Source: Marvania coccoides
Taxonomy: Eukaryota; Chlorophyta; Trebouxiophyceae; Chlorellales; Chlorellaceae
NCBI GenBank assembly: GCA_963854735.1
Contig: OY978103.1
Span: 372,001-436,000 of the forward strand
DNA length: 64,000 nucleotides
Direction: 5' to 3'
Shown one piece after another: positions 1 through 64,000 of the stretch. The notes below the pieces were generated by a model. It ran no database searches, had not been told where the DNA came from, and saw nothing but the letters and a program-made list of their open reading frames with translations. Within the stretch, counting starts at the first letter, position 1, and every line of letters begins with the position of its first letter. The position numbers were made by a program, and so were the translations under genes.

Positions 1-392
1 AATTTACTATTTATACTTCAGAGACACAGTGATATTCTAGCCCCCCTTGTTTTTTCCCATGGGCCTGCTTTGCGACGGCAGCGCCTCCTGAAGACGATAA
101 CGTCTTTCTATAATGCGAGCAAATTTCGTGAAACACAACACCATTCAAAGCTCTCCATCCATCAACTACCATTGTCACGCCCACAACCATCATCACTATT
201 ACATCATGCACTTTTTTGTCAGCACTCGTGCAGTTGTATTTTTTTTGCGCATTCATTCATCGGTCATTTCAAATCAACAATAATTGTAAAAGAAAGAGAA
301 GAAAACAATAGCAAGCACCAGATAAGAATTACTCACGCACACCAAACTTCTGAAAACGACGCCCCAATTAACCGAACGGAATTAAAATTAAG
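1..392. other. AT-rich flank, no gene seen
   Basis: The stretch lies downstream of the PsbP-like gene, which reads on the minus strand. It is AT-rich and shows no reading frame with convincing protein character. It probably holds that gene's 3' untranslated region and the start of an intergenic space. Confidence 0.5.
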
Positions 393-1440
393 TCAGACCA
401 GGTAGGGCGGCGGCGTGAAGGACTCAACCGCAGCACGCAGCACGCCCGCAAACTCGCCCGCCTTCTCTTCCGTGCAGCTGCCGTTCACCGTGAAGAACCT
501 CCGCAGCCCCTTGGGCGAGGTTCCCAGGGCCACAGCGCTCACCACAACTCTGGTAGGTGCCCCCGTTTGCCCCACTGAGTACTGAACGATATAACGGCCC
601 TTACTTTCCACCGCGTTGACCAGCTTCGCGACCGTCACCGGGTCCCTAGCCCCACGCCCGGACACCTTGGCAGCCCCCTTCAAGAGGTAGCTGCGGTCCA
701 TTGACGCCACAAGTGACTCAGCCCATTCGGTGACGCTGCCAAAGCTGCCTAGCGAGGTGAAATCAGCGCCAGGGGTGCGCACGGTGATGGCGATGCTGAC
801 GTCGGGGGTGGAGGGGGGGTAAAAGGCAACCACGCGCTGCAGACCGGCGGCGTTGGAAAAGCGGGAGCGGCTGTCTCTAGGATCGGGGCCACCCAGCGAG
901 CCGGAGCCCTGCGCCCAGCCTGAAGGCACCACTAGGGTGAAGTTATCCTGAAAGAGCGTCAAATGGGGAGTTTGGGGGTTCAATTTGAGTGAAAACTGAG
1001 TGGTGAAAGGCTGTGTAAATGGCATGCGAAAAGGCAGTGGCGAAGATGTTCTTTATAATTATATCAACTGGTTTTTAGTACCTCTGGGTCAGTGAACAGG
1101 GTGGACGCAGGCGCGGCATCTTCTTCGGCCACAGCAGACAGGGTGGGGATGATCAGCAGGGAGGAGGCCACCAGCGCTGCCCGGCGGGAGAAGGGTTCAG
1201 GCGCCGCTGCCGCCAAACCTGAAAAAATGAATTTTGTCAAGGGGTGAGGAGTAGGAAAGAGGTGTACGGGGGTGATCCGAAGGGCGATAGTGATTATCGT
1301 GTGGATAAGGGAGAAATTGAAGGCTCACACAGCACGGAGCTTGATCTTTTACTGGTTGTAGCATTGACAGCCAAAAATGGCCGGATCGTCTTGTGAGCCA
1401 CGGCAGGCGCCCCGGCAGGCGCTGAGCGAAGCGGTGTCAT
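393..1440 (-). CDS. PsbP-domain thylakoid lumen protein
   Basis: Three exons on the minus strand: 1440-1329, 1218-1082 and 947-393. All junctions are GT-AG and in phase, giving about 267 residues. Residues 1-37 are rich in Ser, Ala, Thr and basic residues, as in a plastid transit peptide. A twin arginine (FSRRAAL, R49-R50) precedes a hydrophobic stretch ending AVA before EED (cleavage near residue 68), which is the usual signal for Tat import into the thylakoid lumen. The rest matches the PsbP fold: DNFTLVVPSGW at the start, RGARDPVTVAKLVNAVES in the middle and a late FFTVNGS strand. PsbP relatives serve the photosystem II oxygen-evolving complex or assembly of thylakoid complexes. Which paralogue this is (PsbP, PPL or PPD) cannot be told. 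An in-frame ATG at 1515 is an alternative start, but the one at 1440 gives a more normal transit peptide. Confidence 0.85.
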
Positions 1441-1667
1441 ACTAGCAATATTTTTTAAATGTGAATAGGAATTTCCTAGCTCGAATGGATTTTTGAATGG
1501 CTCTGAGATCATCAAGGCGCAAAAACAGCTCTCTCTTGTGAATGGAGACCTTATTGAGCACTCATTTTATTCAAAGCACCTGTTTTTGTAGTGTAAATTT
1601 GCGCTAGGGTGCAGCACGCGCGTGATCACGCCTCCCGAAACTTTTTGATCTTTTTGGTTATTCAACC

Positions 1668-4320
<2,653 letters not shown>

Positions 4321-4541
4321 TTTTTTTTCTCCCCTCGAAAAGCTTGTAAAATATAGCCACGATTCATTCATTCGCCCTGTTGTAGTTCTAGGCTTTTGTT
4401 TCTTTCCCTAGCATGTTTTTTTTCCTCCATTAAAAAGAAAGGGAAAACCTCTCTCTTTCAAACTGGCCTGCCTCAGGGGCCTTGTAAGTAAAATTACCCG
4501 TGCCCGTCTTCTTCAAGCTACATTTTTTTCTTTTGGCTTTC

Positions 4542-5024
4542 TTACTGAGAGTCAGGTGGCGAATCCGGCAATAAAACAACTTCCACTAGTCCCGCAAAGC
4601 CAGCAAACAAAGTCTTAACAGCGCGAGGCGCCCAGTGTTCGCCCCTTTGAGCGCTGATGAATCCTGCAGCAGCTGCGCACGCCAAATGCCCCAGCGCCGC
4701 AATTTTCGCCACGCCCTGCAGCTGCACCTCCTGCTCCGTGGTAATGACGCCGATTCGCGACCAGTCCCCGCTGTAGGCCGCGTCCACCAACATTGCTAAG
4801 CCGAGAGTGACCACAAGAGGTGCAAATATTCGAAGAACTGGGGTGTCGAGCTCGCTGTAGTCTTTGGGGGAGGAGCAAAGGCGTGTTGCGGTTGGTTTCC
4901 TGTTCAAAGAGGCTCTTGGAAGGGAAAGGAAGGGCTGCGAAGATGGCGACTTGTGGAATGAGCGGCGGAGGGTGACCAACGCAAGAGTAGGAGGCCCAGG
5001 GCAAAGCGCAAGCATCGCTGCCAT
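4542..5024 (-). CDS. Small plastid-targeted membrane protein
   Basis: A single exon of 160 residues on the minus strand, starting at the ATG at 5024. The first ~50 residues are basic and Ser/Arg-rich with few acidic residues, like a chloroplast transit peptide. The mature part begins near the LDTPVLRIF segment. It has two hydrophobic segments: PLVVTLGLAMLVDAA, followed by the motif YSGDWSRIGVI, and a second one around AALGHLACAAAAGFI. The motif after the first helix resembles that of a conserved uncharacterised chloroplast protein family of plants, recalled from memory and not checked. No catalytic motif is seen. A role in plastid membranes is inferred from the targeting alone. Confidence 0.6.
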   Translation of the reverse strand: MAAMLALCPGPPTLALVTLRRSFHKSPSSQPFLSLPRASLNRKPTATRLCSSPKDYSELDTPVLRIFAPLVVTLGLAMLVDAAYSGDWSRIGVITTEQEVQLQGVAKIAALGHLACAAAAGFISAQRGEHWAPRAVKTLFAGFAGLVEVVLLPDSPPDSQ

Positions 5025-5266
5025 TCTTCGCTGGGTTTTAAGTGTATCTATGCAGCTAAAGATTGTTTAATAAACTCTTATTCTTTCAAATTTGAGAGAT
5101 CGAAAAACAAAAACTCTAATTCTATCACTCAACACGCGCAAAGGCAGAATGAAAAGTGGGCTTCTAGTAAAAGGACTGAACAAAAATTAATTCTTGATGT
5201 GCTGGCTTTGGTAGGCACACATAACTTTTTCTTTCTCAGCGACGACTTCAAACACCCATCAAAATA

Positions 5267-6470
5267 TCACATGATAGAGCAGCCAGGCTCCTTGCCCTCC
5301 TCCTTCAGAAGCTGCTCCCCGCGAAAGTAGCGCTTGGCTGAGCCTCCATCTTTCTCCAAGCGCTCCCCTGCCTCCTTCATCGTCTCTCCCACCTTTTCCT
5401 CGCCCGCAGAGGCGGTGGCCAATGCGGCGCTGCCCGCGGAGCTCGCTTTCTCCTCCACTTTGTGCGCGATGTGGGCCGCGGAGTCGGCGGCGGAGCGGTA
5501 GGAGCCCTTCGCAGCCTCTCCCACGTCCTGTCGGCCGAAAAAATGGTAGAAAATTTATCGTGTTCAAATAAAAAATACATTGGAATAATCGACATTTGAC
5601 GGAGAATTTTTATTCTTCTGACATTATACAATGCGTGAAAATATTGTGCAAAGCGATTACCTTGGCCTTGTCCTTCAGACGGCGTCCGGTGTCTTTGACG
5701 CCCTCCTTGGCCTCCACAACCCTCCCCTCCATGTAGCCCTCGGCATCGTAAGCGGTGTCGCGCGCCTCTTCAGCCTGCAATTAAATTAATTAAATGACAC
5801 TGTTGATACAGCCTGTTGGTTGGGAATTCCAACCGGATGCGACGGCATTTCCCCCCCTTTTTCTAGAGCAATGCATGCAACATTTCTTGCATGCGTGCTG
5901 AATATTACAACGCCTAGACACGGAATTATGTGATTTTCAATATTAGTTGGCTTATGCAACAACAAAAACAAGCTCACCTTGCGCGAGACTACGCCCTTGG
6001 CTGCTTCGGCCTTGTCGGTGGCCTTGTCCGCCGTGTCCTTGGCCTTGATCCGCAGGCCGAACCAGCTGTGGCGCCCAGCTTCCGCGGCGTTTTCCACCGC
6101 AGCCTTGGCCTCCTCTCCCGCCTCCTTGGCCTTGCGCTTTGCTTTCTTTACGTGCTCCGCTTTCTTGTCCGACTTTCCCGAGCGCGAAATGGCGACGCCG
6201 GTGGCCAGGAGGACGAGGGCGCCGGCAGCCCAGGGCAGCATGGCGCGGGCCAACTGCTTCCACTCGTCCTTAGGCCTAAATTTCAAGGGGACAAAGGGGG
6301 CGGTGAAAATTTAAATGTAATAGAAGAGAAGGGGAAAATAGAGGTCACCTCTTGTCATCGTCGTTCTCCTTGCGCGGGTTGCGGAAAAGCGGGCGTTTGC
6401 CCCCCGGGGGTGGGGGAATTTGGGGCCCTTTTTCGATCGTAGTAAAAGGATCTTGGTCGGAGGAGCTCAT
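5267..6470 (-). CDS. LEA-like amphipathic helical membrane-anchored protein
   Basis: Four exons on the minus strand: 6470-6349, 6275-5978, 5774-5661 and 5527-5267. Phases agree and give 264 residues. The N-terminus is hydrophilic and Pro-rich. One transmembrane segment follows (MLPWAAGALVLLATGVAI, about residues 51-68). The remainder is Ala/Lys/Glu-rich 11-mer-like helix with repeated KAK, AAE and KDT units (for example RIKAKDTADKATDKAEAAKG), as in group 3 LEA or YtxH-type proteins. Such proteins protect membranes and proteins during drying, cold or salt stress. The compartment is not clear. The gene is divergent from the S28 peptidase gene with about 400 bp between the start codons. The gene structure is firm; the function is inferred from composition. 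Confidence 0.75.
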
Positions 6471-6875
6471 CGTTGCTTCTATTTGAAGTGTCTGAATGGA
6501 GAAAATTAGACAATTGAGCTTGAAAACTCGCTCTTGGAGGGCGAATTTAGAACACCTTGAAATTCACTAAACAAAATGCGCTGTTGTGGCAAAACTCACT
6601 TGCTTGAACCCTTATGATGCAGAAGTTAAAAGAGGTTTAAGGAATTAAAGAGGTTTTCAATTTAAACACCCAACAGCAAAACACACACAACGAAGGATGC
6701 AGCCATGTCCCACACCTTCTGCGTAGCTTCCTTCACATATCGAAAAGTATAAGTGTATTGCGTAATATTTTAAATAAATAAACTGTTAAAGCAAACCACG
6801 ATTCTTTGTATATAGCGATGAGGCGCTGAGCTACATTTTTTTTAAATTTCTTTTTCGAACAGACAGATCACAAAA
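6471..6875. other. Shared upstream region of two divergent genes
   Basis: An AT-rich 405-bp region between the start codons of the LEA-like gene (-) and the S28 peptidase gene (+). It presumably holds both promoters and 5' untranslated regions. I see no motif that I can name. Confidence 0.4.
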
Positions 6876-8833
6876 ATGTCCGCTCGAGTTTTAATCCTTT
6901 TGGCACTGCTGGCGCTCTGTCTTCCCCGCGCGTACCGCGCCGCGATCATCCCATCCCGGCGGCGGCTCCGGCACAGGGCCCTCCACGCCGCACCCAAGCT
7001 TGCAGACCCCCGTTCAGAAGCCCTAATTTCGCAGTGCACCCTGCACTGGCGCGACACCCGCCTGGACCACTTCTCTTTCGTCAACACATCCACCTTCAAG
7101 CAGCGCTATTTCGTGTGCGACAGGTTCTGGAAGGCCGGCGGCGCTGTTTATTTTTATTTCGGGAACGAAGCTGATGTGCTGCTTTATTTAAACAACACCG
7201 GGCTGATGTGGGAGCTGGCGCCACGGTACGACGCGCTGCTGGTGTTTGCTGAGCACAGATACTACGGCCAGTCAAAGCCGTTCCCGGCTGGCGACCTCCG
7301 ACACAACATGGGCTATCTAACGACGGAGCAGGCCATGGCAGACTACGCAGGGCTGATATTCGAGCTGCGCCGGGAGCTGCAGGACCCGGAGGTGCCCGTC
7401 ATCGGCTTTGGGGGCTCCTACGGTGCGAGCATGAAGAGTAATCCAACCAATCAAATCATCAACTGCGAAAGCGGAACGTGAATCTAGCTATTGAATATTT
7501 GCTGTTATTTGGTCTTGTTTTTAGGGGGGATGCTGGCGACGTGGTTCCGCATCAAGTATCCCCACCTGATCAACGGCGCGATCGCTGGCTCAGCCCCCAT
7601 TTGGACTTTCTTCGGTGAAGATCCGCCAACCGACCCAGGCGGCTTTGCCGCAGCCGTGACCTGGGACGCCAGCCCCGAGGGCGGCTCCGCTGCAGCCTGT
7701 GTGCCCAATGCAAGGGTATGTTGCAGAAAAAATGTCCTCCAACGCACCCAAGGACATGATTTTCACTTCTTTTCAAAGTTTCCCCGAACTTTTTCTTTCT
7801 TTCTTTCTCTCTGATTACCGACCCGAGCGCTTACTGTCAACCACTTGTTTCAGGCGGCATGGAAGCTGATGTTTGAGTGGGCTGCTACAAGCGAAGGCCG
7901 CGCCAAAATTGCATCCGCCATGGGGCTGTGTGGCGATCTAGAAACCGCTGCCGACGTTTCTGACGTGGTGGACTGGGCTTCTGACGCATGGAGCTACCTA
8001 GCGATGGGAGACTACCCATATGCGTCCACCTACATCCTGAATGGCGAGGGAGAGCTACCAGGTAGGTCAATATCGATGTTGTTTTGCTGTTTCCTCTGTT
8101 TAAAGCGGAGAATTGCTGTGCTGCATTTTGGCCAGCTTATCCCTCCTCTTTCCTCACCATTGCCATTGCAGCCTACCCCGTCAGGGTGGCGTGCGAGCAC
8201 CTCTCCGAGCCGGATTTGCAAGGCGAAGAGCTGCTCTCAAGAATGGCGGCGGCGGTCGGCCTGTTCTACAACGCCTCGGGCTCGGCACCCTGCTTCGACC
8301 TGGGCGCGGGCGCCAGCAATGCCACCGCTGAAGACGCCGATTTTTGGGGGTTCCAGTTCTGCAGCGAGCAGTTCATGCCTCAAACTACTGACGGGCAGCG
8401 GGACATGTTTTGGAAGAAAGATTTCGACGAAAAGGAAGAAAGCGCGGCATGCGAGCGCGAGTGGGGGGTCACCCCCGCGCGGTTCAAGGCCACGATCGAA
8501 TGGGGGGGCCAGCGCATTCGCGAGGCATCCAACATCGTTTTTAGCAACGGAGGGAGGGACCCGTGGCGGTACGGCGGGGTGCTGCAGTCTCTGAGCAAGT
8601 CGCTGGTGGCTGTGGCCATCCCTGAGGGAGCGCACCACCTGGATTTGATGTTCAGCCACGATAAGGATCCTCAATCGGTGATTGACGCCAGGAAAGTGGA
8701 AGAAAAACACATCAAGAGGTGGATCAAGGAGGCGCGGAAGGGCGGAGATGGAGGAAGGGGCGTTGTGGGTGCAAATGTCGATGTTTTGAAGCGTGGGAGC
8801 CAGGTATTACCTAAATATTTTTCCTCTGCGTGA
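6876..8833 (+). CDS. S28 family serine carboxypeptidase (Pro-X type)
   Basis: Four exons: 6876-7422, 7525-7715, 7854-8061 and 8172-8833, in phase, giving 535 residues. A signal peptide (ARVLILLALLALCL) points to the secretory path or a lysosome/vacuole. The early motif RDTRLDHFSFVN and the sequence YFYFGNEADV are typical of the S28 family (lysosomal Pro-X carboxypeptidase and dipeptidyl peptidase II). The nucleophile serine lies in GGSYGG (S181), across the first splice junction. The aspartate lies in NGGRDPW (D445) and the histidine in GAHHLDL (H470 or H471), so the triad looks complete. These enzymes remove residues next to proline from peptides. A tandem AAATAAATAA just after the stop may be the polyadenylation signal. 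Confidence 0.92.
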
Positions 8834-9351
8834 GAAAAATAAATAAACTAGGGGGAATTTTTTCATATGCCCAATATACTCTGAGGATAATTACGCCCGT
8901 CCTATTTCTGAACAAAAATATGATTTAAGAGTTCCCAGGGGGAGGACACATGTAGTAGGTGCCGGTTCCTACTCAAAGGTTTCCCATCGTCCATGACCTA
9001 TTGAGTGTACCACAATCAAAGCAATTCCTATTCTTACGAGATTGAAGCGTTGCCATCAAAGTGTCTAATATACTCTCTACAACCGCGTTTGTACCGATTT
9101 ACAACATTTTATTATTGCGTGTTCTTAAACGTGTGTTCATTAATACATCCAATTAAAAAGTTCCCAGGAGGAAAAGAAGGAAGCCAAGAGAGAAAAGAGG
9201 CCGCCCATGGGCAGTATATTCGTGTTTATGAATTTGTGTTTCTTTTTCACCAAAATGAAACAAAAAGACGGGGGAGAGTCGTCAGCAGCCGCGGCGTTTC
9301 ATTATCCCATTAATTCAGTCGATATAAACAGGTATTTTAAGTTTTAAACAG
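8834..9351. other. Intergenic, contains dispersed repeat
   Basis: An AT-rich region between the S28 gene and the Erf4-like gene. It carries copy 2 of the dispersed repeat at 8856-8893. Two short AGTTCCCAG motifs occur near 8931 and 9161. No coding region is supported. Confidence 0.4.
8856..8893 (+). repeat. Dispersed 22-40 bp repeat, copy 2
   Basis: It shares the core TTTTTTCATATGCCCAATATAC and a GAGGATAATT extension with the copy in the aspartic protease intron at 3741-3780. It lies just 3' of the S28 peptidase stop codon. Confidence 0.7.
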
Positions 9352-9858
9352 TCAGGGTCCGAGCTGTGTTTCAAAGGGCGACGGCGGCGGCATTCCCGGC
9401 TTCAGCGGCAGCGGCGCTCCAGCAGCCACCGGCACCGCTGGCGCCCTGCTGGGGTCGACATCGATCTGAATCCAGTAGTCTCGCCGGTGCACCAGCGACA
9501 GCGAGCAGCCTGCTGCATCAAACACTGCCCGATGCTTATCGATGATCCCCCGCACCTGCTGCTCCCACACGTTATAGTCCCCTGCGTCCGGTTCCAGCAC
9601 GCACAGCCCAACCGCCGCCCCCAGCGCGAAGCACGCCGCCCAGGCGCAGCACTGCTTTGCGCCGGGGCGTTGCACGTAAGGATGGCCCTTTGCGAGGAAA
9701 TCGACGTCTGCCATGAAGGCCTGCCACTGCTGCGGGGTGACGCGGCCCTGCAGCTGGCCGGGCACGATGTCGGGGGTGTGGTTGAAACGGATCACACGGC
9801 CTGGGGCTCTCTGGAACTCAACGTTGACACGCTGGGAGCTCTCCAGGTACGCAGCCAT
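9352..9858 (-). CDS. Possible Golga7/Erf4-type protein
   Basis: A single exon of 168 residues on the minus strand, starting at ATG 9858. It opens with VNVEFQRAPGRVIRFN. A ~60-residue helical stretch precedes a Cys-rich hydrophobic centre (KQCCAWAACFALGAAVGLC). A region ending RRDYWIQIDVD follows, with a Pro-rich tail. The size, the central paired cysteines and the late beta strand recall the Golgin A7/Erf4 family, which is the partner subunit of Ras-type DHHC palmitoyltransferases at the Golgi or ER. This is a fold-level impression and not a firm match. The cysteine pair could itself be acylated. If the family call is wrong, it is an unknown small membrane-associated protein. Confidence 0.5.
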   Translation of the reverse strand: MAAYLESSQRVNVEFQRAPGRVIRFNHTPDIVPGQLQGRVTPQQWQAFMADVDFLAKGHPYVQRPGAKQCCAWAACFALGAAVGLCVLEPDAGDYNVWEQQVRGIIDKHRAVFDAAGCSLSLVHRRDYWIQIDVDPSRAPAVPVAAGAPLPLKPGMPPPSPFETQLGP

Positions 9859-10792
9859 GGTGTCTTTGAGGCGGTGGAAAGACGTCTCTCGGTGATGAAG
9901 TTGACGTTAACGGGATGGGGAGAGAGAGGAGGACTTGGATGGCCACCAGGAGAGGCTTGATTAATTAGATTGTTGTTTTTATTTCCTTTGATTTTTTCGC
10001 CAAAGCAGGGCAGCGACGCAAAGAGCTCCACCGGATGAAGGGTAAAGGGGATAATGTGCCCTTGATAATACTGAATCACAGGGTTTAAACAAAAATTAGG
10101 GACGCGTTGTATGATCCTTCGAATACAGAAGGCCGTAGCGCACGCACGAAATCTCAGAATATTATGTATCGACAAGTTTTTTTTTTATAATTTATATTTT
10201 GCAAGAAATACAGGTTTCCATATTTTTCGTCCCGCCGGCGTATCTTCAACAGGCAACATTTCCCAGTTTGCATTGCACGTAAGCTGTGATGGCTATGAAA
10301 CAAACGGCACTCTCCAAACCTGCTTCCGCGCTGCCCAGGCTGGATTCATGGCCCTGCCGCCACCTGTTGGAAATAATTAATTGCACTCCAGGTTCTTTCG
10401 CTTGAAATGGCTATTCAACGAGAGAAAACGGACTAATATCGAAACATTATTGTGTTTGCTTATCAAGTGTCGCAAGTATTCGGCTAATTCACCAAAATGA
10501 TGCAAAGGTAAAGGCGAAAGTATAAGAAAAAAAGAGAGAAGGCGATGCCAGGAAAAAAAAGCAGAGGGAGAGAAATTTGCAACGCACTATGAATAGTAGA
10601 AATATGAAAAAATTTTAAAATAAAAAACTGAAATTCTTCAATAAGAGAGATATAATCAGAGAGATAAAAAAAAGGGTAATAACCCCAAAACAAAAAAAAC
10701 ACTCTGGAAAGACAAAAAAAAAATTATATACAAAATGGAAAATTATTGACGGTTCAAAGAAAAAAGAAGAGAATTTTTGACAGCATCGCTTA
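9859..10792. other. AT-rich intergenic region
   Basis: No reading frame here has protein character. The second half (about 10480-10770) is very A-rich on the plus strand. It probably contains the 3' untranslated region of the minus-strand membrane protein gene. Confidence 0.4.
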
Positions 10793-11944
10793 CTATTCGG
10801 GCAACAGTCGAAAAATCTCGTGCACCAACGAAACTGCATGCCATACCAAGATGCTTGCAACCCCCATCTCGCCCAGCATTTGCCACAGCGCCGGCCTCCG
10901 CTGTCGCAGCTCACCGTGCAAGGTGCGCAGGCGTTCATCTGCAGTGTACGCCATTCTTTGCTGCAACTCGACGCCACACGTCAAATAGCAGCTGAAAATG
11001 ATGAGCAGCCCGATCTATGTGAAAATGTGATTGAAACAATGCATGTTATGTTGTTATAATGGCATCTAGAGATGGAATGCATATTAAAAAAAAAACAAAA
11101 AAAAGCAACAAGATATTACGTTACCTCCATCATTGTGAGCACGCTGGAGCAGGCGACCTCGTAAGTGAGTGATCTGTAAGCGATACGAGGGCTGAGCGCT
11201 GAAGGGCAGCGCGTTGGCCATATTCGTCAGCAGAACATACAAATTGCGGTACTGCTGCTGTACGTTTCTGCACGCCTGCCGTGCCGTGATGCAAATGCCG
11301 CCGCCTTTGGCATGGTTAGTCAAGTAGAAAGACGCCAGCGCGACTTGCATGGGTATGGTAACGGAGAGAGGAATGGCCACCAGGGAGGGAAAGCACACCG
11401 GCCAAACAAGGTGCGCCACAAACGCCCCTAAGCAGCAGTACCCCTCGAAATAAGGGTGGCACAAGACGCTGCTTGGATTCCACGTCACGAAAGTGAAAAA
11501 AATAGCGAGCATGCAGTGCGATATGATGCGCAGCGGGATGCGCCAGGGCCAGCAAGCGACGCCCGCTGTTGGTGAAATAAGAAACTGCGATCGCAGCATA
11601 CGCGGCTGCGAACCAAAAGGCAGCAATTTTCTGCGAAAATGTGAATGATGTTGTGAGGTTAACTGCTATCGTGAATATTTATTTCTTTGAGAGTATGGAA
11701 GCGCAAGAATGGGGTGGGAAAGAAAGAAGCTATTGCCCTCAACGGAAAAAAATGACAATCTCACATATGCCGAAAGAGTGGCAGTCTCTCCGCTTTGCAA
11801 TCTGGAAACGTTTGAGGACATGATGAGAGCGATCATGCCGAAGAGAGCTGCGTCGAAAGAACTCTGCGCCCGCTGATATTCAACTTTAGAGCGGAACGCC
11901 GCCTCTCGCTGCCTGAAGCTCAGCAAAGCCCCAGTTTCAAACAT
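10793..11944 (-). CDS. Unknown multi-span membrane protein
   Basis: My model has four exons on the minus strand: 11944-11765, 11584-11241, 11173-11125 and 11014-10793. They join in phase to 264 residues. The intron between exons 2 and 3 is only 67 nt (GTATGT to TTACAG). Hydrophobic segments occur around GMIALIMSS, ISHCMLAIFFTFVTW, the long CLGAFVAHLVWPVCF to MQVALASFYLT region, VLTMMEIGLLIIFSCYL and MGVASILVWHAVSLV. That implies four to six membrane passes. The start of exon 2 is the least sure part, since another acceptor exists nearby at 11630. I do not recognise the family. The stop (LLPE) and the exon phases support a real gene. Confidence 0.55.
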
Positions 11945-12696
11945 GTGTTCACCGTATCAAGTAATAGCCTATCGTCGATTTAGTCAATTTGGGGGCGTAA
12001 AGAGCTTGTTTTCGCAAGAAGCGGAAATTTAAAATTCGAATTATTATTGATCAAGAGGAAAAAAACTAGGTTCGAAGAGGGAGATATTGGCCCAAACGGG
12101 CTGGAAATATATTAATTGACAAGTTGCAATTTAATTTCATAATAACAATCTGCAACATATTCCCTGCGTGTGCTGCGTCTCTCGTGCGTCTGCCTTTGCA
12201 CTCTTTCTTTCTCTCCTTCCTGATTTCTTAATGCATGGACCAAGTCAGGTCGAGAGCTAACTGCTACTGTTGCCACAAAGGGCACATTGCTTGAACTGTG
12301 CTGCTACTACGGCAACTCTCAAGCCCCGATACAACACCAAAGCAAAGAAACCTTGTCATTCTTCACTCTCTAGCTTGACATTGCTTACATACTAATACAT
12401 CAATCAGAAGGCTGCACGAAAATCACAATCGTGTCATGGCAGGAAGAAAAAGGGGGAAAAAGGGGGCTTAGTTATTCTATAATAGGGCAACAAAACAACA
12501 TAGCATTGACTCACGAGCCTGGAAGTTGGACTCATTGCTTTGATTTGATGAACAAAAAAAGGAAGGAAACAGCTTGATATATAGATGTTCCATGCTATTG
12601 GAAGAATCTTGAATTTGAAAAAAATATGCGAGGAACGAATGTCTCAACAAAAGAAGTTGGTTACTGAAGACGACTGAAGATAATTAAAAAGAAATT

Positions 12697-12713
12697 GGGG
12701 GGGGGGGGGGGGG
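12697..12713 (+). repeat. Poly-G run (17 G)
   Basis: A homopolymer of 17 guanines inside otherwise AT-rich intergenic DNA. The length may be unreliable because such runs are hard to sequence. Confidence 0.8.
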
Positions 12714-12903
12714 ATGAAAAGAGACGGAGATCCGAAGGCAACTTAAATTTAAAGAAAGAAGGGCAAAAAGAAAAACAACAAAGGAAAAGAGGAAAATCTC
12801 GCTCACTCGCGAACGCTCGCTAACAGAAAAATAGGGAAATAAATAACGAAGGAAAGAAAGCCATTAACGAATACAGAAGATAACCAAAAATATAATTCAC
12901 TTG

Positions 12904-12906
<3 letters not shown>

Positions 12907-12993
<87 letters not shown>
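12907..12993 (+). repeat. GA dinucleotide microsatellite
   Basis: An uninterrupted GA repeat of about 43 units in intergenic DNA. It lies close to the 3' end of the minus-strand coiled-coil gene. Confidence 0.95.
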
Positions 12994-12997
<4 letters not shown>

Positions 12998-13040
12998 GGT
13001 TGTAAAAAAGAAAGTGAATTATGAAGAGGGAGTGGGGGAT

Positions 13041-13691
13041 TCATCGGGAAACGACAAAGACGCTCTCTGCAGTGCTTTTTTCTGAAGCTTGGCTTTCAGC
13101 TGCCGAGTTTTCAGCGGCAGGCGGAGGTAGAGGGGCGATAGCGGCATTCATGTCATCACCCAGCAGCCCAAACTGCTGTAGCACAACCTTGGCGTGTAGG
13201 CCCCATGCCTGTGCAACAACAACATTCGAGAGTACGAAGGTGAGGGAAGGAAGAAAAAAGCAGAGAGAGAGAGAGGCAGCAGTTGAAAAGCGGCGTGTTG
13301 CGTTTATTGCTTATTGTGTCCAAATATTCGGCTTTCTCACCTCCCATTCGGCAACTGCGCGTTTCAAGTGATCGGACTCTGACTGAAGGTACTGGAGGAG
13401 GTTGTCGGAGACCTCTTGGAAAGTGACTGCCAGGTCCCGCGACGCGTGCAGCGCCTCCCAGCTTGTAGTCACCTCGTGCTCCAGCAGCACCCTCAGCGCG
13501 GTCTCTCGTGCTAGCCTCTCGTTGGTCTCATTCAAGAGGCCGCGCAGGTGACTCAGTTCATCATTGTCAGCAGAAAATCTGCATCGCTTGGGACGGCCGC
13601 TGCTTTCGAATTGGGCGAGCCGGTAGGATGTGAATGACTGCGGTGAAGATGAAGGCGAGCCGAGCGAACCAGACGGTGCGCGCCGCTTCAT
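13041..13691 (-). CDS. Small coiled-coil protein, unknown
   Basis: Two exons on the minus strand: 13691-13341 and 13208-13041. They join in phase 0 (AEWE then AWGLH) and give 172 residues. The N-terminus is basic and Ser-rich. Residues about 45-117 form a heptad-rich helix (LRGLLNETNERLARETALR onward) with Leu repeats. The C-terminal third is Ala/Pro/Ser-rich. It looks like a structural or adaptor coiled coil. I do not recognise a family. Confidence 0.6.
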
Positions 13692-14363
13692 TTCGAAAGA
13701 TGCGTTTTTCCGAAATTTATTGAAAAGAGGGCAACAGAGTAGCAGCGTGAGCGCTAAGAATAAATATGTTATGAAAACATGTCTGAAGGGGGTAAGAATT
13801 TATAATACGGTTGTGCGGAGGTCGACGAAACCAAGAGATATTTTTTTTTCCGGCCTGGTTTCTTTTTCGTCTGGTTTCTTTCTTTCATCTGGACGCGTCC
13901 ACCTAGGCATGGCGGCCACGCACGCCCGTTGGTGTGCCCCCAGTCTCTTGATTTTCATTTCGATGCCACTTCTGCTCCGCCCGCTTTCTCAATTCAAATT
14001 TTAATTGCAACGCTTACAGAGGAACTGCTAGGGAAGTAGACGGTGGTTATATTCCACCATGAAAATGAGATAAAGAGAGAAACGAAATGTCGGTATACAT
14101 GCATGCAAAAACTGAGGATGCGATTCTATTATGTGAATGAAAATGAAAATGAAAATGAAAATGAAAAAAGAAAAAAGAAAAAAGAGAGAAGAAGGGTAAT
14201 CTGAATGAAATTTAGATGCATTTTTCTACCAAAAACAAAGTATGACATGTGTTAGTAAGTAAGCAAAATGGGTGCGTTCATTTTGGCCTGCAGTCTAAAA
14301 AAACCTTGAGCCAACGTCTTCTCTAATTCAAAATAAATTTCGTCTTTGGAGACGGTGTTGGAT
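13692..14363. other. Intergenic, short A-rich tandem repeat
   Basis: A tandem (GAAAAT)n tract lies at about 14137-14166 and runs into an A-rich stretch. Nothing coding is seen. The region separates two minus-strand genes. Confidence 0.4.
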
Positions 14364-15420
14364 TCAAGTGCGGCTAAACAAATGCTTCAGGGCATCGCTA
14401 AGCCTTGATCCCCACCGCCTATCCCCCTGCAGCTGCGATGGGCCATCGCTGTGTTCATTATCATAATTATGACAAGCGTCAGGGCCGCCCGCTGCAGCCA
14501 CTTCGGTGCCTCCAGCCGCAGCAGCTCCAGCTGTTGACTGTTTTCTCTTCACACGCTTCTTTGGCCGCGCTGGAGACGGTTTTTTCTTCTCCTTGCCCCG
14601 CCGCTTTTTCCCTCCGCCTTTACCGCTGCCAGAAGGGCCCACCTCCTCTTCCTCCTGCTGCGGGTTCCTCTTCTGCCGCTGTTCTCTGCCACGCCTCTGC
14701 TGCACCCTCGTGCTGCCTTCCGACTGCGTCTGCTGGCCAGAAGTTCCAGGGGTTCCAGCAGCAGCGGCGGCAGTGTCTGCTCCTCCTTCCGCCGCCTCCC
14801 ACGCGTCCTCGGCAGCCACTTTCGCGCCGATCCTAGCGGACGCCATCCGTGCGTCCGTCCGGCGCGGCAGGGGCACCCTTCCGCCGGCAAAGAGCTCGCT
14901 TAAAGTGTGGCTAACTCCTCCGATGGCGTCATCTGCTTCAGCTGCTGCAGCTCCAACGTGTCCAACAGAGGCGCTGGCTGCGCCGGGAGGGGCCACCATC
15001 GCCGCCTGCGTGCTGGCCCTGTCCCCAGAGGGCGCGGCGGACTTGCTGGGGCCCTCTATGGCCACAGGGAGCAGGGCGGTCAAGCGGGGAGGGCGAGACA
15101 CAGCGGTGTCGGACAGCAGAACCTCGCTGGCAGCGCGCCGCCAGGCGGAGCATACCAAGGCACACTTTCGAAGCTGCAGTGGGTTGGGGGGGGCAGAGAG
15201 GTCAAAACAATTGGGAGAGAGTCGGATCCGACAAAGTTTCGTTCGTAGGCGGCGTGCCAAGGTGCAAACTACTCACTAGCTCCGTGGCATCGTCCAGACG
15301 TAGGAAATACGAAAAAACATCGTCCAGAATCGCTCTGGGAGGCTCCTGCCAGTGGTATTGATTTGAATCGAGCGTGTTGAAGGGCACCATGGCTGGCGCA
15401 CGCGTGTTTAAAGAACGCAT
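14364..15420 (-). CDS. F-box protein with basic low-complexity tail
   Basis: Two exons on the minus strand: 15420-15277 and 15173-14364, joined in phase 0, giving about 317 residues. The F-box spans the intron: PPRAILDDVFSYFLRLDDATEL, in exon 1, is followed by LRKCALVCSAWRRAASEVLLSD in exon 2. F-box proteins bind Skp1 in SCF ubiquitin ligases and present a substrate through the rest of the chain. Here the rest is mostly disordered, Ala/Gly/Ser-rich, with a strongly basic patch (KKRRGKEKKKPSPARPKKR) that could be a nuclear signal. No WD, LRR or Kelch repeats are visible. The start could also be the ATG at 15390. Confidence 0.75.
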
Positions 15421-15891
15421 GGGTGCCCACTGCTTTACGTGTTTACCATCAATCAACTGAAAGTTTGTTTTCGTTAAGTGAAAATCTCTCGAAAATTCAA
15501 TTTGAAAACCAATTACGCTTCTTTGTTGGCTGCAAAAGTACAACTCTGACACTGTTCATATAATTTAGAATACTAATACTAAATTCTCTGTCTTTGTCGA
15601 GATAAATGCCTTCCAACTTGAAGTTCAAGTCTGTGTATTTTGTTGGCGTGCGTTCCGCCACGCTCCTTGCTTATCAAATTGTATTTTTAAAAGCAGCATT
15701 TACAGAGAAACGATGCAACGATGGACCTAGGCTACGCATAGCTCAGCTGCCTTTTTCTGATCATCCTTAAAAGAAATCAAATGGTATAAATAATAGCATT
15801 CCGTAGTCACTTTTTATGACTTGATAGCACCACAGTCGTCACTGACTCTTAGATTGTAGAGCCCATCCTCGCGCCGCCCCACTTCGGGACG
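15421..15891. other. Upstream region between F-box and exportin genes
   Basis: A divergent intergenic region of about 470 bp, AT-rich, which presumably holds both promoters. No named motif is seen. Confidence 0.4.
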
Positions 15892-18800
15892 ATGGACGTG
15901 CAAACCATCGTTGCAACCATCTTGGCTGCCCACAGGGTGGGGTCCACGCCGCAGCAGCGCACCGCAGAGGTTCAACTGTTCGAACAGGCAAGCCCCCTTT
16001 ACCCACCCCTATTATTATTTACCAAATTATTTTGTCTTCCTCTCACCGTCGCGTCTCCTTTGTGCAGCTGAAAAGCGGGGAGGCGCTGGCGGCCGCGGGC
16101 GCAGGCTCGGAGCTGACGCAGCCCGCCCAGCCCATGGAAGCGCAGCTCATGGGTTACGCCGTCCTTCAGCACCTTGTCGGAAACCGATGGGAAGACTTTC
16201 CTCTCGCCGATCGGGGTCGAATGGCCACCATGGCGTACGCCTTGCTGCGCCAAGCAGCGCAGGAGGGGATGCCCTGGGTGGTGCGCAGCAAAGCTGCCCT
16301 GCTGCTGGCCCTGGCCATCAAACGCTCAGGACCCGCCTCCCTGGAAGCCGCCGTTTCTCAGCTTCTAGAGGAAGCTGCAGCGGCGCCGCGGTTCCAGGAG
16401 GCGGCTTGCTTGGTGCTGCACTACCTGGCGGACGAGGTGGTGCAGTTCACAGATGACTTGGCTGCAGACGAGCTGCGAGAGCTGGTGCAGGCGCTCACCG
16501 ATATTTTGGGCCCAGTGCTGCAGTTTGTGGAGCGCGCCATTGAGGTCAACTTTGCTGCTGTCAACGGGGAACAAAAGGGCGCGGTGCCAGGGGCAGCGGC
16601 GCACGTGGCGGCGGTGCAGGCAGCGTTAGATTTAGCACAAGCGGTGGTGGAATGGGCTCCGGTGGCCACAGTGGAGACTTCCGGTCTGGTGACAGCGGCG
16701 GGGTTTCTGCTACGGTCGCCTGAGTTCCGGGAGCCGGCGTGCGGGGTGTTGCTGCGGCTGGCAGGGCGGCGGCTGACTGCAGATGAAGAGGTGGGCGGGT
16801 TTGAAAGGGCGATGAGGACAGGCGGAGAAGCGCTGCTGGCGGCCGCTGAGGCGCTGCTGGCGCCGGGGGCGGCGAGCGAGCTGGGGTTTGAGGGCGACAA
16901 CGAGGCGTTTGGAGGGCAGGTGAGGAAATAAACAAAATTAGTTTCGTCATGTGTGAAGCAACGTTCAGTAGCTGCAAAATTGCTGTTTTTTTTTGTTTGT
17001 TTTTTTGCGTCTTTTTATACTTTTGATAAAAAGGAAACGTTTATAATTTTATATTTCATGATGCAGACTCTTCTATTTCACATAGTTTACTAAACACGTT
17101 TTTAATACTTCCAATGCACTGCAGATCTGCGAAGCGATGGCGACCATGGGCATCAATCACTTGACCCAGGCTATGCCAGACCCCTCCCGCCGTGTAGCTT
17201 TCCTCCAAGCCATGCTCGCCTTCGCCTCCCACCCCTTCCTTCTCCTAGCAGACAAGGCTCTCGCCCTGTGGGCCAAACTGCTCCAGGATGAGGCAGCCTC
17301 CGCTGCGGCGGCGGCAGCAGCGGCTGTGGCTGCCCCCGCGGAGCCTTCCGCCGCCCCACCGTCCCCACCCAAAGCGCCCAAGCTGCCTGCGGAAGCTGTG
17401 GTGGCGCTGATGCAGCTGGCTGCCAGTCACTTGCAAGAAAGGAACCCTCACACTCCGCATGCTGAAGATGACGTCCCTCCTTATTTCGACTCCTTTGAAG
17501 ACTACAAAGAGTTCATGATCAACTACCGGCTCAAGCTGTCCACCATCGTCAAGTCTGCGGCCGCGGTGCTGCCGCAGCAGGCGCTGCAAGCGGCAGGAAC
17601 TCAGCTGGCGACGGCAGTCGCCGCCGCTGCCGCTGCGGCGGCGGCTGGCACCGCTGCGCCCAGCCAAGCGCTGGACCAAGCCAAGACACTGCTGGAGAGC
17701 GCAGTAGTATTTGTCGGGAGCGTGGGGAAGGCCGTGTGGGATGCTGCAGACGGGGCCACCACCCCCCCGGCAGAAAGAGGAGCGAGGACGCAGGCGGTGG
17801 TGGCGGCGATGGAGCCCATGCTGCAGTCGCTGCTGAGCCTACGCGTCACCGACTCCCAGCTGCTGCAGGTCAGTTATAACTGCTCGTGCTGATGTTTTTA
17901 GCGTTCGAATCCCCCCCCTTCTTGTAGACCCTTTTCGGCAATGCCCTTCCGCTCTGTCAATCCTTGTTTTCGAATTTGATCTTTTTCTATGAGAATTTGA
18001 GTCCCTTGAAACTAGACCTCTCCCCTTATCTAACATTTTTATCATTGAATGCTAATATCTTTGCAGGGTCAGGCCAAAGGGCTGTCTGCGTTCGCACGGC
18101 TGATGAAGGCGAGGCCTGACCTGCTGCCTATCGTGGTGGCCCGCGTGTTTGAGCTGCTGGTGGGATGCATCCCGCTGGAAACTGGGGGGCAGGTGGCCCC
18201 GCCTGCACGCCCTCCGCCAGGGTGGCGGGAAGGGCTGCAGGCCAGGGCAGACGTCGCAAGTGAGTTTTTGATTCTATTTTAGACACTTAAAGTTGAACTT
18301 TTTCTGTATTATTCCCACCCCCCCCCCCCCCTTTTCACCCAAATCGAACATACTCATACATGAATGTTTCGCATCATTCCTTTCTTTTTGTGCGTACTTT
18401 GACTGGAAAATTGTATCTAACCTATCATCGTTGCAAACCAATTCACCCTTCCACCCTTCTTTACTACTCCAGGTGTCATGCTGGACTACGCCAAGGCCGC
18501 CCCCGAGGCCTTTCTGCCTCACCTCGAAGCCATCGCCCGCCGCCTCACAGAGCTCTGGGATCAAGCGCAGGTCCGCCTGGGAGAGCGCAACATCATCAAC
18601 GAAGCGCTTCTCGGCGCCTCCCTGGCCGGCCCCGAGCAGCTGCAAGCCTCCATAGCCGACTGGGCGCTGGCGCCGGTCCGAGCAGCGTGGGCCTCAGCGG
18701 AGTGGCAAGCGAAAGTGGGTTCGCCGCAGGCGTTCCTGCAGCACTATGTGCATATAGAGGCGGCGCCTGGGGAGCCTGGCGGGGTGGTCATTGGGTGCTC

Positions 18801-21454
18801 AGCGGAGCGCTGGGCTCTGTACCACGAAGTACACATGGTGGAAAGGGCAGTACGACGAATGACGGGCGCAGGTGGGCCACTACTGACTAATTTTAACCGT
18901 CTTCGTCTGATTCTCCATTTTTGGGGGTTCAAAAAACTGTTTAAAATGCATTTTGGGGAGGAATTTTAGAGCATATCAAAATTTGCAAAATTTTTAAATA
19001 ATATTCGCTTCCTATTTTTTAGGTGCGCCTGGGCCTCACCCGCTGGTTCTCCACATGGCGTGGGCCGTGCCGCAGCTCCTCCGCCTGGTCTCATGTCTCA
19101 ACGCCATTCACACTCCCGCGGGCAAAGCTGCGCTGGGAGCGGCATCCGCAGCAGTAGAAATGGCGCCCCAGGAGCGCGCGCTGTACCTGTGGCGCGGTCT
19201 GCCTGGGCGCAAGGCAGTCGTGGGCGCAGGAGCGGACTCAGATTCTGGCGATTACTCCTCAGTCGGCGGAAGGACCGTGTCCAGTCTTCGAGCGTGGCTG
19301 CGGCACCTGCGGGAGTTTACATTCCATACTCTGGGCATGCTGCCCGTCCAGGTGCCTGGCACTCTGGATATCCCGGGGCTGGCAGCTGCGTTTGCGCCAG
19401 CAGTTCTCGGGTGCGGTTAATTTTGCTTAATTTTCTACTGATATAGAATAAATGAATCAATAACGAATGCATGTTTTTTTAACGTGTATTTTCTTCCTAT
19501 TCTTCATTCTCCTCATGACCTAATCTCTCGCGTTACTGTTTTCGTCTTTTCTCGCAGGTACATCGATGCGCTGGAGCACCAGCACGCGCGCCTGGTGCTG
19601 CGTCACGTCACCATTCCCTTTGTCAAGTCCACCCCAGCCCCCAAGCTGGCGGAGTGGGTGCTGCCACAGCTGGCGCTGCTGATGCCGCACATGCAGGCAA
19701 GTTTTGGTTTTTGATAAGTAATTCATAAAGAAAGAGCCGTTATTGTATATAGAATGCCTTCAGTTAAAAGCAGGATTTACTCCTATTTATTCTCGATGAT
19801 GCTTTTGTTTTAATTAATGAATTTTAGTTACCAGCTAGAATTATGAATACAAATTTACTGAGAGAATGAAATTTGAGTACTCTGTCCATTCCGTTGCTCT
19901 TCAAATTTAATTCGTTACGTTTTTTTCATTTGAAGCTCTCTTAAACATCAATTAACATTCCATCCTAATGGCGCCTTACTCTCTGTCTTTTGCAGGTGTG
20001 TTTTGGTCTACTTGGTCTGCTTAGACTTCATATTTTGCGGATTTATGGCTGCTTGTTCCCTTCAATCTGAGATTTTCAATGGGAGCGGTTCCAATATTCC
20101 CCTTTCTGTTATTCTCGATGATGTTATCAAATTTTGTTTCCTATTAGCATGACAACACAAATAAACATGAATACAACCGTGAATACTGAGAGAATAACAG
20201 TACATGTTCTTGCTTTTGCTCTTTAATGTCAAGGTTAGTGCTTTAAGGCCCTCTCGCAACCCATTCTAACAATCTCCCCGCCCCATCTTCGTTCCTTTTT
20301 GTAGGTGAGCAACTCTTTCTACTAGAGTATCGGCTCATTTTTGAAGCAAGCGGCGTTCTGTCATTCTCGATGATGTTATCAAATTTTGTTTCCTATTAGC
20401 ATGATAATATTGTATGAATAAAACCGTGAATACTGAGAGAATGTGGGAACGCTGCTTTTTTGCCTTTTTTCTTGAATCTCGACGCCTCTTTCTGCACTCT
20501 CTGCGACACCTCTCACAGTTATACATCATCAACCCTACAATAATTTCTCGCCTCCTTTTCCTCCGGCATCCTTCTTTCTCCCCGCAGGTGCGGCTCGCAG
20601 CGGCATGGGAAGGCATGCTGAGCGGCCCCGCCGCCACCCCCACCACCGTCCCCACCACCGAGGGCTCCGAGGCTGCCAACGAAGAGATCATCCGCGAGCG
20701 CATGATGCGAGAGCTCACCCAAGAGTACGCCATGCTGCTATCGCATGTGGCAGAACGCATCCTGGAAGACCCCCACGCCGCCGCCCCAGCCGAAGGCACC
20801 CTGCTCCTGCAAGCCCCCGGCGTGGGGAAGCAAGCCAAGCCCACGGGGCCCACGCTGCTGCAGCTGCTGCTGGAGCGGGAGCCCACTGCCGGGATCGCTG
20901 CCGCCGCTGCAGCCGTGCAAGGGATGCAGCTCCCCGACGAAGCCGCGTTCCGGTTTGCCATGTTCTGCCGCGCGCTGGCCGCGCTGGCCCCTGCGGACGC
21001 GCAGCTGTACGCGTACGTCGGCTCTGAAGTACTGAAGGCGGCGATCACCAGTCTGGCGTCAGAATTGATGTCTACGCACACCGCTGACATTCTGGGGTTG
21101 ATTCGCAACGTCCTGCTGCAGCAGATCTCCGATCCGGGGTCTGCAGTGCATGGTGTGCTGCGATCTTTGCCTGGGGTCACGGCCGAGCGTGAAAAAGTGC
21201 TGTTCTCGGCATTCAAACGCACGGGGTCGGAGAAGGAGCAGCGCAATGCGGTGAAAAAGTTCCTGGTGCAGGCGTGCGGGGCGGGGAGCTTCGCAGCGTT
21301 GGCGGATTGGCGGGCGCCGGCTGCGGTACCGGTGGCGGCGATTACTTCCAGAAGGACGGGCGCTAGGGTGGCGAATGCGGCGCAGCTGGCGCCTGGAGAT
21401 GCGCATGCGGATGAAAAGCTGCAAGGGGACATTACTCGGGCGCTGTTTGAGTGA
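15892..21454 (+). CDS. XPO5: Exportin-5 / HASTY nuclear export receptor
   Basis: Eight exons: 15892-15987, 16068-16919, 17125-17868, 18067-18259, 18473-18871, 19023-19410, 19558-19696 and 20588-21454. Phases agree and give 1225 residues, close to plant HASTY. The start matches the importin-beta N-terminal fold. QLMGYAVLQHLVGNRWEDF, the nearby RSKAALLLALAIKR and the VQAALDLAQAVVEWAP segment follow the HASTY/exportin-5 pattern of HEAT repeats. With RanGTP, exportin-5 exports small structured RNAs, and HASTY acts in the plant microRNA pathway. Two introns use GC donors: CAG|GCAAGC after exon 1 and CAG|GCAAGT after exon 7. The last intron (892 nt) holds an internal three-copy repeat. Ala-rich and Pro-rich loops near residues 370-390 are insertions relative to the family. 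Confidence 0.88.
19789..20442 (+). repeat. Three-copy ~80 bp direct repeat within an intron
   Basis: Copies begin with ATTCTCGATGATG and end with TACTGAGAGAAT, at about 19789-19868, 20111-20196 and 20363-20442. The last two share about 40 identical bases at their start and a similar end. The first is more diverged. All lie in the last intron of the exportin-5 gene. Confidence 0.8.
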
Positions 21455-22135
21455 AAATTTACCCGCTGGAGAAAAAAACGAAACAAAAGACTTAAAGCTT
21501 TTTCTTTCATTAAATGAATGTTTGATTTTTACTGCCCCTGTATTCTACATGTTGAGTGTGCTTGCAAAAGTCATAGCACTTGCGCTGAGAAAAAGGGAAC
21601 CAAAGAACAGGCACGGCAAGCAGCTCCCATAGGTGAAATTTTTAATATGGAAGTAAGAAATTGTCTCGGGGAAGCCATAAATGCCGGGTCACGCCGCCAG
21701 ATTTAAAGCCTAGCAAGCACGTACATGCCTATCAGTTTTCTTCCGAGGAAAGGAAAAAGCGCGTTGGGTGGGATCTGTACAGGACTGGTTTTCCCCATCG
21801 AAATTCAAGCCCATGCCACTTAAACCAAGTGAACTCAAGCATATTCCTTTGAGCTGATTACCCTGCTGAAATTGAGAGATAAGATTTCAAATTGTGAGTT
21901 TTTCAGCCATTTCGGAGGGGATCGCCGAAAACCCGTCTCTCGCCTTATTTCGTCCGCATTTTCCCATCCACAGCACCGCCTATTAATATTGAAGGGTAAA
22001 TCAGCTTCCAGGGCGAACGCGCTTCTTTGAAAAGGGTGTCTTTCGAAACTGAGATGCAAGCCAGAATAATGTAAAATTCTTCTTTTTATTATAGCAATTA
22101 AGATCACTTTATATTTTTCCATGTAGATTTGGAGA
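21455..22135. other. Intergenic between exportin and receptor kinase
   Basis: AT-rich, with the 3' region of exportin-5 and the upstream region of the receptor gene. No coding region is supported. Confidence 0.4.
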
Positions 22136-25100
22136 ATGTGGACCGCATGCTTCTTGGGGTTGTTCGCCGCGCTTAGCCTGGTTGCAGCCCAGCCATATGT
22201 AGCACCGCCAACTGAAACAAAATTCGTTTGCAACTGCCCTGGGAAAGAAGCAAAGGCCTACATATGTGGGGTTGATGGAACGGTGAGATATGGATTAAAC
22301 ACAATTGCTATTTTTTCATCCAGCGCTTTTCCATTAGTTCACTTTAAATGATAGTTGTATTGCCGCCTACCCATTCCACCTCTGCAGACGTACGGCAACG
22401 AATGCATTTTGAATTGTATTAATGTGCCAAAGAAGTATGATGGCGCGTGCAAGAGCGACGGGTGCTTTCCTTATGGGAACAGCAGTGAGTAACTCGTTAA
22501 CCTTTTTTTTTGCTCAGCGATGACTTGACCGAACATGTGTTTCTAGCCAGTTTTATGCATTTTGACGCTCCTAGGTTCCCCTATTATTTTACATATCTTT
22601 CCACAGAGTGCGACGGCAATTTTGACGACCATGCTCCCGTCTGTTCCAATGGCATCACTTGGGACGGTGTTGCCGAAGCGCAGTGCTCAGGCACAGCCCT
22701 GACTGCCACCTGCTACTCGGCGGGCGTCTGTCAGCACCGCGCTGACGGCAGGCCTGCATTTTTGCCCACAACAGGCGGGAAAGGGCTGGACGTGAAGATT
22801 GCTGCCAACAGAACGACGCTCCCAGCCAAAACCAACCCGCCTTACAATTATTCTGAGGCGCTGGCCAAACTGCTCCTGTTTTACGACTCCCTCATCAGCG
22901 GTAACATCACAGCTCCTGGGGTTTGCAAGCGCAGGTTGACCTGGCGAGTTCATTTATTTTTCGTTTTTAGTACCTAGCTTTCCCTTGCTGTCTTTCAGAA
23001 TAAATCTTAATATATTACTTCTTTCATCAATATCTTCAGGCGGTCAGACTCGTGCTCGAGCTGCAAGGGCAAATACGGCGAGGATCTCAGCGGCGGGTTT
23101 TTTTCTGGCGGCGGCAGCACCCTCAAATACCCCGCCACAATCTCTGGATTCTCCGCCACGATGCTGGCGTGGGCTGGCATAGAATATGGGGCTGCCGTTG
23201 AGCGTACTGGTTCCCTGGCAGACCTGAAATGGAAGGTCAAATGGGCTGCTGACCACGTTATTGCTGCCCACCCGGAAGAGTTCGTTTTCGTAGGCTTGAT
23301 TGGCAACGGCACCGAAGACGACCATGTATTCTCTCCCGTAGAGTACTATGAGCTCTTCAACCCCTCCCCCCGCATCGTTGGCTACGTCACAGCTGCCAAT
23401 CCTGGGTCGGAGATTGTGGCCGACGCTGCAGCCACCATTGCAGCCGCGGTGGCGCTGCTTGGCGACGAGGCGGATGCGCAGTGGAAGGACAGCGCTTTGA
23501 CGCATGCGAAACAGCTTTACAACTTTGCAAAGACATATCCAGGCAGCTATCGAGACTCCAAAGACCCAGTCATTCAAATGGTGCAGCAGAACTACTTTTC
23601 CAACGGGCAGGTCGCTGACGACCTCGCATGGGCAGCCACCTGGATGTACAAAGCCACCGGTAAGACGAATAATACGAACTGTGCATTTTAATGTGTGTTT
23701 CTTTCTCCCCTCACGTTTTGACGCTCGTTTTTATATTTTGTATCTTGCAGGTGAAGCCGGGTACCTGGCGGACGCCGGCAGCTTCGCAGCCAAAATGCCT
23801 GCTATCAGCGAGGGGGAGACTTTTGAGACAACTGACAAACGAGCAGGGGTCGGCGTGTTGTTGAGCGCCATCACCAAGAACGCCTCTCACTTGGCCATCG
23901 CAAAGACATACTTTGACACTTTTCTTGGAATGAAGGTGGCACACACAAAGGCTGGCGCAGCGTATCCGTAAGTACAATAGTTACAGCTCTTTGATTTTCC
24001 ATTGCTAATGCCTCCCCTTTCCTTTTCATCTTTCCTCTTATATTTGCAGCTACCATTGGGGGGCGAACCGCCACGTCGGCAACCTGGGCTTTCTAACTCT
24101 CGTTCACGCCAAGAATGATGCTGTGGACGCAGCGTATGCGGCTCGCCTCGTCAATTATGGCATGCATCAAACAAACTACTTGCTGTGAGTAAAAGTCTTG
24201 CTTTTTTACTTCAAAGAGTAAAATAAATATAAAATTGTTTTTTTCAATGCAGTGGTGACGCTGGAAGGTCCTGGGTCGTCGGTTTTGGAAAGGACTGGCC
24301 GACTCAAATTTACCACAAGTTCTCCTACAACTCCATCCTCACCTGGAACCCCAACACGACGGCAGAGCCGCTGGGGCAAGACATGTGGATGACGGACGTC
24401 AGAGGCCCTGGCCTCCCCATCAAACTCTCAGGGACTGTTCAAAAAGCGGCTGTCGACTTTGAAGGCAGCCGCCTCCCATACTCCCACGTTCCTTGGGGCA
24501 CTGTGTTTGCTGCGCCACTTTTTGACGACGGCCTTGTCAACAGCCGCCGAGACAGATCATATACCGACCCAACAATCGGTGAGAAGTATTCATTTTTTCA
24601 AAAGCATAAATTTCATCAAAATATTCAATTAATTACGCATATCTTTCATTGTATTATACCTCTACGTATCTAAAGATTTTTTTGTGCTTCTCTGCAGAGT
24701 ATAATGCAGGGGCGGTGGGCGCGATTGCAGCGCTCGCTGACTGGTATTCCACCGCAGCCTACGCTGGCGTTGAGTCCCTGGACGGCGTAATCCCCTTCAC
24801 CTGCGACCAGCCCGTGACCCCCTTCACAACTACATCAGTCGCACCCTATCCACCTCCATCGCCTGGCGGAGATGATGACGACGATGATGACGATATCGAT
24901 GATAACCCTGCGAATGGCCTAGAAACGGCAAATCTGCCAAGCAACGAGGTGGACTCCTCCCCATCAACACCGCCGCCAGAGAAAGAATCATCGGTGCCCA
25001 TGGCTGTGGTTATTGGCGGCGCTGTCGGCGGTGTTATTCTCGTCAGCGCCGTCGCTGTTGGCTTTGTGATGTGGCGCAAGCGCGCTGGCCAGCGGGTCTC

Positions 25101-26845
25101 GCACCAACAGAATATTTCTGGCCCTGAAAATGGAGCCAGCAGCCCCAGAAACTACTGGGGGTGGGTGCGAGAGCCGAAGTTCAACGTCATTGCAGCGGCC
25201 CCTGCCGCCGCCGCTGCGGGAAGGGCGGAGGTCATTGAAGTGGTCTCCGACCCAGATTCTGGCACAGAAACGCAGTCAGTGTCTTCCCTGGCGCTCACCG
25301 CTCCCTCCACCCTTCAAGTGCAGCGGCAGCCACCTGCGTCTCCCTTTGCTGGGGTGGGGCCCTCCGTGCCTGCCACTGCATCTGACGCGTCTTCTTTCGT
25401 CCATTACAGCCATCAAACTGTTGCCAATTTGCGCGCGCAGCAGTACCTGCCTGGTTTGATCGAAGCTGAGCACCTCAATTCCACTTCTCCTCCCGTCCCC
25501 CCGACCCGCCCAGAAGCTTCGCTTGCGCTGTCAACGCTTTCCAGTTTGCAGACCTCCAGAGACCCCGTGCTGCAGTGGATTGCTAGCAATCTGGCAGTGG
25601 ACTCCCTTGACAGCGGCAATATTTCTGACGGTAGTACAACTGATGCCAGCAATGCTGTGCCCAACAGCAAGCAAAACTCTCGCGCCCGCACATCCATACC
25701 CCCTCACCTCGCTTCCCTGGCGTTCAAGTGGGACGACGTGCGCGTGCTGAAGTCGTTGGGCATCGGTTCCTTTGGAAAAGTGTTCCTGTGCGAGCTGCAC
25801 CACGCGCCTGTGGCTGTCAAGCTGCTGGTGGATGCCAAAGCGCTGGCGACCGCCACCGCCGCGGGGCTAGGCAGCGCTGCAACGGCCACCATGGCGTCTG
25901 AAGCCCTTGCTGTGGCTCCAGGCGACAAGCTCCTGGCGGAAGTTTCCATCATGGCCTACCTGCACCATCCAAATGTAGCACACCTTGTCGGTTTTTGCCT
26001 GGTGAGTACTTTTCGAATTTCTTCTTTCTTTCCACATACACATAAAGCTGATTCGATTCTATTCAAATATTGAAATGCCGCAGGAACCTCCAGCGCTTGC
26101 GCTCGAGTACTATGCACGGGGCTCCCTGTTTGATGTCTTGGGCCGTGCCGCTCAGTCTCCAGCGGCTGCAGCAGAGCTCACTTGGGCTCGGCGCATCGGC
26201 ATGGCCGCAGATGCTGCAGCTGGAATGCTGCACCTGCACACCCGCTCACCAGCAATTATCCACCGCGATTTAAAGTCCCCCAATCTGTTGGTTTGCAGCG
26301 ACTATTCGGTGAAAATTGGCGACGTTGGACTCTCAAAATTGTTGGGCGAGGCGTCTCAAAACTCCTCCTCCACAGCCGGCGGCCCATCCAACCCCCGCTG
26401 GCTGGCTCCAGAGGTAATCAACGGCAGCCGGCACACCGCCAAGACCGATGTTTATGCCTTTGGCATCATCATGTAAGGATATATTTTGCAACTTTGTGTT
26501 TGGAAGTTCCCAGACCCATCCCGCCGCCGCATGGTATTTGCTCACTAGCCAAAATTATTTACCAAATTACTGAGAGGCCGCGCTTATTTCTACCACAGGT
26601 GGGAGCTGTTGACCTGGACGCTACCGTGGGAGGACACAACTGTGTGGGGAATTGTGGGGCAGCTGTTGAACGGTGGCCGGCCATCGCTGCCGCCGATTTC
26701 GCAGCTGCCAGGCTTCGGCCCCGAAGGACCGCCCGTTGAAAGCCTAGAGAGATTCATCGCCTTGATGCACCGCTGCTGGGCGCAGAGCTCAGAGGAGCGG
26801 CCAGGCTTTGACAGCATTGCAGCTGAGCTGCGGAGGATGGTTTAG
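22136..26845 (+). CDS. Kazal / GH9-like / TM / TKL kinase receptor
   Basis: Ten exons: 22136-22282, 22388-22484, 22607-22934, 23040-23659, 23751-23967, 24050-24184, 24253-24578, 24698-26001, 26084-26472 and 26599-26845. All phases fit and give 1269 residues. In order: a signal peptide (WTACFLGLFAALSLVAAQ); a Kazal-like Cys domain (CGVDGTTYGNEC, about 30-95) and a second Cys-rich unit; a GH9-family domain (about 170-650; LSGGFF, TMLAWAGIEYG, YHWGANRHVGN, EYNAGAVGAIAALADW); an acidic Pro-rich linker; a transmembrane helix (about 726-749) with RKR after it; and a TKL-type kinase (GIGSFGKV from 978, K998 in VAVK, HRDLKSPN from 1118, WLAPEV). The GH9 catalytic DAGD pair reads SGGG (213-216), and the late Glu position reads Asp (D620). 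The kinase DFG reads DVG (1138-1140), with the Asp kept. I infer a wall- or cellulose-sensing receptor with an inactive hydrolase as ligand binder. Confidence 0.88.
26506..26530 (+). repeat. Dispersed 24-bp repeat in an intron, copy A
   Basis: The core TTCCCAGACCCATCC, followed by GC(C/T)GCCGC, lies in the last intron of the receptor kinase. A second copy lies at 40402-40425 in the intron of the SAP/Rho-N gene, in the same orientation. Confidence 0.65.
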
Positions 26846-27799
26846 CGACACAATCGATAGCCGCTGGAGAATAAGGGCGTTTTATCTTTATTTATTCACT
26901 AGTTTTCTTGCTGTATATACTGCCTTTAGAGGCATTTCGTGACTAGAAGAAGCCTACCAAACATAACTTTCTCAGTACATATTAAACTGATTTTCTCCGT
27001 GCCACGACTGGCGCTTTGTGACATCTTCTCGTGGAGCCGATCACACAAAGCTTTCAAAGGCGAACACAGCGCGCAGATATGGCTGACCTGACAGCTAACA
27101 TTCTTCCGCCTACAGGGGAGCACCTCAGGCCCAAACAGACAGGGGAAATAGTGGTAATGTGGCAAGGGATGCGTATAGCTACGCACGCATGAAGAGTAGC
27201 CTCAGGCTTCCAGAGTACAACAATCTCAAAGGAAGCGCGACGCTGCCCGCCTCTGATTTTTTTCAACTTGGCTTGCAGCGCAGTGCCTGGTAGCGCTCAA
27301 TGCGGCGACTGGGCAGGTTACTTTGGAAATGGGTGCTGAATGACGATCATTTCGACCCCCCCAGTTTCATCAGGTGCCCAGTATTCAAACCATGCCCGTG
27401 CATGGTTTGCATGCGGACGATCTGAGAGGCCATGATTGTTTTTGCGCTCGCACTGCCTCAATCCTCTTTCTGCTCCCTCCGGCAATAGTATTTGCGTTAA
27501 CGTTTGAATAAACTGAATTTAATTGCTTCTGGCGCCTTCAGTGCGAGAAGCCACCCCCTCGTAGTTTTCGATTTAATTCATATTTTGCAGCAACCCCTAA
27601 CTTCAAGTTTTGCACCTGGGGAGCCGTTCTTTACCCCTTCAACCCACGTTTCGATACATTTACTGTCCCATACCAGCAAATACAAATGCCCAGCCCGTGA
27701 ATTTCGGTGCCCCACTCGGTCATCTTTTTTATTGTGCACCCCGCGAGTTTATTAGCCGTGCGGTAGTCTTCAAAGTGCCCCTTAGCGTGGAGAGTCGCA
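26846..27799. other. Intergenic region with a perfect hairpin
   Basis: About 950 bp between the receptor kinase and the CCCH gene. It contains an inverted repeat at 27387-27408 (AAACCATGC, a CCGT loop, GCATGGTTT). No coding region is supported. Confidence 0.4.
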
Positions 27800-29536
27800 A
27801 TGATCAGCGAAGACGGCCTAGCGGAAGTGCACCATCATGATGAGGCAACAGCAGCGGCGGCGGCGGGGCCCTCCAACAGGCGGGCCAGCGTGGACTACGG
27901 CTTCGACTCGACAGACCCCAGATTCACCTCGGACGAGTTCAGGATGTACGAGATGAAGGTCAAGCGCTGGTGAGTTAGCACTCTTTCGTTCGTCATACTT
28001 TTCTACCCACGGCTGGATAATTTCCTCCTCCTCTCAACGCTTAGAGCTTTCGCTAACGAGCTTTCACCTTGATGTTCAATGCAGTCCCATATCAAAGAGT
28101 CACGACTGGACCACGTGCATATGGTAAGCGCGACTTAAACAGCTTGTCAGCCCCTTCTCTCTTTTTCAATCAATCAGCGTACTTTTATTTAGCACTCCGC
28201 CTCGTTTTTTACTCATCCGCTTGCTTGGAACTGTTGCAGGGCGCACCCGGGAGAAAAGGCGAAGCGTCGCGACCCTCGGAAGTTCTCCTACAGCGGCACA
28301 GCATGCGTGGAGTATAGGAAGTCTGGCAACTGCGCTCGCGGCGAGGCCTGCACCTTCTCGCATGGCGTGTTCGAGTGCTGGCTGCATCCCAACCGCTACC
28401 GCACGCAGCTTTGCACCGACGGCATGAACTGCCGCCGCCGTGTGTGCTTCTTCGCACACCAGGAGTGCGAATTGCGGCGGCTGCCAGGCGCCGACCCAAA
28501 TTTGCCGCCCGTGGGCGCTGCGCCCTCCGCGCAGCTGCAGGCGGACCTCGCTGCGGAAGCCGCGCTGCTGCAGTCGCAGGCACAGCTGGCGCAGGCGCTG
28601 CACTCCTATCTGGAGCGCTCAAAAGCGAGGCAAGAGGAGGCGGTGACGGCGGCAGCGCAGATGCTGGACCCCCTGGCCAAGCTTCGCCTCCTGCAGACCC
28701 TGCAGCAGCAGCAGGCGGCCGCTGTTTTGGGCGGCGGCGGCGGCAGCGGAGCGGAATCTCTGGATGCCACGCTGCTTGCGGCGCTGCAGGGGTTGTCGGT
28801 GGGCGGCATCGTGCCCCCCGCCGCCCACCCTGCGCCCATGGTCCGCCACAGCATGGACGGTGGCTACTTGCCCCCAGTTTCTGCACCGCTGCCGCCGCCC
28901 TACGGCGGGCCCACCGGCCCAATCTCCCGCCGTTCCGTTGACATCGGCAGCCTCTCAAGGGTGAACCCGATGAGCACCGGCGGGCTCCCCTTCCTGGGGA
29001 CCGTCCCGCACCGCCTGGAAGACCTCCTTCCGGGGGTGGCAATGGCGGCAGGCGGCGGTGGGGGGCACCTTGCTGTGCCTGGCACTCTTTTTGGGCCCCT
29101 CCCCACCTCCAGCTTCTTGAACGTGGGCAGCGGGCTGATGGGAGGGCCCACTACCGGCGCTGGAATGACTGCTGCGGAGGCGTTGGCTACTGTAGCTGAT
29201 AACAACAGTTCCGCCGCAGCAGGAGGAGGAGCGGAGCGCCCCACCCCGCAGCCGAGCCTAGGGCTGGACAGCATCGACGAGCTGGGCCCTGTGGACGAAG
29301 ACAGCAGCAGCGGCAGCTCCGCTTCTGCCGTGGTGCGCAGCGTCAGCGCCGGCAGCAGCCTGGACACCGCCAACGGCAGCGCTAACGGCAAAGACGCGGT
29401 GGTGGCGGCCCCCACTGCCGGCGCGCCTGCAGTGACTGCGTTGCGAGCTATGTCCAACCGTGCAATGTCTTTTGAGAATATTCTCGCGGAGCTGCCACGG
29501 AGCTCCTCGCAGGTTAACATGCTTGGAATTAACTAA
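27800..29536 (+). CDS. Plant-type CCCH tandem zinc-finger protein
   Basis: Three exons: 27800-27969, 28085-28123 and 28240-29536, in phase, giving 501 residues. The sequence [16 protein letters not shown] leads into [20 protein letters not shown], the conserved arginine-rich lead of plant TZF proteins. Two CCCH fingers follow. One is C-x7-C-x5-C-x3-H ([21 protein letters not shown]). The other lies around [16 protein letters not shown]. There are no ankyrin repeats, so it resembles the TZF1-6 group. The C-terminal ~340 residues are low-complexity (Ala, Gly, Pro, Ser), with [21 protein letters not shown] Ser runs. Such proteins bind AU-rich mRNAs and direct decay or storage in P-bodies and stress granules. 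The RNA target is unknown. Confidence 0.9.
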
Positions 29537-30978
29537 CCCAGGTTAAATGAGGTTGTTGAACGTTTTTTTCTTTCTAATTCACCCTGAAAAATGGCGCAAA
29601 CTCGCGCCGCCCGCACCTCAATTTATCCTTCTTCCCACCAACCTGTTTCCTTCCCAACGAAAAGCCTCCTACTCAAAAAGCAATCCTTCCCCAATAGGTG
29701 TACCGAAAACCCTTCCCCCCGTTTTCTCATTTTTGTTTCTTCGCATTGCGTCATCGTTTTTCTTCCCGAGCCCGTTTTCTTTCTCACCCCTTTCTTTCCG
29801 TTATTACACTACTCGCATCAGTCATCAGTCTGCTACCGTACGTATCCTCTCCGAAATGGGCCTCTCTCCTTTCTTAGATAGAAGGATGGACAAACTCCCT
29901 TTTTTTGTTTCTCCTATAACAAGCTGCTGAAATTCCTTCTTTCCTGCAAAATTACGTTGATTTAGTTTTCTTGTGTGTGCTGTGTCGCCCCTATCAGATT
30001 AATTTTTTTGTTCTCTCGTTCGACACTGCCACTCCTTTAGTTTGCCTCCCCCCATTTTACCCATTTCCTTTGCTGATTTTGTTCTCCCTTCCCTCTGGTG
30101 AAGAGAGAGGAGGGCCCAAGATTTATTATTTGATTATAATTTCATTCTTTCGCCGCCCTCACTGTCTCCTTCTTTATGCATAGCGCGCCAGCATGGCGTC
30201 TCCCCTCCCAGTGGATTGATGGTATGATATATTTTACCTTAACCTGCTCCCCTCCTATATTTTTTTGCAAATCTAGTCGGGAGCTCTCTTCTCATTCTTC
30301 ATCAAGCGCCCTTGAAGGGTGATTTTTTTTCTTTCGTGTGCCATGCCCTTTCCGATTGCCGATTTCTTTTCTTTTTCCTCCTCTCTTTCTTTGCTCGGCC
30401 CTGTCGGTGTTTATGATAATATTAGCTAAAATCCGATAGCGTCGATTCTGCATTTTTACTTTTTTTTTGTCCAACATTCTTTTCAGTACAATACATTTTT
30501 TTTCTTGCCAAAATTCGCTTGTTTCATTTCTCTCTACCTGCCCTGCGACATGATGTAAATGTCAAGATAATCTGTTGGGTGGGAGGAAGGGACTTTCAAA
30601 ACGACGGAATCAAAGTTTAGAAATCTCGTCAGATTTTTCAGGCTTGGCGACGCTTTTGCCGTAGAAGGGGTAGGCTGCCTGGCATTGGTTGCCCTCTAAC
30701 CCTCCTTTTGCTCTCCGGATAAGTCAAAACAAAGTCAAATTTTTTTCTAGAAGAAAAATCACCAATATGCGGGGCGGCAATTTCAGATACGTATAAAAAA
30801 TCGCGAAATAACCATTGGCTCGTGTTCAACGAGCCCATAGCCCCCGAAACGTCGTTTTCACCACTAGAGCACGCGTTATTCAATTATTAATTTGAACTTT
30901 TGACACGTTGAAAGGCGTACCGTCGCTCTCCTTATTTCCGACAGACGTCTTCATTCATTCATCACGCAGCGTCACCCA
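29537..30978. other. Long pyrimidine-rich intergenic stretch
   Basis: From 29537 to about 30540 the plus strand is strongly enriched in T and C, with few G. It includes runs such as TTCTTTTCTTTTTCC. The rest is AT-rich upstream DNA of the ankyrin gene. No coding region is supported. Confidence 0.45.
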
Positions 30979-33900
30979 ATGGGGAACATCCCCGGCGGAT
31001 TGAACCACAATGCCAACGGTGGTCTCGTGAACCTCGTGATCGAGGGGAACAACAGAGAAGCCAGCATCCAGGAGCATCTCCTTCGAGCAGTGAGTGAGAG
31101 AACCGGAGGGCACCCAGCGCTGTCACCCCCATTTTTTTGGCAAATGATCTGGGACTCTCTTTTGGGCTGTGGGTTTTTATATTGATTTCCATCCTTCTAC
31201 TAGCTGTTGAGCTCAAGAATCAACACCGCAAGGTTGTCCAACCCCCAACGAAACCCCCAAACTATTTCCTGCAGAACGCTGCCGGCGACCCACTGTTCAA
31301 CGCCGCGATGGAGAAGAACCACAACGTCTTCTCGCGCTGCATCACCCTCAAGAACGGCATAACCCGAATAGACTCCACCGACCGCTTCGGAGCCCTGCAC
31401 TGGGCGGTGTTGGCTGACTGGCCGGAGGGCGTCCAGCTCGCTCTCAAAGTGAGCACCGCTTTTTTTTATTTATTTATATTCTTTATTGCGGAGTTTTGAT
31501 ATATTTTCTCACTGAATTCATCTCCTACTCAACTCCAACCCATCATTCCACCTCTCCCAACCCAAATTTGCGCTTTCAGCCACTAAAATTGCATGTTCTT
31601 AACCCCTCTCATCGCATTTTCCGCCTCCTTTCTTCTTCTCTTCCAGGCCGGCGCCGAGGTGGACCAGCGCTCCGCCGAGGGCTACACCCCCCTCCACCTG
31701 GCGGCCTACGTCAGCAATGCCGCCATCGCCACCGCACTTCTGGACGCAGGGGCCGACGTTGAAGCAATCTCACTGCGGGGGTCCGCCCCGCTCAGCATCG
31801 CAGCCCAGCACGGCCCCCGGGCCAAACCGGTGGTAGATCTGCTGCTGAAGAGGGACGCGCGCGCCACCCGCCGCGGCTACAAAAACCGCAGCCCCCTGGA
31901 GACGGCGCTGATGACGCACGGCGACGTTGGCATCGTGAACTCTCTGCTGGCCTCGGGCGCCGACCCCCGGGCTGCCAACCCTCAGTTTCACGGATGGACA
32001 CCGTAAGCGCCTATACCCCATTCTTATTCTGCCGTTATCAGGACAGCACTCTTGCTGAAATACGAAAATACACAAAATCGATGGTATATGGTTTAATTGG
32101 ATTCCTCTTACATTTGCAGGCTGCACATTGCCTCGCGCAATCAAAAACCCGAGGCGACGCGTGCGCTGGTGGCTGCGGGCGCCTTCGTGGATGCCTTGAC
32201 CACTAGTGGCGCTACTCCGGTAATGCAACTGTTTCTGCCGCCAGGGCCTAACGACGAGGACCCCGCTGGGGAGGGATGCAAGCGGGAGGTGTTTCGCATT
32301 CTGCGGGAGTTTGGCGCCGACCTCAACCGTGTCGTGCCAGGTAAACAATCATATAGCACTTCTACTGCAAAATAAAATGTGTCTCTTTCATTATTAACGC
32401 CCCCTCTACTGTCGTTCGTTTTTCTCAGTACGTCTCATTCCCCGTATTCGCCTCTCCTTCTTCTTTCTCACCTCCCCTTCCCTATTGAAATTTGTGCGCT
32501 GCAGACAAGGGCCTCACCGTGCTGCACCTGGCCATGGCCACCAGCCGTGAGGAAGCCACCGTGAACCTGATACTTTCTTCCCCCAGCTTGGACGTCTCCA
32601 TCAACATCGACCGCCCCATTCTCACCGCCTCCAACACCATGCTGCACCACGCAGCGCGCCAGGGGTTCGCGGAAGCCGTCCGCTGCCTGGCTGCTGCTGG
32701 AGCGAACGTTCATGCCCGCAACAAGGAGGGTTTCACGGCTCTGCACCTGGCCATCCACCGGCAGCGCGCCACCGCGGTGGCGGCGCTGCTGGCGGCGGGG
32801 GCCACCCCCGACGAGATGGCCCCAGACATTTTTCCGAGCTTGTCGAGTTGGCGGGCCCGTCGCGGCATGCGTGCTGCGCAGGCTTTTATGAATGGCCCCG
32901 TGCAGATCGGCGCCGCATCCGAGCTGCTGGCCGGCCTGCGCGCCTCGGAGCCGCAAGCCACGGCCATTGACGTCGCAGTGGCGGTGACACAAGACCTAAA
33001 GACGGTGGAGGCGCTGGTGGCGGCGGGGGGGCGGCCCTCTGCAGAAGCGCTCGCCGTGGGCGTGCAGTGCGTGCCTCTCATCAAAGAAGCGGTGGAGCGC
33101 ACACCCTGGAGCCCAGAGCTGCACCGCCGCCTGCCGCCGGCGTTCCAGGCGGCGGCCAGGGAGCTGGTGCGGGGGATCAAGCGCGCGGCGCGGGATTCCA
33201 CCGGTAACCCGCTGCCTGTGCCGCAGGACGTGGTCCGCCTTGTGCTGACGCACGCTGCCTACCCCATCAGCCATTGGGCCGACAGGGAGTGGGTAGCAGC
33301 GCAGCGGGAGAAGCGGCCGGAGACTGTGCAGCGGCCCAGCGGCGCCGCAGCGGCAGGAACTGCGGGGGTGCAGGCACAGGTATGTTTTATTTTATTTTTT
33401 GCGTGATGTTCCCTTCCTTTCCCAGAACTTGAATTTTATCGGTTGCTATTTTTTTGGCGCCTCATGAAGAGCCGTGTTTTTATTTTCTTTTTGCAATCTT
33501 TTTACCCCCATCTCTCTTCATTAATTTCTCCGCTTCTGCAGCTCAACCCGGCCATGGCAGCCGGAGGCGTGGTCCTCCAGATGCTGCCAGATTTTGCGGA
33601 GCAAGTCTTCGGAGTCATTCAGCAGGACCTGATGGGCGTAGGAGGGGGCCCCGGCGGCCCCGGAGCAGGGGGAGGACCCGGCGCTGCTGCTTTTGGCCCC
33701 CACGGCCCAAACAACAACAACAATAACCCGCCAGGCTTCCCTCCCGGCCCGAACCTTCCCATCGGCCTGCCTGGTGGGGTGTTTGTGTTGCCTGGAGGCC
33801 CAGGGGGGGCGTTGGGCGGCGCGATGCCGTGGCAACAATTCTTGATGGGCGGCGGTGGCGGGCCCGGAGGCGGCGGCGCTGTGGGAGGAGGTGGTGGCCC

Positions 33901-34720
33901 TGGCCCTGGCCCTGGCCCTGGCCCTGGCCCTGGCCCTGGCCCTGGCCCTGGCCCTGGCCCTGGCCCTGGCCCTGGCCCTGGCGGTTTGTTTGGCGGGCTT
34001 CCGCACGGTTTAATCATCGGCGACATCATTGGTATGGGCGGTGCGATGCCTGGCGGGGGATTGATGGAGGCGGGCGCTGTGGGGATGGGCATGGGGGAGG
34101 CTATGGCGCACGAGATGCTGATGGACCTGGCTGGAGGCATGATGGGGGCCGCTGCGGGGGATGAGGAAGATGAGGAGGACGATGGGGAGGAGGAGGAGGG
34201 AATTATGGGAGGAGCTGTGCCGCTGCCGCTGCATTTTGGTGGGGCGCCGCAAGCGGGAGGAGTGGGCGGCGGCGGCGGCGGCGCTGCTCCTGTGCCAGGA
34301 GAAGGCGTTCACTTCATGCAGTTTCACTTCCACGTCAACCTGGACGAGCTCATGAACCACCAGAACGGGCCCCAGCAGCAGCAACCGCCGCCGCTGCTGC
34401 AGCAAGCTGCTGCTGCTCCGCAGCCACCCAACGGCGGCGCTGCTGCTGCAACGGCTGGCGCTGCCGATGCCAGCGGCACCGATGAGGACCTCCCTGCGCT
34501 GGCGGAAGACGCGCTGCACTCGCCTGGCAGCAACCATAGCGACCACAACCGTCAAAACAATGCTGCTGGTGGCGGCGACGGTGCTGGCGGTGCTGCTGGG
34601 CCGTCGTCTGTGCAGACACAGGCGCGGGCCAGCCGCTCAAGGACCAGGGCTGCTGCTGCTGCGTCCGACGAGGAGGGCACTGCACAGGGCCCTGCGTTCA
34701 AACGCCGCCGTGTGCGCTGA
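30979..34720 (+). CDS. Ankyrin-repeat protein with GP repeat tail
   Basis: Six exons: 30979-31089, 31275-31448, 31647-32002, 32120-32340, 32505-33379 and 33542-34720, in phase, giving 971 residues. Ankyrin repeats cover about residues 40-380, with clear G-x-TPLHLAA units (EGYTPLHLAAYVSNAAIATA, NTMLHHAARQGFAEAVRCL, GFTALHLAIHRQRATAVAAL). The N-terminus MGNIPGG has a glycine at position 2 and might be myristoylated, though the context is weak. The last exon codes for low-complexity sequence: a Gly-rich stretch, a run of about 15 Gly-Pro pairs, an acidic block (DEEDEEDDGEEEEG), Gln- and Ala-rich parts and a C-terminal basic cluster (KRRRVR) that may be a nuclear signal. The likely role is a binding scaffold. 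No enzyme domain is visible. Confidence 0.82.
33896..33981 (+). repeat. GGCCCT hexanucleotide coding repeat
   Basis: About 14 tandem GGCCCT units inside the last exon of the ankyrin gene. In the gene frame they code for alternating Gly and Pro. The tract is nearly perfect, so its length probably varies between individuals. Confidence 0.95.
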
Positions 34721-35524
34721 AAAAAGTATTAAATCGAAAAAAATAGAAGGCCCAATGCGTTGCTGCGTCCGCTTTTAGTGAGCTGGTTAGTTAGCCAAAT
34801 TTCCCTTCATTCGCTTCTTACGCGTGTACATTCTTAATCTTGATATGCTTGCTACTGTTTCCCTTCACGCCTCCATTCCCATTTTATATTTTCGGAACAG
34901 CCACATTCTTAGAAGAGGAAAGTCTTCTTTCTTTCTGGCAGTTCATTTTCGTACTTTACAGTACGAAGTTGTACCTTCACCTTACATGTCCACTTTGCTT
35001 GCTTAATTTCTCTACTCTCTGTTCTCTTCGCCCATCATTTCTACTCCTCTGCGGCTGATTGCCGGCCGCCCCTCCCGCACCCCAAACAAAGCATTTTTTT
35101 TTCTCAACTGTTTTGTCCTCCATTTCTTTTCCCTTTCATTTCCCTTGATGCTGCACAGAAACAATACAATTTGTTTCAAGGTATGCGTTTTTTTCCCCCC
35201 TTCGTTTTGCTTCCTGGCAACGCTCTCTGTCGGCATTAATAAGAATGATTTGATTCAATAAACGACATGTACTCAAATGAGAGACAATAAAAAGAGATAT
35301 TTATCTCTTTTCATATAAATATAAGGAAAGAAAAAGGAGGAGAAAATTACAAGGGAGTAAAAAGTATACATACACATTACAAACCTCCAAACCTCCAAAC
35401 AGGGTTGAAAGTCCACACAAAAAAAGGCAACTAAGGCCTATAGTAAGGAGCAAAAACAGGGGGGAATAACGAGTTTTTTAACATCAAAAGGCAGCATACA
35501 AGGGTCCTCAATGCCTCCACTCTC
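34721..35524. other. Convergent 3' region
   Basis: The region lies between the stops of the ankyrin gene (+) and the tetraspanin-like gene (-). It holds a perfect 10-bp stem palindrome at 35290-35311 and the short tandem AAACCTCC repeat at 35381-35400. No coding region is supported. Confidence 0.4.
35381..35400 (+). repeat. AAACCTCC dispersed short repeat, copy 1
   Basis: Two and a half units of an 8-bp motif. Essentially the same 20 bases recur at 49919-49939. Confidence 0.5.
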
Positions 35525-36340
35525 TTAAACGCCGGTTTCTCCACCCGTGGTCAGCACAATCGTCGGCGCCTGTCGAGGCGACCCCATCGGTATAGCGGGC
35601 GGCGTTCTCACCCCCGTCGGCCCTCCCCTGGGGGTCAAAATCCCCGAGCTGACGCTCTCCCCGCGCCGGTGTCGCCCCTGGCGGAGCAGCGGCACGTGCA
35701 GCGGACTGCCGAGGGCCGCATTTTGATCAAACATTGGCCGTGGGCGTTGCGATGGCCGCCCAGCCGGGCACAGGGCCAGCCACAGCCCTGCCAGCACGGC
35801 CGCCGCTTGCATGCACGCTATGGTGGCGGCGCCGACCACTGAGGGCCCAGGGTTGCTGCGGATGAAGTCTAGAACTGTGGTGAGAGTGCCGGTCTTGTCA
35901 CTCTCTTCAATTGAGCGCAGCACGGGGCCGTCCTCTGCCACCAGGGCTGCCGCAGCGAGCTCCATGGGGAGCATGACGAGCGTGGCGCCGGTGAACTGCG
36001 TTGGTTGCGAGAGAGGGGAGGAGGAAAGGGTTAATGAAAGAGCGACGGTGGATATTTCAATTGTGACGTTTCTTACCAGGTGGAAAGGGGCTGAGGCAGC
36101 GTCGCGCCTGAGACAACAGGTGCTGAGGGCCTGCATCCCGATGACGAAGAGGAGGGCGCCGCAGATTATGATGGAGCAAGGGCACCAGGCTTCTTGAAAA
36201 AGTTCAGAAACGGACGCCGGCTGTGTGAACTGCCTCAGAACGCCTAGGCAAGTCCAGATTGCCAAGGCTCCGGAGAAGGCATAGAACACTGCCACTGTGC
36301 GGACAACGTCTTTTGCGCAATTGCTGAGACAGTAAAACAT
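35525..36340 (-). CDS. Tetraspanin-like four-helix membrane protein
   Basis: My model has two exons on the minus strand: 36340-36077 and 35995-35525, giving 244 residues. The 81-nt intron between them (CTG|GTAAGA to CGCAG) has no stop and a length divisible by three, so retaining it would add 27 residues. Four hydrophobic segments are seen: TVAVFYAFSGALAIWTCLG, CSIIICGALLFVIGMQAL, one near LVMLPMELAAAALVA, and AATIACMQAAAVLAGLWLAL. The C-terminal tail of ~70 residues is cytosolic-looking, basic and Thr/Pro-rich. The arrangement recalls tetraspanins, but a CCG motif is not visible, so the family call is tentative. Confidence 0.55.
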   Translation of the reverse strand: MFYCLSNCAKDVVRTVAVFYAFSGALAIWTCLGVLRQFTQPASVSELFQEAWCPCSIIICGALLFVIGMQALSTCCLRRDAASAPFHLVRNVTIEISTVALSLTLSSSPLSQPTQFTGATLVMLPMELAAAALVAEDGPVLRSIEESDKTGTLTTVLDFIRSNPGPSVVGAATIACMQAAAVLAGLWLALCPAGRPSQRPRPMFDQNAALGSPLHVPLLRQGRHRRGESVSSGILTPRGGPTGVRTPPAIPMGSPRQAPTIVLTTGGETGV

Positions 36341-36916
36341 CTGATTGTTTAAATTTAATTCCGTTCAAAAATATAATACGAGAAGCATCTGTCTCCTCCC
36401 CCTTCTCAAGCCATTAAAAATATTTTCCGTTTTAGAATTTTCAATGTTAATAATGAATTCCCGCGTCAAGGCATGTCAAAATTAGTTTTCAAAAAATCGT
36501 TCGTGCCGCATTGGCGTTAAATTTAAAAGAATTCTTCGAAGAACAAGAAAATTATAATACAGTGTCTTTGGAGAGGAAGCACTTCGAGTGCAGGAAAAGA
36601 TTCCCTTGATGAATAGTGGAGAAGTCAAATTGAACACAAAATCAAATCTGGCACAAGCGCGACGACGTGCATGACTAAAGAAAGCATGGGGCCTCTCCAT
36701 TCGTAATACCCCCCCTCCACTTCAGCAACTGACGGTGTGACGAGGGAGGAAAATAAATTATTTACTTTCTTTTCGACATGGACGCCTGTGCTCTCTCCCA
36801 ATTTCTTCATACCAATTTCTTCGTTTCTCTTGTTAACCAAATGGAAAATAAGTAAATAAGAACATATGTAGAAACCTCCGTAATTGATATTAGGCATATG
36901 GAAAAATAATTAAGCT
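36341..36916. other. AT-rich intergenic region
   Basis: About 575 bp between two minus-strand genes. No convincing coding region, repeat or RNA gene is seen. Confidence 0.4.
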
Positions 36917-39277
36917 TTAAACGCCGCCGCCGCTCTTTTCCGCAAACAAGTACACGTTCTCGGGGTTTTGACCGGGCCGCGGCTGCACGTCCTGCGCCTG
37001 AATGGGCCTGGAGAACGGCTTGTCCCGCAGCTCGTACCCCCACTCCACCATCCGCTCCAAAAATGTCGCCGCCGAGGTGTTTGTGGCGTCCACGCTCATC
37101 TGCGACACCTCCAGCTGTATGAACCTGGGCCGCACCTGCGTGAAGAATTTTCCGGCCCCCTCTATGACCCTGCAGGCGAAAAAACAAACAAAATGAAAAT
37201 AACTGAGCGCTGCAATATTTTTTTGTTGATTTGCCCTTTTATTTTGCCAAGTTCAGGTAGATTTCTGATTTCTTTATTCTCACCAGGGTTCGAAGCCTTC
37301 AGTGTCCATTTTGAGCGCCCCCACCCGCCCCGCCAGCTGCGGCAGCCACTCCCCCAGGGCATCGTCCAGGCGGACCACCTGCACCTCCTGCCGCTTCATC
37401 ATCCTGCACAGCAATTTATGAATGGGAGGTTAGAAAACGAGAAACAAATGGGCCATAGAAACAAAGCTGTACAGCATTCAAAGAAGCAATAATGGCGAGA
37501 CGGTGAATATTTATTTAACTGGACACAAAATAGAAAGTTCTGCCGTTTCCTAAAAAATTGTAAAAAATGCCTAAATCTGGCCAAATTGGACGGGAAAAAA
37601 AAAAAAAAACCTTTTTTAAAACCGATTAATTGAATCCTACTGACCTTTGCGCCTTCATCTCTTCGTCCACCACCGAGAGGTCCCCGCACCGCACGCTGCC
37701 GTCCAGCGCGTTGATGTTGTGAGTGTACACTGCGCAGTCTTGAGGCTTGCGCCCCAGAGCTACGGGCAACAGCGTCACCGCCTTGCTCATCCCAATGTTG
37801 GCGCACATTGACAGCCGCATGGCGTACTGGTTGACCCGCATGGCCTCAACGGCGATGACACTAAAGCCAGCTGCAGCGACGCCCAACGAGAATGCGCCCA
37901 CGTTGGAGCCGATGTCGACGAAGAAGATGTCGGACCGAGACAAGTTGAGCTCCTGAAAATGAAATTTGAATATTTCGAAGGAGGGACAGGAGGGTGAGGA
38001 GTATGATGAATCTGAACAGCGGCAAGCAAAGGGAAAAACAGGCAAGGCAGTGTTTCAAATTGGGCAAGAAACCAAGATAGAATAAAGAACGACGAATGGG
38101 TGTAAACTAAAGGTGGTGGATACGCGAAAGTAGAGCACACGCAGTGGCACAACACTCCATCGTTCAAATTTTCAGTTGTAAACAAAAGAAAACACCCTGG
38201 AAAACAGAGGCTGCTCCTCACCCTCGCCAGGGTGTCCATCTGTCCGATGTGCGTGAAGATCTGCAGCTGCTCCCACCCCTTGTTTGTCATCAACTCCGCT
38301 GACACAATGTCCGTCGCTCCTGGGCCCCTCGGCTTATAAACATACACGCTGTACGGATCATCATGCGCATCCAACGACTGAATACCGTCCACACGCACCA
38401 GCGTAGCTGTCGGGGCCTCCGCAGTGGCTGGATCCTCCTTCTTCTGCTGATTTTCGCCGTCCCGGTGCCACCCCCACCCGCCATCCGGCATTCCATCCTC
38501 CTCTGGGTCAAAATCCGGCGGCATTTCGCCGTCGAAGTCGTACATCTCCGAGGAGTGGTGGTACCCCATCCAATCGTTGTTTTTTTCTTTCAACACCACT
38601 TTAGTGGCGGTCAGGTCCGAGATGTCACCGCTTCCGCCGTCATCAGCCCACCCTAATTCCACGAGCTCGGGCGGCTCCCGGTGGTCTTTGAATACGGCTT
38701 TGCAGAAGGCCTGCTGCTCTTGTTGGGCCGCGCGTTGGGGCGCGGGGGCGGAGGCTGGAATGGTCCAGGAATTGCCTTCCAAGTAACGATTGGGGCCGCT
38801 GGTGGCGTCGGAGCTGTGCTGACCCCTCCCGCCGTCCTGCTGTGGTTGGGAAGGGAAGAAGGAAGAGAGGGAGAAAGGTCTTAGAAGAACAGGTACGAAA
38901 AAACGACTTGAACCCGATAAGAAAGAAAGAATGAGGGGTAGGAAGGGAAAACATGAGCGGTGGAAGGAGAGAACTTGATTTTGATACGATCTTATATGGT
39001 AGGGACTTACTCGTGTGCCGGAGAGGACGCGGAGGACCGCCACGAGGATCAGCGCTAGTGCAAAGGCGGAGAGGGCCGTGGCTGCGGGGCTGTTGGTGGC
39101 TCCACTGCCGCCATTGCTGCCGCGCATGAGGTCCGACAGGGCAGCCATTTTGGAGCGGCGGCGCTTGGACCCAGGGTCGTCCACCCCTGGCTGGGTGTCC
39201 ATTGCGTCCGCTACAGCCTTGGCCATGCGGGAGATCTTGCGAAAGAGCTTGGTGGCACTTGCTCTCAGCTGGACCAT
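36917..39277 (-). CDS. Type II membrane FkbM-family methyltransferase
   Basis: Five exons on the minus strand: 39277-39011, 38839-38222, 37952-37645, 37403-37284 and 37169-36917, in phase, giving about 521 residues. A short basic N-terminus precedes one transmembrane helix (ALSAFALALILVAVLRVL, about 67-84), so the enzyme should face the Golgi or ER lumen. A long acidic linker follows. The FkbM methyltransferase domain has the SAM loop FFVDIGSNVGAFSLGVAAAG, then VIAVEAM, and later the characteristic ALKMDTEGFEPW. FkbM enzymes O-methylate sugars and other small molecules, so glycan methylation in the secretory path is a fair inference. The acceptor of exon 2 is a NAGNAG (CAGCAG), which would add or drop one Gln. 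ATG 39277 is the first in-frame ATG I can place. Confidence 0.82.
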
Positions 39278-39823
39278 CGCCGTTGCCTTGAGAGGCACAA
39301 AAGCGAGGAGGGCGTTGTTGCAGGACGTGTGCGCCTGACAGAATGCACCGCCTATTGAGGACTTGCAGGGCTGGATGCCCCTTACAAGCGCTGCTGAAGA
39401 GCGATGATTGTTGTCTGCTGTCAGTTGCTAGGTGGTGGGGAAAGTGGGGCTCAAGGGCGACGCGGAGTCATGATGGTGCCTGGATTTAGTTAATAGCATT
39501 AAAATTGAGAAATTGACAGCGGTTTTGCGAAATTATATTATTTTCAACCGACGAGAAAAGTAATTGTACGAAAAAATCGCCGGTGAATTGGCTTTACCTG
39601 TAAAGATTGCTAAAACATTACTGTACACAGTGAATATTTGCAATTCTTGGATCGAAGCGATCGGTTACAACTGTTTTTTTCAATTTTTGTTTCAATTTCA
39701 ACAATTTTGTGTGTGAACCTTTTAAGCGCCATTCCTTCAGCTTACTGCACACCGAGAGTCTGGGAACTGATGAATGCCAATACACCACTAAAATACGACA
39801 ATATCCAAAACTCTCAGATCACA
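39278..39823. other. Divergent upstream region
   Basis: The region lies between the FkbM gene (-) and the SAP/Rho-N gene (+). It is AT-rich and presumably holds both promoters. Confidence 0.4.
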
Positions 39824-40618
39824 ATGCACTTTCTGGCATCGAAGCTCAAGCCTCCTGCTTCGCTCCACCTGCTCGCCCCCCCAAGACCATCCCAGTCTCG
39901 CCTACGCCGTCCACTCACGCCCCTTGCAGCGACAGGCAACTCCCCCTCCCCCCACCAATTCAAAAACGCTGCTGCAGCTGTCGGGCTAGCTTCGGTCGTG
40001 CTCGGCGCAGCAGCCCTCGTGCTCACCCGGCGAGCTGGCGACAAGAACAAGGCAACAACGCGGGAGCGTGCCGCTTCCTCTTTGGAAATAGTAAAGGCCC
40101 CTCGCTCTGGTCTGCAGTGGTTTCCCGGAATTTCAAAGCCTCGGCGGTCTGCAGATGCCGAGGTGGCGCTGATTGAGGCCAAACGGGCGTTGGAGGTGAA
40201 GCACGAGATGCTGCTGTGGGACCAGCGGTGGTCGCTGCGGGAGAAGACGCTGGCGGAGCTGAAAATCATGGCAACGTAAGTTTCTTTTAGTTTAATAATT
40301 TTAAACTAAATTTAATTCATGAATTAGCTTCTTTAAAGCTAGTTTCAGTTTTACGGTCGATATTCATCTTATTTTAATACCAATAATAGTGTTGTTGTAA
40401 ATTCCCAGACCCATCCTGCTGCCGCTCGATCTCTAAATGTGTTGCCGTTATTTTTTTGTAGGCGTTTTAAAGTCAGCGGCAGGGCCCGCATGCGCAAGGC
40501 TGAGCTATTAGCAGCCCTTGAGCAGCGGCTGGGGCTGTCCGTGGACGGCAGCAGCAGCAGCTTGTCACAGACATGGAACGGAACGGGAGAAGGCTTTTTT
40601 TTTAATGCGAGGAAATAG
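39824..40618 (+). CDS. Plastid protein with SAP/Rho-N-like domain
   Basis: Two exons: 39824-40275 and 40462-40618, in phase, giving 202 residues. The N-terminus (MHFLASKLKPPASLHLLAPP and on) is rich in Ser, Pro, Leu and Arg without acids, like a chloroplast transit peptide. A hydrophobic helix follows (VGLASVVLGAAALVL). The C-terminal domain crosses the intron: LAELKIMATRFKVSGRARMR, then KAELLAALEQRLGL. This is the helix-extended-helix pattern of SAP or Rho-N domains, which bind nucleic acid. In plants, Rho-N proteins such as RHON1 act on plastid RNA. A membrane-anchored plastid nucleic-acid binder is inferred. The intron holds copy B of the 24-bp repeat. Confidence 0.7.
40402..40425 (+). repeat. 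Dispersed 24-bp repeat in an intron, copy B
   Basis: TTCCCAGACCCATCCTGCTG, followed by CCGC, is nearly identical to 26506-26530 and lies in the same orientation inside an unrelated gene's intron. Confidence 0.65.
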
Positions 40619-41965
40619 TCGAGGTGGGAAATACATATCAAACAGTACTATTTCAAGCTGAGTCGATAGCGCGACAGCCAAATTGGGACTCTCATCGGAG
40701 CACCATATGCGTAAAGAAGACAAATGGAGCGTGGGAGAGGGGGGCCATCGAAACGCGATATATATATTTTTGTGTGGCGAAGGAAAATAACCACGGTGAA
40801 GTGATATCGGCTAGGTTGATAAAGAACACTGAAAGAAGGCAGGGATTGACGATTCTTTAGTAATGTGGCTTGCAGGGCAGCTGTGTATCACGGTGACAAA
40901 AGGGCTGAATATGTTTGAAACGGCACAGTAAATATTTATCTGATTAATAATTAGCTCTTTAAAAGAGAAATTTGGTCTTATTAAAAGTAATTCCGTGCAA
41001 AGGAGCTAGACCTCCATAAAAAAGGAAATGAATATGGAACAGAACTTGCAACGGCATAGCAATTTCTTGAAAAACACAGTGGCGAAACAAATTGAATATA
41101 AATAATACAAAACGACAGAATTTTTACCATTTATTTTCGTGCTAAATTTAGTATTGTAAATTGGTAAGAGGAAGCTCATGAATGAAGAAGACAGAATCGC
41201 TGTCAATGAGAACAGGACAAGGCAAAGGCCGTTTATTGCAACCCCGTCACGTCATTATCATCGGGGGTTGAAGTCAATTACATAAACACAGCAGAAATAA
41301 CGCCAGCGACCGTGAGGGCGCCAGCCTTCTCGACAGAGGCCATCGCCCTTGAAAAAGAAAGAAAAGCATGCATTACTTTTATACTTTGATTGTGGCATTC
41401 ATTGTAAAGGGGGCATTTGTTTAATAATTTAAAGTATTGAATTTATTTGTAATTTAACTATCTGTAATTAATCGCCGCCCACAGTCAACTGAAATACACA
41501 CCTCCAAAATCAAAATTTCTAAAATTAAGGATGCTCTAGTGAGATTTAGATGCTGCAGAAATCGTTTTGCTTTCCCTCCTCTCTGCTTGATGAGCAATTG
41601 CCGTTTGTTCGGTCAGGCGGTTTGAAAACAGAGAATGTCATTTGTGCGCTCTCAAAAGTGAGCCAACCCCCTTCTGCTGAGCTGCATTTACAATAATGCG
41701 TTTGATGCTATCGAAAGCTGCTTATTCCTTGTTGTTGGCCAATATTCAAAATCTGATTCAGATATTTTTGCAATAGCCAGTCTGCCGAACGCCCTCCAGA
41801 TGACATCAAGGCGATTGATCGCATTAATAAATAAATTTCAGATTTCCATAAGTCCATTAAGGCCATTAATTCATCAAGCAAGCCTTCCACCATGAAAATA
41901 TGTTTGCAGCGTTTTGATAAACGTTAGAGACAAAATAAATGATAAAATAAATGATTGATCCACGG
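40619..41965. other. AT-rich intergenic region with one tiny ORF
   Basis: About 1.3 kb of AT-rich DNA between two plus-strand genes. The only coding-like island is the GC-rich 31-codon frame at 41278-41373 on the minus strand, listed separately. Confidence 0.4.
41278..41373 (-). CDS. Possible 31-residue hydrophobic peptide or terminal exon
   Basis: A minus-strand frame from ATG 41373 to TAA codes for 31 residues ending EKAGALTVAGVISAVFM. The last ~20 codons are GC-rich like the exons of this genome, while the surroundings are AT-rich. The sequence before the inner ATG (TTTTTCAAG) could also be a weak splice acceptor, making this the last exon of a gene whose other exons I cannot find. The single hydrophobic helix recalls small membrane subunits, but I recognise no family. 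Confidence 0.3.
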   Translation of the reverse strand: MHAFLSFSRAMASVEKAGALTVAGVISAVFM

Positions 41966-42462
41966 ATGTTCTTCGTAGCGGGGCCCCCGCCTTTTGCCCC
42001 CGCTCCCGCTGACCCATCCCTTTCACAGAGAATCTCCAAGCTTGCAGAGTTCGCAGCACGCAACGGTGCGTTGCCGACAAATGCTAAAGGCCATCATCAT
42101 CTCACGAATTCATTTGGTTGAAAGAATCGCCAGCAATAAAAATCCACAGCTTTTACAAGTTTGTTTCCGCTCACCGCTCACCGTTTTCCCCCCCACTTCC
42201 TGCAGGCCCTTCTTTCGTCGAGGAGGTGCGCGCCAAGCAGGCTCACAACCCCGACTTTGCGTTCCTGAATGGCGGCGACGGCGCTGCTTTTTTCTCTTGG
42301 TCAATTTACCGCCATCTGCAAGAGCACGCTGCCGCTGCCGCTGCCACAAATCAACCGCAGCAGCCGCAGGAGCAGCAGCAATTGTACGCTGCGCATCATT
42401 CCGCTGCCCAGCCACCCTATCCATCGCAACACCAACCGCCGTACCCTCCGCCTGCAGCCCCA

Positions 42463-42493
<31 letters not shown>

Positions 42494-44091
42494 GGCAGCT
42501 ATCTTATTCGATGCCGCCAGCCCACTTTCCACCGCATTCTTCTCTGGCAGCGCCCCCACACGCCGCAGGAGCAGCATCAATGCCAGCTGGACATTATTTC
42601 CCGCAGCAACCTTCTCTTCCGCCTCCTCTTGCCCCTCAAACCGCCCCGCCGCCGCCGCAACCAGCGCCAGCAATAGTGGCGCTTCCTGCCGAGGTTCGCT
42701 CGGGGTGGGGCCAAGTGTTGAAGCTGCTGGGCGGCTCGCGCGAGTCCATCACGCAGAGCCAAGCCTGGTTCATGGCGTGCGCTCCTTACGCCGCCGGGAT
42801 GGCTGCAATGACGGCGGAAGCGGCGGCCGCAGCCGCAGACTACCCGTCCGCCCTGCATCTGCTGTATTTGGCGAACGATATTTTGTTTGCTGCCAAGAGC
42901 CTGCGGGCGGCAGGGGGCGCCGCAGCGGGGGCGCTGACCGCTGACGCCGTGGCTGCGGCGTGGAGGCCGCTGCTGGGGCGCATGCTGCGCGCTGCGCTGG
43001 TGGCACCTGATGCAGCGGCAGCGACGGGAACGTCTGCGACGGAGCGGCAGCAGCGTCTGTCTAAAATTGCCAACCTGTGGGCGGAGCGAGAGATCTACCC
43101 CAGCGAGGCGGTGGAAGCCATGGTGATGGAAATGATGGGTATAGCGGCACCAGTAGCCGCTCTACAGCCCCCGCCCCCGCCAGCAGCAGCGGCGGCTCCG
43201 CCGCCCTGGGCTAGTGGCCCCAGCGCACCCCCTCGAGGGCCTGGTGCCCCACTTCATGCTATGCCTGCTGAAATGCCACCGCCTTCAAGTTTTTTCCCTC
43301 CTCCTTCCGCTGGTGGCTTCCGTCCGCAGCCGCCGCCACCGCCGCTGCCGCCGCACATGCAGCAAGCTTTCCTGGGAGGAGGTGGTCCGTTGCACCCCAT
43401 GCCATTTTCGTTTGCACTCCCTCCGCCTGGGGACGCCAGCGCAGCAGCAGCTGCTATGCAGCCGCCATATTTTCTTCCGCCACCACTGCATCCGCAGCAG
43501 CAGCGGCAGTTTTTTCATGGCATGATGGGTAGTATGGGCGCTGCCCCACCACCGCCCCGGCCCCCTCCCCCGCCCCCACCCCCTCCTCCCCCGCAGGAGC
43601 CTCCCTTCGACCCTTTTTCCTTCCCTCCAGGCCTCATTCCTCGCTTAGTGGAGTCCAGCCTCCAAACCGCTGCGCCCTACTCCCCACTGAGCCCGCTTGA
43701 CGTGGAGCGCAGCGAGGTGCCCCCTCCTCCGCGAGAAGACGCGTACCTTAAGGCCCGGCTGGATAAATTCTACGCCCAGCTGGCTGATTTTCGCCCGGGG
43801 ATGTCGTTCAGCGATATCGAAATGGAGGCGCCCCGCAGGCGCCACTTCTCCGACCGCCCTGAAGGCCCACAACCTGGAGTGGATGGCGCAGCACGTGCGG
43901 CGTTGCCTGTGGGGGCGAGCGATGGCAGCGGTGGGTTCAGCGGGCGAGCAGGCGGTGGAGCAACGGGGCTGGGATATGGCGAGGGTGAGGAGGGCGGGAA
44001 AGGCGATGTGTTTGAGAGCTACCGGAAGATGCGCAGCCAGGGGTACCACCAGGGCATCGTGCACTCTGCCGCTGGAAAATCTAGGAAATAG
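41966..44091 (+). CDS. SURP and CID domain splicing factor (CHERP-like)
   Basis: Two exons: 41966-42065 and 42206-44091, in phase 1, giving 661 residues. The SURP (SWAP) domain spans the intron: ISKLAEFAARNG, then PSFVEEVRAKQAHNPDFAFL, then the FFSWSIYRHLQEH helix. A Gln/Pro-rich linker follows. A CID-type helical domain comes at about residues 195-345 (LHLLYLANDILFAAKS, then RLSKIANLWAEREIYPSEAVE). CID domains read the RNA polymerase II tail. Long Pro-rich runs come next. The C-terminal block YLKARLDKFYAQLADFRPGM precedes a conserved-looking SFSDIEME. The order SURP then CID matches CHERP, a U2 snRNP-linked splicing factor. A G-patch is not obvious. Confidence 0.8.
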
Positions 44092-44497
44092 GAATTGTAA
44101 TTATTGAGGTTTTATAAACAAATAAATTGACACGCTCCTCTGGAAGTTGTTTGAGGAGGGTTACTCACTCGCTTACTTGCAGTATACTGCTGGAATGATT
44201 CGGTGACACAGTGTAATTGAAATGGAGGACCCTAATGTTAATTAATGAACGCAGCGTAAAAAAAACTGAATTAACTATGCCCATGGTGGAGGGTGGGAAG
44301 CAGCCATCACCTGGTGTACTGTTTCACCATTTGCGGTTTATTATTTTTCATGCATGTTGGGCTACGGAGGACCAGCCCCTCGCATTGAATAAGTACTCGA
44401 GCTGGCACGTGAATATGCCAAATAAACCAACTAAATTTAATGGGGGAAGGAGAAGAAACATTACATCCAATTACAAACGTTCAAAATGTCCATTCAT
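44092..44497. other. Convergent 3' region
   Basis: The region lies between the stop codons of the CHERP-like gene (+) and the WDR74-like gene (-). An AAATAAATT shortly after the first stop may serve as its polyadenylation signal. No gene is seen. Confidence 0.4.
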
Positions 44498-45901
44498 CTA
44501 TCCATTCTTCCTAAATTTCTTCTTTTCCTTCAACATGTTTCCCTGTGCTGCTTCAGCTGAACGGCCGCCCTCCCGCCCGTGCTTCCTCCCTCTGCCGCTG
44601 CCCCTTCCCTTCTTCTCCTCTTCCTCTTCTTCGCTCGCCTCCTCAGCCCGCTGCCGCCCCTCCTCGCCCGTCACCTCACCCTGCGCCGCAATGCTACCAG
44701 CAGCATCAGCAGGACACCACGCCACGCCCGTGATCTGCGTCTTCACGTACACCTTCCCCATTCCCACCCTTCTCCCTTCATCGTGCACCCGCAGAAACCT
44801 GTCCAGCCCTGCTGAAGCCAACGCCCGGCCCTCGGGATGCAGCGCCAAACAACGCACAGAGCCCGCAATCCCCTTTATCGCGCCCACAAACTTGCCAGCC
44901 ACCAAGTCGAACGCCTCCACCTTGCCGGAGCCGTCCGCCGCCCAGCAGCGCCGCGCGTCTGGGGTGGGGGCCAGCGCCGTGATCCTGGCATCGGCAAACG
45001 CCACCTCCAGCTGCGGGCGCTTGCCCGCCTTGGTATCGTACAGCCGCAGCTTGTGCTTTCCCGTGCCCACCCAGATTTTGGCGCCGTCAGACCCCGGAAA
45101 GAAAGAAAGAGCGGAGTTCCACGGGAGGTCGCACAAACCGACGCGATTGGGGCGGCCGCCTTTGGCGGTGAACACCGGCTCGTCGGGGGAGGACAGGTCG
45201 TACAGCCGCAGCTCCGCGCCCTGCGAGCCCACCGCCAGCAGGCCTGAGCCTGGGTCAAAAGCTGAGCATGTCACGGTGGACGGAACTTTCCAGCTCGCGA
45301 GTTCTTTCCACCCGGAAGGGTCGTCAGCGTCGGCGGCATGCAGCCGCGCGGCGCCGCTTGCGGTGCAGGACGCGACCAGCGGGGGAGCGGCGGCGGAGTG
45401 TGCAGCGGCGGCAGGGCCGGGGAAACAGAGTTCAATCGCTTCGATGGAGGCGGAAGGGTCTGCGGCGGAGGGAGCAGGCACGTGCCATCGGATTTCGCCG
45501 GTGCAAGGGTTGAGAACGTCGATGCTGCCGTCCTTACGGCCCACGGCGGCGGTGGCGGTGGCGGTGTCGAATAATCCGCCTTGGCTGCCCACAGCGAGAG
45601 ACTGCACAGCTCGCGCCTTGTCAGGCTGGCCCCTGAATAAATCCATGATTTTTGGGTTAGTTTGTAGTATGGATGGGTGCGCGAAAGCAGCTCTCAAAGC
45701 TCACCATTTAGCTACAATGGACAGGGAGTCCAGGCGATCGAGCGCAGGGGCTTGAAGCACTGCATGGGCGAGAATTAAAAACTTCAGATTTTTTTTAAGT
45801 CGTGGCGATTTCAGCAGCTGAAACTCGTAAACTTATTTACATTTGAGTTGGCCCAATTCATCTGCGATGCACAAGCGCACAGGTTGTGAGGGCTGTGCCA
45901 T
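44498..45901 (-). CDS. WDR74: WDR74/NSA1 ribosome biogenesis WD-repeat protein
   Basis: Three exons on the minus strand: 45901-45841, 45759-45705 and 45632-44498, in phase, giving 416 residues. WD-type blades are spread through residues ~20-340 (AAVGRKDGSIDVLNPCTGEI, LLAVGSQGAELRLYDL, IWVGTGKHKLRLYDTKAGKR, LASAGLDRFLRVHD). The stretch KHKLRLYDTKAGKRPQLEV and the later FLRVHD region are hallmarks of WDR74 and yeast Nsa1. A Glu-rich then Lys/Arg-rich tail suits a nucleolar protein. Nsa1/WDR74 acts on pre-60S particles during large-subunit assembly. It lies head-to-head with the NOP53-like gene, another pre-60S factor, only 183 bp away. Confidence 0.88.
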
Positions 45902-46084
45902 TGCGTTTATTATATTACTATATATACAAAATAAATTTTAATTTTAAATAAAAACGCCAGCGAAAAATCATTTCAACCTGAAAAAATGCAACTCGCGGCG
46001 GCGCAGCGATTTTGACGAAAATTTACAGCACTAGCTCACTTTGTAAAATATTGCAAATTTATTAACTTCTTCAGGAGCCTCGCA

Positions 46085-47637
46085 ATGGGCAAAGTGAAGC
46101 GGCAGCGCAAGCAATGGCGGAACATTGACACAGAGGACGTGAGTTTGGAGGATTTATTATGCTATTTTGTTGCCAAACATTCTCAAAGGAAGCATCGAGT
46201 CGTCGTGCTTGTTGCCCATCGTCATTCTCACACTCTTGGTTATGGATGCAGGTCGATGATTTCCTGGAGACGACCACTCGGGAGGAGCGCCAGGGGCTTG
46301 TGGTCGAGGGCATTCCCGATGCAGACCTGTTTTACGTCGACAAGGTGTGCCTAGATGCTTGAAGCAATGAATTCACTTTTCCCCCCTCTTCCACCGCTCT
46401 TCTATAAAATTTTAAATTTTTATCTCCTAACTTACAGGGGCCTGACGACGGCAAGGCGCCCAAGGAGGAGCCCAAGGTGCCACGCAAGCTGCAGCACAGA
46501 AACCGGCTGACCCGGGCGCAGGCCATCCTGCAGGGGGCCCACACAGCGGCGCCAGTGGCAGCGCCCATGAAGAAATTCAAAAAAGCGGCGCCGAAACCCG
46601 TTGAGAAGCCCACAAAGCAGCTGGCTGTCACCACAGGAGCGAAAACCACCGCTGTGAAGAAGGAAGCGGCGAGTTTGGAGCTGTGGAAGGGAGCAAACGG
46701 CAGCATCAGCAAGGTGGAGATTGCAGCGACCACGGATGTTGAGAAATGGACTGCCAACCGGGCGCTGGTGCCTGCGAACCCGGCGAAGCGGCGGTTGAAG
46801 TCGACGCACCCTGCTGCGCCTGCTGTAGAGGTTGACGCGCCTGGCTGCTCTTTTAACCCTGACCGTGAGTTGCACCAGGACGCTGTGGCGGTGGCAGTGG
46901 CGGCAGAGATGAGCAAAATCTACGACGCGGACCTGCGACCCACCGCACCGCGGGCCACCGTGGACTATAACCCCGAGACGGACGAGCTGGCGATGCTGCA
47001 GGTGGACGTAGACGATGGGGATGAAAGAATCGGCGACGGGATTGGAAAAGAAAGCAGCGGGGAGGAGGAAGAAAGAAGTGATGGGGATGACGGGGACCGC
47101 GGGGTGGTGCGGAAGCCGGCGAAACAGAAGACGCAGAAGGACCGCAACAGGGAGATGCGGCGGCGGGCGGTGGAGGAGGCGGAGGCCGCAAATAGGAGAG
47201 AAAAGAAGCAGCGGCACGAGCTGTCGCAGCTGAAGCAGCTGTCAAAGGAGGTGGATGCGACGATGGCGGCGCGGGAGGCGCGGCGGGAGCGGCGGGAGGC
47301 CGACAAGCGGGAGCGGCAGGCGGCAGAGCCGCCGCGGCTGGGGAAGCACAAGTTCGAACCGATGACGGTGCAGGTGCTGGCCACCGAGGAGCTGGAAGAG
47401 GCCAGCGGCAGCTTGCGGAGGCTCAAACCCACGGCGATGCTGGCCAAAGAGCGGTTCAAGAGCCTGCAGCGGCGAGGCGTCATTGAGCCTCGGCGAAAGG
47501 CGACGAAAAAGCGCGGGAAGCGGGTGGAGTTTGTGCACGGAGAGCGCGTGGACAAGGCGATGGAGCGGCAGGCGGAGCTGGAGGAGGCGCGGGAGGAGGT
47601 GAAGAAGCTGAAGAAGATCAAGGCTGGCGCCAAGTAG
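46085..47637 (+). CDS. NOP53: NOP53 (GLTSCR2) ribosome biogenesis factor
   Basis: Three exons: 46085-46138, 46252-46344 and 46438-47637, in phase, giving 448 residues. The N-terminus (KRQRKQWRNID, then VDDFLETTTREERQGLV, then IPDADLFYVDK) follows the Nop53 pattern, in which a basic start precedes a short conserved D/E-rich segment. The C-terminal half is a Lys/Arg/Glu-rich helix (KDRNREMRRRAVEEAEAANR), with LGKHKFEPMTVQVLATEEL and RRLKPTAMLAKERFKSLQRR at the end, also typical. Nop53 recruits the exosome and Mtr4 to pre-60S particles and binds the 5S RNP region. The pairing with WDR74 in one divergent promoter hints at shared control. Confidence 0.88.
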
Positions 47638-47801
47638 AAGCGATGAAATATGGAATATTTCTATTTTTTTTGAGAAATAGGGAATAGTTTGACTGGAATG
47701 CTTACGATGAATGAGATGAATTTTCAATTGAGTTTAAGAAAGTATAAAAGCTCAACAACAACAGTGAATGTACACAAAGAGAAGTCAGCCTTTAAATTTC
47801 T

Positions 47802-49705
47802 TTATAGCGTTGGCGAGGCCATTTCAGGCACAGCATCCAGGTGCTCTGCCTGCCCACGGTTCTCTGCTTTCTGCTGAGCCTCCACCAACGGGTCCATGCC
47901 CTTCTTTTCCGGCGCTGCCGCATCCCCACCAGACTTTTCGATGGCTGCAAACGCTGATCTTGCCAGCTCCGTGGCCACCGCCCTGCCGTTCACCTGCGCC
48001 AGAAGCAGCCGCAGCACGGCCTCCCTTTCCTCCCAGCTCAGCGTCGCAATGTCGGTGAGCGAACCCCGAGCGCCGTCCAGTTTCTTGTTCACTCTTGCCG
48101 CCGCTGCAATTGCGGTGCTCCGCAAAGAGGAAGAAGACGCCGCAGAGTCCGCGGAGGAAGAGGGAGCTCGCGAGCTGCTTTGGTCCGCCGACGCCTCGCT
48201 GCCTCGGCTGCTTCTAGCAATCGGGCTGGTAGGCCTGCTGTTGTTGCTGCTGCTGTTGGCATTGTGGGCCGTTGGTTCAGCGGGCAACGGAGGACCCAGT
48301 GCTGGCCCCGCACGCCGTCTCCCCCGCGCTACTGCCCTCTCCGCACCTCTAATAGCACCACTACCGCCCAGGAGTGCTTTTTCTGCAGTGACATACTGCG
48401 TAACCTGGCGAATTGAGGTCACCAAAAACGCTTGCGCTTCCGACCGCTCCATCAGCAGGTCGTGAGCCGACTGGCGGGCGCGCTGCACCTGTCGCACCAT
48501 GCGGTCTTTTTGCCGCTGCTTGGACTCCTGTGACTGCTGTGCCGCCGCCAGTTCCGAGCTCAGGGCGATCTGCGCCGCCAAGCTCTCCTCCTTGGCAGCT
48601 TGCACAGCTGTCAGCTCCTCTTGCAGCGCCGCCACACGCTCATTCAGGGCCGCAGCTCGTGAGTACTGCATCAAGAATAGCACGTTCAAAAGGTTGAAAA
48701 TACTTGTGTGAATAGAAAAATATAATAAGAACGCACGTGCTGCGCGCTGCCCTCCACGGCCTTGGCCTCCACCTCTTTCGCAACATGTAGCTCTGCTCTC
48801 ATAGACGCCATCTGGGCGTCCACATCCCTGCCCTGCTCGTTCAGCTTTTCTACGTCCTCCTGCGCTTTCCGCAGTGCCGCCGACAGCTTCCTGTTCTGCT
48901 GAAGCAGCAGGTAGGCCTCGGTCTGCGCGAAATCCGCAGCCGCTGTCGCCGCATCGCGCTCCAGCTGCTCAAACTTTTGGTTGAGGCGGTGGGAGCGAAG
49001 GTGCGCCTCCCCCAGCTGCTCCTCGTAGTGCTTCGTCAGCCGCTCCACCTCACGCTGCGCCTGCTGCGTGGCAGCCTCCAACTCTTCTCGCCGATGTCGG
49101 AACTCTTCTAGTCCAGCGACGGCGGCCGTCAGCACCCCGATTTGAGCCTCCAGCGCCTGCCGCTCACCGGCCGCCCCAGCGGCGAGCTCTGCACTCTTGA
49201 GCGCAACAGCCTCTGTTTCTTGCTGCATTTGGAGGCGTCTGGTGTCCATCTCTGTCCGCAGAGCTGCCGCTTCTTGGGTTGCAGCCTCTAGCTCCCGGTT
49301 GAGGGCGCCAGTCACTATCAGGTGGTGGCGCTTCAGGCGGCGGCATTCCTCACGCAGCGTCGCAGCCTCCCCCTCCAACTGTCCTCTGAACGCCGCGAAA
49401 GCGGCGGTTTGTTCTTCTTGCTGCTTCAATCTGAAAGGGAAAACGAGGAAGGAAATATATGGGGTTTAGTTTCAAACAAAGCCACATTTTTTTCATATGC
49501 CCAATATACTCCACAAATGTATTACGGCGGCAAATTATCTTTACAAGTCTCACTTTTCGGCGAGGAGAAGTATTTGTCTGTCTTGTTCAGGCGATGGAAC
49601 GCTGGCAAGCGCTTCGGCGGTGGCTGGAGATTTGGCCACAGACTGAGAGGGCTTGCGCGCTGAGGCCCTCCGCGTCTGTTCCGAGGGCTTTTTGGAGCCG
49701 TCCAT
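47802..49705 (-). CDS. Ciliary coiled-coil protein, BBOF1-like
   Basis: Three exons on the minus strand: 49705-49554, 49430-48737 and 48665-47802, in phase, giving 569 residues. After a basic, Ser-rich N-terminus, residues ~40-365 form near-continuous coiled coil (HLRSHRLNQKFEQLERDAAT and similar). A Ser-rich linker leads to a short conserved-looking block, LSWEEREAVLRLLLAQVNG. A coiled coil with this C-terminal W-E-x-R-E-x-VLRLL-x-x-x-NG block resembles basal body-orientation factor 1 (BBOF1/CCDC176). In animals BBOF1 orients basal bodies and supports axoneme stability. If right, the organism is ciliated. The family call comes from that block and overall form. Another cilia-related coiled coil is possible. 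Confidence 0.62.
49482..49511 (+). repeat. Dispersed 22-40 bp repeat, copy 3
   Basis: TTTTTTCATATGCCCAATATAC recurs here inside the first intron of the BBOF1-like gene. It matches the copies at 3741-3780 and 8856-8893 on the same strand. Confidence 0.7.
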
Positions 49706-51121
49706 GATAATTTTTAGAGCGATTCAGTCGCCATTGGCGTCAAGGAAATTTTGAATATTTTAGCGTAAATTTTAATGCTCATGTCGTTAGAGTGACCTGT
49801 CTGAATTCAATACGGATTCAAGTCCCAAGTCCTGTATTTTATAACCAGAAATCAGCTCAAACTGCCGCTGACATGGACGGTCAAAGCGGCCCGCCATTTT
49901 GTGTTGACCGTCGCTCTATAACCTCCAAACCTCCAAACCTAATGGCTCGACTTATCATGGAATTTCCTGAGCTATTTGCAGTTTCCAGTTAGAGAGATCC
50001 CAAGAATTGGTTTTTGTGACAAGTAAGAATAGGAAAGCGCTTTCTGTCGGTCGCGCCGTCGGGGACTCGGGGGCAGCCTCCCCTGAGGGTCCAGAGCCTA
50101 TTAACTGGGATTGATCCGACGGAGGAGGGGGGGCTCTGCCTTACTGTGGCGGGGTTTGTGGCACGTCGCCTTGCGGTTCTCTATAGGGGTAACCTCGGTA
50201 GTAGACGTCAAATCATATGTAAAACCTGAAACATTTTTTCAATTCTTCAAGGTTTCAAGGGTTTCAAGGTTTTACAGATGGTTTGACGTCTACTACCGAG
50301 GTTGGTACCGTGGGTTGGAGACTTTTACCCCTATAGAGAACTGCAAGTCGACTTCAGCTGCGCAGTGGAGCTGCTTTGCCTTCCTGCCCCCCACCATTCC
50401 GCACTTGCTGCTCCCTCAATCAGTAGGAGCTGGCGCTGATAAAGCTCGTTCGGGTCTTTATATGCATCGAAGCACCTGTAAATACTAGATTGCGGAGGTC
50501 TCATGGCGTTCCCCGACACCATGAGTCAAATTATAAGCGCTCGACCTGAAATATGCTTGAGTTTAGAGATGCTGCCATTCCATAATTTCGATGATGCTCT
50601 TTCGGCATTTTCACACGTCCTGTTGGCCAGCAAATGTTTCAATCACGGCTGCAGCTCTTCTTTAAGTGGCAATGCCCTTCACACTTCGGGTTTCTCTTTC
50701 TTATTGAATGCTTTTTATCATACGTTGTTAGCCATATTGTAATAAACGCCATTTAAGAACTAAACAGAGGACGGGTGATTTCCATCACGCGTGTGGACAG
50801 CATGCAAAAAAATTTTTGAAAGGCGGTGGCATGGCGGGGTTTTTAGGGGCATTCATGCAACATGCCAAGAGTCTTGCCAGACTGCTAAGCAGGGCTATGG
50901 GAGCGGAACAAAACTACTACCCCGCATTAAGACCTTCAGCTCGTCAAGCCAGCCTGCACATGAAAATATTTTTTGTCCAATTAAACTCTGAAACATTAAA
51001 CCTGTGATTTATATTGCTTATTTTTTTATTCGTTAAAATCCAGACCACTGGCATTCTCCCGCAGCTTCGCCAGTGCCGGTTTCACACACTTGATCCCCGA
51101 TTTAAATTAAGAATTATCAAA
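49706..51121. other. Divergent intergenic region with inverted-repeat element
   Basis: About 1.4 kb between the BBOF1-like gene (-) and AP-4 beta (+). It holds AACCTCCAAACC units at 49919-49939, a GC-rich island at about 50040-50170, and a 178-bp inverted repeat at 50170-50347. Two short frames (50503-50742 and 50816-51007) lack clear protein character. Confidence 0.5.
50170..50347. mobile_element. MITE-like inverted-repeat element
   Basis: The two ends are inverted copies. The outer arms, CTTGCGGTTCTCTATAGGGG-TAA on the left and its reverse complement at 50325-50347, differ by one base over 23. The inner arms (AACCTCGGTAGTAGACGTCA and on, 50191-50226, against 50269-50304) differ at two or three bases. 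About 20 extra bases lie in the right arm at 50305-50324. The loop of ~40 bases is AT-rich. There is no coding capacity. Flanking target duplications are at most three bases (TCG) and unsure. Confidence 0.7.
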
Positions 51122-54100
51122 ATGGGCAAGGGCCGCCCATCAGGCCGCTCTGCTCGCTCCCGCGGGGAGGTGAACGAGGTGATAAACCGACTGGAGCAGC
51201 TGAGCGCGCTGGACGGACGCAAGCCCGACGTGGTGACCTCCAAGCGCGAGTGCTTCCAAAAGCTGATCAAGTACATGACCGCGGGCATCGACATGTCTGC
51301 CGCCTTCATCCCCGCCACCAAGTGCGTCGCCCTTTCCAAGGCCGACCTCCCCCTCAAGAAAATGCTCTACCTTTACCTCCGCTCCGCCGCCCGCCAAAAC
51401 GAAGCGGTGGCGCTGCTCGTGGTGCAGACGCTGCTCACGGACGCAAAGGACGCAGACCCCGCCATCAGGGGGCTGGCGGTGCGCTCTATCTGCTCCCTGC
51501 GCGTGCCAGACCTCATGGAGAACGTGGTAAGTATGAATCAAATTAACAAAATTACACTAACTAATAACTCATTTTTTCGGCTATGAACCCCCCATTTTCT
51601 CACTCACCACCCCCTTCCTTTCCACACCCATTAACAAAAACAGTTTGCTGCGGTGGATGCTGGCCTGAGGGACGCCCACCCTTACGTCCGAGAGTCAGCT
51701 GTCGTCGGCGTTTTGAAATGCGCCCACCAGGACCTGCCAGGCACCAAAATGCGGGGCTACCTGGACGCGCTGCGCGCCATGCTGGCCTCCGACACCGACC
51801 CCCAGGTCGTGGCCAACTGCCTGTACGTTTTAAGCCAACTGGGGTCGCTGGGGCCTGCAGCAATCAACCGCCCGCTGGTGGTGTCGCTGCTCAACCACAT
51901 CCGCGCCTTCAGCGACTGGGCGCAGTGCCTGGTGCTGGAGGTGCTGCTGGCGCACTACCGCCCTGGCTCGGAGGCGGAGCGGTTTGATATGCTGGAGGTG
52001 CTGGATTTCGGTCTGAACCACACCAACTCAGCGGTGGTTATGGCCACCGCCAAGCTCTTCCTGCACTACACCTCCAACTACCCGGACCAGCACGCCCAGG
52101 TGCTGGCCTCCATCCGCGGGCCCTTGCAGACCCTGCTGCTGGGTGAGTTGAAACAGCAGTATTAAAGAAAATGAATTCTCGCTGTTCTCTTCCTTTTTTC
52201 TTTATTATTATTCAATGCACATATTCGCTATTTCATTTTGTTCCAACTAGTTACATCATATACACCACACTGGTGATGTAGACTGGTACTGCTTTTGAAT
52301 TGAATTAACTAAGGCAGTACTATTACTTGCTTTAGGCCGGGAACCAGAGATTGTCTACGCTGCCCTGGCCAACCTAGTGGTCCTCGCGCAGCGCCACCCC
52401 GCCGCCTTTGCCGACCTCGCGCCCGACTTTTTCTACCGCCCAGAGGACCCCACCTACCTCAAGCTCCTCAAGCTGGAGGCGCTGGTCGCCGTTGCCGCCC
52501 CTGCCAACGCTTTTGACGCCGCAGAAGAGGCCACGCAGTACGCGCGGGACGCCGACGGCGACGTGGCGCGTGGCGCCGTGCGGTGCGTGTCACGCATCGC
52601 CGCCAAAGCGGTTGAAGTGGACGGGGTGTTGGACCGCCTGCTGCTGTTTCTGGGCCACGCTCGAATCGAAGTGGCGGATGAGGCGGTGGCGGCGGTGGCA
52701 GACGTGCTGCGACGGTTCCCAGACGCAGCGCCAGCGTACATAGCTACCGTGGCGGAGGTGGATGAGGGTACCTTGGAATCTCCCGCTGCTCGGGCAGCGT
52801 TGGTGTGGGTTCTGGGCGAGTTTGGTCACTCCGTGCAAGACGCGCCCTACACGCTGGAGGGCCTGGCGCGGAAGTTCACCGCCGAGGCGCCAGAAGTGCG
52901 GGCGGCGCTGCTGACGGCCGTGGCCAAGCTGTTTTTCCGCCGGCCGCCAGAGTGTCGCATTGCGCTGGGCCTGGTGCTGGCTGCGGGGGTGGAGGACGCG
53001 GATCCAGGGGTGAAGGACCGCGCGCAGCTGTACTACCGCCTGCTGCGCGATGCAGGGCCTGAGGCGGCGGCGGCGGTGATTGCAGCCCCCCGCCCCGCTG
53101 CTGCCGGGAAATACGAAGACGGACAGTCTGCAGAGGTGCGCGACCGCATCTTTGACGAATGGAACAGCCTGTCGGTGGTGTACCGCGCGCCTGCGGCGAC
53201 GTTTATCGACTTGGGAGAGGGAGCGGAATGGGGGGAGGCCGAGTCAATAGGCGGCGGCGATGATGTGCTGGTTGAAGGGGAAGCTGCAGGGGGCAGCATG
53301 GCTGACACCGCGCTGCTGTTGGACCTGGAAAACGGGGGGGTTCCTCCTTCTGAAGCCCAGGAGACTCCTACCGCTGCGCTTTCTACCTCTCATGCCAGCA
53401 AACCGATCAGCAGCGGCAGTGCTGCTGGCGGTGCTGCGGATTCTTCTGTCTCCGATCTGTTGGCTATGTGCATGTACTCCTCTCCCGGGGGCGCACCACC
53501 AGCAGCAGCGGCAGCAGTGACAGCGAACAGCAGCAGCAGTGGCCTATCGAGCTTGGCAGCGTTGGGAGGAATGTTAGCCTCCTCTCCTGCTGCTGCTGCG
53601 CCTGCTGCGCCAATTCAGCAGCAGCAGAGCTCTGAATTCGACTCCCTGGAGGTCTTTTTCGGGGGAGGAGGGAACGGAAACGCAGGCAGCAGCGCTGCTC
53701 CGCCTCCGACTGCTGCAGCTGCGCCGCTTGCCAGCCACACCAGCAGCGGCGTGCAGGGCAGCGACCTGGAAGATTTCTTCGGGGGGTTGGGTGGCAGTAC
53801 CGCAACCACTGCTGCGCCTGCTGCGGCAGCGGAGGAAGTGGCATTGCTGCCCTGCCCTGCCATCACCGCTACCGAGTTCCAAGCAGAGTGGTCGCAGCAC
53901 GGCGCAGCAGGGGGGACGTCAACCACTTTCCACCAGCCTCTGAGCCATTCTGGCGCCTTGGGCGCAATTTCTGGCCGAGGGTTCAAAGATTTCACCGACC
54001 ACGTGGCCCAGGCGCACATCGCCAGTCTGGCCACCCCCAAAGAGGGCGCCGCCCCGCCGCTGCGGTTCTTGCTGCATGCACGGCGCATTGGAGGCTCTGG

Positions 54101-54239
54101 CGCAAGAGTGTTGGTGCAGGTGACGATCTCAGGTGGTGGTGGGGCAGCGCTTGCTGCTGACGTGGACGTGAGGTCAGCGGACGCAGCAGCGGCGCAGCAC
54201 GTTAAAGCGCTCATGCAAGACCTGCTGCTCACCATTTGA
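51122..54239 (+). CDS. AP-4 complex beta adaptin
   Basis: Three exons: 51122-51526, 51644-52142 and 52336-54239, in phase, giving 935 residues. The trunk has the beta-adaptin HEAT repeats: KLIKYMTAGIDMSAAFI, KKMLYLYLRSAARQN, DPAIRGLAVRSICSLRVPDL, DAHPYVRESAVVGVLKCAHQ, and later FFYRPEDPTYLKLLKLEAL. The opening IKYMTAGIDMS and CVALSKADLPLKKM match the beta-4 type better than beta-1/2 by eye. A long Ala/Ser/Gly-rich hinge contains acidic FFGG-like motifs (LEVFFGGGG, LEDFFGGLG). The C-terminal ~120 residues look like the small beta appendage. AP-4 sorts cargo at the trans-Golgi without clathrin. Beta-1/2 cannot be fully excluded. Confidence 0.82.
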
Positions 54240-54437
54240 ATGCGCAGTTTGAATTGGATAATTTGGCTGGGCATCAGATTCATTCTTTTTTTGTTGCCGC
54301 CTTTTTTAAAATAATTGGTGTTTCGTAGCAAACTGGTTTGATAAATAAAAACACACACAGCAAACGTAAACAAAAAAGGCGAAAGAAAGAATTGCAGCCT
54401 TCGGTTTCACCACAAGAATAAGTATTGAAAAAAAAAA

Positions 54438-55534
54438 TTACGCTGACAATGCTTTTGTGACCTCCTCGATCGCCATCACGTACCAATCCGCCCTCTCTGC
54501 AACCGCCTGCCGGTACACCACCCCTCCATACCCAATAAACAAGTTTGCCCCTCCCGGCTGCTTCGCTTCAGCGTCAGTCGCACCGTCCCCCATCATCACT
54601 ATACTGCCCAGCCCCCTTTCTTTTTTTATGTGTACCACCGCCTCCGCCTTGCCCCCGCTGCGCGAGGGGAACTCCCTGGGGTCAAATCCAGCGTAGGCAC
54701 CCCCCTGGTCAAATAAAATTGTATTGGCAAACACGTTGGACAGTGGAATGTCCAGGGAAGCTGCGAGAGGGTGAATAATCTGCCGGAATCCTCCTGACAC
54801 GAGAAAAATTTGTTTGCCTTGAGTCCTGAGGGTGGCCAGCAGCTCAGGGATGCCGGGAGAGACGACGTGGGGGTGCTCTGCTAAGAAGCGCTCGACATCG
54901 GCTGAAGAGGGCTTCATCACGCCCAGACGGTCGCGCAGCGCGTCCTGGAACAGCACCGTGCCGCCCATTGCCCTGGCTGTCAAGGCTGCTACCTGAAAAA
55001 CAACCAAGAAAACAACAATTTTAGTAAAATAATTGCTCACAAAGCGGTGCTAGGGCAAAACGTGGAAAAAGATGGAATTCGAGGTGGCTCACTTGGTCGC
55101 CTACGCCGAGGAAGGCTGCCAGCTCATCGATGGATTCGTCAGCGCAGAAAGTCGAGTCCACGTCAAAGCACACAGCGTCGGCGGAGCGGAGGGCGGCCAG
55201 AACCTCAGGGGACGCCTCACGTTTGACCACAGCTGTGGATATAAATGTAGAAGGAAATGTATTACGACCCCCCAAAATGAGATAAATTTTGAGAAGAAGA
55301 AGAAGTGACAGCAGTGAATTGCGGTCGCCGTCGCCCATTCTGATTTATCTCACCAGAAGCTTCAGTGGCGCGCATAACGACACGCTGCCGCTTCCCAGTT
55401 TTGTTAATGGCGTTTGGGATCTTTGAGGAGGAGTGCGCTGCCGAAATGAGGGCACCAGGGGCAATCAGGAGATGTGAATGCGGCTTGACGAATGCCCCGC
55501 GCATAGGCGGTCTCGCAGACGTCTGCAGCATCAT
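54438..55534 (-). CDS. Phosphoserine phosphatase, organelle-targeted
   Basis: Three exons on the minus strand: 55534-55354, 55232-55093 and 54992-54438, in phase, giving 291 residues. The first ~55 residues form a basic, Ser-rich transit peptide, probably to the plastid. The HAD-family catalytic motif is CFDVDSTFCADE (nucleophile D84). Motif II is FLVSGGFRQII, and the Mg site is MMGDGATDAEA. The GVGDQVAALTARAMGG cap segment matches phosphoserine phosphatase. It removes phosphate from 3-phosphoserine, the last step of serine synthesis from 3-phosphoglycerate. Its stop faces that of AP-4 beta. Its start is about 290 bp from the helicase start, head-to-head. Confidence 0.92.
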
Positions 55535-55823
55535 TTGCAATATAAATTAAATTTTATTGACAATGAATTTTACCTGTTCAGGACCAAAGCAGGAATTATG
55601 GCCAAGATCTAGATCAAGAGCGCTAAAAACTTTGTTTTGGGAGCATTTCATAAACTGGTATAATTCAATAAAAATACAGATGGGTTCATCAACGCGCCTA
55701 GTGCTCATTTAGCTACGCAATCAAGCAAAAAGCAATGCTATAATAAATTTGATCAATTTCAATTTCGAAAATTCCCTCAATATTGATTCATCGCGCTGTT
55801 TAATCATCCTATTCGATCGAAAT

Positions 55824-58800
55824 ATGAAACGAAATTTCGAGGGGTTCGCCTTGCAGCAGCCTCGGCACCTCTCCGAAGACCCCAGCAGAGACTACCAAGA
55901 GCCCTCTGTCACTCATGCCTTACAGCAAACCACGGCAGCACCACCGCCAGCCGCGGGAGGGACGGTCTTTGCCGACTGGACCGAGTCGGAGCTCCGCGCG
56001 TTTCTGGACCAGCGAGGGGAGGACTTTGACGACTGCCATGATTTTTCTTCCCTCTGCCAGCGCGCCGTAGAATGCGAAATCAACACTGGGACGCCCGCAG
56101 TACGACCAATGCTGGGCGGTACCACCGCCGCACCCGCCGCAGCAGGCGCAGCAGCAGCGGAGGAAGAAGACGAGGTGGACCCTTTGGATGCTTTTATGGC
56201 AGAAATCAGTGCCATAGAAAAGGTGGAAACCGCTGCTCCTGGCCCTGGATCTGCCGCGAAGAAAAAGCCGCGGGTGACGGCGGCTGCAGAGCGCTTCGAA
56301 GCGGATGACAACGTCGCGGAATTTATGGAGAGAAGAAACAAGGGGAGCAACTGGGCAACAGCAGCAGCAGCTGGAGGGGGTGTTGGAGGCGGTGCTACCG
56401 CTGCATACGACAGCGACGAGGAGGTGTACGCCGCCGCCAAGGCTGCCGACCTCGCAGCAGGCGTAGCAGACGACTTCGACGAAGAAAGTTTGGCAGCGCA
56501 GCACCGAGGGAAGATGCAGATTCAGCCCATGGCGGCGCTGGACCACTCGGGGATCGACTACGCCGACTTCTGCAAGGATTTCTACACCCCCGTGCCCCAG
56601 CTGGCTGCGCTAAACCCTGCCGAGATGGAAACCAATCGGCAGGAGCTAGGAATGAGAGTTGTGGGCTGGGGGGCTCCTGCGCCTGTGGAAACGTTTGGGC
56701 AGTGCGGTTTCGACGCGCCGCTGCTGGGGGCGATAAAGAAAGCGGGGTTTTCGGCGCCAACTCCCATTCAGGCTCAGGCGCTGCCGGTGGTGCTCTCTGG
56801 GCGAGATGTACTGGTGAGTCATGCTTAATACTGAAAGGTTTTACGCAAATATTCTTTCTTCAAAGCAACGCGCTAAACAAATGCTGTTTTGGAGGCCGGA
56901 ACCCAACAGCAATTATTGTATATTTGTACATATTGAGTGATGAACAAATTGATTTTGTTTCGCTGCAGGGCGTGGCGAAAACGGGCAGTGGTAAGACCGC
57001 CGCCTTTCTGCTGCCCATGATGGTGCACGTGATGGACCAGCCGGAGCTGGGCAAGGGGGAGGGGCCCATTGCTTTGGTGGCAGCGCCGACGAGGGAACTG
57101 GCAGAGCAGATCCATAGAGAAGCCAGTGAGTCCACAGTTTCATATAAATTCATGAAAAACGAAATGGATATAAAAAAAACAGACAATGCTGATCTGTATG
57201 GTAGTTTTTCTCCTTTCTTTAGCGGAACTTTGCAAAATTTCCACGGTTCTGCTTGAAATATTGTGCTTTCATGTGCAGGGCGGTTTGGACGGCCGTACAA
57301 CCTGAAGGTGTGCGCCGCGTTCGGCGGCCTCTCCAAAGCGCAGCAGATCAAGGAGCTTCGAGCGGGCGCTGAGATTGCGATCTGCACGCCCGGCCGCATG
57401 CTGGACCTCATTAAAGCCAAAGCATGCACAGCACGGCGCGTCACGTACGTCGTCCTGGACGAAGCCGACCGCATGTTCGACTTGGGTTTTGAGCCGCAGG
57501 TGAGTATTTATTATTTTATTAAGAATAATTTAAGAACAGCCCTCTTTCCCCCCCCCCCAATTGTTTTGCTACTATTTTCTTTGCCTTGCTTTCTCCATTC
57601 ATGCCACTTCTGATCGAATGTTTTTCTTAAATTTCCCCCTTCAGATTCGGTCTCTGCTGGGCCAGATTCGCCCAGACCGACAAACGCTGCTCTTCTCAGC
57701 CACTATGCCACGCAGGGTGGAACGCCTGGCGGCAGACGCGCTCTCCTCGCCAGTGCGCATCTCCGTAGGTAATAACCCAAAAAGCAGCATCCATCGACTA
57801 TTTCCATGTCAAAATTGCGTTCAAATTGGATTTTTTAGAATAAGTTATTCTGACGACAATTTGCCCCCATCAATCAATTCAACCGCAGGGGCCACTGGTG
57901 CGGCGAATGAAGACGTCAAGCAGGTGGTCGTGGTGCTGGACGACGAAAACGCCAAGCGGCGGTGGCTGGAGGAGCGACTGCCTGGTTTTGTGGACGACGG
58001 AGATGTTCTAGTCTTTGCTGGGCAGCGGGGCAAAGTTGTGGAGCTGGCGGCGGCGCTGGGGGCGCTGGGGGTGGCGCGGGTGGGCGCGCTGCACGGCGAC
58101 ATGGCGCAGGTCTCCCGCATGGAGGTGCTGAAGGCGCTGAAAGATGGCAGAATTCATGTGCTGGTGAGCGCTCGGAAAAAATAATTCATTCTACTCCTTT
58201 GATTGTCTATCATTCCCCATATATCGAAAATAAACAATGGTCACGCAGTCAAAGCCTCTTTAAATCAATTCTCATCTATCACTTGTACAGTTGTATTCCT
58301 TGTGTTCCGAGTAGTGCTTCACTGATTTATTTTTTATTCTTATTCGCCTCGAAGGTCGCCACCGACGTCGCTGCTCGGGGGCTGGACGTCAAGACAGTGA
58401 AAACCGTGGTCAACTACGACCCCGCCAGGGACGCAGATACCCACGTGCACCGCGTGGGGCGCACAGGCCGCGCCGGGGACAAAGAAGGCGAAGCCTACAC
58501 GCTGCTGACCCCCAGGGACGGCAAAGCGGCGGCAGAGGTGGAGCGCTGCCTGGTGGCGGGCGGACAAGAGGTGCCCAGGGAGCTGCACGAGCTGGCGTGG
58601 CGGCACTCGTCAAAGGGGAGGCACCACAAGGGGGGAAAAGGCGGCGGCGGGGGCGGAGGGGGCCAGAATGGAAGGAGAGGACGTCAAGTGGGCGGTTCTG
58701 GGCTGGGATTTGGGCCTGGAGTGTCTGGAACTATCACAGGAGGTGCAGCGGGAGCGATGCAGCAGCCTGCGAGCGCCACAACGGTCGTGCTGCCGCTGCC

Positions 58801-59203
58801 GGGATTCTCGCCCTCTCGCGACCGAGAAGACGCCCATTTTACCGCCTCTGCAGGCTCCGTAGCGGCAACACCGCCGCATCCGCCAGCAGGTTCTCCCGCT
58901 CCTCCGCTGCCGCCACCCCCAGGAGCACCACCACTGCCTCGAGGCCCTGCTGCTGAGTGGGTCGCTTCCAGAGCCGCTGCCGTCGGCCAGCGCCACCAAA
59001 GCGCGTTCGTGTCTTCCGGCGTGCGTCAAGGCGACGTTGGCGCCAAGCCCGAGATCGTTTTGCCAAAAATTAGCGACAGCGGCGGCGGTGGAGGCAGCGG
59101 CAGCGGCGGTGTAATGACTTCCCGTCCGCTCCCGCCGCCGCCGGTCCCAGTCACGCAGCGCCCGCTCTTCATGCAGCGGCAGCAATACCCGCAGCAGAAG
59201 CAG

Positions 59204-59279
<76 letters not shown>

Positions 59280-59488
59280 CGTGGCATCAAGCGAGAGGGC
59301 CGCCGACCGGTGGAATGCCACCCGCAGTGGCTGGGCAGCAGATGAGCGCAGGGCAGTCTGAGGAGGTGCAGAGAGCTATTGCGCAGGCCAAAGCAATTGC
59401 TGCCCGGCTCACAGCGCAGGGTGGAGGAGCAGGGCAGCCTCAGGGAGGGCAGCACCAGCACCAGCAAGGTTGGGGGGGTGGGCGGTAG
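55824..59488 (+). CDS. DEAD-box RNA helicase, DDX42/RH24 type
   Basis: Six exons: 55824-56813, 56969-57125, 57279-57499, 57645-57768, 57889-58163 and 58355-59488, in phase, giving 966 residues. An acidic N-terminal arm of ~250 residues carries [14 protein letters not shown], a sequence common in the Prp5/DDX42/DDX46 group. The motifs are all present: Q motif near [13 protein letters not shown], motif I AKTGSGKT (about 333-340), PTRELA, DEAD (443-446), SAT (474-476), [11 protein letters not shown], and [10 protein letters not shown] (from 621). The sequence [14 protein letters not shown] and ANEDVKQVV match DDX42. DDX42 works with SF3B1 in U2 snRNP assembly. The C-terminal ~300 residues are Gly/Pro/Gln-rich and include a long Gln run. 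Confidence 0.9.
59198..59276 (+). repeat. CAG trinucleotide coding repeat (poly-Gln)
   Basis: A tract of more than 20 CAG codons, with two AAG interruptions at the 5' end. It codes for poly-Gln near the C-terminus of the DEAD-box helicase. Confidence 0.95.
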
Positions 59489-59718
59489 CCAAACGAAATC
59501 ATTGTGCTGACTCTATAGTTTACAATTTTAATGAAGTGTGTAATGCAATGCAATGAATAAATAAATAATGGGCATTTGACAGCACTCAAAAAAGAAGAGC
59601 GAGAGTCGGGAGAAATTGAGGTGGGGGTACATGGAAACAAACAGCAGTGCTACATTAAATGAAAAGACGAGAGCTGGGTTTATTTAGTTTAAAGATTCAG
59701 CGCCTTCGTTAAATGTGC

Positions 59719-61120
59719 TCACGGCGCCCTGGGATGGGGCGGGGCGTTGAGTTGGATTGTGGGCGGCTGTCCCGCTCTCAGCCGTCTCACTTCTGCCGCG
59801 ACAACCTTGGCCATCGCCCTATCTGCACGCCCATAAGCAATATGTAGACGGGTTAATGCAGCTAATCAATCTACACACAAAACACGTCTGTGCATGAAGC
59901 AATAACACAACAAAAGAATCAATCAAAACGCGGCAGTCCAAAACTCACAGCTCTGCTGTGTGACCCCGGCCACATGAGGTGTCAGATACACGCTGGGATG
60001 GGCAGCGATAGGGTCTTCAGGGTCAAACGGCTCAAAAAACTGCACATCCAGCCCCATCCCGCCAATTTTCCCACTGTTCAACCCCGCCAGCACCGCAGCG
60101 TAGTCCAACAAACCGCCTCTGGCGACATTCACAATTCGCACCCCCTGCTTGCAGCTTCTGAGAAAACCTGCGTCTACCAGGCCCACATTGGAGGCGTCCT
60201 GCTTGCAGGTGATTATAATAACGTCAGCAGTGGCCGTCAGCCGGGCCCCGTCTTCCGGCCAAACTCCTTTATTTTTCAAGGCGGATTCCGCTCTCTGGGA
60301 GGCTATGTCGGCGTCTGAGCCCCATGGGGACCGTCGCAGCGCGGAAATTGTGACGCCAAACGGGACCAGCCGGGGAATGAGCTCCTTTGCGATGCTGCCA
60401 AATCCTACGACCAAAATATCAAGGCTTTGCAGCATGCAGCCCAGGGGGACCCCCAGTCGCCGATTTTGAATGCTGCAACGAAACAATACACCCCCAAAAT
60501 ATAAAACACCTCAAAATTTACTCATTTTTATGTTCAAATCGAGAAATAACGATAATAATAATTATAATAATTATTATTCGAAAACTTGCCTTCCCTGCAT
60601 TGCGTTTATATTTCGCAGCGTGGCCAGCGTGAGGAGAATCGCCATCTCTGCGCAGCTGGCGGCGTTGGGGGTGTTCCCCGAGGGAATGTTTGACACCCAA
60701 ATGCCGAGCTCGGTGGCTGTGAGAGTATCCACTGCCTCAACGCCTGTTCCGTATTGGATGACGAGCTTCAGGGTGGGGGCCTGTTTTAATAATGACCCTG
60801 GGAGGGCGGTCATTAAAGGTACCACGACGTCTGTATCCTGAGTGCACGAAGAAAGAATGCAAATTTGGCTAATCAATGGAGCTGGAGGGGCGAGCGGCGT
60901 TGATTTTTTTTACCTGAAGCTCTTTTTTGGTATTCTCGCGATCACATTGCACCACCACGACATCATCGGTGTCTTCCAGCTCCTCTTTTGTGAACTGAAA
61001 GCCGAAATGCATGTCTCGGCCGCAGAAGAGGACCTGCAAAGACATGATTTAATATCTATGAGGTGAAACCAAACAAACGAGCGGACCAGGGGAGGCTAGC
61101 GCAGCGCACCGCACCTTCAT
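59719..61120 (-). CDS. D-isomer-specific 2-hydroxyacid dehydrogenase
   Basis: Five exons on the minus strand: 61120-61115, 61033-60914, 60837-60590, 60472-59949 and 59822-59719, in phase, giving 333 residues. The first coding exon holds only ATGAAG. Domain features are the substrate-domain YGTGVEAVD and GNTPNAASCAEMAILLTLA, the nucleotide loop LDILVVGFGSIAKEL, the catalytic Arg in NVARGGLLD, the Glu region DVQFFEPFDPEDP, and the His in TPHVAGVTQQS. It oxidises or reduces a D-2-hydroxyacid with NAD(P). The phosphoglycerate dehydrogenase subgroup is possible but not shown. The intron between exons 3 and 4 has a GC donor (GGAAG|GCAAGT), and only that site keeps phase. No transit peptide is visible. 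Confidence 0.85.
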
Positions 61121-61421
61121 TTCTCAAACTGTTATTAAAAATAAAATGAGCCGTCGAGGGCGGAGAATTCGGCACCAGGCTGGCGAGTGATCAAAGCGCC
61201 AGCGCTCGTACCTGGCGCTCGGCTATTTTTTTGAAATTCAATAGGTGACAGCCGCTTACAGGCAATGTACTAGTATTATACTAGTATTGTGGCTAGAAGC
61301 TTTATTTTCCGATACACTTGTGGGACAACTATGCAACGTATCGCAAAGCAGCTGCGACAGCAAATGAACACGTACGCGTTTAAATTATCACGTCGCAGCA
61401 GCATAACTCATACGTATTTGT
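61121..61421. other. Short intergenic region
   Basis: The region lies between two minus-strand genes and holds the dehydrogenase promoter area. A small inverted repeat (AGCGCCAG, 9-base loop, CTGGCGCT) lies near 61195-61219. It is otherwise unremarkable. Confidence 0.35.
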
Positions 61422-62831
61422 TTACTCCGGCTTGCGTGCCACGATGAAGTTGCAGAAGTTACCGCTCATAGCCACGCTGTGGTCGGGTTTGATGGCGCCG
61501 CACTCCCTGTAGGCCGCCTCCAGCAGCGCTTTGGCCTCCTCTTCGGCGTTCTCCCGCCCTGCCGCCTTTGCCTGCATCACCGCCATTTTCAGGGGGAAGG
61601 GGGTCTTCCACAGCAGGTTCCACCACTGCCCCTGCTCGCCACCGGGCAGACGGAAAGTAATTTCCACCTGGCGGTGGTATACACCCTCAAAACCAACCGC
61701 CTTGACCACCTGCAAATACATAATAAGCCACCACCGCAATAATTTCTAAATTAGCCGTGTAATTAACCCCCAACCGTCAAAAGCGAGGGGGTTCTGTATT
61801 GAAAACAGACAGCAAAATTTGAATTAAAAATGTTTTAGTTAAATATCGAATATCATTTCTTGAATTATTCTGACCTCGCACAGCCCTTTAGCGTCTCCAA
61901 ATCGCATGGCTTGATTGACGGTGGCAAGTGGGGCGTCAGGCGTAGGAGGCATCACTTTCTTGGCTACGTCAGCTGCCACAGTGAAGAACGGCACGGTGGA
62001 GGCCCAAACAGCCACCATCAGCAGCCCTCCAGGCTTGAGCACTCGGTAAAACCCCGCAAGTCCTTCTTTTTCTTCTGGGAAGAACATCAGTCCCAGGGAG
62101 CAGGTGACGGCGTCGCAGGAAGCATCCGCGAAGTCACTCAAATTTTGACCGTCGGCCTGCAGTCGCAAAACACGAAAACAAAAAATCAATTCGAGCTTAA
62201 TCCAAGACGAGCTTTTATTATCCTCGGCGTGCACTGGTATATGAAAAAAATTGCCCCCCCTCCCCCCCCAAATCAGTTATTGCCCATAACTTCCCCCAGT
62301 TTCATGTGTTGCTCATTACCTGCTGGAAGGTGATGTTCTTGATTTCAGCACGCTCAGCACGCGCCGTACCCAGCGGGAGGTATGTCTCAGCGATGTCAGT
62401 AGCAATCACTGAAGCGGAGGGCAGCAGCTTGGCCAGCGACATGCCGGGCTCGCCAGAAGCCGCTGCGATGTCGAGAATGACTGCGCCGGCTTTGCCTTCC
62501 ATGGCTGGCACCACAATTTTCACAAACTGCTCGTGAACTTCTGGCATGAAGTCTTCTGAAAGCACGATTTCAGAGTAGCCATGGGCAAAGATCTCCCACT
62601 TTTCTTTTTCTTTGGCCCGCAGAGTCTCCTGCAAAGGGAAAGTTGTTGCACGATGGGCTTGGCTTTAGTACTGAAATTATTTGATGTACAAAAGAATAGC
62701 GGCTCAAGAGAGGGCGGTGAGCGGGCGAATAAAGAAGAAGGAATACGGCAATGTGGATTAACGACCATTGATCTCACAAATGTGAGATATACCAGTTTCC
62801 AGCGTCTACTCACGCTGGTTGTGCGGTCCAT
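61422..62831 (-). CDS. Class I SAM-dependent methyltransferase
   Basis: Four exons on the minus strand: 62831-62814, 62628-62320, 62156-61875 and 61709-61422, in phase 0 throughout, giving 298 residues. The first coding exon encodes only six residues. The SAM motif is AVILDIAAASGEPGMSLAKL. Motif II is VIATDIAETYL. The post-motif region CDAVTCSLGLMFFPE and YRVLKPGGLLMVAVWAS match the type 11 (UbiE/COQ5-like) family. The C-terminal ~95 residues form a separate cap-like part. The substrate is unknown. The absence of a clear transit peptide suggests a cytosolic enzyme, unless the short first exon is mis-modelled. Confidence 0.85.
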
Positions 62832-64000
62832 GGCGAATGCTAGTGTTTTTATTAATAGGTATTTAAATCGAGTTTGGCACAATAGGATGATCTGATCCGG
62901 CAACGAGATGACCTGCTCCAATCTCACAAATAAACTCAATTTTTTATTAATATACACATTAAATGAATTAAACGCTTTTTTCTCCTTACGTCATTCATGC
63001 TGCCATTCATTCACGAGGGTTTTAGGGGTTTAGGCTGGTATGGAAGCTGTTCCGACCCCAATAAGCCGGTTGAAGGGAAACACGGCAATGTAGTCTTCAG
63101 AGAAGACGGTCGGTTTGGAAAAATTTGATCACTCTGGCCTGGCGGCGAGAACAGCCCGGAAAGAAGCTAAACACAAAAGGCATCAAAGATGTTTCGCCAC
63201 ATTCTCACTTTTCGTCCGAAATTGTTGGTTCCTTCGACCATTTTGGACACCTTACTAACACCAGCAACACAAACTTCGCGGATTTGCAGGAACGCAGGAT
63301 TTGACATCTTCATTGATTTGCTTATGATACTCTTCGAAGGAGCCACAATTGTTCGGACACACCACCATTTAAGTAGATTTAGGTTACAACTCGTGGGTTC
63401 CCCAGGATTTTTCCGCGGGTGCTTCGCGGGAATAGTGAAAATTGTTTCAGGGGGACTCACCTACAAAAATGCGGCAGAAAGACGCTGGTACGCAAGCATA
63501 AAGATGTGGGCTGTCTCGTAACCATGCCAGAGTGTAGGCAAAGTGTTCAGAGATGGATTTATTTGGGCGGAGGGGGCGGAGGGGGGATCGTGAGCTGTCG
63601 GGGACAAGCAGGCAAACGAGAGAAAACAGAATTTTCTTCATCTGAAGAGCTGTGGCGAGATAGAAACATAGTCTGACCAGGAGAATGGAGTTGTTGAAGA
63701 AGAAAAAAGCTGTCTTGTCAAATCGAGATGTCGGCCCGAGAACACTTCGCCGTCACCTTGATGCCGCCGCCACGGGCCGTCACCTTGAAGGTGCAGCACC
63801 TATACCAACAGCCCCAAGGCAGCTTTAGCAAGTGTTTTGGCTCGGTTCGAGCTCCACATGTTCCCGTCTCCATAAATGACAGAATACAATGTAACGTGTC
63901 ATATAACAATGTAACGTCAGGAATAAAAGAAGATCTGCGAAAACGCCTATTTGCCACAAATTCGCAGCGTTTCCGTGCATATCCTAAAATTTTCAAGAGC
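62832..64000. other. Right flank, no gene supported
   Basis: Several frames of 60-110 codons exist on both strands, but none has protein character or fits splice phases. A direct repeat of GCCGTCACCTTGA occurs twice near 63751-63790. The region is probably intergenic up to the window edge. Confidence 0.4.

Follow-up and report, generated by a model that had tools for sequence, protein, structure and literature searches.

Does a single gene of the green alga Marvania coccoides encode a receptor kinase whose extracellular part is derived from a cellulase-family (GH9) protein, and if so, is that part still an enzyme, and what might it bind? These questions are raised by a locus on contig OY978103.1, which we have analysed within a window of 64,000 nucleotides (positions 372,001 to 436,000). 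We refer to the gene and its product as RK.

Gene and domain architecture

The ten exons of RK can be spliced into one open frame of 1269 amino acids followed by a stop, with all introns of the GT-AG type, when exon 3 ends at 22934. Ending exon 3 at 22943 instead creates a GC-AG intron (donor GCGAGT) and a product of 1272 amino acids, in which the three additional residues restore RLTWRSDSC. From homology to a paralogue, L019, the GC donor at 22943 is probably the one used, the GT donor at 22934 being the less likely alternative; a second paralogue, L017, uses a GC donor too. The reading frame is intact with either end. The start (22136), the end (26845) and the limits of exon 8 (24698-26001) that had been predicted were all confirmed by the splice and frame check. 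The features are as follows, numbered along the window.

22136..26845, + strand: RK gene, whole coding gene, 10 exons (splice and frame check)
22136-22282, 22388-22484, 22607-22943 (or -22934), 23040-23659, 23751-23967, 24050-24184, 24253-24578, 24698-26001, 26084-26472, 26599-26845, + strand: exons
22136..22189, + strand: signal peptide, about residues 1-18 (by eye; the window next in hydrophobicity after the TM helix begins at residue 5)
22229..22453, + strand: Kazal-like unit, residues 32-71, split by intron 1 (Pfam Kazal_2 E 1.6e-4, just sub-threshold; rhodniin match)
After the first Kazal-like unit, to about residue 123, + strand: second Cys-rich unit
22843..24750, + strand: GH9-type domain, residues 161-644, exons 3-8
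23104..23115, + strand: SGGG, residues 216-219, at the position of the catalytic DAGD (sequence comparison)
24566..24568, + strand: Asp623, at the position of the catalytic acid Glu (sequence comparison)
24850..24993, + strand: linker, proline-rich and acidic (D8) (translation)
24994..25062, + strand: single transmembrane (TM) helix, about residues 726-748, followed by WRKR (hydropathy)
25561..25587, + strand: juxtamembrane motif DPVLQWIAS, residues 915-923, common to paralogous receptor kinases
25741..26836, + strand: CTR1-like TKL kinase domain, about residues 975-1270, with GIGSFGKV, VAVK, HRDLKSPN, GDVG (DFG position) and APE

Pfam was run on the 1269-amino acid version, whose residue numbering applies. 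The GH9-type domain proposed for the ectodomain is clearly present, PF00759 matching residues 163-632 over positions 1-443 of the 444 of the profile (236.7 bits, E 8.3e-70); no GH18 profile matched RK at E ≤ 0.001. The kinase profile matches residues 972-1265 (152.5 bits, E 1.7e-44). The proposed single TM helix has the highest hydropathy of any 19-residue window (2.47), and the only other strong one, at 1.74, lies at the signal peptide. On the gene model and hydropathy RK is thus predicted to be a single-pass receptor kinase, with a signal peptide, an ectodomain, one TM helix and a cytosolic kinase, and would reside in the membrane.

The Kazal-like Cys units of the original prediction are less clear-cut. 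The inhibitor rhodniin matches residues 32-112 (E 6.1e-5), and Kazal_1 lies above the cut-off in L017 (30.5 bits) and in two relatives, P0010 and P0013, but the Kazal_2 score of RK itself is borderline (22.1 bits, where the cut-off is 22.8), and P0001 and P0005 fall below the cut-off for Kazal_1. A Kazal_1 search of the whole genome gave no match anywhere; the controls were likewise silent, so this search is uninformative.

Upstream of the gene, two copies of a roughly 40-base stretch (TTCTCGATGATGTTATCAAATTTTGTTTCCTATTAGCATGA) lie at about 20112-20152 and 20364-20404, apparently within intron sequence (by eye). Also by eye, the gene that follows downstream, at about 27800-29536, seems to encode a tandem CCCH zinc-finger protein of the plant type. 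A search against plasmid DNA gave no match.

The ectodomain: relatives, possible ligand and catalytic residues

The 22-Mb genome contains 28 GH9 exon matches, which fall by position into 12 loci. Scanned for the catalytic motif, six of these have DAGD (L010, L012, L014, L015, L016 and L018) and two have DAG at an apparent exon end (L009 and L011). The four that lack DAGD are RK, L019, L017 and L013, the last a GH9 gene on the minus strand at C1:1698552-1699899 (DLSGGWLSGMAAGN) in which no Kazal head was noticed. L019 (on C1) and L017 (on C3) have the same Kazal-GH9 layout as RK. L019 continues into a hydrophobic GPI-like tail (by eye) and then a stop, with no kinase, and L017 has neither tail nor kinase; a tblastn search with the RK kinase gave no match within the 9.5 kb of either locus at E 0.01.

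Kinase-less Kazal-GH9 homologues were also found in Myrmecia bisecta (P0013) and in transcriptome or metagenome sources (P0001, P0005-P0012). The kinase-less relatives carry EAGG or ESGG at the DAGD position; they retain the Glu of the acid site, and their first base site is likewise occupied by Glu. Judged from these sequences, the base Asp had gone before the receptor arose, because kinase-less relatives already have EAGG; the idea that catalysis disappeared only with the receptor was rejected, since the second base Asp is absent from them also. GH9 relatives from Tulasnella, Rhizoctonia and other sources have EAAN at this position. Both EAGG and EAAN proteins still have Glu at the acid site and another close to the base site, and so may be active. 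In the tree, EAAN proteins (P0015-P0017, P0019-P0021, P0024; Tulasnella, Rhizoctonia and others) adjoin the algal group. A malectin-GH9 protein in EukProt (P0022), with DSSS and a Gln at the acid site, is likely to be another GH9 pseudoenzyme.

In the GH9 tree, from which P0014, P0017, P0021, P0045 and P0046 are omitted, RK pairs with L019 at a support of 1.000 and L017 joins next at 0.998. Over 668 residues the ectodomains of RK and L019 share 72% identity (dN = 0.20, dS = 1.33); the two rates are pairwise and cover both branches together, and dS is near saturation. The differences between the two ectodomains are mostly silent, which on this pairwise comparison argues that the RK ectodomain has been conserved for some purpose other than catalysis.

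What might that use be? The original prediction was that the ectodomain binds cellulose or a related glucan. We compared RK with E4 of T. fusca at 13 non-catalytic residues that we take to be substrate contacts. Three are kept (W313, R317 and Y429) and ten changed, although at three of the changed positions (205, 206 and 209) the alignment is unreliable even for canonical enzymes. Cellulose binding is unsupported as it was stated. A glycan, of the cell's own wall or of its neighbours, is our best guess for the ligand. The main rival is a receptor of the same construction whose pseudo-GH9/Kazal ectodomain has a protein or peptide ligand; this could be a GH9 enzyme that is still active, a protein of the wall, or a protease captured by the Kazal head. 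The altered contacts, many of which are changed in the kinase-less relatives too, and the head of protease-inhibitor type would suit such a ligand; the retained equivalents of W313, R317 and Y429 and the conservation of the barrel as a family speak against it, and we consider a protein ligand rather unlikely.

The catalytic residues were compared across 65 GH9 sequences (P0063 omitted; P0018 trimmed to its GH9 part, from residue 791). The first base site is D in 43 and E in 21, and S in RK, which alone of the 65 lacks an Asp or Glu there. At the second base site RK has G, where 42 sequences have D, and at the acid site it has D, where 58 have E. Against the two DAGD aspartates and acid Glu that mark an active GH9 enzyme, RK has SGGG and Asp623. 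Among 113 columns that are invariant in 11 kinase-less relatives, RK alone deviates at six, L019 alone at four and both at 14; the RK-only columns include 215, 216 and 623, at the catalytic motifs, and 288, which aligns with His125 of E4, presumably a substrate contact. On the model of a homologue (P0001, 38% identical) the ectodomain would adopt the (alpha/alpha)6 barrel of solved GH9 structures, and this barrel is conserved across the family. By sequence, then, the RK ectodomain belongs to the GH9 fold family and has lost both its base and its acid residues, upholding the claim of a pseudoenzyme; because these residues are lost, it is not expected to hydrolyse glycosides. An enzyme-receptor hybrid, in which Asp623 serves as the acid and some other residue as the base, would draw on the acidic residue still present at the acid site and on the acid Glu and first-site Glu of the kinase-less relatives, but RK has neither base-site carboxylate and stands alone at the first site, which makes such a hybrid very unlikely.

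The kinase module and its join to the ectodomain

The kinase sequence has 401 distinct matches in the PDB; the best 60 are headed by CTR1 (3ppz, E 3.4e-46), and CERK1 is far weaker (3.9e-25). Together with the catalytic motifs, this places the RK kinase in the TKL group as a CTR1-like kinase, as had been predicted. The Lys, HRD, the Asp of DVG (in place of DFG) and APE are present, and from these motifs the kinase is predicted to be active.

The genome contains at least 142 exon matches to related kinases. The motif DP[VL][LM]x[WY][IV]xS precedes the kinase in nine of the 13 kinase loci scanned, RK included; L023 has a variant, DPVLRWIDG, and no such motif was found in L030, L033 or L034. A kinase tree of up to 35 chosen protein matches and 12 loci places RK in a clade with L020-L025, L028 and the RCC1-kinases P0064, P0065, P0066 and P0070 (support 0.993), within which the branching is unresolved (0.08-0.76). 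The sole plant CRK falls outside this clade, in a tree where RLK/Pelle sampling is thin.

Four members of the clade, L022-L025 (on C13, C12 and C3), have extracellular RCC1 repeats (by Pfam on L024, with repeats in the frames of all four) and carry ectodomain, TM helix and kinase in single ORFs, an architecture that we take to resemble plant CRINKLY4. At L035/L020 (C6:771619-774433, exons read by eye) a match to polysaccharide deacetylase (CE4) lies ahead of a TM helix and kinase, all on one strand. This kinase may be a pseudokinase, because it has ERG for DFG and HRDVNTKN for HRDLKSPN. The ectodomain stretches of L021, L027, L028 and L032 gave no Pfam match. CTR1-like kinases with LRR, RCC1, discoidin-like or no named ectodomains are common in Trebouxiophyceae among the best 120 of 691 matches to the kinase module. 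A CTR1-like TM-kinase of Chlorella vulgaris (P0092) is annotated as RNase T2, and a CTR1-like kinase of C. sorokiniana (P0093) as RNase T2 plus purple acid phosphatase; these are possibly further enzyme-derived ectodomains, or gene-model fusions.

The join in RK lies within exon 8, whose 1304 bases are free of stops and encode the end of the GH9 domain, the linker, the TM helix, the juxtamembrane segment and the glycine loop. Frame 0 has the top codon-usage score in all eight windows of 50 codons scored (24700-25899, the last 102 bases of the exon lying outside), weakly so at 25300-25449; the scoring was trained on L019 and on the ORFs of three paralogous receptors, which are related genes and so not independent. 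The single open frame and its coding bias bear out the claim of one gene. That two adjacent genes, for a Kazal-GH9 protein and a receptor-like kinase, have been joined in error is extremely improbable, for although L019 has its own stop after the exon homologous to that of RK, such a misreading or misassembly was rejected on the open exon, its in-frame bias, the single-ORF architecture of L022-L025 and the quality of the HiFi assembly (QV 66.5; PMC11833223). Judged by the homology of both halves and their common frame, RK combines a Kazal-GH9 ectodomain with the module of a receptor-kinase family.

A candidate wall sensor and its known counterparts

On balance we favour the view that RK is a catalytically dead, glycan-binding, wall-sensing receptor kinase derived from a Kazal-GH9 protein. 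By homology, its ectodomain comes from a family of secreted proteins, some of which may be GPI-anchored, and was placed on the TM-juxtamembrane-kinase module of algal receptor kinases. A glycan of the alga's wall or of its neighbours would most likely be bound in the former substrate groove or on a surface newly formed there, and clustering or displacement driven by this ligand would lead the CTR1-like kinase to phosphorylate a partner or itself. The likeliest task would be sensing the state of the wall in growth or budding.

A former wall enzyme thus seems to have become a cell-surface sensor. Successive stages of a pseudoenzyme can be seen within one 22-Mb genome, from DAGD GH9 proteins through kinase-less ones with EAGG and the acid Glu to the receptor with SGGG and Asp. 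For a unicellular green alga, RK is a candidate wall or glycan sensor that probably falls outside the receptor families of land plants, and it offers a testable example of a receptor ectodomain arising from a wall enzyme. More tentatively, it could belong to a chlorellalean class of wall-sensing receptors, apart from land-plant RLK/Pelle, in which secreted wall-enzyme folds (pseudo-GH9, and the CE4 of C6:771619-774433) were grafted onto one CTR1-like TM-kinase module and enzymes became glycan sensors, here through loss of catalysis. The genome speaks against a broad set of enzyme-derived ectodomains, with two cases so far (GH9 and CE4): whole-genome searches gave two exon matches to GH18 and three to GH16, none adjoining a kinase in receptor orientation when coordinates were compared by eye. 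Malectin had no match in the genome at E ≤ 0.001.

We know of no earlier case of a GH9 ectodomain with a Kazal head on a TKL module. No other GH9-kinase protein appeared in searches giving 4 and 60 matches or among the best 120 of 691 kinase-module matches, each search scoring about 8000 word-sharing candidates with length limits, such that some fusions may be missed. No GH9 receptor kinase is described in the titles and abstracts searched, a literature largely outside subscription papers and preprints, and a passage of PMC5977491 mentions neither kinase nor Kazal. The original prediction that no GH9 receptor kinase is known holds to this extent, but receptor kinases with other glycoside-hydrolase ectodomains have a precedent in GH18/CHRK1, as PMC5485988 describes. 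There, 91 sequences of plant GH18 receptor kinases are reported, with ectodomains predicted to be enzymatically active (PMC5485988).

Like RK, the GH18 receptor kinases, such as tobacco CHRK1, join a glycoside-hydrolase-type ectodomain to an intracellular kinase, but the ectodomain is GH18 rather than GH9 and the Kazal head is absent. CHRK1 presumably lacks the catalytic Glu, and its kinase is of the RLK/Pelle family, whereas that of RK is CTR1-like. KORRIGAN-type class A plant GH9 proteins share membrane anchorage of a GH9 domain with RK, but are active enzymes, anchored N-terminally and without a kinase. The Kazal-GH9 proteins (L019, L017, P0013, P0001 and P0005-P0012) have the Cys-rich head and a GH9 domain without DAGD, and differ from RK in having no TM-kinase and in keeping the acid Glu and the first-base-site Glu. 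The RCC1 receptor kinases (P0065 of Nannochloris 'desiccata' and L022-L025) have the same TM helix, juxtamembrane motif and CTR1-like kinase as RK, and carry an RCC1 propeller in place of its Kazal-GH9 ectodomain.
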